DNA of 64,000 nt from Thiobacillus denitrificans (GTDB lineage: Bacteria > Pseudomonadota > Gammaproteobacteria > Burkholderiales > Thiobacillaceae), in assembly GCA_020723405.1 (NCBI GenBank), contig DYIY01000007.1, positions 1 to 64,000 on the forward strand. Reading direction: 5' to 3'. Below are positions 1 through 64,000 of this stretch, piece after piece (the stretch's first letter is position 1; each line of letters starts with the position of its first letter). The notes below the pieces were generated by a model, which was not told where the DNA came from, made no database searches, and saw nothing but the letters and a program-made list of their open reading frames with translations. Position numbers and translations under genes: made by a program.

Positions 1-59
1 GGCAGTCGAGCGGACCTTGCGCATAAAGCCGCGCAAGGCCGCTCACTTCCACGTTGGGC
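1..59 (+). other. Integron attC site, 5' end outside window
   Basis: The sequence ends in a core site GTTGGGC at 53-59. Inside it, GCGGACCTTGCGC (10-22) and GCGCAAGGCCGC (31-42) are complementary except for one extra A, which would be an extrahelical base. This is the folded single-strand structure recognised by integron integrases. The left RYYYAAC box would lie before position 1, so the array continues to the left. The central ATAAAGCC spacer is shared with the next attC at 573-641. Confidence 0.8.
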
Positions 60-635
60 GTCTTAGTCCGCATGAATCCGCACCTCACCGCACTTGGCAT
101 TTCGAGCGAATTGATAGAGGCTCGTGGCTTACGCGAATGCGAGGAGGCCGCGACGCTTGAAGTTGCTGAAGTTGGAGCGGATGGTCGAGATCACTTGCTT
201 GTCCCTTTGGCCGCCGAATCATGGCGCGGCCTCAAGGCAGCGGCGCTCGCTGACGGCATTGATCTATTCATCGTTTCTGCCTTCCGCAGCATTGACCGGC
301 AGGCCGAGATAGTTCGCCGAAAGCTTGAAAGTGGGGCGGCGGTTGAAAGCATCCTCACCGTCTGTGCGCCTCCGGGTTTTAGCGAACACCACACCGGGCG
401 CGCCGTCGACCTCTCAACCTCCGGCAGTCGCGCGCTAGAAGTCGAGTTCGACCAAACCGCTGCATATGCTTGGCTCACTCAGCACGCTGCCGAATTCCGC
501 TACTATCTCTCGTATCCCATTGGCAACCGCTGGGGCTACCAATATGAACCGTGGCATTGGTGTTTCCAAGACGCCCAACCCTTCGTTGCAGGGGACCTGG
601 CGCATAAAGCCGCGCCAGTCCCCTGAACTCGAACG
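54..635 (+). mobile_element. Integron gene cassette 1 (VanY-like gene)
   Basis: The segment is bounded by the recombination points of two attC core sites (G/TTGGGC at 53/54 and 635/636). It holds one gene in the cassette orientation, and the gene's stop codon falls inside the trailing attC, as in most integron cassettes. No integrase or attI is in the window, so whether this is a chromosomal or mobile integron cannot be told here. Confidence 0.75.
72..626 (+). CDS. D-alanyl-D-alanine carboxypeptidase, VanY/M15 family (cassette gene)
   Basis: A 184-residue M15 peptidase of the VanY type, predicted to cleave the terminal D-Ala from peptidoglycan stem peptides using zinc. The zinc-site motif SEHHTGRAVD and the later EPWHW (catalytic Glu and third His) are both present, so the active site looks intact. 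ATG at 72 is preferred; an in-frame TTG at 54 belongs to the attC core. No signal peptide or membrane anchor is visible, which is odd for an enzyme whose substrate is in the periplasm. The stop lies inside the following attC. Family assignment is firm; physiological role is unknown. Confidence 0.85.
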   Translation: MNPHLTALGISSELIEARGLRECEEAATLEVAEVGADGRDHLLVPLAAESWRGLKAAALADGIDLFIVSAFRSIDRQAEIVRRKLESGAAVESILTVCAPPGFSEHHTGRAVDLSTSGSRALEVEFDQTAAYAWLTQHAAEFRYYLSYPIGNRWGYQYEPWHWCFQDAQPFVAGDLAHKAAPVP

Positions 636-641
636 TTGGGC
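573..641 (+). other. Integron attC site
   Basis: The left box GCCCAAC (573-579) and right core GTTGGGC (635-641) are exact inverted repeats. Between them GGGGACCTGGCGC (591-603) pairs with GCGCCAGTCCCC (612-623), leaving one unpaired base, around an ATAAAGCC spacer. At 69 bp this is a complete attC, close in sequence to the site at 1-59, as expected for sites within one chromosomal integron. Confidence 0.88.
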
Positions 642-695
642 CTCAATACACCCAGCACACACACTTTTTATCAACCAACGAAGGAGAAATTTTCT

Positions 696-1109
696 ATGGT
701 CACTGCCGCACAAAAACCAAAATCAAAAGGGAAGAAGATCATAAAGGTTAACCTCACGCAGCAAATTGTCGAAGCCTTTGATGGAGCGACAAAAATATTC
801 AGCTTTGAATGTGTCACAGGCGATAAAGACCACCCAACAGATCGCGGGTTCTTTCACGTCTTAAGAAAGCCACACTTCCGTTATCGAAGTCATGCCTATA
901 ACGTTCAAATGAACTATCCATTGTTTTTCACCCACGACGGCAAAGCGCTCCACCAGTATCACGGGCCAATACCAATATGGGTGCTGCGGTCTGCTCGTAA
1001 CAATGTTAGTGACTGGATCGGCTCACATGGGTGTGTTCGTCTCGCTGAAAATGACGCTAAAGCGATTTACGAATGGGCATCAATTGGCACAGCGGTGCAT
1101 GTGCTATGA
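696..1109 (+). CDS. L,D-transpeptidase (YkuD domain) cassette gene
   Basis: A 137-residue protein consisting of little more than a YkuD/ErfK domain. The catalytic signature is complete: a His in YHGPIPIW followed 21 residues later by SHGCVRL with the nucleophilic Cys. Enzymes of this family form or exchange 3-3 crosslinks or attach proteins to peptidoglycan. ATG at 696 is supported by AAGGAG at 681-686. The N-terminus is Lys-rich (KPKSKGKK) and has no secretion signal, unlike most family members. The stop overlaps the start of the next gene as ATGA, implying translational coupling. Confidence 0.82.
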   Translation: MVTAAQKPKSKGKKIIKVNLTQQIVEAFDGATKIFSFECVTGDKDHPTDRGFFHVLRKPHFRYRSHAYNVQMNYPLFFTHDGKALHQYHGPIPIWVLRSARNNVSDWIGSHGCVRLAENDAKAIYEWASIGTAVHVL

Positions 1110-1666
1110 GCGCTAGCAACTTTGGGCGGGCACTACTGTTGTTTGGGATAGGCCTTATAAGTGGCATCGGACTTACGGTATTCAGCATGAATGAATCCGG
1201 TTGGTGGCAAGGTGAGACAAAATTAGAGCCTGGAGTCACTCTCTTCGAGGCAGATATCAACGAGGTTCGTTCATTTTCCTACATAACCACTAGTATGACG
1301 ATAACCGCGCAGCGATCAAAAGCAGGTGGGCCTCTCGCAATTCTAGTGACCTATCCAGACAACCGACCACCTCAATATTGCCTTTCGGATACAGGTTTAG
1401 ATGGAGTGTTGTCGTCATTTGCCCTAAGCAAAGTAAAGAAGCAAATCTCCCCCAAAGAATTAAAACTAAAGTATCCAGTGATACTCGGCGCCATCGAGGT
1501 AAAGGATGCGGTCTCGGGCGAACCAATTACACCTTGGACTCTCTTCTCAACAAATGATCATTCGGTTGTCGCGGTTAAGAAACAATCGGATGCATTTGAA
1601 ATAGATATTTCGCCAACCGCACTGAAAAAACTTCAAGCGGGGTGCGCAGCATTGGCAAAACGATAA
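1106..1666 (+). CDS. Hypothetical membrane-anchored protein (cassette gene)
   Basis: A 186-residue protein not recognised as any family. Residues about 7-26 form one hydrophobic segment (GRALLLFGIGLISGIGL), so it is likely a single-pass membrane or N-anchored protein with a roughly 155-residue periplasmic part. The ATG at 1106 sits in an ATGA overlap with the L,D-transpeptidase stop, which fixes the start and suggests a joint function. It ends 20 bp before the attC left box. Composition is AT-rich, consistent with transfer. Confidence 0.65.
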   Translation: MSASNFGRALLLFGIGLISGIGLTVFSMNESGWWQGETKLEPGVTLFEADINEVRSFSYITTSMTITAQRSKAGGPLAILVTYPDNRPPQYCLSDTGLDGVLSSFALSKVKKQISPKELKLKYPVILGAIEVKDAVSGEPITPWTLFSTNDHSVVAVKKQSDAFEIDISPTALKKLQAGCAALAKR

Positions 1667-1685
1667 GATGAAAATTGGCAGCAAG

Positions 1686-1745
1686 GCCCAACCCTGCGCT
1701 CCTAGGGACGCCCGCAAGTGGCGCCCCTGAGCTAGCACGTTACTC
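1686..1745 (+). other. Integron attC site, probable end of array
   Basis: The left box GCCCAAC is at 1686-1692. TAGGGACGCC (1703-1712) pairs with GGCGCCCCT (1720-1728), with an extra unpaired A and a short CGCAAGT spacer. The right core reads GTTACTC (1739-1745), which departs from GTTRRRY after the GTT. That is what is expected when the last cassette abuts non-cassette DNA. No further attC follows and a minus-strand chromosomal gene begins 30 bp on. Confidence 0.65.
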
Positions 1746-1775
1746 CCGCACTGGCCGGCCCTCCATTCCCCCCGA

Positions 1776-2537
1776 TCAACCGGGCCCCATCCACCCCCTG
1801 ATTCGCGCCAGGTCAACCACGCCCTTTTCAGCAGGTTCCGCCTTATCCAGCCTTTGATAGGGCGCGTCTGCTTCTCCCAGGTCCGACAACACGGCCAGGG
1901 CCCCGCTGAAGTCGTGGTCCCGGGTGTAGTCGTTGACCGTCACCACGGTGGGCAGCCCAGCACCCCGGGAGGAGAGGATGCCGTTTTCCGAGTCCTCGAA
2001 GGCCAGGCACTGGTCAGGGGTGAGGCCGAGTTTCTCCAGGGCCCAGACGTAGATGTCCGGGGCGGGCTTCTTGGCCGGGACGATGTCACCGGCGGCGATG
2101 ACCGCGAACCAGTCGGGGCCGTCTTCGGCCAGGCTGTGGCGCAGCAGGGCGATGACGTTTTCCGGGGTGGTGGTGGTGGCCACGGCCAGGGTGAGACCGG
2201 CGCCCCGGGCTTCGGTGAGCAGGCGCTTCACGCCGGGGCGCAGGGGGATGCCGCCTTCGGCCAGCATCCGGGTGTAGTGGCGGGTCTTGGCTTTGTGCAG
2301 TTCGGCCACCAGGTCGTCGAAGCCGGCGGGTTTCACGTAGTCGGGGCGGAAGCGTTCCACGTAGTACTTCATGCGCTCCTTGCCGCCGGTGACGGCCAGC
2401 AACTGGCCGTAGAGGGGGGCGTCCCAGTCCCAGTCCAGGCCGTATTCCCGGAACGCGGCGTTGAAGGCGGGGCGGTGGCCGTCCCGCTCGGTATCGGCCA
2501 GTGTGCCATCCACGTCGAAGATCAGTGCCTTGAGCAT
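1776..2537 (-). CDS. HAD-superfamily phosphatase, CbbY-like
   Basis: A 253-residue HAD subfamily IA hydrolase. Motif I FDVDGTLADT carries the nucleophile and acid/base Asp, motif II is in LAVATTTTPENV, Lys is in PAKKPAPDIY, and motif IV is in FEDSENG. The length and cap region resemble CbbY-type sugar bisphosphate phosphatases, such as xylulose-1,5-bisphosphate phosphatase associated with Rubisco. No Calvin-cycle gene is nearby, so the substrate is open. It is the first chromosomal gene after the integron array and faces it. Confidence 0.8.
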   Translation of the reverse strand: MLKALIFDVDGTLADTERDGHRPAFNAAFREYGLDWDWDAPLYGQLLAVTGGKERMKYYVERFRPDYVKPAGFDDLVAELHKAKTRHYTRMLAEGGIPLRPGVKRLLTEARGAGLTLAVATTTTPENVIALLRHSLAEDGPDWFAVIAAGDIVPAKKPAPDIYVWALEKLGLTPDQCLAFEDSENGILSSRGAGLPTVVTVNDYTRDHDFSGALAVLSDLGEADAPYQRLDKAEPAEKGVVDLARIRGWMGPG

Positions 2538-2614
2538 GTCGAGTCCTTGCGATGCGTTTGCAATTGTTTAGCGGGGGTTACAATGGTCGTCCACCCCCTA
2601 GTCAAGAGTCCGCC

Positions 2615-3070
2615 ATGGACGTCGTCACCCGGCAGAACCCCGAATTCGACCAATTGTTCGACGGCACGCTGTACAGCCTGCTGTCGTGGAAACAGCTTAC
2701 CGCCTTCTGGGGCCGGGTGGACCCGGCCGCCGGCTGGTACATCTACGCGGTAGGCGAAGCCTGTCCGGAGAGCGCTTCCGACGCGGAACACGTGGCGGCC
2801 TTCCTGCGGGAAATCGACGCCCTGCTGCACAAGGAACACCACGAGGACTACTGCGGCATCGTCTACGCCGACGACCTGGACAGCCCGAGGCTGATCAAGA
2901 TCTATGACCCCAACCATCTGGGGACCTCCTGCGGTTCCAGCAAGCACAGGATCCTGCCCGGCTGGGTGCTGTCGAAAATGCCCCCCTCTGACCTGGAGCC
3001 CCCCTCCTTCGTGCCCCAGAACCGCAAGCGTTGGTGGCAGGGTTTCATGGATCTGATCGGCGCCCACTGA
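2615..3070 (+). CDS. Hypothetical protein
   Basis: A 151-residue soluble, acidic protein starting MDVVTRQNPEFDQ, with no family I recognise. ATG at 2615 is chosen; no strong ribosome-binding site is seen. It is divergent from the HAD gene with a 77-bp gap that must hold both promoters. Composition and codon use match the chromosome, so it is probably not part of the integron. Confidence 0.6.
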   Translation: MDVVTRQNPEFDQLFDGTLYSLLSWKQLTAFWGRVDPAAGWYIYAVGEACPESASDAEHVAAFLREIDALLHKEHHEDYCGIVYADDLDSPRLIKIYDPNHLGTSCGSSKHRILPGWVLSKMPPSDLEPPSFVPQNRKRWWQGFMDLIGAH

Positions 3071-3562
3071 GCGTTCTTCCGCGAGCGACGAAAAAAGCGG
3101 CCTGGGCCCAAGGGAGTCAAAGTGGGTGTCGACGAAAGGGGAGCTGGCTACAGCGGCCCTTTGCTTTGCATCGTACTGGTGGCCTTGGTCAGTCTTCGGA
3201 CAACGCCCGGCCCAGGCATAGCATCGGTTCAGAGTGCCAGGCTATCGCTGGGGGGGCAAGGCTGTCCGCGCCCCGGGGCGCGTACTCACAAACACGATGC
3301 GGTTCGCTGCGCTCACCACATCCTACGTCCGCCCCCACTGTAGGATGTGGTGAGCGTAGCGAACCGCATCAGGGTTGCGGTGCGGTTCGTGCCTCACCGC
3401 ACCCTACGGGTAGACGGTTTCGTAGGATGTGGTGAGCGCAACGAACCGCATCAACCCGCTACCGCTGCACATGACCCAAGCGCCCAAGCCGTTGCGGACT
3501 GCGATCAACAGCCTTCCGGAACGGCTTGGCCTGGGCCGCTATTTTCTTGGGCGAACGCTGCC
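3071..3562. other. Gene-free convergent spacer
   Basis: This 492-bp stretch lies between two convergent genes (the hypothetical gene ending at 3070 and pnp ending at 3563). I find no credible coding region. Its right half is occupied by the four-unit inverted-repeat cluster at 3296-3452; the left half (3071-3295) shows nothing recognisable. Confidence 0.7.
3296..3452. repeat. Cluster of four REP-like units in two inverted pairs
   Basis: The unit is about 30 bp, beginning GTAGGATGTGGTGAGCG and ending GCGAACCGCATC. It occurs inverted at 3296-3326, direct at 3339-3370, inverted and diverged at 3379-3407 and direct at 3421-3452, so each neighbouring pair can fold into a long hairpin. The same unit pair recurs at 52312-52389 inside the rnf operon. 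It is placed beyond the 3' ends of two convergent genes, the usual location of REP elements. Confidence 0.85.
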
Positions 3563-5692
3563 TTACTGGCCGGCGGGCGCTTCGGGGGCGGGCGCGGGGG
3601 CGGCCGCCGGCGGGTCGATGAGGGCCTTCATGGACAGGCGCATACGACCCTTTTCGTCGGTCTCCAGCACTTTCACCTGGATGGCCTGGCCTTCCTTGAG
3701 GAAGTCGCTGACGGCGTTGACCCGCTGGTGGGCGATCTGGGAGATGTGCAGCAGACCGTCCTTGCCGGGCAGCACGTTGACGATGGCGCCGAAGTCGAGA
3801 ATCTTCAGCACGGTGCCGTCGTAGGTCTTGCCCACTTCCACTTCGGCAGTGATGTCCTCGATACGCTTCTTGGCCAGGGCGCCGGCTTCGGTGCTGGTGC
3901 AGGCGATCTTGATGGTGCCGTCCTCGGCGATGTCGATCTGGGTGCCGGTTTCCTCGGTGAGGGCCCGGATGGTGGCGCCGCCCTTGCCGATCACGTCGCG
4001 GATCTTTTCCGGGTTGATCTTCATGGTGATGATGCGCGGGGCGTACTGGCTCATCTCGTGGGGCTTGGCCTCGGCGCTGTTCATGATGCCCAGGATGTGC
4101 AGGCGGGCTTCCTTGGCCTGGGTGAGGGCCACCTGCATGATTTCCTTGGTGATGCCCTGGATCTTGATGTCCATCTGCAGGGCGGTGACGCCGTCGGTGG
4201 TGCCGGCCACCTTGAAGTCCATGTCGCCCAGGTGATCCTCGTCGCCCAGGATGTCGGTCAGCACGGCGAAGCGGTTGCTTTCCTTGATGAGGCCCATGGC
4301 GATGCCGGCCACGTGCTTCTTCATGGGCACGCCGGCATCCATGAGGGCCAGGGAGCCGCCGCACACGGAGGCCATGGAGGAGGACCCGTTGGATTCGGTG
4401 ATCTCGGACACCACGCGGATGGTGTAGCCGAACTCCTCCTTGCCCGGCAGCATGGCCAGCAGGCCCCGCTTGGCCAGGCGGCCGTGGCCGATCTCGCGGC
4501 GCTTGGGGCTGCCCACGCGGCCGGTTTCGCCGGTGGCGAAGGGGGGCATGTTGTAGTGGAACAGGAAGCGGTCGGAATACTCGCCGGTCAGGGCTTCGAT
4601 GGTCTGCTCGTCCCGGCCGGTGCCCAGGGTGGCGACCACCAGGGCCTGGGTTTCGCCCCGGGTGAACAGGGCGGAACCGTGGGTGCGGGGCAACACGCCG
4701 GTGCGGATGGTGATGGGCCGCACGGTGCGGGTGTCGCGTCCGTCGATGCGCGGCTCGCCGGCCAGGATGCGGCCGCGCACCACGCGGGCTTCCAGGGCGT
4801 GGAACAGGTCCTTCACCACGTTGGCGGCAGAGGTGTCCATGTCGGCGGTGATCATCTCGGCGAAGACCCGGTTGCGGATCTCGTCCACGGCGGCCACCCG
4901 GGCCTGCTTCTGCTTGATGGAGTAGGCCTGGTTGAGGCCGTCGCCGCACAGGGCGTTCATCTTTTCGATGAGGGCGGTGGGGGTCTCGGGGGCGGTCCAC
5001 TCCCACTCGTCCTTGCCGGCTTCGTCGGCCAGTTCGTTGATGGCGTCGATGGCAGCGCGCATCTGCTCGTGGCCGAACACCACGGCGCCCAGCATCACGT
5101 CTTCGGGCAGTTCCCGGGCCTCGGATTCCACCATCAGCACAGCGCTTTCGGTGCCGGCCACCACCAGGTCCAGCTTGGATTCCTTCAGTTCGGACTGGGT
5201 GGGGTTGAGCACGTACTGGCCGTCCACGTAGGCCACCCGGGCGGCGCCGATGGGGCCGTTGAAGGGCAGGCCGGACAGGGACAGTGCGGCGGAGGCACCG
5301 ATCAGGGCGGGAATGTCGGAATCCACTTCGGGATTGGCGGACATGACCGTGGCGATGATCTGCACTTCGTTGAAGAAGCCGTCGGGGAACAGGGGGCGGA
5401 TGGGCCGGTCGATGAGCCGGGAAGTGAGGGTTTCCTTCTCGGTGGGCTTGCCTTCGCGCTTGAAGTAGCCGCCGGGGATGCGGCCGGCCGCGTAGGTCTT
5501 CTCCATGTAGTCCACGGTCAACGGGAAGAAGTCCTGGCCGGGCTTCACCTCGTTCTTGGCCACCACGGTGACCAGCACCACGGTGTCGTCCATGTTGACG
5601 ATGACCGCGCCGGTGGCCTGGCGGGCGATTTCGCCGGTTTCCAGGGTGACCTGGTGGCGTCCGTACTGAAATGTCTTCTTGACCGGATTCAC
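3563..5692 (-). CDS. pnp: Polyribonucleotide nucleotidyltransferase (PNPase)
   Basis: A 709-residue enzyme that degrades RNA 3' to 5' by phosphorolysis and takes part in the degradosome. The order is two RNase PH domains (about 10-220 and 310-540) separated by a helical domain, then KH ([20 protein letters not shown] near 555-575) and S1 (about 620-690) domains. The tail is Pro/Ala-rich ([15 protein letters not shown]). Full length for the family. It is the last gene of the rimP-to-pnp operon, following rpsO by about 105 bp that contain a strong hairpin. Confidence 0.97.
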
Positions 5693-5760
5693 GCTGTGTT
5701 CTTCCTCATGTTCTGTGCCGATGACGCCAAGTACCGCCGGGGCGGATGCTGGGCCGATGC

Positions 5761-5784
5761 CGGCGCGGGACCAGGCCCGCGCCG
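5761..5784 (-). promoter_or_regulatory. Hairpin between rpsO and pnp
   Basis: CGGCGCGGG (5761-5769) and CCCGCGCCG (5776-5784) form a perfect 9-bp GC stem with a 6-base loop, without a T run. In Escherichia coli the equivalent spacer carries the RNase III processing hairpin through which PNPase controls its own mRNA, so a processing or stability role is plausible. Function is inferred from position. Confidence 0.5.
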
Positions 5785-5797
5785 CGGAATTGCCGGA

Positions 5798-6067
5798 TTA
5801 CTTGCGCAGGCCCAGGCGCTGGATCAGCTGGGTATAGCTGTCGGCATTGCGATCCTTCAGGTAGTCCAGCAGGCGACGGCGACGGCTCACCATCTTGAGC
5901 AGGCCACGACGGGAGTGGTGATCCTTGGTGTGGGCCTTGAAGTGGCTGGTCAGGTCGTTGATGCGGGCGGTGAGCAGGGCGATCTGCACTTCCGGGCTGC
6001 CGGTGTCGGCGGCGGCGCGCTGGTAATCCTTGACGATCTGGGCTTTCTGGGGGGTGGTGATAGCCAT
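5798..6067 (-). CDS. rpsO: 30S ribosomal protein S15
   Basis: An 89-residue S15, the usual length, binding the central domain of 16S rRNA. Family features include the [14 protein letters not shown] segment and [22 protein letters not shown] with the conserved basic helix. It lies between truB and pnp, the classical order. A good sigma-70-type promoter lies at 6131-6159 directly upstream, so it can be transcribed independently of the upstream operon. AGGAG precedes the ATG. Confidence 0.98.
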
Positions 6068-6130
6068 GGCATGACTCCTGTGAAATCGCGTGGCCCGAGG
6101 CTATTCAGGACACGTTCTGGAAAGTCGGCG

Positions 6131-6159
6131 ATTGTATGCCGCGAAACCTTGATCAGCAA
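6131..6159 (-). promoter_or_regulatory. Promoter of rpsO-pnp
   Basis: On the minus strand TTGCTG (6154-6159) and TACAAT (6131-6136) are separated by exactly 17 bp, matching sigma-70 elements, about 65 bp upstream of the rpsO start. It sits in the only AT-rich stretch between truB and rpsO. Confidence 0.65.
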
Positions 6160-6199
6160 TAAAAAATAACGTTTTCAAGCGCTTGGGAACGGCGAACCG

Positions 6200-7084
6200 T
6201 CAATTGGCGAGCAGCCGGCGAGGGGCGGCCTTGCCGTCCTCGTTGACCTGGGTGACGCCCAGAAACCGTCCATCGGGTCCATAGGCCCGATGCTGCTGGC
6301 CCAGGATCAGGCGGGGCAGCCAGATGGCCTGGCCATGGCTCAGTTGCCAGGCGGCATCCACATCCAGTTCCAGCCGAGGAAGGTCGGTGATGAGGGCGTC
6401 TGCGGGTTGCAGGCAGGCATCCCGCTGGGCTTCCTCCATGGCCCCCAGGTCGTCCAGGGTCTGGGCCCCTTCCAGGCCGAATCGCCCGACGGCCAGACGG
6501 CGCAGGCCATCCAGATGGGCACCGCAGCCCAGAAGTTCACCCAGGTCGTCGGCCAGGGCCCGGACATAGAAACCCTTGCTGCAATGGACCCGAAGTTGGC
6601 AGGTGTCGCCGATGAGGCTTTCCAGTTCCAGGCCATGGACCGTCACCCGGCGTGGCTGCCGCTCGATCTCCACGCCCTTCCGGGCGTATTCGTAGAGGGG
6701 CCGGCCCTGGTGCTTGAGGGCGGAATGCATGGGTGGAATCTGCTCGATCTCACCGAGAAAGTGGGCCAGGGCTTGGCGCAGGTCGGCTTCCGCCACGCTG
6801 ACCGGGCGGGTGGCGATCACCTCCCCGTCCAGATCGCCGGAACGGGTGCGCACCCCCAGTTTCACCTGGGCCAGATAGACCTTGTCGGCATCCAGCAGGA
6901 ATTGGGAGAACTTGGTGGCTTCCCCCAGGCAGAGGGGCAGGAGACCCGTGGCGAAGGGGTCCAGGGTCCCGGTGTGGCCGGCCTTTTCCGCCCGGAACAG
7001 GCGCTTGGCCTTCTGCAACGCGCTGTTGGAAGTCAGGCCGGCGGGCTTGTCCAGGAGCAGGACGCCGTCAACCTTGCGTTTCAT
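6200..7084 (-). CDS. truB: tRNA pseudouridine(55) synthase TruB
   Basis: A 294-residue enzyme making pseudouridine 55 in the T-loop of tRNAs. The N-terminal GVLLLDKPAGLTSN and the catalytic-Asp motif GHTGTLDPFATGLLP are typical, and there is a C-terminal PUA-like extension. Its start overlaps the rbfA stop by 17 bp, so the two are co-translated. Length and motifs are normal. Confidence 0.96.
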   Translation of the reverse strand: MKRKVDGVLLLDKPAGLTSNSALQKAKRLFRAEKAGHTGTLDPFATGLLPLCLGEATKFSQFLLDADKVYLAQVKLGVRTRSGDLDGEVIATRPVSVAEADLRQALAHFLGEIEQIPPMHSALKHQGRPLYEYARKGVEIERQPRRVTVHGLELESLIGDTCQLRVHCSKGFYVRALADDLGELLGCGAHLDGLRRLAVGRFGLEGAQTLDDLGAMEEAQRDACLQPADALITDLPRLELDVDAAWQLSHGQAIWLPRLILGQQHRAYGPDGRFLGVTQVNEDGKAAPRRLLAN

Positions 7085-7457
7085 CGTCCCGGGACGGGTT
7101 GTCCAGACTATGCCGACGGTCTTCTTCCACCGCCTGATCGATGAGATGGGAAAGATGGGCGCCCCGCTCCACCGACACGTCGTACTGGAAAGTCAGCTTG
7201 GGCACGGTGCGCATGCGCATGCACTTGGCCAGTTCGCTGCGCAGGAAGCCGGCGGCATGGGCCAGACCGCGCAGGGCGGCTTCCGGTTCGCCGGTGAAGC
7301 TGGTGAACCAGACCTTGGCATGCTCCAGATCCTTGGTGACCTCCACCGCCGTGAAGGACACGCCCACGACACGGGGATCCTTCATTTCGCGCTGGACGAG
7401 GGCCGCCAGTTCCTGGCGGATCTGTTCGGCGATGCGGAGGGAGCGGGGGCTGGTCAT
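7068..7457 (-). CDS. rbfA: Ribosome-binding factor A
   Basis: A 129-residue KH-like protein that binds the 30S subunit during late 16S rRNA maturation. It starts MTSPRSLRIAEQIRQELA and contains DPRVVGVSFTAVEVTKDLEHAKVWF, the conserved core. It lies between infB and truB as in most Proteobacteria. A long inverted repeat (7481-7554) separates it from infB, and no clear Shine-Dalgarno is seen before its ATG. Confidence 0.95.
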   Translation of the reverse strand: MTSPRSLRIAEQIRQELAALVQREMKDPRVVGVSFTAVEVTKDLEHAKVWFTSFTGEPEAALRGLAHAAGFLRSELAKCMRMRTVPKLTFQYDVSVERGAHLSHLIDQAVEEDRRHSLDNPSRDDETQG

Positions 7458-7480
7458 TTCATGGTCGGTAGAAGGTAGGG

Positions 7481-7554
7481 GGTAGTCGGTAGCCCTTGGT
7501 TTGCGCGCCTCTGGCGCGGAAAGAAAGAGCTACAAACTACCGCTACCGACTACC
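7481..7554. repeat. Inverted repeat between infB and rbfA
   Basis: GGTAGTCGGTAG (7481-7492) is perfectly inverted as CTACCGACTACC (7543-7554), with about 50 bp between. Further partial copies of the GGTAG motif flank it (7467-7480). The folded RNA would be a long stem between the infB stop and the rbfA start. It is either a low-complexity repeat unit or a processing/attenuation structure. Confidence 0.7.
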
Positions 7555-7560
7555 TGCTCC

Positions 7561-10308
7561 TTACAGGGTTCTAGCCACCTCGACCACCTCGTAGCATTCG
7601 AGCTGGTCGCCTTCTTCGATGTCGTTGAAGTTCTTCAGGGAGAGACCGCACTCGAAGCCGGCCTTCACTTCCTTCACGTCATCCTTGAAGCGCTTGAGGG
7701 AGTCCAGTTCGCCGTCATGGACCACCACGTTGTCACGCAGCACCCGCACCCGGGCGGAACGCTTGAGCATGCCGTCGAGCACGTAGCAGCCGGCCACGGC
7801 GCCCACCTTGGTGATGCGGAACACCTGGCGGATTTCGGCCAGACCCAAGGCGCTTTCCTTCTTCTCGGGGGAGAGCAGACCGGACAGGGCGGCTTTCACG
7901 TCATCCACGGCTTCGTAGATGATGTTGTAGTAGCGCACGTCAACCCCGGCGCTTTCCGCCAGCTTGCGGGCCTGGGCGTCGGCCCGGACGTTGAAGCCGA
8001 TGATCACGGCACCGGAGGCGATGGCCAGGTTGATGTCGGATTCGGAGATGGCGCCCACGGCCGCGTGGATGATGTTGACCTTGACCTCGGTGGTGGACAG
8101 CTTGCCCAGAGCGTGGGAAAGGCCCTCGTAGGAACCCTGCATGTCGGCCTTGAGGATGAGGGGCAGGGATTTGACCTCGCCCTCGCCCATCTGTTCGAAC
8201 ATGTTCTCCAGCTTGGCAGCCTGCTGGCGGGCCAGCTTCACGTCGCGGAACTTGCCCTGGCGGAACAGGGCGATTTCCCTGGCCTTGCGTTCGTCGGGCA
8301 GGACCAGCACGTCCTCGCCGGCACCGGGCACGTCGGACAGGCCCTGGATTTCCACGGGAATGGCCGGACCGGCTTCGTTCACCGGTTTGCCGTCCTCATC
8401 CAGCATGGCGCGCACCTTGCCGAAGGCGGAGCCGGCCAGCATCACGTCGCCCCGGCGCAGGGTGCCGGACTGGACCAGCACGGTGGCCACCGGGCCGCGG
8501 CCCTTGTCCAGACGGGATTCGATGACCACGCCCTTGGCCAGGGTGTCCACCGGGGCCTTCAGTTCCAGCACTTCGGCCTGGAGCAGCACGGCGTCCAGCA
8601 GGTCGTCGATGCCCTTGCCGGTCTTGGCGGACACGTCCACGAACTGGGCGTCGCCGCCCCACTCTTCCGGCACCACGCCTTCGTTGGAGATTTCCTGGCG
8701 GATCTTCTCCGGGTTGGCGTCGGGCTTGTCGATCTTGTTCACCGCCACCACGATGGGCACGTTGCCGGCCTTGGCGTGGTGGATGGCTTCCCGGGTCTGG
8801 GGCATGACGCCGTCGTCGGCGGCCACCACCAGGATGACGATGTCCGTGGCCTTGGCACCCCGGGCCCGCATGGCGGTGAAAGCCTCGTGGCCGGGGGTGT
8901 CCAGGAAGGTGATCATCCCCTTGGGAGTTTCCACGTGGTAGGCGCCGATGTGCTGGGTGATGCCGCCCGCTTCACCAGCCGCCACCCGGGTGCGGCGGAT
9001 GCCGTCCAGGAGGGAGGTCTTGCCGTGGTCCACGTGGCCCATGACGGTGACCACCGGGGCCCGGGGCTTGAGTTCGGCTTCCTTGTGCTCGCCGGTGTCC
9101 TCCAGATAGGACTCGGGGGTATCGGTGGCAGCCTGCTTGGCGATATGGCCCAGATCTTCCACCACGATCATGGCGGTTTCCTGGTCCAGCACCTGGTTGA
9201 TGGTGACCATGGAGCCCATCTTCATGAGGGCCTTGATCACTTCCGCCGCCTTCACGGACATCTTGTGGGCCAGATCGGCCACGCTGATGGTCTCGGGCAC
9301 CAGAACTTCCCGCACCACGGGTTCGGCAGGCATCTGCTGAGCGGCCTCGTGGTCGGACTTGTGCCGGCCCTTCTTCGACCGCCAGCCATCGCCGGAATCC
9401 ATGGCGCCCCGGGTCTTGAGTCCGGGCCGCTTGCTGGGGGCCGGCTCTTCCTTGGCCTTCTTGGCGGGCGCCTTGTCGGTCTTGGGCTTCACCGAGGGCT
9501 TCACGCCGGGACGGGTCTCGGCGGGTTTGGCCTCACCTGCCTTGGCTTCGGCAGGCTTGGGCGCGGCGGCGGCCTTGGCGGCTTCCTCGGCGGCGGCCCG
9601 ACGGGCGGCCTCCCGATCCTGCTTGGCCTTCAGTTCAGCTTCCTGGATGGCGCGCAACTGGGCGGTGCGCTTGGCTTCCTGTTCCCGGGTCTTGCGCTCG
9701 GCATCGCTGAGGATGGAGGGGATCACCCGGGGTGCGGCGGGTTTGACCGGGGCGGGCGCCTCCACTTGCGGCGTGGCCGCAGCCGGCTCGGACTCGGGCT
9801 CGGGCTCGGGTTCGGGGGCCGGTTCCGCTTCGATTACGGCCTCGGGCAGGGATTCCGGTTCCGGGGCGGCCACTTCGGGCTCGGGGACCGGTTCGGGCAT
9901 GGATGCCGGGGCCGGTTCCGGGGCCGGCATGATTTCAGGTTCAACCGGGATCGGCACTTCCAAGGGAGCGGTCTCGGCCACGGGCACGGCCGTCTCGGCG
10001 GCAGCCTCGGGTCCGCCGCCCTCGCGGCGCACCAGTACGCGCTTCTTGCGCACTTCCACCTGCACGGTGCGGGTGCGGCCGGCGCTGTCGGCGGTCTTGA
10101 TCTCGCTGGACTGCTTGCGGGTCAGAGTGATCTTGGTCTTGGGTTCCTTGGCGCCGTGCTTGCCGCGCAGGTAGTCCAGCAGGCGGGTCTTGTCCTGGTC
10201 GGACAATACATCCCGGGTGCCCTGGACCGCCACGCCGGCGGCCTGGAGCTGCTTCACCAGCAGCGCCGGATCGACCTTGAGTTCCGTGGCGAACTGTTCG
10301 ACGTTCAT
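7561..10308 (-). CDS. infB: Translation initiation factor IF-2
   Basis: A 915-residue GTPase that places initiator tRNA on the 30S subunit. The N-terminal IF2_N domain (about 1-50) is followed by a low-complexity Pro/Glu/Ala/Lys region (about 90-300). The G domain carries [13 protein letters not shown] and NKID near 420-540, then the domains binding fMet-tRNA. Full length. It lies 11 bp after nusA in the same operon. Confidence 0.97.
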
Positions 10309-10319
10309 TTTCTACCCCT

Positions 10320-11801
10320 TCAGGACCCCGCCAGCATCGGTGCGCGGGCGGTCATGATCAGCGCCTTGGCGCGTTCCTCGTCCATGGCAACCAGTTCCAC
10401 CAGTTCGTCCACGGCGAGATCGGCCAGGTCCTCGGCATTGGCGATGCCCTGGGCGGTGAGCTTGGCGGCGGTTTCCTCGTCCATGCCGGCCACGCTCATC
10501 AGGTCAGCGGCAGCACTCTCCACCGCCTCCTCACGGACGATGGCGTCGGTGAGCAGGGCATCCCGGGCCCGGGCACGCAGCTCATTGACGGTATCTTCGT
10601 CGAAGGCCTCGATCTCCAGCATTTCCGCCAGGGGCACGTAGGCCACTTCCTCCAGGCTGGTGAAGCCTTCCTCCACCAGCACCTGGGCCACGTCCTCATC
10701 CACGTCCAGCTTGACCATGAACATGCCGATGAGGCTGCTGGCCTCCTGCTGGTGCTTCTGCTCGGCTTCTTCCACGGACAGGATGTTGATGTCCCAGCCG
10801 GTGAGTTCGGCCGCCAGGCGCACGTTCTGACCGTAGCGGCCGATGGCCACTTCCACCTGGGCAGGCTCCACCACCACGTCCATGGCGTGCTTTTCCTCGT
10901 CCACCACGATGCTGTTCACTTCGGCGGGGGACAGGGCGTTGATGACGAACTGGGCCGGGTCCGGGGACCACAGCACGATGTCCACCCGCTCGCCGTTGAG
11001 CTCATTGGTGACTGCGGTGACCCGGCTGCCGCGCACACCGATGCAGGTGCCCTGGGGGTCCACCCGGGGATCATTGGATTTGACGGCGATCTTGGCGCGC
11101 ATGCCCGGATCCCGGGCGGCGGCCTTGATCTCGACGATGCCTTCTTCCACCTCGGGCACTTCCAGGCGGAACAGCTCCATGATGAACTGGGGGGCGGTAC
11201 GCGACAGGGTCAACTGGGGGCCCCGGCCACCCCGCTCGGCGCGCACCAGATAGGCCCGCACCCGGTCACCCACGCGCAGGTTCTCCTTGGCGATCATCTG
11301 GTCTTTTTCCAGACGGCCTTCGATACGCCCGGATTCGACGATGGCACTGCCCCGCTCCATACGCTTGATGGTGCCGGATACCAGGTTCTCGTTGCGGGCC
11401 AGGAAGTCGTTGAGCACCTGCTCCCGTTCGGCGTCGCGAATGCGTTGCAGGATCACCTGCTTGGCTGCCTGGGCACCGATGCGGCCGAAGGCCACGGCCT
11501 CCAGGGGTTCCTCGATGAACTCCCCCACCTGGACTTCGCCGTTCCGTTCCCGGGCCTGCTCCAGGGTGTACTGGCGCTCGGGAGCCTCCAGCTCCACGTC
11601 GTCGGGCAGCACTTCCCAGCGGCGGAAGGCGGCGTATTCACCGCTCTTGCGGTCGATCTCCACCCGCACCTCGGCATCTTCGGTGAGCCGCTTCTTGGTG
11701 GCATGGGCCAGGGCCGCCTCCAGGGCACCGAACACCACCTCCGGATCCACGTTCTTCTCACGCGCCAGGGCGTCCGCCAACATCAGTACTTCCCGACTCA
11801 T
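10320..11801 (-). CDS. nusA: Transcription termination/antitermination factor NusA
   Basis: A 493-residue RNA polymerase-binding factor controlling pausing, termination and antitermination. The order is an N-terminal RNAP-binding domain, S1 (about 135-200), two KH domains with the segments GVRGSRV and [19 protein letters not shown], and two C-terminal acidic repeats rich in Asp/Glu (about 365-490). The start overlaps the rimP stop by 4 bp (ATGA), so the pair is translationally coupled. Confidence 0.97.
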
Positions 11802-12247
11802 CGCATCCTCCGGGTATGACCCTCAAGCTGCGGCGCCAGCCGGGCCGATTCCACCTCGGCGAGGGGAATGGCCACCAGGGCGCCGTCCATCTCCAATTGC
11901 AGCATGCCGTCCGCCAACCCCTTCAGTATGCCGGTGAACCGCTTGCGCCCCTCCAGGGGGGCGTGCAAGCGGATGTTGGCCCGTTCCCCGGTGAAGCGGA
12001 CGAAATCCGCTTCCTTGACCAGGGGCCGGTCCAGGCCCGGCGAAGAGACTTCCAGACGGTCGTAATCCACGTTTTCCACCATGAACAGCCGGGTGAGCTG
12101 GTTGCTCACCTTCACGCAATCATCCAGGGCGATGCCCCCGGGCTGGTCGATGTAGAGGCGCAACAGGCCCCGGCCGGCCCGTTCCAGGGCCACCAGTTCA
12201 TATCCCATTCCCGCCAGGGTCGGTTCGATCAGTGCGTGCAAGTCCAT
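11798..12247 (-). CDS. rimP: Ribosome maturation factor RimP
   Basis: A 149-residue protein needed for 30S assembly. The family core is seen in [17 protein letters not shown] and [12 protein letters not shown] at 12247 is chosen because the longer in-frame version would be translated through the leader hairpin at 12264-12280. First gene of the rimP-nusA-infB-rbfA-truB-rpsO-pnp operon, with a consensus -10 upstream. No obvious Shine-Dalgarno precedes the ATG. Confidence 0.94.
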
Positions 12248-12256
12248 GCTGGAGAA

Positions 12257-12280
12257 ATAAAAAATGGGCGCGAAGCCCAT
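12257..12280 (-). terminator. Intrinsic terminator/attenuator in the rimP leader
   Basis: On the minus strand ATGGGC-TTCGC-GCCCAT (12264-12280) is followed by a run of T (12257-12264). This is a compact terminator 10-30 bases before the rimP start and downstream of the -10 at 12296-12301. It could stop readthrough from the cco genes upstream or act as an attenuator of the rimP operon itself. Confidence 0.65.
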
Positions 12281-12295
12281 CTAGAAAACTTGTGG

Positions 12296-12301
12296 ATTAT
12301 A
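12296..12301 (-). promoter_or_regulatory. -10 element of the rimP operon
   Basis: The minus strand reads TATAAT exactly, 49 bp before the rimP ATG. No good -35 hexamer lies 16-18 bp upstream, so activation or an extended contact is implied. It lies just upstream of the leader hairpin. Confidence 0.5.
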
Positions 12302-12360
12302 CATCAGAAAAAAGGCTTTTCGGCTACTGATTTGCCTGACCCCATGGGCCAGGCGACCCT

Positions 12361-13137
12361 TCACTCCCCACCGACACGGCGCTCCAGGCTGATGTATTCG
12401 TCGCCGGCACGCAAGCCGAGGACGGCCAGCCAGGCCCCCGTCGCCGGCAAGCGCGCCGGGGCCTGGTACTGCCCGCCGCCCAGGCCGGCCAGAGTCACCA
12501 CCTCCCCGGCATCCTGGCCGGGACGGCGTAACGTCAGGGTGACCGGCACCCCGTCCACGCCCTGGCCATCCGGGTCGATGACGCGCACCTCCACCGACCC
12601 GGAGCGCTGGGGAGTCAGGGCGTCCAGACCGGAAACCTCCAGCCGCCAGCCCAATTTATGGAGTTTGGCTTCCATGCCCAGGTGGTGGCCCACCTCCTTG
12701 GCCGCATCTTCGCCGTGGGCCACCACGCCGGCAAAGCCGGTGTGGATGTTCTTGTTCTCCGCGCCAGGCAGCAGCAGGCGGGCCAGGGCGGGAGGCAGCC
12801 CTTGTCCGGCGATGTAGACGAAGCCGCCGTAGAGCACGGTGATGACCACGAAGAAGCCGATCATCAGTTTGGGGGCCCAATGGGTGCCCTGCTGGATGGA
12901 GGCCTTGCCGCCGTAGAGCTGATAGAGCAGGACGGCCACCGTGGGGTAGGCGATGACGTGCAGGGTCAGCACGTCCAGGCCGGGCCAGAGGGCCACCGCG
13001 TAGATCACGTAGGCCACGCTGGGCAAGGCCGAGGCGGCCACCGCAGCCCAGAAGTTGGACAGCTTGAGCCCCCGGGCGGCGGCGTAGATCAGCACGGTGA
13101 GCAACATGCCGCCGAAGATGGTGATGAGCAGATTCAT
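12361..13137 (-). CDS. FixH/CcoH-like cbb3 oxidase assembly protein
   Basis: A 258-residue protein with three N-terminal membrane segments (about 3-22, 31-52 and 58-73) and another near 90-110. A periplasmic C-terminal part (about 175-258) with VEVRVIDPDGQGVDGVPVTL and a following beta-rich region resembles the FixH domain. FixH/CcoH helps assemble or stabilise cbb3 oxidase. It follows ccoG by 8 bp. The multi-span N-terminal part is longer than in classical FixH, which has one membrane segment, so this is an extended variant. The assignment rests partly on context. Confidence 0.65.
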   Translation of the reverse strand: MNLLITIFGGMLLTVLIYAAARGLKLSNFWAAVAASALPSVAYVIYAVALWPGLDVLTLHVIAYPTVAVLLYQLYGGKASIQQGTHWAPKLMIGFFVVITVLYGGFVYIAGQGLPPALARLLLPGAENKNIHTGFAGVVAHGEDAAKEVGHHLGMEAKLHKLGWRLEVSGLDALTPQRSGSVEVRVIDPDGQGVDGVPVTLTLRRPGQDAGEVVTLAGLGGGQYQAPARLPATGAWLAVLGLRAGDEYISLERRVGGE

Positions 13138-13145
13138 GGGGGACC

Positions 13146-14600
13146 TCAGTGACGGGTGAAGAAGCGGGCCGGGTCCACCACTTCTTCTCCATGCCCGGTG
13201 CGGATGACGAACTCGAAATCACTGACCTGGGCAGCCCGCTCCGGATCCAGACTGACGCTGGCCTGGATGATGACGCTCTTGCCGGTGCGGATGTTCACGC
13301 TTTGGAAATTGCCCAGGTCCAGGGCACCGGCCGGCAGGCCCCGGGCTTCGATGGCGAAGCGCTCCTCGGTCCCGGACAGGTTGGTCAGACGGATCTGGTA
13401 GCGGTTGCGGATGGAACCGTCGGACAGGGTGACGAACAGGGGCTGGCGGACCTGTTGGATGCTGTGTTCGAAACTGCTGCGGTGGCTCATGTCGTACACC
13501 AGGTAGGCGGTCATGAGCACCAGGGAAACGCCATAGCCCAACACCTTGAGGCTTTTCCAATGCAGTTTCACCGGCCCGGGCCGGGGTTTGGCCAGGTTGG
13601 TCTCCGAGTCATAGCGCACCAGGCCATGGGACCAGCCCATCTTGTCCATGATGCTGTTGCAGGCATCCACGCACAGGCCGCAGGAAATGCAGCGGTATTG
13701 CAGGCCGTTGCGGATGTCGATGCCCACCGGGCAGACCTGCACGCACAGGCCACAGTCCACGCAGTCGCCATGGCCCCGGGCTTCCCGTTCGGCCCGGGTG
13801 CGCAGTCCGGTCCGGGCGGCCATGCGGCCGGCGGTCCCTTCGCCCCTGGGCTTGTCGTAGTGGACGGTGAGGGTTTCCGGGTCGTACATGGCGCTCTGGA
13901 AACGGCCGTAGGGACAGATGAAGGTGCACACGTGCTCCCGCAACACACCGGCGGCCAGATAGGTGGAAATGCTCAGGGCCAGGGTGGTGATGTAGGCGGC
14001 GGCAGGGGCCCGGCCGGTGAAGATGTCCGCCAGCAATTCCGGGGCATGACCGAAGTAGAGCACGAAGGTCAGGGCTGTCCAGAAGGACAGCAGCCCCCAG
14101 GCCACCCGGGTAGCGCCCACCTTGATGAGCTTCTCCCGGTTGTTCCAATCGGCCCGGGCCAGGCGCAGGCGGGCAGGACGTTCGCCCTGGATCAGATGCT
14201 CCAGCCAGATGAAGGCGTCGGTCCACAGGGTCTGGAAACAGAAGTAACCGCAGAAGGCCCGCCCCACCAGGGCGGTGGCAAAGAACAGCAGGACGGCGGC
14301 GATGAACAGCAACATGGACAACCAGAAGATGTCCTGGGGATAGACCGTCAGATCGAATATCAGGTAGCGGCGGCCGGGAATGTCGAACAGGATGGCCTGG
14401 GAGGGGGCGTTGGGCCGGTCCCAGGGAAGCCAGGGCAGCAGGAAATAGACCGCGAAGCTCAACCAGAGGAGCGCGGTCTTGAAGTTGCGGAAGGGCCCCT
14501 TGATGGAGCGGGGGATCACGGGGTTCCGCTTGAAGTAGAGATCTTTGCTTGCCTGTTCGTTGTCCACGACATCACCTGCTTGACGGATTTCCGAAGCCAT
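13146..14600 (-). CDS. ccoG: Cytochrome c oxidase accessory protein CcoG
   Basis: A 484-residue membrane ferredoxin, reported as a copper reductase for cbb3 assembly. It has several N-terminal membrane helices, a CGYFCFQTLWTD segment, two 4Fe-4S motifs (CVDCGLCVQVCPVGIDI near 275 and CISCGLCVDACNSIMDK near 300) and a C-terminal Ig-like domain. It is separated from ccoP by a strong terminator, so expression may be lower than the oxidase subunits. The start is uncertain; an in-frame GTG about 12 codons later is an alternative. Confidence 0.93.
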   Translation of the reverse strand: MASEIRQAGDVVDNEQASKDLYFKRNPVIPRSIKGPFRNFKTALLWLSFAVYFLLPWLPWDRPNAPSQAILFDIPGRRYLIFDLTVYPQDIFWLSMLLFIAAVLLFFATALVGRAFCGYFCFQTLWTDAFIWLEHLIQGERPARLRLARADWNNREKLIKVGATRVAWGLLSFWTALTFVLYFGHAPELLADIFTGRAPAAAYITTLALSISTYLAAGVLREHVCTFICPYGRFQSAMYDPETLTVHYDKPRGEGTAGRMAARTGLRTRAEREARGHGDCVDCGLCVQVCPVGIDIRNGLQYRCISCGLCVDACNSIMDKMGWSHGLVRYDSETNLAKPRPGPVKLHWKSLKVLGYGVSLVLMTAYLVYDMSHRSSFEHSIQQVRQPLFVTLSDGSIRNRYQIRLTNLSGTEERFAIEARGLPAGALDLGNFQSVNIRTGKSVIIQASVSLDPERAAQVSDFEFVIRTGHGEEVVDPARFFTRH

Positions 14601-14632
14601 CGGCGAAATGGCTTCGGGAATCGGTCCTGGGT

Positions 14633-14662
14633 AAAAGAAAAACCCCGGCGAACCGGGGTTTT
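14633..14662. terminator. Intrinsic terminator between ccoP and ccoG
   Basis: AACCCCGG (14641-14648) pairs with CCGGGGTT (14653-14660) around a 4-base loop. The minus strand runs into TTTTTTCTTTT after the stem. It lies 20 bp after the ccoP stop and would end most ccoNOQP transcripts. Confidence 0.85.
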
Positions 14663-14680
14663 TCCGGATGGGGTCTCCGC

Positions 14681-15613
14681 TTACTTGCCACCGCCCAATT
14701 CATGGACATAGACCGTGAGCAAGCGAATCTGTTCCGGCTTGAGGCGGCCTTCCCAGGCGGGCATGACGCCCTTGTCCAGGCCGCTGGCAATGACCTTGCG
14801 CACCGCGTCCACCTTGCCGGCGTCGGTTTCTGCACCGGGCACGTCGGCCCACAGCCAGACCTTGTCGGTCAGGTTGGCCGAGCCGATGTCCTGGCGGCCC
14901 TTGGCGTCGTCGTTGTGGCAGTAGAAACAGGCAGCGGCGTGGGAATGGAACAGTTCCTTGCCCTGGGCGGCCTTGGCGGCATCGGCCTTGATACCGGACA
15001 GGGAAGCCACGTAGTTGGCCAGCTCATCGATCTGGGCGGCGGACAGGGCTTCACCGAAGGGGGGCATGTAGCCACGTCGGCCCTTGATGAGGGTTTCCTG
15101 GATCTTGTCGAAATGGCCGCCGTAGATCCAGTCATCGTCCGTCAGGTTGGGGAAGAAGCCGATCTTGCCCTGGCCACCGGCCTGGTGGCAGGCGGCGCAG
15201 TTGTCGGAGAACAGCACCTTGCCGGCGGACACCACGAAGCTGGACAGTTCAGGATCCTTCACCACCTTGTCGAAATCCATGGCGGCGATCTTGTCGAAGT
15301 AGGGCTTCTGGGCCAGGTTGGCTTCCTGGGTCTCGGCCAGCAATTTGGCCCGGGTGTTCCAGTGCCAGGACTCTTCCTGTCCCTCGGCGTTGACGTAGGT
15401 CACGGTGTTGATGCCGGGCAGGAAGCCCTTGCCCACGGGCCAGGAGGGATACACCACCCAGTAGACCAGAGCGAAGACGATGGTCACGTAGAAGGTGTAG
15501 GTCCACCACACCGGCAGGGGGTTGTTGAACTCCTGAAGGTCGCCGTCCCACACGTGGCCGGTGGTCTGGACGCCACCGGAGGATTGGGGTTGGCCATGCG
15601 CGTTGTCAGCCAT
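14681..15613 (-). CDS. ccoP: cbb3-type cytochrome c oxidase subunit III (CcoP)
   Basis: A 310-residue dihaem c subunit passing electrons towards CcoO/CcoN. An N-terminal membrane helix near residues 37-57 (YTFYVTIVFALVYWVVYPSW) anchors two cytochrome c domains with haem motifs CAACH (about residue 143) and CFYCH (about 228). The second motif is complete. The start overlaps the ccoQ stop by 8 bp. Last gene before the terminator. Confidence 0.96.
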   Translation of the reverse strand: MADNAHGQPQSSGGVQTTGHVWDGDLQEFNNPLPVWWTYTFYVTIVFALVYWVVYPSWPVGKGFLPGINTVTYVNAEGQEESWHWNTRAKLLAETQEANLAQKPYFDKIAAMDFDKVVKDPELSSFVVSAGKVLFSDNCAACHQAGGQGKIGFFPNLTDDDWIYGGHFDKIQETLIKGRRGYMPPFGEALSAAQIDELANYVASLSGIKADAAKAAQGKELFHSHAAACFYCHNDDAKGRQDIGSANLTDKVWLWADVPGAETDAGKVDAVRKVIASGLDKGVMPAWEGRLKPEQIRLLTVYVHELGGGK

Positions 15614-15788
15614 TGGACTTGTCCTTCATTTCGTCGTCGTCATCAAGAAACGGAATGTGCTTGTGCTCTTCCAGCTTCTCGCCCCGCTTTCTGCTGCCAT
15701 ACACCCAAAGCACGATCAGGCAGAAGGTGATGAAAAAGATCAGCAGGCCCAGGGGCTTGGTGTTTTCCGGATGAGCAAACCACTCCAT
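15606..15788 (-). CDS. ccoQ: cbb3-type cytochrome c oxidase subunit IV (CcoQ)
   Basis: A 60-residue single-span protein (GLLIFFITFCLIVLWVYG) with a charged cytoplasmic tail ending DDDDEMKDKSNG. It lies between ccoO and ccoP and overlaps both by a few bases. CcoQ stabilises the CcoP association with the complex. Small size and context make the call. Confidence 0.9.
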   Translation of the reverse strand: MEWFAHPENTKPLGLLIFFITFCLIVLWVYGSRKRGEKLEEHKHIPFLDDDDEMKDKSNG

Positions 15789-16531
15789 CAGCGATACTTC
15801 ACCAGGTCTTCCGGCTTGACCTTGCTGAAATCCACCATGGTGCCCAGCACCTGGAGATAGGCCACCAGGGCGTCCATCTCGGACACGCTGGCGCGGTCGC
15901 CGTCAAAATTGCCTTCCTGGGCCTGGGCCACCAGCATCTTCTGGGCATCCGGGATGTGCAGGGTCTTGGCCACCGCCTCGCCGAACTGCTTCACGTTGCG
16001 CTGGTATTCCGCATCATTGGCGGAATAGGGCACGCCGGTGATGCGCAGGGCCCGCAGCCGGTCCGCCACGTCGGCCGTGTCCAGGGGGGTCATGAGCCAG
16101 GGATAGTTGGGCATGACCGACTCGGGCACCACGGAGGTGGGCTTGATCAGATGCTGCACGTGCCATTCGTTGGAGTACTTGCCCCCCACCCGGGCCAGAT
16201 CCGGACCGGTGCGCTTGGAGCCCCACTGGAAGGGGTGGTCGTACTTGGACTCGGCGGCCAGGGAGTAGTGGCCGTAACGCAGTTGCTCGTCGCGGAAGGG
16301 GCGGATCATCTGGGAATGGCAGGTGTAGCAGCCTTCCCGGATGTAGATGTCCCGGCCCCGGGATTCCAGGGGGGTGTAGGGCCGCACCCCGTCCACCTGC
16401 TCGGTGGTGTCCTTGATGAAGAACAGGGGGGCGATCTCCACCAGGCCACCGGCGCTGATGGCCAGCATGGTGAACACCAGCAGGACGCCGGCGTTGGTCT
16501 CGACCTTCTCGTGCTTGAAGTTCTTGAACAT
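15788..16531 (-). CDS. ccoO: cbb3-type cytochrome c oxidase subunit II (CcoO)
   Basis: A 247-residue monohaem c subunit anchored by one N-terminal helix ([20 protein letters not shown]). The haem motif is [12 protein letters not shown] with a distal axial Met in the [10 protein letters not shown] region. ATG at 16531 ([13 protein letters not shown]) is chosen because it matches the family N-terminus. It follows ccoN by 17 bp. Confidence 0.97.
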
Positions 16532-16548
16532 GGTCAACCTCGTCCGGA

Positions 16549-17994
16549 TCAGGCGGTGGCGGCGGCGGGAGCGCCGGCGGTCTCGGTGGCTTGGGCGGCC
16601 TGGCGGATGGTCATGTACACGTTGTACGCCATCAGGCACATGCCGGTGAGGTAGAACATGCCGCCGATGGCCCGCATGGCATAGAAGGGATGCATGGCGG
16701 CCACCGATTCAACGAAGGAATACTGGAGGTTGCCGAAGTCATCGAAGGCGCGCCACATGAGGCCCTGGGAGATACCGGAGATCCACATGGCGGTGATGTA
16801 GAGCAGCACGCCGATGGTGGCCAGCCAGAAGTGGGCGTTGATCAGCTTGACGCTGTACATGGGGGTGTTCCAGAGGCGGGGGATCATGTGGTACAGGGAG
16901 CCGAAGGAGATCATGGCCACCCAGCCCAGGGCGCCGGAGTGCACGTGGCCCACGGTCCAGTCGGTGTAGTGGGACAGGGCGTTCACGTCCTTCAGGGACA
17001 TGAGGGGGCCTTCGAAGGTGGACATGCCGTAGAAGGACAGGGCCACGATCATGAAGCGCATGATGGGGTCGGTGCGCAGTTTGTCCCAGGCACCGGACAG
17101 GGTCATGATGCCGTTGATCATGCCGCCCCAGGAAGGCAGCAGCAGCATGATGGAGAAGGTGGCGCCCAGGGTGGAAGCCCAGTCGGGCAGCGCGGTCCAG
17201 TGCAGGTGATGGGTGCCCACCCACATGTACATGAAGGACAGGGCCCAGAAGTGGACGATGGACAGCCGGTAGGAGTAGACCGGGCGGCCGGCGTGCTTGG
17301 GCACGAAGTAATACATCATCCCCAGGAAGGCGGCGGTGAGGAAGAAGCCCACGGCGTTGTGGCCGTACCACCACTGGGTCATGGCATCCTGGGCGCCGGA
17401 GAACAGGCTGTAGGACTTGAGGGTGAACAGGTCCACCGGCACGGCGATGTTGTTGAAGGTGTGCAGCAGGGCGGTGGCCAGGATGAAGGAGAGGTAGAAC
17501 CAGTTGGCCACGTAGATGTGGGGCTGCTTGCGCAGCATCAGGGTGCCGATGTAGACGATCATGTAGGCGACCCAGACGAACAGGATCAGCAGATCGATGG
17601 GCCATTCCATCTCGGCGTATTCGCGGCCCTGGCTGTAACCGGTGACGTAGGACAGGGCGGCCAGGACGATGATGGCCTGCCAGCCCCAGAAGGTGAAGGT
17701 GGCCAGGCCGGGGGCGAACAGCTTGGTCTGGCAGGTGCGCTGCACCACGTAGTAGGAGGTGGCGAACAGGGCCGAGCCGCCGAAGCCGAAGATCACGCCG
17801 CCGGTATGCACGGGCCGGAAGCGGCCGAAGGAGATGTAGGGGCTGTCAAAGTTGAGGAACGGCCAGGCCAGTTCGGAGGCGATGTACACCCCCACGAACA
17901 TGCCGATCACGGCCCAGAAAACAGCCATGACGGCGAACTTCTTGATGATGTCGTAGTTGTACTGCTCGTTTGCTTCCATACTGGCTGCTGACAT
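16549..17994 (-). CDS. ccoN: cbb3-type cytochrome c oxidase subunit I (CcoN)
   Basis: A 481-residue catalytic subunit with about 12 membrane helices, low-spin haem b and the haem b3-CuB site; reduces O2 at high affinity. Conserved segments include [29 protein letters not shown] (CuB histidines) and [18 protein letters not shown] at 17994 has a perfect AGGAGG seven bases upstream, which decides it over an upstream in-frame ATG at 18018. First gene of ccoNOQP. Confidence 0.97.
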
Positions 17995-18083
17995 AACGCC
18001 TCCTAGGGTTACCGCCATTCCGGGCCGGGCCGGACCATCGTGTTCATGCCCATCTCACCAAATCACCGGCGAAAAGACGGGCG

Positions 18084-18113
18084 AGTATAGTTCGAGGCCC
18101 CTTTATCCCGCAA
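18084..18113 (-). promoter_or_regulatory. Candidate ccoN promoter
   Basis: On the minus strand TTGCGG (18108-18113) and TATACT (18084-18089) are spaced by 18 bp, about 90 bp upstream of the ccoN start. I see no TTGAT-N4-ATCAA type Fnr/Anr box near it, although such control is usual for this operon. Confidence 0.5.
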
Positions 18114-18127
18114 GGCGACCCTGCGCT

Positions 18128-18715
18128 TCAAAGGGCTTTACCCAGGATGGCCAGATCATGGGCGATGTCCTTGGGCGTCTGGGCAAAGGGCAGGTACAGA
18201 CGCAGGCGCCCTTCCCCGTCCAGCACATAGCTGCCCGCCGAATGGTCCACCAGATAGCCGGTGGCTCCCGGCTCCACGTGCTTGCGGTACACCACCTGGA
18301 ATTCCCGGGCGGCCGACTGGATCTGGGCCGTATCCCCGAGCAGCCCCAGGAAGCTGGGGTGGAAGTAGGGAACGTAGGCTTTCAGGGTGTCCGCCGTATC
18401 CCGCTCCGGGTCCACGGAGATGAACAACACCTGGACCTTGGCAGCCACGTCCGGCGGCAGCAGTTTCAAAGCCTGGGCCATGTCCGACAGGGTGGTGGGA
18501 CAGACGTCGGGACAATGGGTGTAGCCGAAGAACAGCACCACCAGCTTGCCCCGGAAGCTATCCAGGGTGACCTGGCGGCCGTTGTGGTCGGTGAGGGCCA
18601 GGATCTTGCCGAAATCGGCGCCGGTGATGTCGCTGCCCTTGAAGCCCGGCCCATCGCCTCCGCACCCGGCCAGGGCCGACAGACTCAGCAGGCCGGCCAG
18701 GAGAAGACGCCCCAT
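18128..18715 (-). CDS. SCO1/SenC/PrrC copper-binding lipoprotein
   Basis: A 195-residue thioredoxin-fold protein that delivers or reduces copper for oxidase assembly. A lipobox LSALAGC ends the signal peptide (Cys about residue 18), so it is a periplasmic lipoprotein. The copper ligands CPDVC (about 68-72) and a later His in YLVDHSAGSYV are present. It lies upstream of ccoN on the same strand, fitting a role in building this cbb3 oxidase, and the 7-bp gap after the Rrf2 gene indicates co-transcription with it. Confidence 0.92.
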   Translation of the reverse strand: MGRLLLAGLLSLSALAGCGGDGPGFKGSDITGADFGKILALTDHNGRQVTLDSFRGKLVVLFFGYTHCPDVCPTTLSDMAQALKLLPPDVAAKVQVLFISVDPERDTADTLKAYVPYFHPSFLGLLGDTAQIQSAAREFQVVYRKHVEPGATGYLVDHSAGSYVLDGEGRLRLYLPFAQTPKDIAHDLAILGKAL

Positions 18716-18722
18716 GGGGGCC

Positions 18723-19178
18723 TCAGGCCGGCAAAGCGGCGGCCGGCAGGTCGGCCAGGCGGTACTTGCCGGTCAACACGGCCTTGGCCAATTCCTCCAG
18801 ATTCATCTCGTTGAGCATGCCCAGGATCTTCTTCTTCACCGGCAACCACTTGAAATGCATGGGACAGGCGGTGTCGTCGGAACATTCCTTCAAGCCCAGG
18901 ATGCAGCTCTTGGTGAAATCAGGCCCCTCGGTGAGGAGAAGGACCTGCATGAGGGTGGTGCGGTGCATGCCCTCCCGCAGACAGAAACCGCCCAGTCGGC
19001 CGCGGAAGGAATCCAGCAGACCATGCTTGCAGAGGTTCTGGAGAATCTTGGCCAGATAGGCGGCCGGAACGTTCAACCGATCCGCGATGTCCCGGTTCAG
19101 CACCGGCTCACCCACGGGTTGGGTGGCGATGTAGATCAGCGCCTGGACAGCGTACTGGCTGGTGCGAGACAAGACCAT
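18723..19178 (-). CDS. Rrf2-family transcriptional regulator
   Basis: A 151-residue winged-helix regulator. The N-terminal segment TSQYAVQALIYIA and the recognition region are typical of Rrf2. Three cysteines (SCILGLKECSDDTACPMH, near residues 93-106) match the Fe-S binding cluster of IscR/NsrR-type members, so it probably senses NO, O2 or Fe-S status. ATG at 19178 is chosen for the GGAG seven bases upstream. It starts an operon with the SCO gene, suggesting control of respiratory genes. Confidence 0.88.
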   Translation of the reverse strand: MVLSRTSQYAVQALIYIATQPVGEPVLNRDIADRLNVPAAYLAKILQNLCKHGLLDSFRGRLGGFCLREGMHRTTLMQVLLLTEGPDFTKSCILGLKECSDDTACPMHFKWLPVKKKILGMLNEMNLEELAKAVLTGKYRLADLPAAALPA

Positions 19179-19207
19179 AACCCACTCCAAAGACATTTTT
19201 ATCCTGA

Positions 19208-19236
19208 ATTATCAAAGGCAATGGGTTTTCGCGCAA
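19208..19236 (-). promoter_or_regulatory. Promoter of the Rrf2-SCO operon
   Basis: The minus strand has TTGCGC (19231-19236) and GATAAT (19208-19213) with a 17-bp spacer, 30 bp before the chosen start. The surrounding ATAATTCAGGATAAAAAT could include an operator for the regulator itself. Confidence 0.5.
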
Positions 19237-19263
19237 AGCATTTTTTAGGGGCTCACCCTCAAG

Positions 19264-19959
19264 TCAAGTATCCAAGCCCGGCAAGGCCCTCAGACGCACC
19301 GCCGCCAGGTAGTGGGCCAGACGCGCGGGATCCGGTTTTGTCTGGTGGGGAAACTCGGCAATGAGGGGGGCCGGAAGACTGCGCTGGAGGGTGGCCAGGT
19401 TCCCGTCGTAGGCGGCCATGTCCGGGTCCAGGTGGTTGGCCACCCAGCCCGCCAATGTCAGCCCCCGTGCCGCGATGGCTTCGGCGGTAAGCAGGGCATG
19501 GTTCAGGCAGCCCAGGCGCATGCCCACCACCATGATCACCGGCAGGCCCAGGCGGACCGCCAGGTCCGCCGTATCCCGGTCCGGCCCCAGGGGCACCCGG
19601 AACCCGCCCACCCCCTCCACCACCACCACCTGGGCCAGCTTGCGCAGTTCATCCAGGGCAGCAGCGATGCGCGGAATCTCGATGGCCACGCCCTTGTGCC
19701 CGGCGGCCAGATGGGGGGCGATGGCTTCCCGGAACAGGTAGGGATTCACCCATTCCCCCGGGGCCGAAACGGATGAGGCCGAGCCCAGCAGGGCCACGTC
19801 TTCGTTCACCCAGCCTGCGGGGCCCTGCTCTGCTCCTGCCGCCACGGGCTTCATGCCCACGGCGGTATAGCCCAGATCATTCAGGGCATGGAGCAGGGCC
19901 GCCGAGAAGAGGGTCTTGCCGATGCCGGTGTCGGTGCCGGTGATGAAGAAGGCGGGCAT
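19264..19959 (-). CDS. bioD: Dethiobiotin synthetase
   Basis: A 231-residue ATP-dependent carboxylase forming dethiobiotin from 7,8-diaminopelargonate. The P-loop FFITGTDTGIGKT, the substrate residues in GMKPVAAG, and VVVEGVGGFRVPL are typical. Last gene of the biotin operon. A short GTGAGGG repeat tract lies between it and bioC. Confidence 0.96.
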   Translation of the reverse strand: MPAFFITGTDTGIGKTLFSAALLHALNDLGYTAVGMKPVAAGAEQGPAGWVNEDVALLGSASSVSAPGEWVNPYLFREAIAPHLAAGHKGVAIEIPRIAAALDELRKLAQVVVVEGVGGFRVPLGPDRDTADLAVRLGLPVIMVVGMRLGCLNHALLTAEAIAARGLTLAGWVANHLDPDMAAYDGNLATLQRSLPAPLIAEFPHQTKPDPARLAHYLAAVRLRALPGLDT

Positions 19960-19964
19960 GGGGG

Positions 19965-19996
19965 GTGAGGGGTGAGGGGTGAGGGGTGGGTGAGGG
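19965..19996. repeat. GTGAGGG heptamer repeat, bioC-bioD spacer
   Basis: Three perfect tandem GTGAGGG copies (19965-19985) are followed by a separate one at 19990-19996. They fill the 42-bp gap between the bioC stop and the bioD start and displace any normal ribosome-binding site for bioD. Same unit as in bioF (22267-22294). Confidence 0.9.
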
Positions 19997-20001
19997 CGCG
20001 G

Positions 20002-20889
20002 TCAGGCGCGGGGTTTGAAGTGCACCACCTGTCGTCCGTCCGGCAGGCGTTCCCGGGGACCGGCCCAGGCGTGGCCGTAGACCACTTCGTAGGTGGCGGG
20101 CAGGCGGCCATCCCGGCGGAAGGTTTCGTAGTTGTCCACGAGACGGCGCCATTCCGCCTTGCCCATGAGGCCGGTGCGCCGGTTCTCCAGGACGGTGTGG
20201 GCGCCGATGGCCTTCAGGTCCCGCAGCAACTCGGGCAGGGTGGCGTAGGTCAGGGCGATCTTCTCCATCTCCATCACCGGGCCGCTGAAGCCGGCGCGGA
20301 CCAGGGCGTCCCCCAGATCGTGCATGTCGATGAAGCGGTTCACGTGCTGGTGGCCGTCCAGGCCGCTGGAGGCGGCGCGCAGTTCCATGAGGGTGTCCGG
20401 GCCGAAGCTGGCGAAGAGGAACAGGCCTTCCTCCCGCAAGACCCGGCGGGCTTCCGCGAAGGCCTGGTCGGGTGGCCCCACCCATTGCAGGGCCAGGCTG
20501 GACCAAATCATGTCCAGGCTGGCACCGGCCAGGGGCAGGGACTCCAGGTCGCCGCACAGGGTGGTCGGGACCTTGTCAGGCCCCGTCACTCGTCCCAGCC
20601 AGCGTTTCCAGAGCGAAGCGGGAGCGAAGCGGTCCCGGGCCCGGCCGGCCATGGCGTGGGCCAGATCCAGGCCCAGGAGCCGGGCCTCGGGGAAGCGTCT
20701 GGCCAAGAGACCCAGGCCGAACCCGGTGCCGCAACCCGCGTCCAGGATGCGGGCCGGCTGGATCTTCATGCCCTCCAGATGGTCGTCCAGGCGGCGGGCC
20801 ACTTCCTGTTGCAGGAAGGCGGCTTCGTCGTAACTGGCGGCGGCCGCTTCGAAGGAACGGCGGATGGCCCGCTTCAGCGCCTCATGCAT
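20002..20889 (-). CDS. bioC: Malonyl-ACP O-methyltransferase BioC
   Basis: A 295-residue SAM-dependent methyltransferase that masks the malonyl group to start pimelate synthesis. The N-terminal IRRSFEAAAASYDEAAFLQ and SAM-binding ILDAGCGTGFGLGLLA are typical of BioC. The ATG at 20889 overlaps the bioH stop by 8 bp. It forms a gene pair with bioH, the enzyme that later removes the methyl ester. Confidence 0.93.
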   Translation of the reverse strand: MHEALKRAIRRSFEAAAASYDEAAFLQQEVARRLDDHLEGMKIQPARILDAGCGTGFGLGLLARRFPEARLLGLDLAHAMAGRARDRFAPASLWKRWLGRVTGPDKVPTTLCGDLESLPLAGASLDMIWSSLALQWVGPPDQAFAEARRVLREEGLFLFASFGPDTLMELRAASSGLDGHQHVNRFIDMHDLGDALVRAGFSGPVMEMEKIALTYATLPELLRDLKAIGAHTVLENRRTGLMGKAEWRRLVDNYETFRRDGRLPATYEVVYGHAWAGPRERLPDGRQVVHFKPRA

Positions 20890-21607
20890 CGAGGAAGCCC
20901 CCCACGGTCGCGGCAAACCAGGCGGGATGGGACAGGAAGGGCGCATGGGCCGCCCGTTCCTGAAAGGCCAGGCGGGCACCGGGAATGTGTTCGGCCAGCC
21001 AGCGCCCGGCCAGGGGCGGACACAGGCCGTCGTAACCGCCGTGGACCACCAGGGTCGGGCAGGCCACCCGGCCCACCTGGGCGCGCAAGTCCACGTCCCG
21101 CAACAGGCCCAGGCCGGCGGCCAGGGTGGCAGGGTCCGGCTCGCCCCGGGCAAACACCGTCTGGCGCAGGCGGGCGATGACTTCCCGGGCCGCCTCACCG
21201 CCTCGGGCCTGGAGGGATAGAAAACGCAGCAAGGTGGCCCGGTAGTCCTGGACCAGGGAGTCGGCAAAGCCGGCCAGCACCGCCGGCTCCAGGCCGTGGG
21301 GCCAGTCGGGCCGCTGCATGAAGGCCGGGGTGGCGGACACCAGCACCAGCCGGGCCACCTTGTCCGGGTGGCGGATGGCCAGGGCCAGGGCCACGATGCC
21401 CCCCGTGGACCAGCCCACCAGGGCCTTGGGTTCGGGAAATTCGCCGGCCAGGACGTCGGCCAGTGTCTCCGCCGTGTAGGGGGCGGGGGCGGGCCGGCCC
21501 CCATAGCCGGGCAGGTCCGGGGTGGCCCCGGCCAGGCCCGATTCCGTCCAGATGCCGCCGTGGAGGCCCCAGCCGTGGAGGAAGACCCGCTGATGGGTCG
21601 GGATCAT
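20882..21607 (-). CDS. bioH: Pimeloyl-ACP methyl ester carboxylesterase BioH
   Basis: A 241-residue alpha/beta hydrolase that releases pimeloyl-ACP from its methyl ester. HGWG near the N-terminus forms the oxyanion hole, the nucleophile is in GWSTGG, Asp is near HGGYDGLCP and His is in ERAAHAPFLSHP. ATG at 21607 (MIPTHQRVFLHGWG) is chosen because the upstream in-frame codons read through a dispersed G/C-block repeat. Confidence 0.93.
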   Translation of the reverse strand: MIPTHQRVFLHGWGLHGGIWTESGLAGATPDLPGYGGRPAPAPYTAETLADVLAGEFPEPKALVGWSTGGIVALALAIRHPDKVARLVLVSATPAFMQRPDWPHGLEPAVLAGFADSLVQDYRATLLRFLSLQARGGEAAREVIARLRQTVFARGEPDPATLAAGLGLLRDVDLRAQVGRVACPTLVVHGGYDGLCPPLAGRWLAEHIPGARLAFQERAAHAPFLSHPAWFAATVGGFLDA

Positions 21608-21712
21608 CGGGCGGCCTCGGGGAGCAAGGGCGGGGCGGCGTCTCGTGACCGGCCCGAGCAGACCGGGTGGCGGCGTGGGTTTCCCGGGAAGGGGTGGGGG
21701 GTGAGTGGTCTG

Positions 21713-21750
21713 GAATCCCCCCTGGCCCCCCTTTTGCAAAGGGGGGAACA
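21713..21750 (-). repeat. G/C-block palindrome (dispersed repeat) between bioF and bioH
   Basis: On the minus strand the motif reads TTCCCCCCTTTGCAAAAGG and continues through GGGGCCAGGGGGGATTCC. The same design occurs at 48250-48286, 48314-48350 and 49064-49089. It sits in the bioF-bioH gap on the transcribed strand and would fold strongly in the mRNA. Confidence 0.85.
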
Positions 21751-21793
21751 GGTCGCCCCGGGATGGAGACGCCGGAGAATCATGCTGGCCGAC

Positions 21794-22963
21794 TCAGTCA
21801 TGGGCCAGTTCGTGGAGTGCCGCCAGCAGACACTCCACATCGTCCGGGCTATGGGCCGCAGACAGGGAGATGCGCAGGCGGGCCTGGCCGGCGGGCACGG
21901 TGGGGGGACGGATGGCCGGGATCAGGATGCCCCGCCGGCGCAGGCCGTCGGCCAGGTCCAGGGTCGCCTGGTTGTCGCCCACCAGCAGGGGCTGGATGGG
22001 CGAATCGGAGGGCATGAGGGACCAGGGCAGTCCGGCCACCCCGGCCTTGAGGCGGGCGATGAGGTCCGCCAGCCGTTGCCGCCGCCAGGGTTCCCCGGCG
22101 ATGAGTTTCAGGCTGGCGGACAGGGCGGCGGCCAGCAGGGGCGGCTGGGCCGTGGTGAACACGTAGGTCCGGGCCCGGTTCACCAGCCACTCCACCAGGT
22201 CCGCCGAGCCGGCCACGAAGGCGCCGGCCACGCCGGCTGCCTTACCCAGGGTGGCTAGATAAATCAGTGAGGGGTGAGGGGTGAGGGGTGAGGGGTTCAC
22301 ATGATTCAGGGCACCCCGGCCCTCCTCCCCCAAAACGCCGAAGCCGTGGGCGTCGTCCAGGTAGAGCCAGGCGTCGTACTTTTCCGCCAGGGCCAGGAGG
22401 TCGGCCAGGGGGGCCAGGTCGCCGTCCATGCTGAACACCGTGTCGCTGGCGATGAGTTTCACCGGGGCGGGGCTTTCCGCCAGCCGGCGCCCCAGCCAGG
22501 CCAGATCCCCATGGGGATAGCGGGTGAGTCTGGCCCGGGAAAGCAGGGCCCCGTCCACCAGGGAGGCGTGGTTGAGCTTGTCCTCGAACACCTCGCCGTG
22601 GCGGTCCAGCAGGGCCGGGATCACCCCCAGGCTGGCCATGTAGCCGGTGGAGAACAGCAGGGCGGCGGGCAGCCCCACGAAGGCGGCCAGTTCCGCTTCC
22701 AGGTCGTGGTGCAGGCGATGGTGGCCGGTGAGCAGGTGGGCCGCGCCGGCCCCCACGCCGTAGCGGGCCGCCGCCAACTGGGCGGCCACGGCGATTTCCG
22801 GGTGATTGGCCAGGCCCAGGTAGTCGTTGCTGGAAAAGGACAGTAGGGCCTGGCCGTCCACCGTCACCCGCACCCCCTGGGGACCGTCCAGCACCCGGCG
22901 GCGGCGGCGCAGGCCCTGGGCGTCCAGGTCGGCCAGGGCGGCGGCGAGCTGCTCAGGCTTCAT
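21794..22963 (-). CDS. bioF: 8-amino-7-oxononanoate synthase BioF
   Basis: A 389-residue PLP enzyme condensing pimeloyl-ACP with alanine. Family features include FSSNDYLGLANHP, AAHLLTGHH, DDAHGFGVLGEEGRG and the PLP-binding Lys in ATLGKAAG. Between the last two, the tract VNPSPLTPHPSL replaces the usual short linker. It is encoded by four GTGAGGG heptamers (22267-22294) and keeps the frame. It appears functional, but copy-number change of the repeat would shift the frame before the PLP Lys codon. Confidence 0.94.
   Translation of the reverse strand: MKPEQLAAALADLDAQGLRRRRRVLDGPQGVRVTVDGQALLSFSSNDYLGLANHPEIAVAAQLAAARYGVGAGAAHLLTGHHRLHHDLEAELAAFVGLPAALLFSTGYMASLGVIPALLDRHGEVFEDKLNHASLVDGALLSRARLTRYPHGDLAWLGRRLAESPAPVKLIASDTVFSMDGDLAPLADLLALAEKYDAWLYLDDAHGFGVLGEEGRGALNHVNPSPLTPHPSLIYLATLGKAAGVAGAFVAGSADLVEWLVNRARTYVFTTAQPPLLAAALSASLKLIAGEPWRRQRLADLIARLKAGVAGLPWSLMPSDSPIQPLLVGDNQATLDLADGLRRRGILIPAIRPPTVPAGQARLRISLSAAHSPDDVECLLAALHELAHD
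22267..22294. repeat. Four GTGAGGG heptamers inside bioF
   Basis: Four perfect tandem copies of GTGAGGG (28 bp) lie within the bioF coding sequence and encode part of a PSPLTPHPS loop on the minus strand. Seven is not a multiple of three, so gain or loss of one unit would inactivate bioF. The same unit is in the bioC-bioD spacer. Confidence 0.93.
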
Positions 22964-22999
22964 GGCCCGCTCCCCTCCCCCGGCGGGGGAGGAAAACCC

Positions 23000-23983
23000 T
23001 CAGTGCCCGGCGCAACGGCGTCCCTGGACGCCCTCGCCCCGGAGGCCCAGCTTGGCGAACAGAATCTGGTCGGCATCCACGTCCGGGTTGCCGGTGGTGA
23101 GCAGCTTGTCGCCGTAGAACACGGAATTGGCGCCGGCCAGGAAGCACAGGGCCTGGATCGCTTCGCCCAGTTCCCGGCGGCCGGCGGACAGGCGCACGTG
23201 GGAGGCGGGCAGGGTGATGCGGGCCACGGCGATGGTGCGCACGAACTCCAGGGGATCCAGGTCCTCCACCTCGCCCATGGGGGTCCCGGGCACCTTCACC
23301 AGCATGTTGATGGGCACAGATTCCGGCTGGGGGTTCAGGTTGGCCAGTTCCAGGATCAGGCCGGCCCGCACCCGGCGGGACTCCCCCATGCCGACGATGC
23401 CGCCGCAACAGACGTGGATGCCCGCGTCCCGCACCTGGCCCAGGGTGTCCAGGCGGTCGGCGTGGGTGTGGGTGGTGATGACCTGGCCGTAGAACTCGCT
23501 GGCCGTGTCCAGGTTGTGGTTGTAGTAGTCCAGGCCGGCTTCCTTGAGCTGTTCCGCCTGACCGGGCTTGAGCATGCCCAGGGTCACGCAGGTTTCCAGG
23601 CCCAGGGCCTTCACCTGGCGGACCATGTCGGCCACGGCGTCCATGTCCTTGTCCTTGGGACCGCGCCAGGCGGCGCCCATGCAGAAGCGGGTGGCGCCGG
23701 CCGCCTTGGCCGCCTGGGCCGCCTCCACCACTTCCGCCACGTCCAGGAGCTTTTCCCGTTCCAGGCCCGTGTCGTGGCGGGCCGACTGGGAACAGTAGCC
23801 GCAGTCCTCGGAGCAACCGCCGGTCTTGATGGACAGCAGGGTGGACAACTGCACCGCATTGGCGTCGAAGTGCCGACGATGTACGGTCTGGGCCTGGAAC
23901 AGCAGGTCGTTGAAAGGCAGGGCGAACAGGGCTTCCACCTGGGCCAGGGTCCAGGTGACGGGGGGGTGGGTGAGATCATTCAT
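23000..23983 (-). CDS. bioB: Biotin synthase
   Basis: A 327-residue radical-SAM enzyme inserting sulfur into dethiobiotin. The SAM 4Fe-4S motif is CSEDCGYC (about residues 57-64), and [11 protein letters not shown] and the later Fe-S ligand Cys residues are present. The start overlaps the stop of the upstream membrane-protein gene by 4 bp (ATGA), so the two are translated together. First recognised biotin gene of the operon. Confidence 0.97.
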
Positions 23984-24429
23984 CCGTGGACTTCCTTTTC
24001 AAATTCGATATCCCGCCAGGGTTCCCTGCCCGCCTTCCAGATGTCCCAGGACGCCCAGGGCACCAGGGTCAGGATGAACAGGCCCCACACCCCCAGCCAG
24101 CCGGTGGGCAAATGGGCCAGATCGTTGGAGAACACGGTGAGGGTGCCCACCACGGCGTAATAGCGGTAGCCGGCCCATTTGTTGTAATGGCGCACGGTCA
24201 GGTCGGGATGGTGGGCGATGGAGGCATAGACGAAGATGGAGGCCGCCAGCCAGATCATCACCGGCGGCAGGGACATGGCCATGGGCAGGAAAGCCAGCTT
24301 CTTGTCGCCGATCATCAGCCCCAGGCTGAACATGAGGGCCGCCAGCAGGGTGGAGGCGATGGCCAGCAGGTTGAACAGCCGGGCGCTGAGCTTGCAGGAG
24401 GCGGCGGTGATGAGGTGTTTTTCGGTCAT
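23980..24429 (-). CDS. Hypothetical four-span membrane protein, coupled to bioB
   Basis: A 149-residue protein with about four hydrophobic segments (roughly 17-40, 48-67, 87-105, 112-130). Not a family I recognise. It starts [19 protein letters not shown] and ends in a charged tail ([10 protein letters not shown]). The 4-bp overlap with bioB implies co-translation; a transport or accessory role in biotin metabolism is possible but unproven. ATG at 24429 is preferred over a longer upstream frame that runs into the promoter region. Confidence 0.6.
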
Positions 24430-24488
24430 GACGACGTGAGCCCCGGAAAGGCGCGGAAGGATCGGCGGGGCGAGGATATTGGCGCAAA

Positions 24489-25250
24489 ATGAACGGAAAA
24501 GCCCGGGGATATTCGGGGAGGCCAGGCACATTGTCAAATTCAATCAGTCATTTTCTGAACAATTGCATTATTTATGTGCAATCCCATCTTCCCCAGTCCT
24601 GCCTCGTCTGCGGTACCCGGGTGGTGGGCGCCCTCCTCTGTCCCGTGTGTGCGGAACACCTGCCCCGCCTGCCCGCCGAGCGCTGTCCCCAATGCGCCCT
24701 GCCCAGCCCGGGCGGCGCCTTGTGCGGCCGCTGTCTGAAGCATCCGCCGGCCTTCCAGGCCACCGTGGTCCGCCACGTCTATGGGCCGCCCCTGGACGGC
24801 CTGGTGCGGGACTTCAAATACCGGGGACAACTGGCCCTGGCGGATTTCTTCGCCGACACCCTGGCCGAAGAACTGGCCGGCCGTGCATTGCCGGACCTGA
24901 TCCTGCCCATGCCCCTCCACGAATCCCGGCTGGTGGAACGGGGCTTCAACCAGGCCGTCGAAATCGTCCGGCGCCTGGCGCCCCGGCTGGGCATGGCCTG
25001 GGACGCCACCGCCTGCCGGCGCCTGCGCCCCACGCCTCCCCAGGCCGGCCTGGACCTGAAGGCCCGGCGCCGCAACCTGCGTGGCGTCTTCCGTTGCGAC
25101 CTGGACTTGGCGGGAAAACGGGTGGCCCTGCTGGACGACGTGATGACCACCGGCGCCAGCCTGGACGAACTGGCCCGGGAAGCGCGCCGGGCCGGTGCCG
25201 TGGAAGTCAGCGCCTGGGTGGTGGCCCGGACCCTGGCCCATGGGGACTAG
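24489..25250 (+). CDS. ComF-family phosphoribosyltransferase-like protein
   Basis: A ComF/GntX-type protein, 253 residues from the first ATG. Two N-terminal zinc-ribbon pairs (CLVCG, CPVC, CPQC, CGRC) precede a phosphoribosyltransferase fold with the motif VALLDDVMTTGAS near residue 215. ComF proteins are linked to DNA uptake in competent bacteria; GntX-type members have other uses. The first 29 residues may be non-coding, since GTG at 24576 lies closer to the zinc ribbon. Divergent from the biotin operon. Confidence 0.85.
   Translation: MNGKARGYSGRPGTLSNSISHFLNNCIIYVQSHLPQSCLVCGTRVVGALLCPVCAEHLPRLPAERCPQCALPSPGGALCGRCLKHPPAFQATVVRHVYGPPLDGLVRDFKYRGQLALADFFADTLAEELAGRALPDLILPMPLHESRLVERGFNQAVEIVRRLAPRLGMAWDATACRRLRPTPPQAGLDLKARRRNLRGVFRCDLDLAGKRVALLDDVMTTGASLDELAREARRAGAVEVSAWVVARTLAHGD
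24509..24537 (-). promoter_or_regulatory. Candidate promoter of the biotin operon
   Basis: The minus strand has a perfect TTGACA (24532-24537). A weak -10 (GAATAT, 24509-24514) lies 17 bp away, about 80 bp before the membrane-protein start. It lies in the AT-rich gap between the divergent operon and comF. No convincing BirA or BioR operator was recognised. Confidence 0.35.
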
Positions 25251-25259
25251 CCGACCTAA

Positions 25260-25694
25260 CTAGCCCCCTTCGCCCAGACGCCGGATGGCCGCCGAATTGG
25301 TCCAGGAAAAACACTCCTCAGCCGCCTCCTGCCAGGGCAGCCAGCGGGCGGCCAGATGCTCCCGGGGCGCCAGGCGCACTGGTAGGGCGTCCGGCAGGCT
25401 CAGGCTGAACAGGTGTTCGGTGTTGTGGGTGACCCCCGGGCCGTAGCGGGCCCGCCAGCGTTCGAAAATCTCGAACACGTTGCTGTGATACCAGTCCCGC
25501 AAGGGGAATTGCCGGGCATCCAGGCCTGTTTCCTCGGCCACTTCGCGGATGGCGGTCTGAACCAGGGTTTCCCCCGGGTCCCGGCTGCCGGTGACCGATT
25601 GCCAGAAACCGGGCGCATCGGCCCGTTCCAGCAGCAGCACCCGCAGATCCGTGGTGTGGATCAACACCAGCACTGAAACGGGTTCCTTGAGCAC
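25260..25694 (-). CDS. nudB: Dihydroneopterin triphosphate diphosphatase NudB
   Basis: A Nudix hydrolase in folate biosynthesis, about 144 residues. The Nudix box is intact (GETLVQTAIREVAEETGL), and the PGFWQSVTGS and YGPGVTHNTEH segments match NudB. No ATG is in frame near the expected N-terminus; GTG at 25694 (reading VLKEPVSVLV) is the best start and leaves 14 bp to the upstream VOC gene stop. Confidence 0.85.
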   Translation of the reverse strand: MLKEPVSVLVLIHTTDLRVLLLERADAPGFWQSVTGSRDPGETLVQTAIREVAEETGLDARQFPLRDWYHSNVFEIFERWRARYGPGVTHNTEHLFSLSLPDALPVRLAPREHLAARWLPWQEAAEECFSWTNSAAIRRLGEGG

Positions 25695-25708
25695 CGGAAC
25701 GATGGCGC

Positions 25709-26095
25709 CTATGAATCCAGGTAGTTGGACACCTCGAGCAGGTTGCCGTCGGGGTCGCGGAAATACACTGAGGTGATGGGCCCCCGGGCTCCCGTGCGGG
25801 GCACCGGTCCCGCCTCCACCGCCACATCCTGGGCGGCCAGATGATCGAGCCAGGCCCCAACCGGCAGGTCGGAAATGAAACACAGGTCGGCGCCGCCCGG
25901 GGTGGGCCGGCGAGCATGGGGGGCCAGGGGGGCTTCGGCCGGATGGAGGTTGATTTTCTGGACACCGAAGTTGAGTGCCAGGCGGCCGGCGCCGAACACC
26001 ACCCGTTCCATGCCCAATACCCGCTCGTAAAAGGAGGCGCTGGCTTCCGGATCGGCCACCGTCAGCACCAGATGGTCAAGGGACGCCACGCGCAT
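25709..26095 (-). CDS. VOC-superfamily (glyoxalase/bleomycin-resistance type) protein
   Basis: A 128-residue single VOC module. DHLVLTVADPEASASFYERVLGM is the usual opening of the fold, and YFRDPDGNLLEVSNY contains the C-terminal metal-ligand Glu. Substrate unknown; related proteins act on thiol conjugates or dioxygenase substrates. It overlaps the upstream gene by one base and precedes nudB. Confidence 0.85.
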   Translation of the reverse strand: MRVASLDHLVLTVADPEASASFYERVLGMERVVFGAGRLALNFGVQKINLHPAEAPLAPHARRPTPGGADLCFISDLPVGAWLDHLAAQDVAVEAGPVPRTGARGPITSVYFRDPDGNLLEVSNYLDS

Positions 26096-26667
26096 CAGAA
26101 CAGTTCGATGTCCGAGGCATCCCCGGCCTGCTGGTGCTTGCTGTTCACGTACTGGTCCAGGGCCACCTGCACATTGCCGGTGGCCAGCAGGGTGTCGAAC
26201 ATCAGCTTCTCGTCTTCCATGGTGTAGCGGGAACGGATCTTCTGCTGGAGGGCGTGCCAGGCGAAGGGGTTGTAGAGCTTGGCCGGCTCGCTGACGATGG
26301 CGGTCAGATCGTCCAGGCTGCGGGTCACGTGGGTCAGGCGCTGGGCCAGCCGGTCATAGAACTGGAAGGCCACGATGGCGTGCTGCATCTGCCCGGACAC
26401 CGCTTCGCCGGTATCCTGGATGGCCTGCTTGACCGGCGATTCGGGCAAGGTGTGGACCGCTTCCACCAGGGCCATGAGGTTACCGTACATGCCGGTGAAA
26501 CTGTTGGTCAGCACTTCCACCGAACCGCTGGAATCGCGCATGGCCACTTCGATCTGGGCCACGGCCAGATTGAGCATCAGCATGGTTTCCCGGACCTGGC
26601 TCCAGTCCAGGTCGGGTCGCGCGGCAGAGGAGGGGGGCATGTTCGCGCTGGGTATGTCGTCACTCAT
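26095..26667 (-). CDS. Hypothetical helical protein, possible CheZ-like phosphatase
   Basis: A 190-residue, almost entirely helical protein. Near residues 96-110 it reads FQFYDRLAQRLTHV, which places D and Q four apart (DRLAQ). This is the same spacing as the catalytic D143-LTG-Q147 of CheZ, in a similar helical context. It ends with an acidic-aromatic tail (DASDIELF), reminiscent of the CheY-binding C-terminal peptide of CheZ. These resemblances are by eye only. ATG at 26667 has GGAG nine bases upstream; an earlier ATG at 26682 is possible. Confidence 0.5.
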   Translation of the reverse strand: MSDDIPSANMPPSSAARPDLDWSQVRETMLMLNLAVAQIEVAMRDSSGSVEVLTNSFTGMYGNLMALVEAVHTLPESPVKQAIQDTGEAVSGQMQHAIVAFQFYDRLAQRLTHVTRSLDDLTAIVSEPAKLYNPFAWHALQQKIRSRYTMEDEKLMFDTLLATGNVQVALDQYVNSKHQQAGDASDIELF

Positions 26668-26754
26668 CGATCCGGTCTCCATGGCTCCTGGACGCCCGGG
26701 GGCGCCCGCCGACAGGCCATCATCGGCAGGCAACGGGGATTCTTGAGCGCCCCT

Positions 26755-27414
26755 TCAGGGCAGGGTGGAAAGATAGGCCGCCAGGGCGTTGATTTCCGCC
26801 GGGGACAGGCGCTTGGCCACACCGGTCATGCGCGGATCGGCACGCAGCCCCGTGGCCTGGCGATAGCCGTTCAGGGCATTTTTCACGTAGACGGGCTGCT
26901 GTCCAGCCAGGCGGGCCACTTCTTTGGTCCCCCGGGCCTGGGCGCCATGGCAGCCCACGCAGGCCCGGGCATAGTGCCGGGCACCGTCGCTTTCCAGACG
27001 CTTGTCCTTGCTGGGCCGGGGAATGACCGGTTGGCTGGCGTAGAAGACGGCCATATTGAAGCGGTCTTCCGGCTTGAGCACCTTCACCAGACCGGACATG
27101 AATTCATCATTGCGCCGGCCATCACCGAACTTGTCGATCTGGGCCAGCAGGTAGACCGGATTCTGGCTGGCCAGGTTGGGCACGTAGTCCAGGGGGCTCA
27201 CCCCTTGCTCGCCATGGCAGTGGACGCACAGGAAGGCTGCACGCTTGCCGGCCGCAGCGGCGCTGTCCCGGGCTCGGCTATCGGCCATGACGCGCATCAG
27301 GCGGGCTTCAACCTCGGCCTGGGACGCGGCAGGCTCAGGCTTGGCAGCCAGGGCCGACACGCTGATCAGACAGGCAGCAGCCAGGACGGGCAACAGGGAC
27401 GAAATGCGCTTCAT
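26755..27414 (-). CDS. Cytochrome c4-type dihaem cytochrome
   Basis: A 219-residue periplasmic dihaem cytochrome c. A signal peptide (MKRISSLLPVLAAACLISVSALA) is followed by two domains with haem motifs CVHCH (about residue 64) and CVGCH (about 155), and each has a downstream Met-containing segment. Cytochrome c4 is a common electron donor to cbb3 oxidases, which fits the ccoNOQP operon here. ATG at 27414 is chosen from the signal peptide. Divergent from mutS. Confidence 0.88.
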   Translation of the reverse strand: MKRISSLLPVLAAACLISVSALAAKPEPAASQAEVEARLMRVMADSRARDSAAAAGKRAAFLCVHCHGEQGVSPLDYVPNLASQNPVYLLAQIDKFGDGRRNDEFMSGLVKVLKPEDRFNMAVFYASQPVIPRPSKDKRLESDGARHYARACVGCHGAQARGTKEVARLAGQQPVYVKNALNGYRQATGLRADPRMTGVAKRLSPAEINALAAYLSTLP

Positions 27415-27673
27415 GCCGAACACACTCCAAGGGTTGTTAGTCTTTGTATCTCTCGAGAAAGAACGACGGCCCGCCTGGACGCCCAGGCCCCCACGGGGGG
27501 CTGGCCACAGCCTGTGGGCCGGGAAAGCCCATGACCACCAAGGGGAGGATTGTATGTCGAGTTCCACCGGACGGGCATGCAAGTAGAATGGGTTTTTTAC
27601 GGGAAAAAGCAAATCAGGCAGGCCCTACCCAACGCCTGGACCGCCCGGCACGTTTACCTGACCCGCCCCTTTC

Positions 27674-30232
27674 ATGACCGACACCGCCCAACACACCCCC
27701 ATGATGCAGCAGTACCTGCGCATCAAGGCGGACCACCCCGACATGCTGCTGTTCTATCGCATGGGGGATTTCTACGAACTGTTCCACGACGATGCCGAAA
27801 AGGCGGCCCGGCTGCTGGACATCACCCTCACCACCCGGGGTGCCTCGGCGGGCCAGCCCATCCGCATGGCCGGGGTGCCCTACCACGCCGCCGAGCAATA
27901 CCTGGCCCGGCTGGCGAAACAAGGCCAGGCGGTGGCCATCTGCGAGCAGATCGGCGACCCGAAGACCAGCAAGGGGCCGGTGGAACGCAAGGTGGTACGC
28001 ATCGTCACCCCGGGCACCCTCACCGACGAAGCCCTGCTGGACGACAAGGCCGACGCCACCATGCTGGCTCTGGCCCCAGCCCCCCGGGACAAGGGCCGGC
28101 CAGCCCTGGCCCTGGCCTGGCTCACCTTGTCCAGCGGGCGCTTCGCTGCCAAGCTGATCGAAGCGGACCGGCTGGGGACCGAACTGTTGCGGCTGGCGCC
28201 GACGGAAATCCTGCTCCCGGAAACCTTCACCCACCCGGATCTGGCCGGGCAAGCCACCGCCCTCACCCGCCGGGCTGACTGGCAGTTCGACGCGGAGCGG
28301 GGCCGGCGTCTGCTCTGCGAACATTTCGGCATGGCCGACCTGACGGCCTTCGGCCTCCAGGACGAGCCGGCCTTGCAAGCCAGCGCCGGCCTGCTGCTGG
28401 ACTACGCCCGGCACACCCAGCAAAGCGCCCTGCCCCACCTGACGGGCCTCAGCCTGGAGCGGGATGCGGAGTTCGTCCTCCTCGACGCGGCGGCCCGGCG
28501 CACCCTGGAAATCTCCCAGACCCTGCGCGGCGAGGCGGCCCCCACCCTGTTCTCGGAACTGGACGCCTGCCGGACCGCCATGGGCAGCCGCCTGCTCAAG
28601 CACTGGCTGCACCATCCCCGCCGGGATCGGCGCCTGCTGCTGCGCCGGCTGGGGGCCATCCAGGCCTTCCTGGAGCAGCCCGATGCGGTGCGCGGCGTGG
28701 ACGGCGCCCTGAAAGGCATGGCCGACCTGGAACGCATCGCCGCCCGGGTGGCCCTGCGCACGGCCCGCCCCCGGGACCTGGCGGGCCTGCGCGACGGTCT
28801 GGCCCGCCTGCCGGAACTGGCCGCCGCCCTGGCTTCGGCTGGCGAAGCCCTGGCCCCCCTGGTGGGTGAACTGGACTTTCCGGAGGATGCCGCGACCCAC
28901 CTGGCCCGGGCCCTGAAACCCGAACCCGGCGCCGTGCTGCGCGAAGGGGGCGTCATCGCCGACGGCTACGACCCGGAACTGGACGAACTGCGGGCCCTGC
29001 AATCGGACTGCGGCAGCTTCCTGCTGGACATGGAGACCCGGGAGCGGGAACGCACCGGCATCGCCAACCTGCGGGTGGAATACAACAAGGTGTCCGGCTT
29101 CTACATCGAAGTGACCCGGGCCCAGGCCGACAAGGTCCCCGCCGACTACCACCGGCGCCAGACCCTGAAGAACGTGGAGCGCTACCTGACCCCGGAACTC
29201 AAGGCCTTCGAAGACCGTTTCCTGTCCGCCGCCGAACGGGCCCTGGCCCGGGAAAAGCTGCTCTACGAGGTCCTCCTCGACCGGCTGGCCGCCGTGCTCG
29301 GCGATCTGGGCCGGGTGGCCGCCGCCGTGGCCGAGGCCGACCTGCTGGCCGGCCACGCCGGCCTGGCCCGGGCGCGGCGCTACGTGGCGCCCCGCTTCAG
29401 CGAGGCCTGGGGCCTGGACATCCGGGGCGGCCGTCACCCGGTGGTGGAAAGCCGGGTGGACGCCTTCATTCCCAACGACCTGGTGCTGGATCCCGCCCGG
29501 CGCATGCTGCTCATCACCGGCCCCAACATGGGCGGCAAGTCCACCTACATGCGCCAGGTGGCCCACATCGTCCTGCTCGCCTGCTGCGGCCTGTTCGTTC
29601 CGGCGGACTCGGCCTGCATCGGCCCGGTGGACCAGATCTACACCCGGGTGGGCTCCTCCGACGACCTGGCCGGGGGCCGCTCCACCTTCATGGTGGAAAT
29701 GACCGAGACCGCCGGCATCCTGCACGGCGCCACGGAACACAGCCTGGTGCTCATGGACGAGATCGGCCGGGGCACCTCCACCTTCGACGGCATCAGCATC
29801 GCCTGGGCCGTGGCCCGCCACCTGGCCGACAAGACCCGGGCCTACACCCTGTTTGCCACCCATTACTTCGAGCTGACCCAATTGCCCCAGGAATTCCGCA
29901 GCGTGGCCAACGTGCACCTGGACGCGGTGGAGACCGGGTCCGGCCTCACCTTCCTGCACGCCCTGGAAGACGGCCCGGCCAGCCAGAGCTACGGCCTCCA
30001 GGTGGCCCGCCTGGCCGGGGTGCCGGCCCCGGTGATCCAGGCCGCCCGGCGCAAGCTGGTACTCCTGGAGAACCAGCAACTGGCCCCCGGCGGACAGGGG
30101 GACCTGTTCGCCGCTCCACCGCCGGAACCGGCCCCCAGCCCGGCCCTGGCCCGGCTCATGGAACTCGACCCGGACGAACTGAGCCCCCGGGAAGCGCTGG
30201 AACAGCTCTACGCCCTGAGGAAGCTGCTCTGA
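27674..30232 (+). CDS. mutS: DNA mismatch repair protein MutS
   Basis: An 852-residue mismatch-recognition ATPase. The N-terminal mismatch-binding domain has the conserved MGDFYELF. The ATPase has Walker [15 protein letters not shown] near 613-620 and the signature [16 protein letters not shown] near 693. Full length. Its stop shares one base with the start of the next gene (TGATG), an unexpected coupling to a signalling protein. Confidence 0.97.
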
Positions 30233-33200
30233 TGGGGCGCCGGGCCGGAACCTGCCACAGGGGGCTGGCCCGGCTGGCCCTCGCCGCCCTGTTGGCCGCC
30301 GGTTCAAGCTGGAGCTGGGCGGAGCGGATCACCGCTGCGGTGCTCAACGACTTCCCCCCCCTTTATCACCTTGACGACCGGTCCCGACCGGAAGGCTTCG
30401 CCATCGACGTCCTGGAAGCCGTGGCCCGGGATGCCGGACTGGAGGTGGACTACCTGCCGGTCAGAAACTGGGCCGAGGCCATGCAGGCGGTGCGCCAGGG
30501 CCGGGCCGACCTGGTGCCGGGCATCGGCATCAGCGAGCCCCGGAGCGGAGAATTCATCTTCTCCAGCCCCATGGAAACCGTGCCGGTATCCTGGTTCATC
30601 CGCACGGAAAGCACCACCATCCGGACCCCTGCCGACCTGCGCGGCCGTCCGGTGGCCGCCCTCGCCGAAAGCGCCGCAGCCACCCGCCTGGCGGCGGATG
30701 GCCAGGTCCGCCTGAAGACCTTCGATGGCCAGGAAGCCGCCCTGTTCGCCTTGCTGGCCGGCGACGTGGACGCCCTGGTCTTCCCCCAGTCCGTGCTCCT
30801 CAAGAAAGCCCGGGAAATCGGCGTGGCGGAACGCCTGAGCGTGGTGGGTGCACCCCTCTTGGAATTGAAGCGTGGCTACCTGTTCCGGGCCGATGCCGTC
30901 CGGTTGCGGGATCGGCTGGCCCAGTCTCTTCAGGCTTTCGTCGGTTCACCCGGCTACAGGGACGCCTACCTCAAGTGGTACGGCACGCCGGAGGAATTCT
31001 GGAGCACCGCCCGGGTATTCTGGTCCATGCTGGTTCTGGGCGGCCTGCTGGTGACGGGCATCCTGGCATCCCGTTTCGTCACGGTGGCCCGCCTGCACCG
31101 GCAGTTGAAGGACAGCGAAGCCCGCTACCGGGCCTATGTGGAGAATGCCCCTGAAGGCATCTTCGTCGCCGAGCCCGGCGGCCGCTACCTGAACGTGAAC
31201 GCCTCCGGCTGCGCCATGGTGGGCTACAGCCGGGAGGAGCTGCTGGAGCGATCCATCGCCGACCTGGCGCCGGCGGGGTCCGGCGCAGAACACCAGGATC
31301 TCTACGAGACCATCAAACGCACAGGCTCCCTGACCCTGGAGCTGCCCCTGCGCCGCAAGGACGGGAGCGAGGTCTACGTCATCCTGCGCAGCATCGTCCT
31401 GCCCGACGGCAACGTCATGGGCCTGTGTGCCGACATCAGCGACCGGCGCCGCCAGGAGGCGGAGATCACCGCCATCCGCAATCAGCTCCAGGCCACCCTG
31501 GATGCCATCCCCGACCTGCTGTTCGAACTGGACCGGGAAGGCCGCTACCTCAACTACCACTCCCGCCGGGACGACCTGCTGGCGGCCCCGGCCGAACTGC
31601 TCCTGGGCCGGACGGTCAGCGAAATGCTGCCCGCCGAGGCGGCGGCAAGCTGCCTGGCGGCCCTGGAGGAAGCCGAGCGCAGCGGCTATTCCACCGGCCG
31701 GCAATTGGCCCTGGATCTCGCCGACGGACGCCACTGGTTCGAACTGTCCGTCTCGCGCAAACTGCTGGAGGATGGGGGATTGCCCCGCTTCATCCTGCTG
31801 TCCCGGGACGTGACCGAACGGCGCCAGGCCGAGGAAGCCCTGCGCCGGCAGCGGGAAACCCTGCAACTGATCCTGGATTACGCCCCCATCGGCATCTGGC
31901 TCCAGGATGGCACCGGCAAGCTGGGCTTCGTGAACAAGGCCTTCTGCGAAGCCACGGGGATTGCCGAAAGCCGCTTCCTGGCGGCACCCCACTACGCCGA
32001 ACTGATTCCGGAGGCATTCCGGGCCCAGTGCCTGGACTCCGACGCCAAGGCCCTGGCCAGCAGCGAAACTAGCGACACCCTGCAACGGCTGCCCTTTACC
32101 GACGGGCGCATCCACGATCTGCGCGTCATCAAGGCCGTGAAGCGGGATGCCCAGGGCAGGCCGGAAGCCCTGGTGGGCCTGAGCCTGGACATCACCGAAG
32201 AACTGGCCCGGGAACAGGCCCTGCGCGACAGCGAGGAGCGCCTGCGCCTGGCCCTGGCCGCAGCCAATCAGGCCTGGTTCGAGCTGGACCTGGCCAGCGG
32301 CGCCCTCTCCGTGAGTCCGGAGTATCCGCGCATGCTGGGGTTCGACCCTGGCGTGTTCACCTCCAACCTGGAAACCTGGATGGCCAACATCCATCCCGAC
32401 GACCAGGCCGCCATCCAGGCAGCCTTCCGCGTCTGCCTCCAGAACGGCGGCCCCCACACCATGGATTACCGGCGCCGCACCGCCAACGACGGTTGGAAAT
32501 GGATCCGCTCGGTGGGCAAGATCGTCCAGTGGGATGATCAGGGCCGGCCGACCCGCATGGTGGGCATCCATACCGACATCACCCAGATCAAGGAACACGA
32601 GCGGCAACTGGAGCACATTGCCCACTACGACGCCCTCACCGGCCTGCCCAACCGCCTGTTGCTGGCCGACCGTCTGCACCAGGCCATGGCCCAGGCGCAA
32701 AGACAGGGACGCAGGCTGGCGGTGGCCTACCTGGACCTGGACGGCTTCAAGCTGATCAACGATGACCACGGCCACGACGTGGGCGACCGCCTGCTCACCA
32801 CCCTGGCCGAGCGCATGAAGCACGCCCTGCGCGAAGGGGACACCCTGGCCCGGCTGGGGGGTGATGAATTCGTCGCCGTGCTGCTGGACCTGCCCGACAT
32901 GGAAGCCTGCGTGCCCCTGCTCGCCCGGTTGCTGGCCGCCGCCGCCGAGCAGGTGCAGCACAAGGGCTACCGCCTGGGGGTGTCCGCCAGCCTGGGGGTC
33001 ACCTTCTTTCCCCAGGCGGAGGAGGTGGACGCCGACCAATTGCTGCGTCAGGCCGACCAGGCCATGTACCAGGCCAAGCTGGCCGGCAAGAACCGCTACC
33101 ACGTCTTCGACACCGAACACGACCGCACCGTGCGGGGCCACCACGAAAGCCTGGAACGAATCCGCCGGGGCCTCGCCGACGGGGAGTTCCTGCTGCACTA

Positions 33201-34272
33201 CCAGCCCAAGGTGAACATGCGCACGGGCCAGGTCCTGGGGGTGGAAGCCCTGATCCGCTGGCTCCATCCGGAGCGGGGTCTGCTGCCGCCCGCCCTGTTC
33301 CTGCCGGTGATCGACGGCCATCCCCTGACCATCGAATTGGGCGAGTGGGTCATGGAAACCGCCATGACCCAGATCGAAGCCTGGAAGCAGGCCGGTCTCA
33401 ACCTGCCGGTGAGCGTCAACGTGGACGCCATGCAACTCCAGTCACCCGGCTTCGTCGCCAGCCTGGCCGCCATGCTGGATCGCCATCCCGGTGTGGGTCC
33501 CGGCGACCTGGAAGTGGAAGTGCTGGAAACCAGTGCCCTGGGCGACATCAGCCTGGTAGCCCGGATCATGGAGGCCTGCCGGGAACTGGGCGTGGGCTTT
33601 GCCCTGGACGACTTCGGCACCGGCTATGCCTCCCTCACCTACCTGAAGCGCCTGCCCGCCGGGCTGTTGAAGATCGACCAGAGCTTCGTGCGCAACATGC
33701 TCGACGACCCGGACGATCTGGCCATCCTGGAAGGCATTCTGGGTCTGGCCGGGGCCTTCCGCCGCCAGGCCATCGCCGAGGGGGTGGAAACGGCCGCCCA
33801 CGGCGAGATGCTGCTGCGCCTGGGCTGCGAAATGGCCCAGGGCTACCAGATCGCCCGGCCCATGCCGGCCGAGGCCATCCCGGCCTGGCGCGGCGCCTGG
33901 GAGGCCCACCCGGAATGGAAGCACATCCACGGCATCAGCCGGGACGACCTGCCCCTGCTGTTCGCCGCCGTGGAACTCCAGGCCTGGGTCAAGCACCTGC
34001 TGGAATATCTGGCTGGCGAACGGGACGCCACACCGCCCATGGATGCCACCCGCTGCCGCTTCGGTGGCTGGCTGGCTGCCCAGGGCCGCTCCCGACACGG
34101 CACCGACCCGGTGTTTACCGACGTGGAGCGGATGCACCTGGCCATCCACACCCTGGCCGACGAGCTGGCGGACTGGCGCAGCCGGGGCCGGGGCCGGGAA
34201 GCCCTGGCCCGGCGCGGCGAACTGGAAGCCCTGCGGGACGCCCTGCTGGCCAAGCTGCTGGGCCTGGTCTGA
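30232..34272 (+). CDS. Periplasmic-sensor PAS-GGDEF-EAL protein with C-terminal CZB-like domain
   Basis: A 1346-residue inner-membrane c-di-GMP protein. A signal segment is followed by a solute-binding-protein type 3 domain (about 25-255), a membrane helix near 262-282, several PAS domains (about 290-800), GGDEF (RLGGDEF near 875, intact) and EAL (GVEALIRW near 1003; DDFGTGYASLTYLKRLP), so both activities are possible. The last 110 residues contain CRFGGWL and spaced His residues like the CZB zinc-binding domain of chemoreceptors. Its ATG overlaps the mutS stop by one base. Ligand and net activity unknown. Confidence 0.88.
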   Translation: MGRRAGTCHRGLARLALAALLAAGSSWSWAERITAAVLNDFPPLYHLDDRSRPEGFAIDVLEAVARDAGLEVDYLPVRNWAEAMQAVRQGRADLVPGIGISEPRSGEFIFSSPMETVPVSWFIRTESTTIRTPADLRGRPVAALAESAAATRLAADGQVRLKTFDGQEAALFALLAGDVDALVFPQSVLLKKAREIGVAERLSVVGAPLLELKRGYLFRADAVRLRDRLAQSLQAFVGSPGYRDAYLKWYGTPEEFWSTARVFWSMLVLGGLLVTGILASRFVTVARLHRQLKDSEARYRAYVENAPEGIFVAEPGGRYLNVNASGCAMVGYSREELLERSIADLAPAGSGAEHQDLYETIKRTGSLTLELPLRRKDGSEVYVILRSIVLPDGNVMGLCADISDRRRQEAEITAIRNQLQATLDAIPDLLFELDREGRYLNYHSRRDDLLAAPAELLLGRTVSEMLPAEAAASCLAALEEAERSGYSTGRQLALDLADGRHWFELSVSRKLLEDGGLPRFILLSRDVTERRQAEEALRRQRETLQLILDYAPIGIWLQDGTGKLGFVNKAFCEATGIAESRFLAAPHYAELIPEAFRAQCLDSDAKALASSETSDTLQRLPFTDGRIHDLRVIKAVKRDAQGRPEALVGLSLDITEELAREQALRDSEERLRLALAAANQAWFELDLASGALSVSPEYPRMLGFDPGVFTSNLETWMANIHPDDQAAIQAAFRVCLQNGGPHTMDYRRRTANDGWKWIRSVGKIVQWDDQGRPTRMVGIHTDITQIKEHERQLEHIAHYDALTGLPNRLLLADRLHQAMAQAQRQGRRLAVAYLDLDGFKLINDDHGHDVGDRLLTTLAERMKHALREGDTLARLGGDEFVAVLLDLPDMEACVPLLARLLAAAAEQVQHKGYRLGVSASLGVTFFPQAEEVDADQLLRQADQAMYQAKLAGKNRYHVFDTEHDRTVRGHHESLERIRRGLADGEFLLHYQPKVNMRTGQVLGVEALIRWLHPERGLLPPALFLPVIDGHPLTIELGEWVMETAMTQIEAWKQAGLNLPVSVNVDAMQLQSPGFVASLAAMLDRHPGVGPGDLEVEVLETSALGDISLVARIMEACRELGVGFALDDFGTGYASLTYLKRLPAGLLKIDQSFVRNMLDDPDDLAILEGILGLAGAFRRQAIAEGVETAAHGEMLLRLGCEMAQGYQIARPMPAEAIPAWRGAWEAHPEWKHIHGISRDDLPLLFAAVELQAWVKHLLEYLAGERDATPPMDATRCRFGGWLAAQGRSRHGTDPVFTDVERMHLAIHTLADELADWRSRGRGREALARRGELEALRDALLAKLLGLV

Positions 34273-34290
34273 GCCTGGTCCGGACCGGCC

Positions 34291-35910
34291 TCAGCCGATG
34301 CGGAAGCCGCCCACCAGGTTGCGCAACCGATCCGCCTCGCTGCCCAGGCTGGCCACGGCGCCGGCGGCCTGGCGTACCGATGCGCTGTTCTCCTCGGTCA
34401 TCTGGGCGATGGCTTCCACGTGCCGGGCCACCTCCCGGCTGGCGGCGCTGTGCTCGCGCATGGCCGCCGACACCTCGGCGATGGCGGTGGCCGTCCTGGC
34501 CGCCGCCTGGCTGATGCCGGCGATGGCCTGGCCGGTTTCCTGGGACAGGGCCGCCTCCTCCTCCACTTCCTTCACCTCCGCCTGCATCTGGAGCACGGCT
34601 TCCTGGGTGGAGGCCTGGATGCTGGCGGTCATGCCGGCGATCTCGCTGGCCGCCTGGGCGGAACGTTCCGCCAGCTTGCGCACCTCATCGGCCACCACGG
34701 CGAAACCCCGGCCCGTCTCGCCGGCCCGGGCCGCCTCGATGGCGGCGTTGAGGGCCAACAGGTTGGTCTGGTCGGCGATGTCCTTGATGGCCTGGACGAT
34801 GTGCTGGATTTCCTGGGTACGCTGGCCCAGCACGCCGATAGTATCCGCCGAACGCCGCACCGCGTCGGCCACGTGGTCGATCTTGCCCAGCAGGTGATCG
34901 ACGAATTCCCCTCCCTGGCTGGAGAGTCCCCTGGCGTCGGCAGACTGATTGGCCGCATCCCGGGCGTTGTCGGAGATGGAATCCACGCTCACCGTCATCT
35001 CCTCGATGGAGGCGGCGATGGAAGAGGCCGATTCGCTTTGCCGCTCCGAAGCCCGGGCCACCTGGTTGGAGGCCGCAGCCAGGTCCTCGGCCATGCGGGC
35101 CAGGGATTCAGAAGCGTCATGGACCTGGGTGAGCACGGCCCGGTAGCCTTCCATGAGTTCATTGAAGGCCCGGGCGGTCTCGCCGATCTCATCTTCGCGC
35201 ATCACCCGGGCGCGCAGGGTCAGGTCCTGATTCTTCTGGCTGTCCACCATGACCTGGCGCAGGTGGTCCAGGGGACCGGCCAGGGCCCGCTTGAACAGCA
35301 TGAAGGCCAGGATGATGCCTGCCAGGGTGAGCAGGGCCAGGCCTTGCTGGAGATAGGCCTGGGTGGAAAGCTGCCGCTCCACCGCCTCGTAATCCGTCCG
35401 GGCTCCCGTGGCCTGGGCGTCGATGACCCCGGCCAGGGTGGCCATGACCCGGTCGAAGCGGGGTCCGGCGTTGTTCTTGATGTTGGCCACGGCGCTGGGC
35501 AGATCGCCCACCTGGATCATCATCACCGACTGGTCCCGGGCCTTGTCGTAGTCGGCCAGCAGGGCACGGAGTTCGGTCATGGCACGCTGCTGGTCCGGCA
35601 CCGCCCTGGCATAGGCGTCCAGGGCCCTGACCAGGGTTTCATCCAGGGTTTTCAGGCGGGCCAGGTGGGCCTCGGCCGCCGCATCATTTTCCTCGGAAGC
35701 GGCCAGCAGAATGGCCTGGCGGCCCTGGTGCAGGGTATTCACCGCCTGGACCAGGCTGGCCGCCGGTGCCGTGCGCGCTTCGTAGATGTGGCGGGCCACC
35801 CCCGTGGCATTGCGGGCCTGCCACAGGCCGCCCAGGTTGGCCAGGGACACGCTGACCCCGGATACCACGGCGAGCAGGGTCAGACCCCGCTTCAATCCCA
35901 ATGTTTTCAT
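34291..35910 (-). CDS. Methyl-accepting chemotaxis protein
   Basis: A 539-residue chemoreceptor: an N-terminal membrane helix, a periplasmic four-helix-bundle type sensor domain (about 30-190), a second helix near 192-212 ([15 protein letters not shown]), HAMP and a cytoplasmic coiled coil. The signalling tip is conserved near 390-410 ([20 protein letters not shown]). It ends convergent with the GGDEF-EAL gene, 18 bp away. No cheA/cheW is nearby, so it must use a pathway encoded elsewhere. Confidence 0.94.
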
Positions 35911-35952
35911 TGTTGCAACCGCCGGATTGCCCCGGCGGCCCCCTGGTTCAGG

Positions 35953-36390
35953 TCACTTGTAATAGCCCGCGCAGACGGCCAGATCGGCCGCCTTCTTGCA
36001 AAAGCTCACCTTGTCCTCCACCAGGCCGTTCTGGGGGTTTTTGTACTTGTATTCCACCATGGCGCCGCCGCTGGCGTTCACCTGGCCGATGATCTCCTTG
36101 CGGAACAGTTTGCCGTCCGCGTCGGGCACCTCCAGCAGATTCTTGCCCACCAGCTTGGCGTTGATGGGGTGGGCCACCATGACCCCGTTCAGGTCATAGG
36201 CGAACACATAGACCTCACCCTTCACGAAACGGCCGGCCTTGTTGCCGATCTCGGCCAGGGCCCCCGCCCTGTCCTTGGCAACGGCGGCCGCCGCCTCCCC
36301 CACCAGTTTCATGGCGACTTCCTTTTCCCCAGCCTGGACGGGGCCCACACTCAGGGCCAGCAGCACCCCCCACAACAGCGATTGTTTCAT
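35953..36390 (-). CDS. Periplasmic single-Cache-domain protein
   Basis: A 145-residue exported protein: a signal peptide (MKQSLLWGVLLALSVGPVQA) followed by one Cache-type sensory domain with YVFAYDLNGVMVAHPINAKL and an EYKYKNPQNG segment. Such free-standing Cache proteins are thought to bind small ligands and work with chemoreceptors. It lies directly upstream of the chemoreceptor gene on the same strand (42 bp), consistent with a ligand-binding partner. Confidence 0.82.
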   Translation of the reverse strand: MKQSLLWGVLLALSVGPVQAGEKEVAMKLVGEAAAAVAKDRAGALAEIGNKAGRFVKGEVYVFAYDLNGVMVAHPINAKLVGKNLLEVPDADGKLFRKEIIGQVNASGGAMVEYKYKNPQNGLVEDKVSFCKKAADLAVCAGYYK

Positions 36391-36505
36391 GGCAACCTCA
36401 CTGAATCCTGTTTGATTGATGGTGGCCCCTGGGCCACCCCTGTCTGCACCTTTCCTCTCGCCAGACCGGGGCTACTCGTCCCCTGACCTGTTGTTCTGTC
36501 GTTGT

Positions 36506-37672
36506 TCAGAATAGTTCGGGATCAGCGGCTTCGCCGCCCCGCAGAGCCGTCAACAAACGGTTGAACTGCTGGTCCATGGCCGCGTTGTCGGCCAGCCTGT
36601 TCAGGATGCGCTCGCGGTGTTGCTGCATGACGCCGCTGATGGCCTGTTCCTGGGCCTGGTTCGTGCCCAGCCAGGAAAAGCTTGCTTCAACCTGTTCCAC
36701 GAGTTGGTGCAGGTCGCTTTCGGTCTGTAACAGGGTGTCGGCCAAATGCCGGCGCAGTTCCTCCACCGCGCCGACGGCGTCGGACAGGGCCGCATGCAAC
36801 TGCTCGGCACGGCCCAAGGCGGTGCTGCGCATGTCCACGGTTTCGCACAGGGCTTCCAGGGTTTCCGCCAGGATGGCCACGTTGTCCCGCAACTGGCCGG
36901 CCCGTTCCGCATCGTTCCCCGGGTCGGGCATGTCGGCAACCAGGATGGACACCCGGGGATAGTTCACCACCAGGCGCCGGCTGAACTGGAAGATCCGGTC
37001 CATTTCCGCAGCCTGTTGCAGGATGGCCAGTTCCAGCGGCGTGGGCGGTCCATGGGGGGTCATGGCGGTGGGGCCATCCTGGTGGCGGATCAGGACGCTG
37101 CCCACCACCCCCATTTCCCCCAGGGCCTGGACCAGGCCCGCCGCCAGGGCGGCGTGGGACCGGCAGCCCAGACTGGCACGCATGAAGTTCAGCAGAATGC
37201 CGCTTTGCCCCACGCTGGAGAGGAAGCTCATGGCCATCCGCTTCAGGTCGTTCTTTTCCTCGGCCAGGCGGGCGGCGAGACGGTGTTGGTGGATGGCCAG
37301 GGCCACCTTGCGCAACAGGATCTCCCTGGCCACGGGCTTGGTGATGATGTCGTCGCCCCCCGCGTCGTAGGCCTTGACGTGCTCTTCGAGGGACTGGTGG
37401 CTGGTGGCGAAGAGGATGGGAATGTCCGAAGTCTCCCGCAGGCGCCGGCAGGTTTCGTAGCCGTTCAGGCCGGGCATTTCCACATCCAGAAGAACCAGAT
37501 CGGGGGCAGCCTCGGCACAGCGGGCCAGGGCTTCCTCCCCCCCGGCCGCGCTGTCCACCTCGAACTGCCCTTTCAGGAGGGCCTGGTGCAACAGGCGGAT
37601 CGACTTGTCGTCATCCACCACCAGCACGCGGCCGTGGATGGAGGCGATGTCGATGGAGGCAGTGTTCGTCAT
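36506..37672 (-). CDS. Response regulator with helical C-terminal region
   Basis: A 388-residue protein. The receiver domain (about 12-130) has VLVVDDDKS, the phospho-Asp in LVLLDVEMPGLNG and Lys in ITKPVA. No DNA-binding or enzymatic output domain is recognised; the remaining roughly 250 residues are mainly helical. The C-terminus is acidic and ends in ADPELF, resembling the tail DIELF of the CheZ-like protein at 26095-26667. ATG at 37672 (MTNTASID) is chosen. It may act by protein contact in chemotaxis or c-di-GMP control. Confidence 0.85.
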   Translation of the reverse strand: MTNTASIDIASIHGRVLVVDDDKSIRLLHQALLKGQFEVDSAAGGEEALARCAEAAPDLVLLDVEMPGLNGYETCRRLRETSDIPILFATSHQSLEEHVKAYDAGGDDIITKPVAREILLRKVALAIHQHRLAARLAEEKNDLKRMAMSFLSSVGQSGILLNFMRASLGCRSHAALAAGLVQALGEMGVVGSVLIRHQDGPTAMTPHGPPTPLELAILQQAAEMDRIFQFSRRLVVNYPRVSILVADMPDPGNDAERAGQLRDNVAILAETLEALCETVDMRSTALGRAEQLHAALSDAVGAVEELRRHLADTLLQTESDLHQLVEQVEASFSWLGTNQAQEQAISGVMQQHRERILNRLADNAAMDQQFNRLLTALRGGEAADPELF

Positions 37673-37793
37673 GGGCGTCGGTCCTTGCCACGGGGTGGCC
37701 CCATGGCTTGTGCACACCGTTAACGGCACCCCCGCCCAGGTCTGTAGTCCGGCTTTCCCTTAGGGTCAATACAGGCCGGAACAGCCGCCGGTT

Positions 37794-38894
37794 TCAATCC
37801 CCGAAGCTGGTTCCCACCCCCCGGGCGCTGTCCACCCAGGGATGGTCCGGCGGCACGGTCTTGACCTGGCCGGCCACCTGCTCCAGGGGCACGGCTTCGC
37901 TGGATTCGCCCCGGGCCGCCACCATGACGCCGAACCGGCCCTGCTGGATCAGGTCGGCGGCAGCGGTGCCCAGGCGGGTGGCCAGTAGCCGGTCGGCGGC
38001 GGAGGGGGTCCCGCCCCGTTGCAGGTGGCCCAGAATGGTGACCCGGGCTTCCAGACCGGTGAGGTGCTCCAGTTGCTGGGCCAGGTGCAGGGTCCGCTCG
38101 GCATAGACCAGTTCCGGCTCGAAGGCGGGTTCCTTGACCTTCTTGTCCTTCTTGCGGGCTGCGGCGGCCTGCCGGGCGGCGAATTCCTCCCGGGTCAGGG
38201 CCCCCTCGGCCACGGCCACGATGGAGAAGGGCTTGCCCTTGCGCTTGCGGGCCTTGATGGCTTCAGCCACCACTTCCACCGAATAGGGAATCTCCGGGAT
38301 GAGGATCACGTCGGCGCCGCCGCTGATACCCGCCCCCAGGGCCAGCCAGCCGGCCCGGTGGCCCATGATCTCCACCACGATGATGCGGTGGTGGCTATGG
38401 GCGGTACTGTGCAGCCGGTCGATGGCGTCGGTGGCGATGCCCAGGGCCGTGTCGAAGCCGAAGGTGGTGTCGGTGAGGGCCACGTCGTTGTCGATGGTCT
38501 TGGGCAGGGTCACCACGTTGAGTCCCGCCTGCATGAGGCGCAGGGCGTTCTTCTGGGTGCCGCCGCCGCCCAGGCAGACCAGGCAGTCCAGGCCGTTGGC
38601 CCGGTAGTTGGCGACGATGGTCTCGGTCATGTCCAGCACCTTGCCGTGCAGGGGCATCTTGTGGGGCTTGTCCCGGCTGGTGCCCAGGATGGTGCCCCCC
38701 AGGGTCAGGATGCCCGACAGGGCTTCCCCTTCCAGGGCCATGGTGCGGTTCTCCGCCAGGCCCCGGAAACCGTCCCGGAAGCCGACCACGTGCATGCCGT
38801 AATGGGCCTGGCAGGCCTTGCCCACGCCACGGATGGCGGCGTTGAGTCCGGGGCTGTCGCCCCCCGAGGTGAGAATGCCGATGGAGAGGGTCAT
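37794..38894 (-). CDS. 6-phosphofructokinase (ATP/PPi type uncertain)
   Basis: A 366-residue phosphofructokinase; phosphorylates fructose 6-phosphate. [26 protein letters not shown] and [17 protein letters not shown] are typical. The phosphoryl-donor positions are mixed: Lys in PKTIDND (PPi-type or group III) but GGGGT where ATP enzymes have GGDGS and PPi enzymes GGDD, so the usual metal-binding Asp is Gly. A Lys-rich insertion ([11 protein letters not shown]) lies near residue 250. The donor cannot be settled from sequence. Confidence 0.85.
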
Positions 38895-38930
38895 GGTGCT
38901 GGGGCGGGTTGTCGGTTTGCGGCGCCATTG

Positions 38931-38949
38931 TCCCGCCCTCCCGGCGGGA
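38931..38949 (-). other. GC hairpin between GGDEF-EAL gene and pfk
   Basis: TCCCGCC (38931-38937) pairs with GGCGGGA (38943-38949) around a 5-base loop. There is no T run, so a rho-independent terminator is doubtful. Confidence 0.35.
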
Positions 38950-38969
38950 TATCCAGCCCTGCCGAGCTC

Positions 38970-40832
38970 TCAGCGGGCGCTGAGCCAGGCCTCCAGGTCA
39001 TGGGCGGGCAGGGGGCGGGCATAGTGGTAGCCCTGGACCTCGTCGCAGCCGGCGGCACGCAGCATGTCCGCCGCCCCCGCCGTCTCCACTCCTTCGGCCA
39101 CGGTGGCCAGGTGCAGGCCCCGGGCCATCTGGATGACGGCCCGGACGATGCCGGCGTCCTCCTCGTCGCTCTCCATGTCGCGCACGAAGGACTGGTCGAT
39201 TTTCAGTTTGTCCACCTTGAGGCGCTTCAGGTAGGCCAGGCTGGAATAGCCCGTGCCGAAATCATCGATGGACAGCTTCACCCCCAGGCCCTTCAAGCCC
39301 TGGATGAGGCCGGTCATGGCGCCGGTGTCATGCATGAGCACCGATTCGGTGATCTCCAGTTCCAGCCAGCGGGCCTCCAGACCACTGGCCGACAGGGCAC
39401 CGGCCACGGCAGCCTCCAGGTTGCCCCGGCGGAACTGGATGGGCGACAGGTTCACCGCCACCACCAGGGGCGTCAGGCCCCGGGCCTGCCAGGCAGCGGC
39501 CTGGCGGCAGGCTTCCCCCAGCACCCATTCGCCCAGGGGGACGATGAGCCCGCAGGCTTCGGCGATGGGAATGAAGCGGCCAGGAGCCATGAGGCCCTGC
39601 CGGGGATGATGCCAGCGGATGAGGGCTTCCACTCCCAGCACGGCCCCGTCCGCCAGCCGCAACTGGGGCTGGTAATGCAGGACGAACTCCCCCTGCTCCA
39701 GGGCCCGGCGCAGGTCGTTGCGCAGGGCCAGGTGCTCGGCCGAATCGACGTTCATGCGCTCGGTGAAGTAGCGGTAGGTGTTCCGTCCCGCATCCTTGGC
39801 GTGGTACATGGCCGCGTCGGCCTTGCGGATGAGCATGTCCGGGTCCGTTCCGTCGCCGGGAAAGACGGCAATGCCCATGGACAGGCTGGCGGTGAGTTCG
39901 TGGCCCTCGACCTGGAAGGGGTCCCCCATGCTGTCCAGTACCTTCTCCGCCAGCACGCTGACGGCTTCGGTGCCCTCCACGTCGGCCAACACCATGAGGA
40001 ATTCGTCCCCCCCCTGGCGGCCGATGCTGTCGCAATCCCGCACGCAGGACTTGAGGCGCCCGGCGATACGCTCCAGCAGCAGATCGCCGAAGTGGTGGCC
40101 AAGGGAATCGTTGACCAGCTTGAAGTTGTCCAGATCGATGAACAGCAGGGCGCCGCCGCGCCGCTCCCGCTGGGCCCGGGCCACGGCCTGGGCCAGCCGG
40201 TCCCGCACCAGGGCCCGGCTGGGCAGGCCGGTGAGGGCGTCGTGGCTGGCCAGGAAGGCGATGCGGGCGTCGGACTCCTGGCGGGCCAGGGTGATGCCGA
40301 TGAGGTGGGCGCCGATCTCCAGCAACTTGCGGTGGAAGGAGCTGGGCAGGCGATGCTCGAAGCTGGACAGGGCGAAGGAGCCCAGCACCCTGCCTCCGGC
40401 ACTGCGGATGGGCATGGACCAGCAGGCGCCGATGTTGAAGTCACGGGCCAGAAGGCGGATGTCGTGCCAGCGGGCATCCACGAATGTGTTTTCCACGTAC
40501 ACCGGCTCCTGGCGGTACACCGCATTGCCGCAGGAACCGGCGCCGGGACCCGGACACAGGCCGTTGAGCCGGGCGATGGCCTCGGCGGGAACGCTGGGGG
40601 CGGCCAGCACGTCCAGATGGTCCCCCGCGTCGTTGAGCAGCATGCAGGTGGCCACGGAATTGGGCAGCGCGGCTTCAGCCAGCCGACAGATGTTCTCCAC
40701 CACCCGGATGGGGTCCTGTCCCAGGGCCACTTCCTCCAGCACGGCTTGTTGCAGCAGCAGCACCTGCTCCTGTTCTTCCGGGCTCAGGGCGGTGTATTGC
40801 ACCTGCTCCACCGGCTTGCTGAACTTGGCCAT
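38970..40832 (-). CDS. GAF-GGDEF-EAL protein
   Basis: A 620-residue soluble c-di-GMP protein: GAF (about 30-180, with GLCPGPGAGSCGNAVYR), GGDEF (RQGGDEF near 272, intact) and EAL (GVEALIRWHHP near 399; DDFGTGYSSLAYLKRLKVDK). Both catalytic motifs are present. The GAF ligand is unknown. It lies upstream of pfk on the same strand. A GC hairpin at 38931-38949 separates the two. Confidence 0.92.
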   Translation of the reverse strand: MAKFSKPVEQVQYTALSPEEQEQVLLLQQAVLEEVALGQDPIRVVENICRLAEAALPNSVATCMLLNDAGDHLDVLAAPSVPAEAIARLNGLCPGPGAGSCGNAVYRQEPVYVENTFVDARWHDIRLLARDFNIGACWSMPIRSAGGRVLGSFALSSFEHRLPSSFHRKLLEIGAHLIGITLARQESDARIAFLASHDALTGLPSRALVRDRLAQAVARAQRERRGGALLFIDLDNFKLVNDSLGHHFGDLLLERIAGRLKSCVRDCDSIGRQGGDEFLMVLADVEGTEAVSVLAEKVLDSMGDPFQVEGHELTASLSMGIAVFPGDGTDPDMLIRKADAAMYHAKDAGRNTYRYFTERMNVDSAEHLALRNDLRRALEQGEFVLHYQPQLRLADGAVLGVEALIRWHHPRQGLMAPGRFIPIAEACGLIVPLGEWVLGEACRQAAAWQARGLTPLVVAVNLSPIQFRRGNLEAAVAGALSASGLEARWLELEITESVLMHDTGAMTGLIQGLKGLGVKLSIDDFGTGYSSLAYLKRLKVDKLKIDQSFVRDMESDEEDAGIVRAVIQMARGLHLATVAEGVETAGAADMLRAAGCDEVQGYHYARPLPAHDLEAWLSAR

Positions 40833-41073
40833 GGTTTTCCTTCGTGGACTCGGCTGGGAGGGATCGTGGGCCGGCGTGGGCCGAACGGTTTACTCGGATA
40901 TTAGATCATCCACACCGCTGCCGGCGTGACGATGCCGCCCATCCGCCGGGGGACACCGCCAAACCACTCCGGGTTTTTCCCGGGACGGGGGATCAAGTAT
41001 CCTGACGGGACTCGGGCCAGCCTCCAGGAGCCCGAGCGGAATAGCCGGAGGGCGTACCAAGGGTGGCAAGCAG

Positions 41074-44016
41074 ATGAACAGAAGTGAACGCAAGAGGGTG
41101 GGCCCCGCAGCGGCCGAAGCCGTCGCCGGCAGGACGCTGGCGCCAGGCCTGGGCTGGCTGTTGCGCGGTGAGGCGCCGCCCATGGACACCCAGGCCCTGC
41201 TCGACGCCCTGGGCCTGTTGGCCAAAGCCCTGGAACATACCCCTCTGGCCGTGGCCGTCACCGACGCGGAAGGCCGCATCGCCTACGCCAACCGCCGCTT
41301 CGGGGAAACCCGGGGCCGCCCGGCCGCCGAACTGGCTGGCCTGTCCCTGAGCGAGGTGGAGGATGAGAATGCCCCCCGGCAGAATCGCAAGAAGATGTGG
41401 AATGCCCTGCGCAACGGACGACCCTGGGAAGGGGAACTGGTCACCCCGGGCAGCAATGGCGAACTGGCGGTGGAGCAGGCCCGCCTGGTGCCCATCCGCG
41501 ATGCCGACGGCCGTCTGGCCCACTGCCTCAACTACCGGGAAGACGTGACCCGGCACAAGGCGGTGCTGGACACCCTGCGCCAATCCGAGGCCCTCTATCG
41601 GGCCCTGGTGGACAACATCCAGATGGGCGTGACCCTGGTGGACCGGGAATACACCGTACTGATGGCCAACGCCGGCCTGGAACGCATGCTGGGTCGGGAA
41701 CCGGGCTCCCTGGAAGGCAGCCGCTGCTTTGAAATCTTCGAGCACCGGGACACACCCTGCGAGCACTGTCCCGGCCAACAGGCCCTGGCCACCGGGCGGG
41801 GAGCGGAAACCCGTCTGCGCGTGGCCCGGGCCGACGGGGGCGAAGGCTGGCTCCACGTCAGCGCCTTCCCCCACTACGGCCCCCTGGGCGACGTTCAGGG
41901 CTTCATCGAGGTGGTGGCCGACGTGACGGATCAGGTGGCGGCGGAAATCCGCCAGCATCGCACGGCCAGCGTGTTCGACAACACCAACGACGGCATCCTC
42001 ATCACCGATGCCGAGGGCCGCATCCTGGAAGTCAACCAGGCCTTCTCCCGCCTCACCGGCTACAGCCGGGAAGAGGTGGTGGGCATGAACGCCCGGCTGT
42101 TGCAGTCCGGCAAGCACGACCGGGACTTCTACGGGGCCCTGTGGCGCAATCTGGCCGAGAAGGACGCCTGGGAGGGGGAGATCACCAACCGGCGCAAGGA
42201 CGGCAGCCTGTTCCTGGAATCCCTGGCCATCCACGCCGTGCGCGACAGCCTGGGCCGACTGCTGCACTACGTGGGCGTCTTTTCCGACATCACCCACGTG
42301 CGGGAAACCCAGAACCGCCTGGAATCCCTGGCCCATTACGACCCGCTGACCGGCCTGCCCAACCGGGTGCTGTTCGCCGACCGCATGAACCAGGCCCTGG
42401 CCCAGTCCCGCCGCCACCAGACCCTGATGGCCGTGGGCTACCTGGACCTGGACGTGTTCAAGCCCATCAACGACGCCCACGGCCACCACATCGGCGACCT
42501 GCTCCTGGTGGAAATCGCCCACCGCCTCAAGGCCGGGGTGCGGGCCGGGGATACCGTGGCCCGCCTGGGGGGGGACGAGTTTGCCCTGGTGCTGGTGGAC
42601 CTGGAAAACGCCGACGAGGCCCGCCACGTGCTGGAACGCATGCTCACCGCCATCGAACAGCCGGTGATGATCGGCGACCTGCGCCTGGGGGTGTCGGCCA
42701 GCATCGGCGTCACCCTCTATCCCCTGGACGACAGCGACGCCGACACCCTGCTGCGCCACGCCGACCAGGCCATGTACGCCGCCAAGGAAAACGGCCGGGC
42801 CACCTGCGTCATCTTCGATGCCGAGCGGGACCGCATGGCCCGCACCCAGAGGGAAATGCTCACCGGCGTGCGCCTGGCCCTGGTAAGGGAGGAATTCCTG
42901 CTCCACTACCAGCCCAAGATCGACATGCGCCAAGGCGGCGTGGTGGGGGCGGAAGCCCTGATCCGCTGGCGCCACCCCACCCAGGGCCTGCTCACCCCCG
43001 CCCACTTCCTGTCGGCCATCGAAGACTCCGACCTGTCCGCCCAGGTGGACCGCTGGGTCATCGGCGAAGCCATCCGGCAGATGGCGGTGTGGGTGGCCCA
43101 GGGCCTGGTCCTGCCGGTGAGCGTCAACATCTCCGCCCGCCTGCTGCATCAGCCGGATCTGGCCGACTGGCTGGCCACCCTGTTCGCCGCCCATCCCGCC
43201 GTGGCCCCCGCCGCCCTGGAACTGGAAATCCTGGAAACCGCCGCGTTGGAGGATGTGGAACTGGTGGGCCGGGTGATCCAGGAATGTGGCCGCCTGGGAG
43301 TGAGCTTCGCTCTGGACGACTTCGGTACCGGCTATTCCTCCCTCACCTACCTGAAGCGCCTGCCCACCACCACGCTGAAGATCGACCGGACCTTCATCGC
43401 CAACATGCTGGACGACATGGAAGACCTGGCCATCGTGGAGGGCGTGCTGGGTCTGGCCGCCGCCTTCGACCTGAAGGTGGTGGCGGAGGGGGTGGAATCC
43501 GCCAGCCAGGGCAACGTGCTCATGCAGTTCGGCTGCGACGTGGCCCAGGGCTTCGGCCTGGCCATGCCCATGCCGGCCGGCCGGCTGGTGGAGTGGATCA
43601 AGGCCTTCCAACTGGGCTACGAATGGTCCCCCTCCACCATGCCCGTGGAACGGGAAGACCTGCCTCTGCTGTCCGCCGAACTGGCCCACCGGCGCTGGAT
43701 CGACCAGGTGCTGTCCGCCGTGGAAAACGGCTCCGCCGCCGCCTGCGTGAACCTGGACATCCACGCCTGCGGCTTCGGCCGCTGGTACGACCGCCGGGGC
43801 CGGGACAAATATGGCTTCCTGGACGAATACAGCGGCATCCAGCCCATCCACATGGCCATGCACGACACCGCCCGCCGCCTGTTGGCCGCCGCCGCCATGG
43901 GGGAAAAGAAGAAGGCCCAGGCGGAGAAGAAGCGCCTGCTGGAACACCAGGAGATGCTCATGGCCAAGCTGGATGACCTGCGAGTGGCCATCAACCTGCT
44001 CCGGGAGGAAGGCTGA
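41074..44016 (+). CDS. PAS-GGDEF-EAL protein with C-terminal CZB-like domain
   Basis: A 980-residue soluble protein. Three PAS domains (about 45-155, 165-290, 300-420) precede GGDEF (ARLGGDEF near 499, intact) and EAL (GAEALIRWRHP near 625). The last 130 residues have a CZB-like zinc pattern (IHACGFGRWYDRRG and IHMAMHD) and a Lys/Glu-rich coiled segment. It shares the EAL-CZB arrangement with the protein at 30232-34272, suggesting duplication. Starts divergently from the GAF-GGDEF-EAL gene. Confidence 0.9.
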   Translation: MNRSERKRVGPAAAEAVAGRTLAPGLGWLLRGEAPPMDTQALLDALGLLAKALEHTPLAVAVTDAEGRIAYANRRFGETRGRPAAELAGLSLSEVEDENAPRQNRKKMWNALRNGRPWEGELVTPGSNGELAVEQARLVPIRDADGRLAHCLNYREDVTRHKAVLDTLRQSEALYRALVDNIQMGVTLVDREYTVLMANAGLERMLGREPGSLEGSRCFEIFEHRDTPCEHCPGQQALATGRGAETRLRVARADGGEGWLHVSAFPHYGPLGDVQGFIEVVADVTDQVAAEIRQHRTASVFDNTNDGILITDAEGRILEVNQAFSRLTGYSREEVVGMNARLLQSGKHDRDFYGALWRNLAEKDAWEGEITNRRKDGSLFLESLAIHAVRDSLGRLLHYVGVFSDITHVRETQNRLESLAHYDPLTGLPNRVLFADRMNQALAQSRRHQTLMAVGYLDLDVFKPINDAHGHHIGDLLLVEIAHRLKAGVRAGDTVARLGGDEFALVLVDLENADEARHVLERMLTAIEQPVMIGDLRLGVSASIGVTLYPLDDSDADTLLRHADQAMYAAKENGRATCVIFDAERDRMARTQREMLTGVRLALVREEFLLHYQPKIDMRQGGVVGAEALIRWRHPTQGLLTPAHFLSAIEDSDLSAQVDRWVIGEAIRQMAVWVAQGLVLPVSVNISARLLHQPDLADWLATLFAAHPAVAPAALELEILETAALEDVELVGRVIQECGRLGVSFALDDFGTGYSSLTYLKRLPTTTLKIDRTFIANMLDDMEDLAIVEGVLGLAAAFDLKVVAEGVESASQGNVLMQFGCDVAQGFGLAMPMPAGRLVEWIKAFQLGYEWSPSTMPVEREDLPLLSAELAHRRWIDQVLSAVENGSAAACVNLDIHACGFGRWYDRRGRDKYGFLDEYSGIQPIHMAMHDTARRLLAAAAMGEKKKAQAEKKRLLEHQEMLMAKLDDLRVAINLLREEG

Positions 44017-44206
44017 GGCCCCCGTACAGCCCCTCCTCCCCTGGGCGCCTGACCGTCCTGAAGGGCAAGCCCGCCTGAACCCAAGCAGATCAAGGTGCTG
44101 AGAAGAAGGGGGCCCGGCCTTTGGGGCCAGCGCTTTTTGCGTTTCGATTCTTCAAGTCCGACGGACTCCCGGGCAGAATCGTCGTTCCCCCTCCCCGGAC
44201 CCCACC

Positions 44207-44500
44207 ATGAAAACGCTACACCTGGACGCCGACGAACTGGACCTGGGCTTCGACCAGGCCCTGAAACTCGCCAACCAATGCGCCGACCATCTGCTGGCCC
44301 CCCTGGGCGGGGCCATGTTGTTGTCCTTTTGGGACGACCTGCGGGGCCTGGAATCCCCCCACGGCGTTTCGGAATGCCACTTCCAGTGCCCCATCCCGGG
44401 CTGGCAGGACTACGCTGCCAACCGGGGCGGCAGCCTCATGGTCAATTTCAGCCGGGGCCGCTTCGTGTTCTGCTACCGGCCCCTGGCCGTGGACGGATGA
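44207..44500 (+). CDS. Small protein, AF1514/DUF5619-like
   Basis: A 97-residue protein starting MKTLHLDADELDLGF. The segments SECHFQCPIPGWQDYAANRG and VNFSRGRFVFCYRP recall the AF1514 (DUF5619) family of unknown function, but only by eye. No signal peptide. It is 190 bp downstream of the GGDEF-EAL-CZB gene. Confidence 0.6.
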   Translation: MKTLHLDADELDLGFDQALKLANQCADHLLAPLGGAMLLSFWDDLRGLESPHGVSECHFQCPIPGWQDYAANRGGSLMVNFSRGRFVFCYRPLAVDG

Positions 44501-44562
44501 GCGTTGCAAAGCTTGCCCGAGGAGGGGAAGATGACTAAAAAAATATATTAGGGAACTTTACG

Positions 44563-44865
44563 ATGATCCTGCCCGAATGGCTCTATGAGCCCCTGCCTTA
44601 TGTGTATGCCACCTCCGGTGTGGCGGCTGCCATCTTTCTTGAATCCGGCCTGGGCAAATTGAGCGGCTTTCTGCTCATTTCCGCCGCCCTGGTGATCAGC
44701 TACCAGCGCTACGAATATCGCCGCCTGGCCAAGGAACGCCGGCAGCGGCTGGAGTTTCTTCAAGAAGAGCGGCGCAAGCGCAAGGAGCAGCGCCACGCCT
44801 GGCTTCAGGATCAGGCCCGCGTCTATCAGGAACGCATCGCCAAGCGGGACGAGGATCTGCTCTGA
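44563..44865 (+). CDS. Hypothetical small membrane protein
   Basis: A 100-residue protein with one or two hydrophobic segments in the N-terminal 50 residues (VYATSGVAAAIFLES and SGFLLISAALVISY). A highly charged coiled tail follows (RRLAKERRQRLEFLQEERRK), which should lie in the cytoplasm. No family recognised. A short AT-rich stretch precedes it. Confidence 0.6.
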   Translation: MILPEWLYEPLPYVYATSGVAAAIFLESGLGKLSGFLLISAALVISYQRYEYRRLAKERRQRLEFLQEERRKRKEQRHAWLQDQARVYQERIAKRDEDLL

Positions 44866-44916
44866 ACGCCCCCGGGGCCGTCATGGACAGGCCGGAGGGC
44901 CCCATCGCCGCCGCCC

Positions 44917-46725
44917 TCAGCCGTTCCCCCGGATCACTGCCAGAAACGCTTCCCCATAGCGTTCCAGCTTGTGTTCCCCCACTCCCGATAGTCGCGCGAA
45001 CTCGGCCAGGCTTTGCGGGCGCACTTCCACCATGGCCGCCAGCGTCTTGTCGGCGAACACCACGTAGGGGGGCACCCCCTGGGCCCGGGCCAGTTCCATG
45101 CGCTTGTCGCGCAGGGCCTGGAACAGGGGATTGCCGGCCAGCGCCGGCGCCCCGGCCCGGGCCTTGGTCCCACTCTTGCCACGCTTGCGCCGGGGTTCCA
45201 GATGCTGGCGCCCCACTTCCAGAGTCTCCTCGCCCTTGAGCAGGGGCCGGCAGGTGTCGCTGAGGGCCAGGCCGCCATGGCCTTCCGCATCCACCTTGAG
45301 GTGGCCCCGGGCCACCAGTTGCCGGAACACGGCCCGCCATTCCCGCTCCCCCAGATCCGTGCCGATGCCGAAGGTGGACACCCGGTCGTGGCCGAAGCGG
45401 CGGATGCGCTCGTCGTCCTTGCCCAGCAGCACGTCAATAAGATAGGTGACGCCGAAACGCTGGCCGGTGCGATGCACACAGGACAGGGCCTTGCGCGCCG
45501 CCTCGGTGGCATCCCAGGTTTCCTGGGGCTCAAGGCAGTTGTCGCAGTTGCCACAGGGCTCGGGCAGCACGTCGCCGAAATAGGCCAGCAGGGCCTGGCG
45601 GCGGCAGGAGGTCAACTCGCAGTAGCCCAGCATGGCGTCCAGCTTGCGCCGCTCCAGGCGCTTGTGGGCCTCGTCCGCCTCCGAGTTGTCCACCATCTGG
45701 CGCAGCAGGATGGCGTCGGCCAGGCTGTAGCGCATCCAGGCCTCGGCGGGCTCTCCATCCCGGCCGGCCCGGCCGGTTTCCTGGTAATAGGCCTCCAGGC
45801 TCTTGGGCAGGGAAAGATGGGCCACGAAACGCACGTCCGGCTTGTCGATGCCCATACCGAAGGCAATGGTGGCCACCATGATGATGCCGTCCTCGTTGAG
45901 GAAGCGGCTCTGATTATGCTTGCGCTGGGCCCCATCCATGCCGGCGTGGTAGGGCAGCGCGGTAAGCCCCTTGCCATTGAGCCAGTCCGCCACCTCGTCC
46001 ACCTTGCGCCGGGACAGGCAATAGACGATGCCCGCCTCCCCCGCATGGCGTTCCTCGATGAAGCGCAGCAATTGTTCCCGGGCGCCCCCTTCGTCCACCC
46101 GCACCTGGTAGCGGATATTGGGCCGGTCAAAACCGGTGACGAAGTGGCGGGCCGCCTCCAGTTGCAGCCGCTGGGCGATCTCCTTGCGGGTGGGCGCGTC
46201 CGCCGTGGCCGTCAGGGCGATGCGCGGCACCCGGGGGAAGCGTTCGTGGAGCAGGGACAACTGCACGTATTCCGGGCGGAAATCGTGGCCCCACTGGGAA
46301 ACGCAGTGGGCCTCGTCGATGGCGAACAGGGCCGGCTTGATGCGCTCCAGGAGCCCCAGGAAACGCTCGGTGAGCAGGCGTTCCGGCGCCACGTAGAGCA
46401 GGTCCAGGCGGCCGGCCAGCAGATCGTTCTCCACCCGCCGGGCGGCCTCGGCGGAGAGGGAGGAATTGAGGAACTCGGCCTGCACCCCCAGTTGCTTCAG
46501 GGCCGCCACCTGATCCTGCATGAGGGCGATGAGGGGGGACACCACGATGCCGGTGCCCGGACGCAGGAGGGCCGGCAACTGGTAGCACAGGGACTTGCCG
46601 CCCCCGGTGGGCATGATGACCAGGGCATCCCCACCGCCCACCACCTGACGGACGATGTCCTCCTGGTGGGGGCGAAAGGTGTCATAGCCGAAGACGGCGT
46701 GCAGGCGTTCGAAGAGGGGGTCCAT
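44917..46725 (-). CDS. recQ: ATP-dependent DNA helicase RecQ
   Basis: A 602-residue 3'-5' helicase. Walker A MPTGGGKSLCYQLP, FAIDEAHCVSQWGHDFRPEY (DEAH motif and aromatic-rich loop), a zinc-binding Cys cluster (CRRQ...CGNCDNC near 390-410) and a C-terminal HRDC domain (ending GEHKLERYGEAFLAVI) are all present. ATG at 46725 (MDPLFERLHAVFGYD) matches the family start. Converges with the small membrane-protein gene. Confidence 0.96.
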   Translation of the reverse strand: MDPLFERLHAVFGYDTFRPHQEDIVRQVVGGGDALVIMPTGGGKSLCYQLPALLRPGTGIVVSPLIALMQDQVAALKQLGVQAEFLNSSLSAEAARRVENDLLAGRLDLLYVAPERLLTERFLGLLERIKPALFAIDEAHCVSQWGHDFRPEYVQLSLLHERFPRVPRIALTATADAPTRKEIAQRLQLEAARHFVTGFDRPNIRYQVRVDEGGAREQLLRFIEERHAGEAGIVYCLSRRKVDEVADWLNGKGLTALPYHAGMDGAQRKHNQSRFLNEDGIIMVATIAFGMGIDKPDVRFVAHLSLPKSLEAYYQETGRAGRDGEPAEAWMRYSLADAILLRQMVDNSEADEAHKRLERRKLDAMLGYCELTSCRRQALLAYFGDVLPEPCGNCDNCLEPQETWDATEAARKALSCVHRTGQRFGVTYLIDVLLGKDDERIRRFGHDRVSTFGIGTDLGEREWRAVFRQLVARGHLKVDAEGHGGLALSDTCRPLLKGEETLEVGRQHLEPRRKRGKSGTKARAGAPALAGNPLFQALRDKRMELARAQGVPPYVVFADKTLAAMVEVRPQSLAEFARLSGVGEHKLERYGEAFLAVIRGNG

Positions 46726-46793
46726 CCCTGGCGGTGGGCTTGTTGTCCTGCCCGGATTGTGCCCCAGAGCGCCGCAAAAGGGCGGCTCGCCAG

Positions 46794-46985
46794 TTACCGG
46801 GCCGAACTGTCGCAGGAAGAACCGGAACACCCGCCGCCGGCACAGCAGCCGCAGCCCTTGCCCGTATCCCGGAAGGGCCCCAGTTCCGGGTGTTGCCGGG
46901 CGAAGCGTTCGTAGGCCCGCTGCACGGCGATGCCGAACAGGGCGATGGCCAGGATGAGGCCGATGGCCAGCAGATACGTCGTCAT
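46794..46985 (-). CDS. Small Cys-rich membrane protein, NqrM-like
   Basis: A 63-residue protein: one N-terminal membrane helix (MTTYLLAIGLILAIALFGIAV) and a C-terminal Cys-rich tail (GCGCCAGGGCSGSSC). This layout matches NqrM, a DUF539-type protein needed for assembling the Fe site shared by the Nqr and Rnf families. Here it follows rnfA, overlapping its stop by 4 bp, so it is probably an Rnf maturation protein. The Cys spacing differs from classical NqrM. Confidence 0.7.
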   Translation of the reverse strand: MTTYLLAIGLILAIALFGIAVQRAYERFARQHPELGPFRDTGKGCGCCAGGGCSGSSCDSSAR

Positions 46986-47566
46986 TCCCCCGCTCCCAGG
47001 CCGGCGAAGCCCATGAACCCCAGCGACAGCAGGCCGGCCAGCATCAGCGACAGGGCCGTGCCCTGGACCACGTTGGGCACGCTGGCCAGGTTCAGGCGCT
47101 CGCGCAGGCCCGCCATCAGCAGCAGGGCCAGGGTGAAGCCGGCCCCGCCCGCCGCGGCGAAGGTGAGGGACTGGGTGAAGCTGTACTCCCGGGCCGTCTG
47201 GAACAGGGCCACCCCCAGCACCGCGCAGTTGGTGGTGATGAGGGGCAGGTAGATGCCCAGGGCCCGGAACAGGGCCGGGCTGTACTTCTTCAGCACCATC
47301 TCCACCAGTTGCACCGCCGAGGCGATGATCACGATGTAGGAGATGAGGCGCAGGAACTCCAGATGGAAAGTGGTCACCAGCCAGTTGAGGCCGAAGGCGC
47401 ACAGGCTGGCCACCAGCATGACGAAGGTGGTGGCCGCCCCCATGGGCAGGGCGGTATTGAGACGGGCCGACACCCCCAGGAAGGGACACAGGCCCAGGAA
47501 CATGGCCAGCACGAAGTTGTTGGCCAGCAGGGTACCGATGAAGATCTGGGACAGGGACTCAGACAT
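46982..47566 (-). CDS. rnfA: Rnf complex subunit RnfA
   Basis: A 194-residue integral membrane subunit with six helices, homologous to NqrE. Starts MSESLSQIFIGTLLANNFVLAMFLG; LGLCPFLGVS carries the Cys of the membrane Fe site. ATG at 47566 overlaps the rnfE stop by 8 bp. Together with RnfE it forms the antiparallel membrane pair of the complex. Confidence 0.96.
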   Translation of the reverse strand: MSESLSQIFIGTLLANNFVLAMFLGLCPFLGVSARLNTALPMGAATTFVMLVASLCAFGLNWLVTTFHLEFLRLISYIVIIASAVQLVEMVLKKYSPALFRALGIYLPLITTNCAVLGVALFQTAREYSFTQSLTFAAAGGAGFTLALLLMAGLRERLNLASVPNVVQGTALSLMLAGLLSLGFMGFAGLGAGE

Positions 47567-48215
47567 GGGCGTGGCCCTCCACCGGCTTGGCTTGCGCGGC
47601 ATCGGTCTTGCGGCTGTTCAGCCAGTTGAACAACAGCAGCCAGCTCCCCAGGACGAAGAAACCGCCCGGGGGCAGCACCATGACCACCCAGGGCTGGAAA
47701 TCCGGCCCGAACAGGGCCACCCCGAACAGCTTGCCGGCGCCCAGGATTTCCCGCACCGCGCCCAGGGCGAAGAGGCCCAGGGTAAAGCCGGCCCCCATGC
47801 CCAGGGCATTGAGCACCGAGCGCAGGGGGGGATTCTTGGAGGCGTGGGCCTCGGCCCGGCCCAGGATGATGCAGTTCACCACGATGAGCTGGATGAAGGC
47901 CCCCAGGGCGTCATAGACCGCCAGGCTGATGGCCTGGATCAGGTAGTCCACCACGGTGACGAAGGTGGCGATGATGACGATGTAGGTGGCGATGCGCACT
48001 TCCTTGGGGATGACGCTGCGCAGCAGGGACACCAGCAGGGTGGAGCCCACCAGCACGAAGGTGGTGGCCAGACCCATGCTGATGGCGTTCATGGCCGACA
48101 CGGACACCGCCAGTACCGGGCACATGCCCAGCACCATGACGAACACCGGGTTCTGCTTCCAGATCCCCTCCAGAAGCTCTTCCATGTTGGTGAGTTGTTT
48201 TTGGCCGGGGATCAT
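47559..48215 (-). CDS. rnfE: Rnf complex subunit RnfE
   Basis: A 218-residue six-helix membrane protein, homologous to NqrD. VFVMVLGMCPVLAVSVSAMN contains the Fe-site Cys. It overlaps rnfG by 4 bp (ATGA) and rnfA by 8 bp. Length is normal. Confidence 0.95.
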   Translation of the reverse strand: MIPGQKQLTNMEELLEGIWKQNPVFVMVLGMCPVLAVSVSAMNAISMGLATTFVLVGSTLLVSLLRSVIPKEVRIATYIVIIATFVTVVDYLIQAISLAVYDALGAFIQLIVVNCIILGRAEAHASKNPPLRSVLNALGMGAGFTLGLFALGAVREILGAGKLFGVALFGPDFQPWVVMVLPPGGFFVLGSWLLLFNWLNSRKTDAAQAKPVEGHAHV

Positions 48216-49042
48216 GAGCTGGCCTCCTGACGAGGACTGGCAAGGTCACTCCCCCCTTTCGTAAAGGGGGGCTGGGGGGGATTTTGCGTGGACGAAGGCG
48301 TAGGGGCGGCTTCAAATCCCCCCTCCCCCCCCTTTGCAATGGGGGGAAAAGCGCTCACCCGGGACTGTGGCGCCGCGTTCAACTTCTCCAGGTTGGGCAC
48401 CAGCAGGGGCAGCAGCTTCTGGGCGCTGTCGTTGATGCCCCGGCCCACGGCCTTGGAAGTCACCGTGGCGCCGGCGATGGCGTCGATCTCCCAGGCGTTC
48501 TGCTTGCTGCCGTGCTTGACCACCTTCACCGCGTTGGCCAGGGACTTCAGATCGGCGGACAGCTTCACGTCCAGGGCTTCGAAGTTCTTCAGGAAGGCCG
48601 GGTCGGTGTAGATCTTGTCGCCGATGCCCGGGGTTTCCCGCATGGCAACGACGCCGAAGCCGGTGACCACCTGGCGGGCGGGATCGTAGGCGTAGAGGAT
48701 GCGCACCGTGTCGGCGTAACCCTTGCCGGCCCCTTCGGCGGCGATACCCTTGAGGGTGCCGGCCTGGTCGTAGGCGGCGTAGAACTTCACGCCGCCCTCC
48801 GGTGTGCCGGTGGCCGCGGGCTGGATGCCCGCAGGGGTGGCGAAGTATTCGTCCACCTTGGCGGCACCGGGGATCACCTTGAACACCGCCCGCTCCAGGG
48901 CGAGTTTCTTGTTGGCGTTCACCGCGTCCAGGGTGCCCTCGTAGGCGGTGACGATGAGCACGCCGCACACCGTGGCCACCAGGCCCAGGGTGCGGATCAT
49001 GGCGGCGCTGGGGGTGGCGGGCTGGAGGGTGGCTTCAGTCAT
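48212..49042 (-). CDS. rnfG: Rnf complex subunit RnfG (with repeat-derived tail)
   Basis: A 276-residue FMN-carrying subunit, homologous to NqrC. One N-terminal membrane helix (LGLVATVCGVLIVTAYEG) and a periplasmic domain carry the covalent-flavin motif DAIAGATVTSKAV near residues 184-196. The C-terminal 45-50 residues (AFPPIAKGGEGGFE, then TQNPPQPPFTKGG) are translations of two inverted palindromic repeats and do not belong to the family. The stop still overlaps the rnfE start. The FMN core looks intact. Confidence 0.93.
   Translation of the reverse strand: MTEATLQPATPSAAMIRTLGLVATVCGVLIVTAYEGTLDAVNANKKLALERAVFKVIPGAAKVDEYFATPAGIQPAATGTPEGGVKFYAAYDQAGTLKGIAAEGAGKGYADTVRILYAYDPARQVVTGFGVVAMRETPGIGDKIYTDPAFLKNFEALDVKLSADLKSLANAVKVVKHGSKQNAWEIDAIAGATVTSKAVGRGINDSAQKLLPLLVPNLEKLNAAPQSRVSAFPPIAKGGEGGFEAAPTPSSTQNPPQPPFTKGGSDLASPRQEASS
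48248..48350. repeat. Inverted pair of G/C-block palindromes inside rnfG
   Basis: TCCCCCCTTTCGTAAAGGGG at 48250-48269 (continuing to 48286) faces an oppositely oriented copy at 48314-48350. They are separated by about 28 bp of ordinary sequence. Both are in-frame with rnfG on the minus strand and encode PPFTKGG and PPIAKGG. Other copies are at 21713-21750 and 49064-49089. Confidence 0.9.
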
Positions 49043-49063
49043 GGCCGTGAGCCTTCGGGGGGT

Positions 49064-49089
49064 GTTCCCCCCTTTGGAAAAGGGGGAAT
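49064..49089. repeat. G/C-block palindrome between rnfD and rnfG
   Basis: TTCCCCCCTTTGG and AAAAGGGGGAA form a near-perfect palindrome in the 73-bp gap between rnfG and rnfD. It is the core of the family described at 21713-21750 without the extra G block. It would form a hairpin in the rnf mRNA just ahead of rnfG. Confidence 0.85.
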
Positions 49090-49115
49090 GACGTGGGGGG
49101 TGGAGCGAAGGGGGG

Positions 49116-50162
49116 TCATGCTTTCTTCCCCTTTGCGGCGCCGAACACCCGGGGCTGGGTCACCTGGTCGATGAGGGGGGCCAGGGCGTTGCCGATGAGG
49201 ATGGCATACATGACGCCCTCGGTGAGGCCGCCGAAGTAGCGGATCATCACGGTGACCACGCCGATGAGGGCACCGTAGAGCCACACCCCTTTGGGGGTCA
49301 CCGGGGAAGTGGCCATGTCGGTGGCCATGAACACGGCGCCGATCATGAGGCCGCCGGAAAGCAGCACGAACAGGGGATCCGGGTAGCGGGCCGGATCGAT
49401 CATCTGAAACACCCAGGCGGTGAGGGCGGCGCTGCCCAGCACGGCCACGGGAATACGCCAGTCCAGGAACCGGCGCACCGCCAGGTAAAGGCCGCAGAGC
49501 AGGATCAGGATGGCCGAGGTCTCCCCCGCCGAAGCCGTCACGGCACCGGACAGGAAATCCCCCGGCGCGGCCAGCACGTTCTCGAACTTCCAGCGGGCCA
49601 GAGGGGTGGCGCCGGTGAAACCGTCCACCGCCGCCCTGGCCCAGTCGCCGATGTCCGGCGGAGTCATGAAGGGAAGGGTGAAGGTGGTGGGCGCGAATTC
49701 GCTGAAGCGCTGGGCGGAGAAGGCCGGAATCCAGGTGGTGATGGCCACCGGAAAGGCGGCCTGGACGAAGGCCCGGCCCACCAGGGCGGGGTTCAGCACG
49801 TTGAAGCCGATGCCGCCGAACAGGGCCTTGCCCAGGGCGATGGCGGTGAAGCCGGCCACCGCTCCCATCCACAAGGGGAAGGCCGGGGGCAGGGTCAGGG
49901 CCAGCAACAGGCCGGTGATGGTGGCCGACCAGTCCGACAGGGTGCTGGCCGTGCCGCCCAGCCGGTTGAACAGCCGCTCGGTCAGCAGACAGGTCCCGGT
50001 CACCGTCACCAGCAAGGCCAGGGCCGACAGGCCGTACTGCCAGACCGAGAAGGCGGCGATGGGCAGCAGGGCCAGCACCACGTGGAACATGATGCGTTCC
50101 ACGCTGTTGTCCTTCACCACATGGGGCGAAGTGCGCAGTTCCAGGCGGAGGGGTTCGTTCAT
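49116..50162 (-). CDS. rnfD: Rnf complex subunit RnfD
   Basis: A 348-residue membrane subunit homologous to NqrB, with about nine helices. Residues 5-35 (RLELRTSPHVVKDNSVERIM) match the family start. The covalent-flavin Thr lies in DGFTGATPLARWK near residues 180-190. ATG at 50162. The next upstream gene is the unrecognised 221-residue gene, 13 bp away. Confidence 0.95.
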   Translation of the reverse strand: MNEPLRLELRTSPHVVKDNSVERIMFHVVLALLPIAAFSVWQYGLSALALLVTVTGTCLLTERLFNRLGGTASTLSDWSATITGLLLALTLPPAFPLWMGAVAGFTAIALGKALFGGIGFNVLNPALVGRAFVQAAFPVAITTWIPAFSAQRFSEFAPTTFTLPFMTPPDIGDWARAAVDGFTGATPLARWKFENVLAAPGDFLSGAVTASAGETSAILILLCGLYLAVRRFLDWRIPVAVLGSAALTAWVFQMIDPARYPDPLFVLLSGGLMIGAVFMATDMATSPVTPKGVWLYGALIGVVTVMIRYFGGLTEGVMYAILIGNALAPLIDQVTQPRVFGAAKGKKA

Positions 50163-50175
50163 GGGGCGGGGGGAC

Positions 50176-50841
50176 TCAGGAAGCCAGGGCAAGGGGTTGG
50201 GCGGTCACGCCATCGTAACCCGGAGCCCCTTCGCCGTAACCCGCCCCTTCGATGTCCGCCCAGGCGCGCAGGACCCGGTCCAGTTCCCGGGGCGACAGGC
50301 GGCGGCCCAGGTCCCGGGCCAGACGTTCGGCCAGCTTGCGGCAGCAGGCGTGGAACTGGCCGTAGGCTGGATCGTGGTCGCTCATGGCCAGGTAGCCGCA
50401 CTCCTCTCCCATCAACCGCCGGGCGGCCCGTTCCACCAGGCTGTCATGGATGAAGAACAGTTCGGGGAAATGGAAGTGGAGGTACTTGGAGGCCAGGGAC
50501 CGGGCTTCCTCCACCGGCAGTTCGGCGAACACGTCCATGACCCGCTTGTGCAGTTCCAGGGGCAGCCAGCCGCCCAGTTCCTCGGCCGTGGCCACCGTGG
50601 CGAACCAGTGGTCCACCGGGGACTGGGTCAGGCAGTGGGCACCCCGCTCCGGCGAGAAACCGGCGCCGGTCTCATACTCCTCGAACAACCGGGCGATGAG
50701 GCGCAGCTTGTCGGCGACGATCACGTCGCGCAGATGGTCCCGGTGCATGAAGCACAGGTCGTAGAGGGCCCGGGTGCGGGGGTCCAGCACGGACTGGGAG
50801 AGGGTGTCGGCGATGAACTCGCGGGTCAGGTTGGGTTTCAT
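50176..50841 (-). CDS. Hypothetical protein inside the rnf operon
   Basis: A 221-residue soluble protein, no signal peptide, not recognised as a family. Rich in aromatic/His clusters (YLHFHFPELFFIHDSLVERA), with two Cys in FHACCRKLAERL and one in CLTQSPVDHW. It lies between rnfC and rnfD on the same strand, 13 bp before rnfD. ATG at 50841 (MKPNLTREFIADTLSQSVLD) is preferred over a longer, low-quality N-terminal extension. Could be a regulatory or accessory protein; not assigned. Confidence 0.65.
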   Translation of the reverse strand: MKPNLTREFIADTLSQSVLDPRTRALYDLCFMHRDHLRDVIVADKLRLIARLFEEYETGAGFSPERGAHCLTQSPVDHWFATVATAEELGGWLPLELHKRVMDVFAELPVEEARSLASKYLHFHFPELFFIHDSLVERAARRLMGEECGYLAMSDHDPAYGQFHACCRKLAERLARDLGRRLSPRELDRVLRAWADIEGAGYGEGAPGYDGVTAQPLALAS

Positions 50842-50956
50842 GATGGGTAGCAGAAGTGGGAATTCCGAACCGGGTGAAGCAGACTGCGCCCCCTCACCCC
50901 CGTCCCTGTCCCGCCAGCGGGACAGGAGAGTACGGCGGTGGGCCCGACAGGCGGCC

Positions 50957-52303
50957 TCACTGGGCCTTCTCCCGCAGGATGCCCTTGGCCACGCGGAACT
51001 GCTGGACCAGGGGAATGTGGGAGGGGCAGACATAGGTGCAGCAACCGCATTCGAAGCAGTCGCCCAGGTGATAGTGCTCGCCCATGGCGTCGTACTCCCG
51101 CCGGGCCGCCAGCATGCCCATCATGGACGGGTTGAGGCCCATGGGGCAGACGTTCACGCACTCGCCGCATTTGATGCAGGGATAGGACTTGCGCTCCGCC
51201 CCGTCATCCATGTGGGGCTTGTCGAAGACCAGGATGCCGGACACGCCCTTGGTCACCGGCACGTCCAATGAGGCCACCGCCTGGCCCATCATGGGGCCGC
51301 CCAGGATGATCTCCCGCTCCGACACGTCCGGGGCGCCGGCCCATTCCAGCACCGTGCGCATGGGCGTGCCGATGGGCACCCAGTAATCGCCGGGCTTCTT
51401 GATGCCCGGGCCGGTGACGGTGACCACCCGCTCGGTGAGGCCCTGGCCGGCGGGCAGGATCTGTCCCAGTTGGGCCAGGGTGCCCACGTTGTTGACCACC
51501 ACCCCCACGTGCATGGGCAGTTTGCCGGGGGGCACTTCCACGCCCAGCAGGGACTTGATGAGCATCTTCTCAGCCCCCTGGGGATACTTGGTCTGCACCG
51601 CTTCCACGCTGATGCTGCCGTCGGCGGGCAGGTGGCGGCGGATGGATTCCACCGCGTCCAGCTTGTTGTCCTCCACGCCGATGATGGCCCGCCTGGCGCC
51701 GATGGCCCGCATGGCCAGGCGGGTGCCCACCATGAGGTCGTCCGGGTGCTCCAGCATGAGCTTGTGGTCGCAGGTGAGATAGGGCTCGCACTCGCAACCG
51801 TTGACGATGAGGGTGTGGATGGGGAATTCCCCGGGCACCGACAGCTTGGCATGGCTGGGGAAGGTGGCGCCCCCCAGGCCCACCATGCCGGTGTCCTGGA
51901 TGGCCTGGATCAGTTCCTTGGGCTCCAGGGCAGCCAGATCCCGGGGTTCGGCCCAACGGAGTTCCTGGGTGGAGGCCTCATAGACCCGCAATACGATGCT
52001 TTCCACCATGGGCCCCCGGGCGCTGGGCTTCAGCTCGATGGCTTCGATGACACCATCGGCGGGGGCATGGATGGGGACCGACAGGAATCCGTCGGCCCTG
52101 GCGATGGGTTGGCCACGCAGAACCTCCTCGCCGGCCCGGACAAGGGGCACTGCCGGCTTACCTATGTGTTGCGCGAGGGGGAGGATCATGCGCGACGCAA
52201 ACGGCATCCGACGAATCGGACTGCCGGCAGTGCTCTTGTGCGCGTCGGGGTGAACCCCACGCGCGAAAGTCTTGCGTCCCGAGAAGAAAGAGAAGAAGTC
52301 CAT
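50957..52303 (-). CDS. rnfC: Rnf complex subunit RnfC
   Basis: A 448-residue peripheral subunit that binds NADH and FMN. The Rossmann-type region has GMVGLGGATFPSHAKL, NGCECEPYLTCD and GGPMMGQAV. Two 4Fe-4S motifs (CIKCGECVNVCPMG and CFECGCCTYVCPSHIP) lie near 382-430. ATG at 52303 starts within 10 bp of a palindromic repeat, so no Shine-Dalgarno is seen. It follows nifJ in the operon. Confidence 0.95.
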   Translation of the reverse strand: MDFFSFFSGRKTFARGVHPDAHKSTAGSPIRRMPFASRMILPLAQHIGKPAVPLVRAGEEVLRGQPIARADGFLSVPIHAPADGVIEAIELKPSARGPMVESIVLRVYEASTQELRWAEPRDLAALEPKELIQAIQDTGMVGLGGATFPSHAKLSVPGEFPIHTLIVNGCECEPYLTCDHKLMLEHPDDLMVGTRLAMRAIGARRAIIGVEDNKLDAVESIRRHLPADGSISVEAVQTKYPQGAEKMLIKSLLGVEVPPGKLPMHVGVVVNNVGTLAQLGQILPAGQGLTERVVTVTGPGIKKPGDYWVPIGTPMRTVLEWAGAPDVSEREIILGGPMMGQAVASLDVPVTKGVSGILVFDKPHMDDGAERKSYPCIKCGECVNVCPMGLNPSMMGMLAARREYDAMGEHYHLGDCFECGCCTYVCPSHIPLVQQFRVAKGILREKAQ

Positions 52304-52311
52304 GGTCAGGG

Positions 52312-52389
52312 TGTAGGGTGTGGTGAGCGCAGCGAACCGCACCGGCCAGTTGCCGAAGGCGGTGCGGTTCGTTCCTCACCACACCCTAC
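52312..52389. repeat. REP-like inverted pair between nifJ and rnfC
   Basis: GTAGGGTGTGGTGAGCGCAG (52312-52331, continuing to 52343) and its inverted copy at 52361-52389 are the same unit as in the 3296-3452 cluster. In the mRNA they form a roughly 30-bp stem in the 95-bp gap between the nifJ stop and the rnfC start, and the element reaches within 10 bp of the rnfC ATG. Confidence 0.9.
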
Positions 52390-52398
52390 GGTCTCCCA

Positions 52399-57360
<4,962 letters not shown>

Positions 57361-57373
57361 GTTGGGTAGCCTT

Positions 57374-58258
57374 TCAAACAACGTTGGCGCTGAGGGGCAG
57401 CGCTTCTGTGCGGATGATCTTCTTGGCTTCGCGGCCTTTCACCATGCGGCTGTCATCCAGCCACACGATGGCCCCGGTGGGGCAGCGCTCGATCGCCACG
57501 GGGGACGCCAAGTGGTTCTTGACGTAGTCGATCACCGCCAGGTTGTTGTCCAGGCGGATCAGACCGGGGGCGGCATCCATGACGCATTTGCCACAGGCCG
57601 TGCAGGCCACCTGGCATTGCGCCTCGGAAACATCACCATCCGCCCGGCTCTTGCAAGCCACCCAGAGCTTGTGGCTCACGGGCTGCAAGGAAAACAGGTC
57701 TTTCGGGCACACGTCCACGCAATCGCCGCAGGCCGTGCACTTGCCAGCATCCACCACCGGGAGGCCGTATTGATTCATGGCGATGGCGTCGAAGTCGCAC
57801 TCCACCTCGCAGTCGCCCAGGCCCAGGCAGCCCCAGGCGCAGGCCTTGCCGCCACCGGACACGGTGGCCGCCGCCCGGCAGGTGCCCAGGCCCTTGTAGT
57901 TGGCCCGCATGTAGGCCACGTGGCTGCCGCCGGCACAGGCCAGACGGGCCACCTGCTTCTCCACGTCACCCATTTCCACACCCAGGAAATTGGCGATGTA
58001 GACGTTCATCTCCGGCGCGTTGACCGTGCACTTGGCCGGCACGATCTCGCCAGCCACCACCTGCTCGGCGAAGTTGCGGCAACCGGCGGTGCCACAGGCG
58101 CCGCAGTTGGACTTGGGCAGAAGCTCTTCCACTTCGCCGATGCGCGGATCTTCATAGACATAGAGACGCTTGTTGGCCACGGCCAACAGCCAGGCCAACA
58201 GGGTGCCCAGGACGGCCATGAAGGCCCCTGCCACCGCGATGCTGGACATGATCTCCAT
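57374..58258 (-). CDS. rnfB: Rnf complex subunit RnfB
   Basis: A 294-residue ferredoxin subunit that accepts electrons from ferredoxin. One N-terminal membrane helix; a Cys-rich motif (CGACGTAGCRNFAEQV near 53-68) and ferredoxin clusters (CTACGDCVDVCPKDLFSL and CTACGKCVMDAAPG). The Cys spacing of the last one is unusual (only three Cys in the motif). ATG at 58258 is supported by AAAGG. First gene of the rnf operon. Confidence 0.95.
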   Translation of the reverse strand: MEIMSSIAVAGAFMAVLGTLLAWLLAVANKRLYVYEDPRIGEVEELLPKSNCGACGTAGCRNFAEQVVAGEIVPAKCTVNAPEMNVYIANFLGVEMGDVEKQVARLACAGGSHVAYMRANYKGLGTCRAAATVSGGGKACAWGCLGLGDCEVECDFDAIAMNQYGLPVVDAGKCTACGDCVDVCPKDLFSLQPVSHKLWVACKSRADGDVSEAQCQVACTACGKCVMDAAPGLIRLDNNLAVIDYVKNHLASPVAIERCPTGAIVWLDDSRMVKGREAKKIIRTEALPLSANVV

Positions 58259-58288
58259 CTCAAACACACCTTTCTTGACTATTTACGT

Positions 58289-58321
58289 CAACAATTAAAG
58301 ACCATCAGGTCTAAATTGTTG
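58289..58321. promoter_or_regulatory. 33-bp inverted repeat between rnfB and LysR gene
   Basis: CAACAATTAAAGACC (58289-58303) is mirrored by GGTCTAAATTGTTG (58308-58321) around ATCA, with one extra base in the left arm. It sits in the 200-bp gap between the rnf operon and the divergent LysR gene, the standard place for a LysR operator. No T run follows it, so it is not a terminator. Confidence 0.65.
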
Positions 58322-58458
58322 CAGTGCACAGTGTAGAAAGTTTCATGCCTATGACGAGCCAATAATTTCAATCTTGGCCATTGGCTGATTTAATGATGCG
58401 ATGCACAATTGCCGATAACCCACCCGTCACCGCTTTCGTTATAGAAGAAGGACACGCC

Positions 58459-59388
58459 ATGACCGCCGACGCGCCCCTCTATTACAAGAACAACCGCCTG
58501 AAACAGTTACGGGCCTTCTATCAGGTGGTCCGCTGCGGCAGCATTTCCAAGGCGGCCGACAAGCTGTTCCTCTCCCAGCCCTCGGTGTCCCTGCAGATCC
58601 AGGCCCTGGAGCGGGAACTGGCCGTGGTGTTGTTCGAACGGCGGGGCCCCCACTTGAAGCTCACCCCGGAAGGTGACGTGCTGTTCCAGCTTTCCGAGCC
58701 CCTGGTGGACGGCATCGACAAACTCCAGGAGAGCTTCGCCGCCCACTTCGGCAAGCTGGAATCGGGCGAACTGAAGATCGGCGCCGGGGAATCCACCATC
58801 CTCTACATCCTGCCGGAACCGGTGCGCCAGTTCGTCTCGGCCTACCCCAAGGTACAGTTGAAGATGCACAACGTCACCGGGCGCGACGGCCTGAAGATGC
58901 TGCGCTCCGACGAAATCGACTTCGCCGTGGGCTCCATGTTGGAAGTGCCCGAGGACATTGAATACAAGCCGGTGGTCAATTACGACCCCATGCTCATCAC
59001 CCCCCTGGGCCACCCCCTGGCGGAAAAGAACGCCACCGGTGAAGAGATCACCCTGGAAGACGTGAGCCAATACGGCCTCATCCTGCCCCCCAGCCATCTT
59101 TCCACCTGGCGCATCGTCAAATACGTGTTCCAGCAGAACAACCTGACCTTCACGGTGACCCTTGAAGCCGGTGGCTGGGAAGTGATCAAGAAGTACGTGA
59201 GCCTGGGCATGGGCATTTCCATCGTCACGGACATCTGCCTGGAGGGGGGCGAACCCCTGGTGCGCATCCCCCTGACCAAATACTTCCCCCAGCGCAGCTA
59301 CGGGCTGGTTTTACGCAGGGGACGCTTTTTGTCACCCCAGGCCCGGCGTTTCATGGAAATCATGGAATCGGTCTACACGCCAGGCTGA
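58459..59388 (+). CDS. LysR-family transcriptional regulator
   Basis: A 309-residue LTTR. The winged helix-turn-helix (VVRCGSISKAADKLFLSQPSVSLQIQALERELAVVLFERRG, residues about 25-62) is followed by a periplasmic-binding-protein-like effector domain of usual length. ATG at 58459 is preceded by AGAAGGA. It is divergent from rnfB with a large dyad between them, so it is the best candidate for controlling the rnf-nifJ operon. Effector unknown; it resembles CysB-type members loosely. Confidence 0.93.
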   Translation: MTADAPLYYKNNRLKQLRAFYQVVRCGSISKAADKLFLSQPSVSLQIQALERELAVVLFERRGPHLKLTPEGDVLFQLSEPLVDGIDKLQESFAAHFGKLESGELKIGAGESTILYILPEPVRQFVSAYPKVQLKMHNVTGRDGLKMLRSDEIDFAVGSMLEVPEDIEYKPVVNYDPMLITPLGHPLAEKNATGEEITLEDVSQYGLILPPSHLSTWRIVKYVFQQNNLTFTVTLEAGGWEVIKKYVSLGMGISIVTDICLEGGEPLVRIPLTKYFPQRSYGLVLRRGRFLSPQARRFMEIMESVYTPG

Positions 59389-59575
59389 TCCCCCCGACGC
59401 TGAAAGGCCGGGCGCCTGCAGGACTTTGCTCATCGAAGCGGAACGCGTCCCCGTCGAGAACGGTTTTGGCGATTTCGCCGGGCAATAGTCGAACCATTGC
59501 CCAGGAATGCGGCGAAAAATGGACCCGAGATTGCGCTTTACGCAGAAGAGTCCGAGGTCCGACAGGCTTCTGGCC

Positions 59576-60103
59576 TCAGGCCTTGCCGATGAGGGCGTCG
59601 ATCTCGGCCTCGGCCTCCAGCCAGTCCAGCATTTCGTAGCCAGGGGCGAAGCCCCGTTTCTCGGCCCGGTGGTAGGCCGCCGTGGCGATCCAGCGTTGGC
59701 GTTCTTCCACGGACGGCGCGGCGGGCTTGGCCACCACCTTGCGGCGACTGGCCGGCTTCTTCTCCGACCCATCCCCGCGTTTGCCAGCAGCGACGGGGGT
59801 CGCGGGGGAAGTCTTGGCTGTAGCGGACTTGGCTGTAGCGGACTTGGCCTTAGTGGCCTGGGCCGGAGTGGCTTGGGCAGCCGTCGTGCCCTTGGCGGGC
59901 TTGACCTTCTTGGGGCTGGATTCCCCTGTAACCACGGCCTCGTCGGCTGGCTGTTTGCGTGCCTTGACCGCAGGCTTTGCCGTTTCAATCCTGCCCTTAA
60001 CGGCAGGCAACTTGGGCTTGGCGGTTTTGGGTTTTACTTCCTTTTCCGCTGTATCAGTGGCCTTCACGGTACGCTTTCCGGACGGCTTTGGGCTCTCAAC
60101 CAT
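59576..60103 (-). CDS. Lys/Ala-rich protein with C-terminal DUF2934-like motif
   Basis: A 175-residue protein. The N-terminal 125 residues are Lys/Ala/Pro-rich low complexity with AKSATAKSATAK-type repeats, like histone-H1-type DNA-binding tails. The last 45 residues (WIATAAYHRAEKRGFAPG and EMLDWLEAEAEIDAL) match the DUF2934 pattern. Possibly nucleoid-associated, by analogy only. Starts MVESPKPSGKRTVKATDT. A gene-poor stretch lies on both sides. Confidence 0.7.
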   Translation of the reverse strand: MVESPKPSGKRTVKATDTAEKEVKPKTAKPKLPAVKGRIETAKPAVKARKQPADEAVVTGESSPKKVKPAKGTTAAQATPAQATKAKSATAKSATAKTSPATPVAAGKRGDGSEKKPASRRKVVAKPAAPSVEERQRWIATAAYHRAEKRGFAPGYEMLDWLEAEAEIDALIGKA

Positions 60104-60266
60104 GCTGTTTCCTCCTGAGCAGTGATCGCTATGAATGGGGAATGACAGGGGCTTGTATCGGCCAGTTCCCCGGAAGCTTTAGGCAATTTACCTGAAGGGG
60201 AAGCTTGGAGCCCCGACCACCCATCCGGATGACACGGAATCGGGATACGGCAAGTTGAAATGAAAA

Positions 60267-60290
60267 ACGGGCGCGATTTCTCGCGCCCGT
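60267..60290 (-). terminator. Porin gene terminator
   Basis: ACGGGCGCGA (60267-60276) pairs perfectly with TCGCGCCCGT (60281-60290) around a TTTC loop (GAAA on the minus strand). The minus strand then continues into TTTT. A strong intrinsic terminator, 30 bp after the porin stop. Confidence 0.9.
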
Positions 60291-60318
60291 TCAAGCTTGG
60301 AATCCGACGGGTGTCAGA

Positions 60319-61278
60319 TTAGAAGCTGTGCTTCACGCCCAGGTTCCAGGAGGACTCGTCAGCGCCGGCGTCGTTGTCGCCGTTGCCGTAGACGAAGTAC
60401 ACGGAGGTACGCTTGGACATGTTGTAGTCAGCACCCAGCATGAAGGCGTCCTGATCGGCAGCGCCAGCATCCACGGTACCGTACTGAGCCTTCAGAACGA
60501 TCGGGCCCATGGTGTGGGCAACGTTCAGCAGCCAGGAGTCACGGGCGGACTCGATGTCTTCGTACACGAAGCCGACCTTGGTGTCGCCGAAGGTGTAGCC
60601 GGCGCCCAGTTTCCAGGCGGTGTCAGCAGCAGGAGCGGCAGCGTCGGCATCCTGGAAGGACAGGGACAGGAACAGGGGGCCGTTGGAGTAGACACCGGTG
60701 GCGGAGATGGCGTCGATGGAATCGGCGGTGTTCAGGGCGGAACCGGGTTCGCCGTTGCTCATCACCACGGCGGCGGCGAAGTGGAAGCCGGACCAGGTGG
60801 GAGAAACGTAGGCCAGGGCCTGACCATTACGATGGTCGTGGGTGTTGTTGATCAGCTGCACGCCATCCAGACGGCCCAGGTTGTAGTCACCAACGGTGTC
60901 ACCGAAGATGTCCAGGGACACGGTGCCCAGCTTGTAGGGGGTGTCGTGACGGCCCATCAGCACGGTACCGAAACCACCGGCCAGACCGACGAAGGTGTTC
61001 CGGGTGCCCAGGGTGGCGCCGGAGCCGATGGCGGTGGTGCCGTTGCCGCCCAGAGCGGATTCGATCTGCCACACGGCCTTCAGGCCGCCGCCCAGATCCT
61101 CGGTGCCCTTGAAGCCGATCCGGGAGGTGTTGTCCAGGATGGTCAGGTCGGAACCGGCGATGTCGGAATCTTCGATGGCGATGTTCAGCACGCCGTACAC
61201 GTCCACGTTGGAGGTGGCGGCAAAAGCGGGAGCGGCAAAGGCGCCAGCAACAGCCAGAGCGATCAGGGACTTCTTCAT
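60319..61278 (-). CDS. Gram-negative (betaproteobacterial) porin
   Basis: A 319-residue outer-membrane general porin. A signal peptide (MKKSLIALAVAGAFAAPAFA) is followed by SNVDVYGVLNIAIEDSD and IGFKGTEDLGGGLKAVWQIE, hallmarks of the family, and a C-terminal Phe (LGVKHSF) used by the BAM complex. ATG at 61278 has AGGAG seven bases upstream. Probably highly expressed, with its own strong terminator. Confidence 0.96.
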   Translation of the reverse strand: MKKSLIALAVAGAFAAPAFAATSNVDVYGVLNIAIEDSDIAGSDLTILDNTSRIGFKGTEDLGGGLKAVWQIESALGGNGTTAIGSGATLGTRNTFVGLAGGFGTVLMGRHDTPYKLGTVSLDIFGDTVGDYNLGRLDGVQLINNTHDHRNGQALAYVSPTWSGFHFAAAVVMSNGEPGSALNTADSIDAISATGVYSNGPLFLSLSFQDADAAAPAADTAWKLGAGYTFGDTKVGFVYEDIESARDSWLLNVAHTMGPIVLKAQYGTVDAGAADQDAFMLGADYNMSKRTSVYFVYGNGDNDAGADESSWNLGVKHSF

Positions 61279-61567
61279 GTTCATACTCCTATCAGGTTGA
61301 TGAAACTGTTTGCCCTAACGCGGCGGCCTGGTTTCCCCTGCCTCCGCCCTTCCTGGGAAGGGGGCCCACAAAACCTCTCGCGCGAGAAGTTGGAGCGCAT
61401 TCTGAACAGGTCTTATCAGGAGGACCAAGTCCGCAATCGCATTTCAAGTAATTTCTCAAGTGTGCTGTAGCACGACCGCAACACCGCACCCTCCACCCCT
61501 CAAAATATTTGGGATTCGGCTCTTGCCCAACCGGGGGGAATGCGTTCTCACCCGCCCTCGCCAGGCC

Positions 61568-62191
61568 GTGGCGGAGCCGTCCGATGGCCGTGCGAGAATT
61601 CGAGCATCGATTCCGGAGCTTGCCAGGCGTCATGCCGCCGTCACCTATTACGATGAATCCCGGTATCTGGATAACGAACGGCTCGCCCCGGTCAAACACG
61701 AGTATGTAGCTGGCGAAGTGTTCGCCATGGCCGGGGCTTCGAAACGCCACGGCACGCTGGCCGGCAACGCCTTCATCGCCCTGCGCCAGCATCTGCGCGG
61801 CAAGCCCTGCGGGGTCTGGATGGCGGATATGAAGGTACGGGTCCAGGCGGATTCGGCCTATTACTATCCGGACGTGGTGGTGACTTGGGCTCCCGATGAT
61901 TTGGGTGCCGATGCGCCTCGAGACCACTTGGCATCACCCAGGCTGGTGGTGGAAGTGCTGTCCGAATCCACCGAACCGGTGGACCGACGGGAAAAACTCT
62001 TGTCTTACCGCCGCCTGGCCAGCCTGGAGGAATACGTCCTGGTGGACCAGAACCGGGCCTGGGTGGAGGTGTTCCGCCGCACGGCCGGGGGCTGGACCCA
62101 GGACATCTACGAAACCGGCGAGGTGGTGAGCCTGGCCAGCGTGGGGCTGGAGGTGCCCATGGCGGAGCTTTACGCGGATACGGGAATCTGA
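61568..62191 (+). CDS. Uma2-family (DUF820) putative endonuclease, copy 1
   Basis: A restriction-endonuclease-like fold protein. KHEYVAGEVFAMAGASKRH, the acidic YYYPDVVVTW and LVVEVLSESTEPVDRREK (PD-(D/E)xK-type catalytic region) are intact. No ATG is in frame before the core, so the start is uncertain; GTG at 61568 is used, with the earliest possible GTG at 61460. The protein continues to a normal C-terminus. Adjacent copy 2 suggests tandem duplication. Confidence 0.75.
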   Translation: MAEPSDGRARIRASIPELARRHAAVTYYDESRYLDNERLAPVKHEYVAGEVFAMAGASKRHGTLAGNAFIALRQHLRGKPCGVWMADMKVRVQADSAYYYPDVVVTWAPDDLGADAPRDHLASPRLVVEVLSESTEPVDRREKLLSYRRLASLEEYVLVDQNRAWVEVFRRTAGGWTQDIYETGEVVSLASVGLEVPMAELYADTGI

Positions 62192-62247
62192 ACCTGACGC
62201 TTCATGGGACCAATATGCAGACATTCGTTTCGTCATGTGCATCCATC

Positions 62248-62808
62248 ATGAATCAGCCTGAGTTCAAGACCCCGCTTTCCGTGGAAGCCTACCTGGAGGG
62301 CGAACTGCATTCCGAAATGCGCCACGAGTATCTGGCCGGCGAGGTGTATGCCATGACCGGCGCCAGCGCGGCACACAACATCATTGCCGGCAATCTGTTC
62401 ACCGCCTTGCACACCCACTTGCGCGGTGGACCCTACCGGGTCTTCATGAGCGACATGAAATTGCGTCTGCGCCATGCCCGGGATGACTACTTCTATTACC
62501 CGGACGTGATGGTGGCCTGCCGGCCGGAGGACAACGCCCGCTACTGGCGGGAGCAGCCTAAACTGGTGGTGGAAGTCCTGTCGGACAGCACTGAGCGCAT
62601 TGATTCCCGGGAAAAGCTGTTCGCCTATCAGCACATCGAAGCGCTGGAAGAGTATGTGCTGTTGGCCCAGGACCGGCGGGAGGCGACCGTCTATCGAAAG
62701 ACGGATGGCTGGAGCGCGACCCGGCGTTACGGCGCGGAGACGATCGAGTTGGCCAGCGTGGGGTTGAGCGTTGCCCTGGATACGTTGTATGAGGGGATCG
62801 ACCAGTAA
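62248..62808 (+). CDS. Uma2-family (DUF820) putative endonuclease, copy 2
   Basis: A 186-residue Uma2 protein, starting MNQPEFKTPLSVEAYLEGEL. It shares MRHEYLAGEVYAMTGASAAH, FYYPDVMVAC and LVVEVLSDSTERIDSREK with copy 1, with a complete putative active site. ATG at 62248 fits the family. The role of Uma2 proteins in bacteria is not known; many occur as multi-copy families. It is 56 bp downstream of copy 1. Confidence 0.85.
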   Translation: MNQPEFKTPLSVEAYLEGELHSEMRHEYLAGEVYAMTGASAAHNIIAGNLFTALHTHLRGGPYRVFMSDMKLRLRHARDDYFYYPDVMVACRPEDNARYWREQPKLVVEVLSDSTERIDSREKLFAYQHIEALEEYVLLAQDRREATVYRKTDGWSATRRYGAETIELASVGLSVALDTLYEGIDQ

Positions 62809-62889
62809 ACCCGGCTGGACTGGGACCACGGCACGTTGGATGGGGCCCCCGCCTTGACCACGCTGATGGCGAGTTGCCGGGAAAAGGGG

Positions 62890-63753
62890 CTACGCCGGAT
62901 CACCCGCTGTTGAACCGGGCGCCAACTTCGCCAATTTCACCGGCAGATAGTCCCGGGTGGTCTGGTAGCCGGTCTGGTAAAGCGTGAGTTTCTGCTCATG
63001 GCTCATGCGGAACTCCAGGGGCGACATGCCCTCGGTTTCGATGAGCACGGTGTTGAGCCACAGGGCTTCGCTGAGATATTCCCGGGACAGGGTGCTCATG
63101 AAGGTGCGGATGAGCATGAACAGGTAGTCGGCCAGGGGCAGGATGCGCCGCGAGAAGTGGTTGGCGGCGATGCGCTTGTCCCGCAGGCGGAAACAGACCA
63201 CCGGGGTGTGGTCGCCGGCCCAGTCCCGGAACAGGCCATCCTCGGCCAGGATGCTGCCGTCCACCAGGACGTGGTCGCCGTGGTGGTGGAAGGGAAACAG
63301 CAGGGGGATGGAGATGGAATACAGCACCGCCCTGGCCACCGGCAGGTCGGGGGAGGTCTGGCGGTTGAAGGCCACGGGCTGGCCGGACCGCACGTCGGTG
63401 GCCACCACGTGCAGTTCCACGTCCAGATCCCGGAATCTGGCGCCGCCCAGTTCCCCGTCCATCCAGCGCTCGAAGCGCTTGCCGGTGGAGAGGCCGCCGC
63501 GCAGGAACAGGTTGATCAGGGAATAGCCGCGGAACTGGCTGAAGTCCACGTCCCGGAACAGGGCCTGCATGTAGTCGATGTCCTTGCCCACCGCCGCCAG
63601 GGCCGCCACCACGCTGCCGCCCGACACGCCCACCAGATGCCGGTAGCCGATGCCCAGATCCCGCAAAGCGCTCAGCACCCCCACGTGGGCGGGCAGGCGG
63701 GTGCCGCCGCCGGCCAGGACGGGCACGATGCGCTGGGGTACGGTGGTATCCAC
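62890..63753 (-). CDS. Patatin-like phospholipase
   Basis: A 287-residue patatin-type lipase. The oxyanion-hole segment [14 protein letters not shown], the nucleophile elbow GVSGGS (catalytic Ser near residue 47) and the catalytic Asp in LVDGSIL are all present; the dyad reads DGS instead of the commonest DGG/DGA. Acyl hydrolase on membrane or storage lipids. GTG at 63753 is chosen for AGGA eight bases upstream. Divergent from miaA. Confidence 0.88.
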
Positions 63754-63858
63754 GGTTTGCGTTCCTATTTGTATATGGGCACGGCGCTGCTCTCCCTCCC
63801 GGTCTCCCACCCGCCGGATGGGGGCCGGACTCCGCGCATTATCCAGGATAATCCGTCC

Positions 63859-64000
63859 ATGTCCGTACACGCCATCAGCCTCATGGGCCCCACCGCCAGC
63901 GGCAAGACCGATCTGGCCGTCTGGCTGGCCGAGCGATTCCCCCTGGACATCATCAGCGTGGATTCGGCCCTGGTGTACCGGGACATGGACATCGGCACCG
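63859..64000 (+). CDS. miaA: tRNA dimethylallyltransferase MiaA, truncated by window end
   Basis: The first 47 residues of the enzyme that isopentenylates A37 of tRNAs reading UNN codons. The P-loop [17 protein letters not shown] and [18 protein letters not shown] match MiaA closely. ATG at 63859. The rest lies beyond position 64000. Confidence 0.93.

Follow-up and report, generated by a model that had tools for sequence, protein, structure and literature searches.

A long, divergent pyruvate:ferredoxin oxidoreductase encoded within an rnf operon of Thiobacillus denitrificans, a probable dedicated arm of the Rnf complex

The window analysed here is a 64,000-nucleotide stretch of Thiobacillus denitrificans DNA. 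Open reading frames and Pfam and NCBIfam profiles reveal a complete set of subunits (B, C, D, G, E and A) of Rnf, an ion-pumping membrane complex, encoded together with a pyruvate:ferredoxin oxidoreductase (PFOR) in the order rnfB–PFOR–rnfC–hyp–rnfD–rnfG–rnfE–rnfA (Table 1). All eight genes are on the minus strand and follow the order given by the initial annotation. The contiguity of rnf genes, free of any foreign enzyme gene, is usual though not strictly defining, and is broken here by the PFOR gene between rnfB and rnfC. Within the span of 46794–58258 first assigned to the operon, positions 46794–46985 belong to a separate 63-aa ORF. The rnfB product matches TIGR01944 barely above the cut-off, and its closest solved structures are those of Rnf subunit B (9eri and 7zc6). 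RnfG was recognised through FMN_bind, its TIGR01947 score being below the cut-off (87 bits versus 102 bits). The hyp product has no Pfam or NCBIfam match, and its family was not found. Comparisons were made with 80 named loci, the best of 526 relatives, picked by PFOR similarity.

Table 1. Features of the rnf–PFOR locus and its flanks (window positions).
Feature	Position	Strand	Basis or distribution
Divergent LysR-family regulator	58459..59388	+	Pfam HTH_1 and LysR_substrate
rnfB, 297 aa, long polyferredoxin-type RnfB	57374..58267	-	Pfam FeS and Fer4
Long PFOR, 1653 aa: PFOR domains, C-terminal extension, linker, ferredoxin	52399..57360	-	Pfam/NCBIfam, alignment
Domain V, first CxxCxxCxxxC (C809, C812, C815, C819)	54904..54936	-	75/75 type I, 13/13 type II
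Helical insert between domain V motifs, residues 831-908	54637..54870	-	AF2 model m7f6273ab0a9e
Domain V, second CxxCxxCxxxC (C943, C946, C949, C953)	54502..54534	-	75/75 type I, 13/13 type II
Flexible linker, residues 1546-1569	52654..52725	-	Alignment and pLDDT
Tethered single-cluster ferredoxin, residues 1571-1653 (C1582, C1585, C1588, C1624)	52402..52650	-	Pfam Fer4_13
77-bp palindromic repeat, PFOR–rnfC gap	52313..52389	.	Folding energy of the surrounding 106 nt
rnfC, probable ATG at 52303	50957..52342	-	TIGR01945, 501 bits
hyp, 221 aa, accessory	50176..50841	-	Homologue in 5/80 named loci
rnfD	49116..50162	-	TIGR01946
rnfG	48212..49042	-	Pfam FMN_bind above cut-off
rnfE	47559..48215	-	TIGR01948
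rnfA	46982..47566	-	TIGR01943
63-aa ORF, hydrophobic start, Cys-rich tail	46794..46985	-	Overlaps rnfA stop

The ORF of the LysR regulator opens at TTG 58381, its likely start being ATG 58459; a divergent LysR gene adjoins rnfB in 28 of the 67 named loci with enough sequence. The 106 nt around the palindrome between PFOR and rnfC fold at −61.3 kcal/mol (z −7), and the arm motif recurs at 3312–3436 of the window. A hairpin of this strength at that place counts against the explanation preferred below. ORFs of the 63-aa type, recognised by a rule of length, hydrophobicity and Cys content that had no chance control, lie right after rnfA in 53 of 56 named loci; a Pfam search gave no match under E 0.09. 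The product of the 63-aa ORF is possibly an Rnf maturation factor.

The PFOR gene had been labelled nifJ. Its PFOR identity holds, with POR_N, PFOR_II, POR and TPP domains and the 12 cluster cysteines of a single-chain PFOR, and it shares with canonical PFOR/NifJ (D. africanus 1b0p, Moorella 6cin) the domain order, three cluster sites, catalytic Glu and thiamine motif. Unlike these enzymes, with which it is 28–34% identical, it has helical inserts and a tethered ferredoxin, and it scores 417 bits on TIGR02176 against a cut-off of 911. A canonical PFOR is encoded elsewhere in the genome (G000:C42:46194, 1229-aa frame), which rules out the long PFOR as the canonical nifJ; the two are about 30% identical, the long PFOR being ~420 residues longer. 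The 12 PFOR cluster cysteines are invariant in all 75 full-length proteins of this kind (type I), as are all 16 cluster cysteines except for one gap at C1624. Positions aligned with a Thr and an Arg, which we take to be the pyruvate-site residues of canonical PFOR, are also kept in 75/75. This conservation, together with the neighbouring genes, points to pyruvate as the probable substrate.

In the predicted structure of domain V (mean pLDDT 70.7), the insert between the two cysteine motifs forms four helices (block pLDDT 82–96) and is a candidate docking element. The alignment of domain V, used as a sequence query, returned PFOR and ferredoxin-like matches, none of which puts a name on the insert. 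The Ala/Gly/Ser-rich linker region (aligned positions 1537–1575) ranges from 28 to 90 residues across the 75 sequences; the linker itself (residues 1546–1569) has a pLDDT below 50. The ferredoxin domain that follows (block pLDDT 80–93) is a relative of ferredoxin I (1dax/1fxr).

The long PFOR with its Rnf operon is present in many sulfur- and iron-oxidising bacteria. In the synteny survey that the initial annotation had proposed, the gene immediately before the long PFOR is rnfB in 75 of 76 named loci, and the one immediately after it is rnfC in 68 of 68, among the 80 best of 526; placement inside rnf is therefore far beyond chance, and this conservation also rules out a chance insertion or an assembly error. 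The order C-D-G-E-A is kept in 51 of 53 named loci. Type I exceptions lacking an adjoining rnfB are L152 and L191, the latter with rnfB after rnfA. Within the family sample, a cognate rnfB occurs in 35 of 117 genomes, with the long PFOR alongside in 35/35; within the class sample (threshold for a cognate rnfB, E 1e-88 or better) it occurs in 28 of 369 genomes, and all 28 have a type I or type II PFOR. PFOR relatives (E up to 1e-80) occur in the absence of a cognate rnfB in six class-sample genomes; the three of these read at 16–17 kb carry two-gene PFOR forms and no Rnf set. The fetched stretches around the long or split PFORs of L169–L178 contain no Rnf set, with weak Fer4-level RnfC matches in L172, L177 and L178, and these loci were excluded from the system. 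In 8 of 52 type I loci the gene after rnfA encodes PEP synthase, a hint at pyruvate synthesis. An FNR-like flavoprotein takes this place in 20 of the 52 and is never found together with PEP synthase; both direction and donor may thus differ between loci.

In 13 loci, a sister operon (type II) encodes a PFOR-like protein with an intact KorAB oxidoreductase beside it. The PFOR-like protein retains the eight domain V (wiring) cysteines in 13/13 and has lost the four proximal-cluster cysteines, E94, N1276 and T61 in 13/13; G1242 and G1244 are retained in 2/13 each, D1243 in 6/13 and R144 in 9/13. It does not carry the set that marks an active PFOR (catalytic Glu, GDG, SNTGGQ and proximal-cluster cysteines) and, judged by its residues, looks catalytically dead with its electron-wiring clusters retained. 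Pairwise dN/dS values are 0.11, 0.19 and 0.36 (three pairs): purifying selection maintains this version, which lacks catalytic residues, in the same position. The type II ferredoxin domain resides on a separate protein within the same operon. KorAB has alpha and beta subunits and a thiamine motif, GDGD being present in 10/10 KorB; in L166, it scores above the cut-off of TIGR03710 and below that of TIGR02177 (242 versus 262 bits). Neighbours include sucC–sucD in 5 of 13 loci, circumstantial evidence as to a 2-oxoglutarate substrate, and a fumarate-reductase-like triad upstream of korA in five. No rnfC follows in L186 and in L224, the type II cluster of a Lamellibrachia symbiont; both genomes have an rnfC close to type II rnfC on another contig.

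In a quick RnfC tree of 47 rows, in which the L186 row is a NuoF-like paralogue and was disregarded, a branch (98) has the four PFOR-less rows together on one of its sides; type I does not form a supported clade, L154 and L191 standing apart from the rest. In a quick PFOR tree of 30 rows, the type II sequences sit on long branches and deviate in composition, which makes their placement provisional.

All six Rnf subunits in the order B-C-D-G-E-A recall the Rnf of Bacteroidetes/Chlorobi, with the gene order rnfBCDGEA (PMC4014512), which differs from this operon in that the long PFOR is here inserted between rnfB and rnfC. The same arrangement, a PFOR between rnfB2 and rnfC2, was recorded in 2014 in the Solemya velum gill symbiont, the source of locus L147, and coupling of PFOR to Rnf, with a possible donor role, was already suggested for that one symbiont (PMC4287430). 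The passages of that paper on this locus give the position and donor role only, with no tether, survey or pseudo-enzyme, and the literature search showed no account of the rest. In the Riftia symbiont, the expression of korAB and 'PFOR-like' genes falls under sulfide limitation (PMC11636981), jointly, as genes of one operon might; these genes may be the type II cluster, and the passages describing them draw no link with Rnf.

The operon probably encodes a membrane-bound, ion-coupled pyruvate:NAD oxidoreductase, in which the long PFOR would be the dedicated peripheral arm of this Rnf. We infer its physical docking, electron path, substrates, direction and coupling ion. Electrons would move between thiamine diphosphate, the proximal cluster and the two domain V clusters, and from there via the tethered ferredoxin to RnfB, the membrane part, RnfC and NAD. 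Since the ferredoxin is tethered, a free low-potential ferredoxin pool would not be needed, which would suit oxygen-exposed organisms. The reaction would be reversible and is expected to run most often as a pyruvate synthase, NADH and the ion gradient driving acetyl-CoA and CO2 to pyruvate, which would pass to PEP synthase. In type II, the arm would lack catalysis, retain its wires and hand electrons on to KorAB, and the whole would act as an ion-coupled 2-oxoglutarate oxidoreductase. The direct coupling suggested in the initial annotation is favoured, as far as sequence can indicate, by conserved placement, co-occurrence with a cognate rnfB, the tethered ferredoxin and the type II pseudo-enzyme.

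The initial annotation had allowed both directions. An oxidative role, in which docking is shared and pyruvate oxidation leads to ion export and NADH under low oxygen, is possible but rather unlikely. Energetically it is favoured, since free energy drops from pyruvate to NAD. This role has been put forward for the symbiont of Solemya velum (PMC4287430), and PFOR-based fermentation was proposed for rice-root Gallionellaceae, with PFOR not placed with Rnf in the relevant passages (PMC10734482). PEP synthase adjacency, the type II sucCD and fumarate-reductase-like neighbours, and the pyruvate dehydrogenase of this genome argue instead for synthesis, which appears the favoured direction. The genome encodes pyruvate dehydrogenase E1 as well as the canonical PFOR, so the long PFOR is not its only pyruvate route.

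Ordinary PFORs work via soluble ferredoxin or flavodoxin. PFOR and Rnf might accordingly be mere co-regulated neighbours on a shared pool, with diffusible ferredoxin carrying the electrons and no complex formed; the hairpin dividing PFOR from rnfC in the window and the placement of rnfC elsewhere in two type II loci fit such an arrangement. We regard it as improbable, as PFOR bears its own ferredoxin, type I PFOR, apart from two observed exceptions, is flanked by rnfB and rnfC, and a version free of catalytic residues is kept there by purifying selection. Two further rnf clusters of the genome have the order A-B-C-D-G-E, with no PFOR match in the 14–18 kb fetched around them. That the long PFOR uses a 2-oxoacid other than pyruvate, or that the complex supplies nitrogenase, is very unlikely: nifH is present, but on contig C37, ~50 kb from a separate rnf cluster without PFOR that makes this Rnf the less likely supplier, and the residues aligned with the pyruvate site are conserved throughout type I.

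Returning to the Rnf-docked arm, types I and II may constitute a family of Rnf-based, ion-coupled 2-oxoacid:NAD oxidoreductases with the giant PFOR body as a permanent arm, a proposal whose chances we put at about even. The type I arm would itself be the enzyme; the type II arm would be a dead wire docking KorAB, with the ferredoxin on a second dead protein, and NADH and the ion gradient would drive fumarate, via succinate and succinyl-CoA, to 2-oxoglutarate.

The role of Rnf has been called unclear or unknown in Allochromatium (PMC3368242) and in iron-oxidising Gallionellaceae (PMC10734462). The present data suggest a family, so far undescribed, of ion-coupled machines for carbon metabolism. 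Cultured purple sulfur bacteria carry type I loci (Thiocapsa roseopersicina L130, Marichromatium gracile L134 and Allochromatium palmeri L136), so the system is testable. It bears on the source from which aerobic and microaerobic autotrophs draw the very low-potential electrons that ferredoxin-dependent CO2 fixation requires: with PFOR or KorAB wired to Rnf, the synthesis of pyruvate or 2-oxoglutarate would be powered by NADH and an ion gradient, with no free ferredoxin pool. In the type II pseudo-enzyme, nature would have separated wiring from catalysis; if true, the use of such a pseudo-enzyme as an electron adaptor that links a soluble carboxylase to an ion pump would be a new principle.

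The gene order proposed in the initial annotation, rnfB–PFOR–rnfC–221-aa protein gene–rnfD–rnfG–rnfE–rnfA, is correct; the genes are consecutive and all on the minus strand, and a LysR regulator gene is divergent from rnfB. A small ORF of the type found after the window rnfA lies directly 3′ of rnfA in 53 of 56 named loci, as counted by a simple rule of our own without a chance control, and we suspect its product to be a maturation factor comparable to NqrM. A Pfam search with the 221-aa protein gave no match, and homologues of this protein occur in five of the 80 best loci among 526 PFOR relatives. The palindromic repeat preceding rnfC is REP-like and might lower read-through into this gene; its arm motif is found again in the window. 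A Pro-rich stretch ending in KGG is present in the C-terminus of rnfG and likewise in the canonical PFOR of locus L179, and both look like the product of an in-frame insertion of a palindromic element. The window also encodes a phosphofructokinase, for which the top model is ATP-dependent PFK (PRK03202) and which scores below the cut-off of TIGR02483 ('PFK_mixed').

Features of the PFOR-containing rnf operon, its relatives and the rest of the window (window positions unless a locus is named)
Feature	Coordinates	Strand	Remarks
rnfB	57374–58267	minus	first gene of the PFOR-containing rnf series
Long PFOR gene	52399–57360	minus	between rnfB and rnfC
77-bp palindromic repeat	52313–52389		takes up much of the PFOR–rnfC gap
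221-aa protein gene	50176–50841		inside the operon; no assigned family
Pro-rich stretch of rnfG	48212–48340		C-terminal
rnfA	46982–47566	minus	last rnf gene of the series
63-aa ORF	46794–46985		hydrophobic start, Cys-rich tail; inside the range marked in the initial annotation
Phosphofructokinase gene	37794–38894
Second arm motif of the repeat	near 3312–3436
Thiol peroxidase gene	L112: 14932–15435		between PFOR and rnfC in five loci (also L114, L116, L120, L126)
FNR-like flavoprotein gene	L104: 19721–20578		after rnfA, here and in 21 further loci; weak similarity to PetH and BoxA reductase parts

The placement of PFOR between rnfB and rnfC, which had been proposed to couple the two systems directly, is conserved. 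A single scan yielded 526 relatives of the long PFOR, the best 80 of which were used for locus counts. Among these 80, rnfB is directly 5′ of PFOR in 75 of the 76 loci with enough sequence (L152 lacks it) and rnfC is directly 3′ in 68/68; the order C-D-G-E-A follows in 51/53. Further exceptions are L141, with rnfE and rnfA not detectable, and L151, with rnfG not detectable; in L191, a locus outside the 80, rnfB is placed after rnfA. The records of the 80 loci come from Thiobacillus, Gallionellaceae, Rhodocyclaceae, Rhodoferax, Rubrivivax, purple sulfur bacteria, Sedimenticola and animal symbionts; the labels Acidobacteria, Calditrichaeota, Hydrogenedentota, PVC and others are each borne by a single MAG (MAG labels may err). 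Where enough sequence follows rnfA, an FNR-like flavoprotein gene (20/52) or a PEP synthase gene (8/52) is found 3′ of it, and the PEP synthase regulator PpsR occurs in 5 of the 80 loci.

Relatives of the long polyferredoxin-type rnfB of the window (cognate rnfB) are closely associated with such PFORs. In the family sample (117 genomes), cognate rnfB is present in 35 genomes and adjoins a long PFOR in all 35; the additional long PFOR, in G029, is incomplete and its locus is apparently cut by a contig end. In the class sample (369 genomes), 28 genomes carry cognate rnfB (E 1e-88 or better); 25 of them match the window PFOR and the remaining three (G218, G335, G435) carry the sister operon, type II. 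No such PFOR was found in three other genomes of this sample, whose rnfB match is weaker (E 1e-49 to 1e-53) and whose order, if readable, is C-D-E-A-B. In six others (G200, G226, G312, G324, G343, G427) PFOR relatives are present and cognate rnfB was not found; a search of the phylum sample for PFOR added 43 genomes with distant relatives. The window genome has two more rnf clusters, on contigs C37 (shared with nifH) and C2, in the order A-B-C-D-G-E, with no PFOR within the surrounding stretches examined. In a quick RnfC tree, the four PFOR-less rows all lie to the same side of a branch supported at 98. PFOR relatives without Rnf (L170, L172, L173, L175, L178) are split into two genes or have 1679 aa; a fumarate-reductase-like flavoprotein is encoded nearby in L172 and L178, as are sucCD-looking genes in L172.

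The long PFOR has 1653 residues; its PFOR domains score above Pfam cut-offs, and the PFOR equivalog model gives 417 bits against a cut-off of 911. The ordinary PFOR of the genome, a separate gene on contig C42, is 28–34% identical to it across aligned parts. Beyond the canonical enzyme, the long protein has a helical insert (block pLDDT 82–96) separating the two cluster motifs of domain V, helices in the thiamine domain in the AlphaFold2 model, a C-terminal extension and, after an Ala/Gly/Ser-rich linker region of 28–90 residues, a single-cluster ferredoxin. In AlphaFold2 the ferredoxin blocks have pLDDT values of 80–93 and the linker below 50; sequence comparison gives ferredoxin I (1dax/1fxr) as the nearest solved relative. 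All 75 full-length type I proteins compared (74 from the 80 loci and that of the window) share the same three cluster sites, E94, the positions matching Thr and Arg of the pyruvate site, and those GDG- and SNTGGQ-motif residues that were tested, without variation; the roles of these residues are presumed to be those in the D. africanus enzyme.

The type II set comprises 13 loci (L162–L168, L185–L187, L214, L223 and L224); L214 and L223 are from Sedimenticola and L224 is from a Lamellibrachia symbiont, and all three genomes also have type I. The cluster contains korA, korB, a gene for a 755–869-aa protein, rnfB and a gene for a PFOR-like protein of 1143–1603 aa. KorA and KorB are matched in 12/12 loci long enough (L214 is incomplete there). 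The 755–869-aa protein is similar to the C-terminal portion of the long PFOR and ends in a ferredoxin, whose motif is found in 11/12 (the L168 gene is split); the window and L166 ferredoxin domains share 49% identity. The PFOR-like gene is followed by rnfC, directly or past sucC-sucD, in 10 of 12 loci long enough (L214 shows the rnfC edge alone; L165 ends before it). L186 and L224 have other genes at this place, and their genomes encode on another contig an rnfC 81% and 67% identical to that of L185, respectively. sucC and sucD are located 3′ of the PFOR-like gene in five of the 13 loci, assigned by NCBIfam in L168 and by similarity in L163, L185, L187 and L224. Upstream of korA, L185, L186, L187, L223 and L224 encode iron–sulfur, fumarate-reductase-like flavoprotein and NuoF-like proteins, the last also seen at the edge of L165; the best model of the flavoprotein is TfrA (353, cut-off 718), and L-aspartate oxidase models match too.

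All 13 PFOR-like proteins retain the eight domain V cysteines. None retains E94, T61, the SNTGGQ stretch or any of the four cysteines of the proximal cluster; R144 is retained in nine and D1243 in six, and the L185 and L187 matches skip residues ~500–690, most of the POR domain. In a quick PFOR tree the two types are sister clades (98), type II having long branches. With dN/dS of 0.11, 0.19 and 0.36 in three pairs, synonymous changes being near saturation, and 0.16–0.32 in three type I pairs, the type II genes look maintained rather than decaying.

The base arrangement of PFOR inside rnf is already known in one organism: the 2014 genome paper on the Solemya velum symbiont places PFOR genes between rnfB2 and rnfC2 and names pyruvate as a possible donor (PMC4287430). 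In the Riftia symbiont, korAB and a 'PFOR-like' gene, which we infer to be type II, go down under sulfide limitation (PMC11636981). An Rnf complex is described within the rTCA gene cluster of tubeworm symbionts, with no mention of PFOR in the available part of that paper (PMC6315080), and the term 'PFOR' does not occur in a 2025 RNF review (PMC12174285). A full-text literature search, with most subscription papers and bioRxiv outside its range, brought up no description of the tethered ferredoxin, of type II or of a survey like this one, and this extended picture appears to be new.

The proposed coupling of PFOR to Rnf is well supported as a hypothesis by these comparisons. On the simplest reading, the PFOR body would be a fixed arm of the Rnf complex, its domain V clusters and ferredoxin forming a wire into RnfB. 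This reading is supported by type II, where the catalytic residues are gone and the wire is kept next to another 2-oxoacid enzyme that is itself intact. Which way the reaction runs is less certain. The pyruvate dehydrogenase of the window genome offers another route for pyruvate oxidation, the FNR-like flavoprotein after rnfA implies that NADPH may also take part, and the thiol peroxidase would fit exposure to oxygen. The neighbours of type II would fit a path from fumarate via succinate and succinyl-CoA to 2-oxoglutarate.
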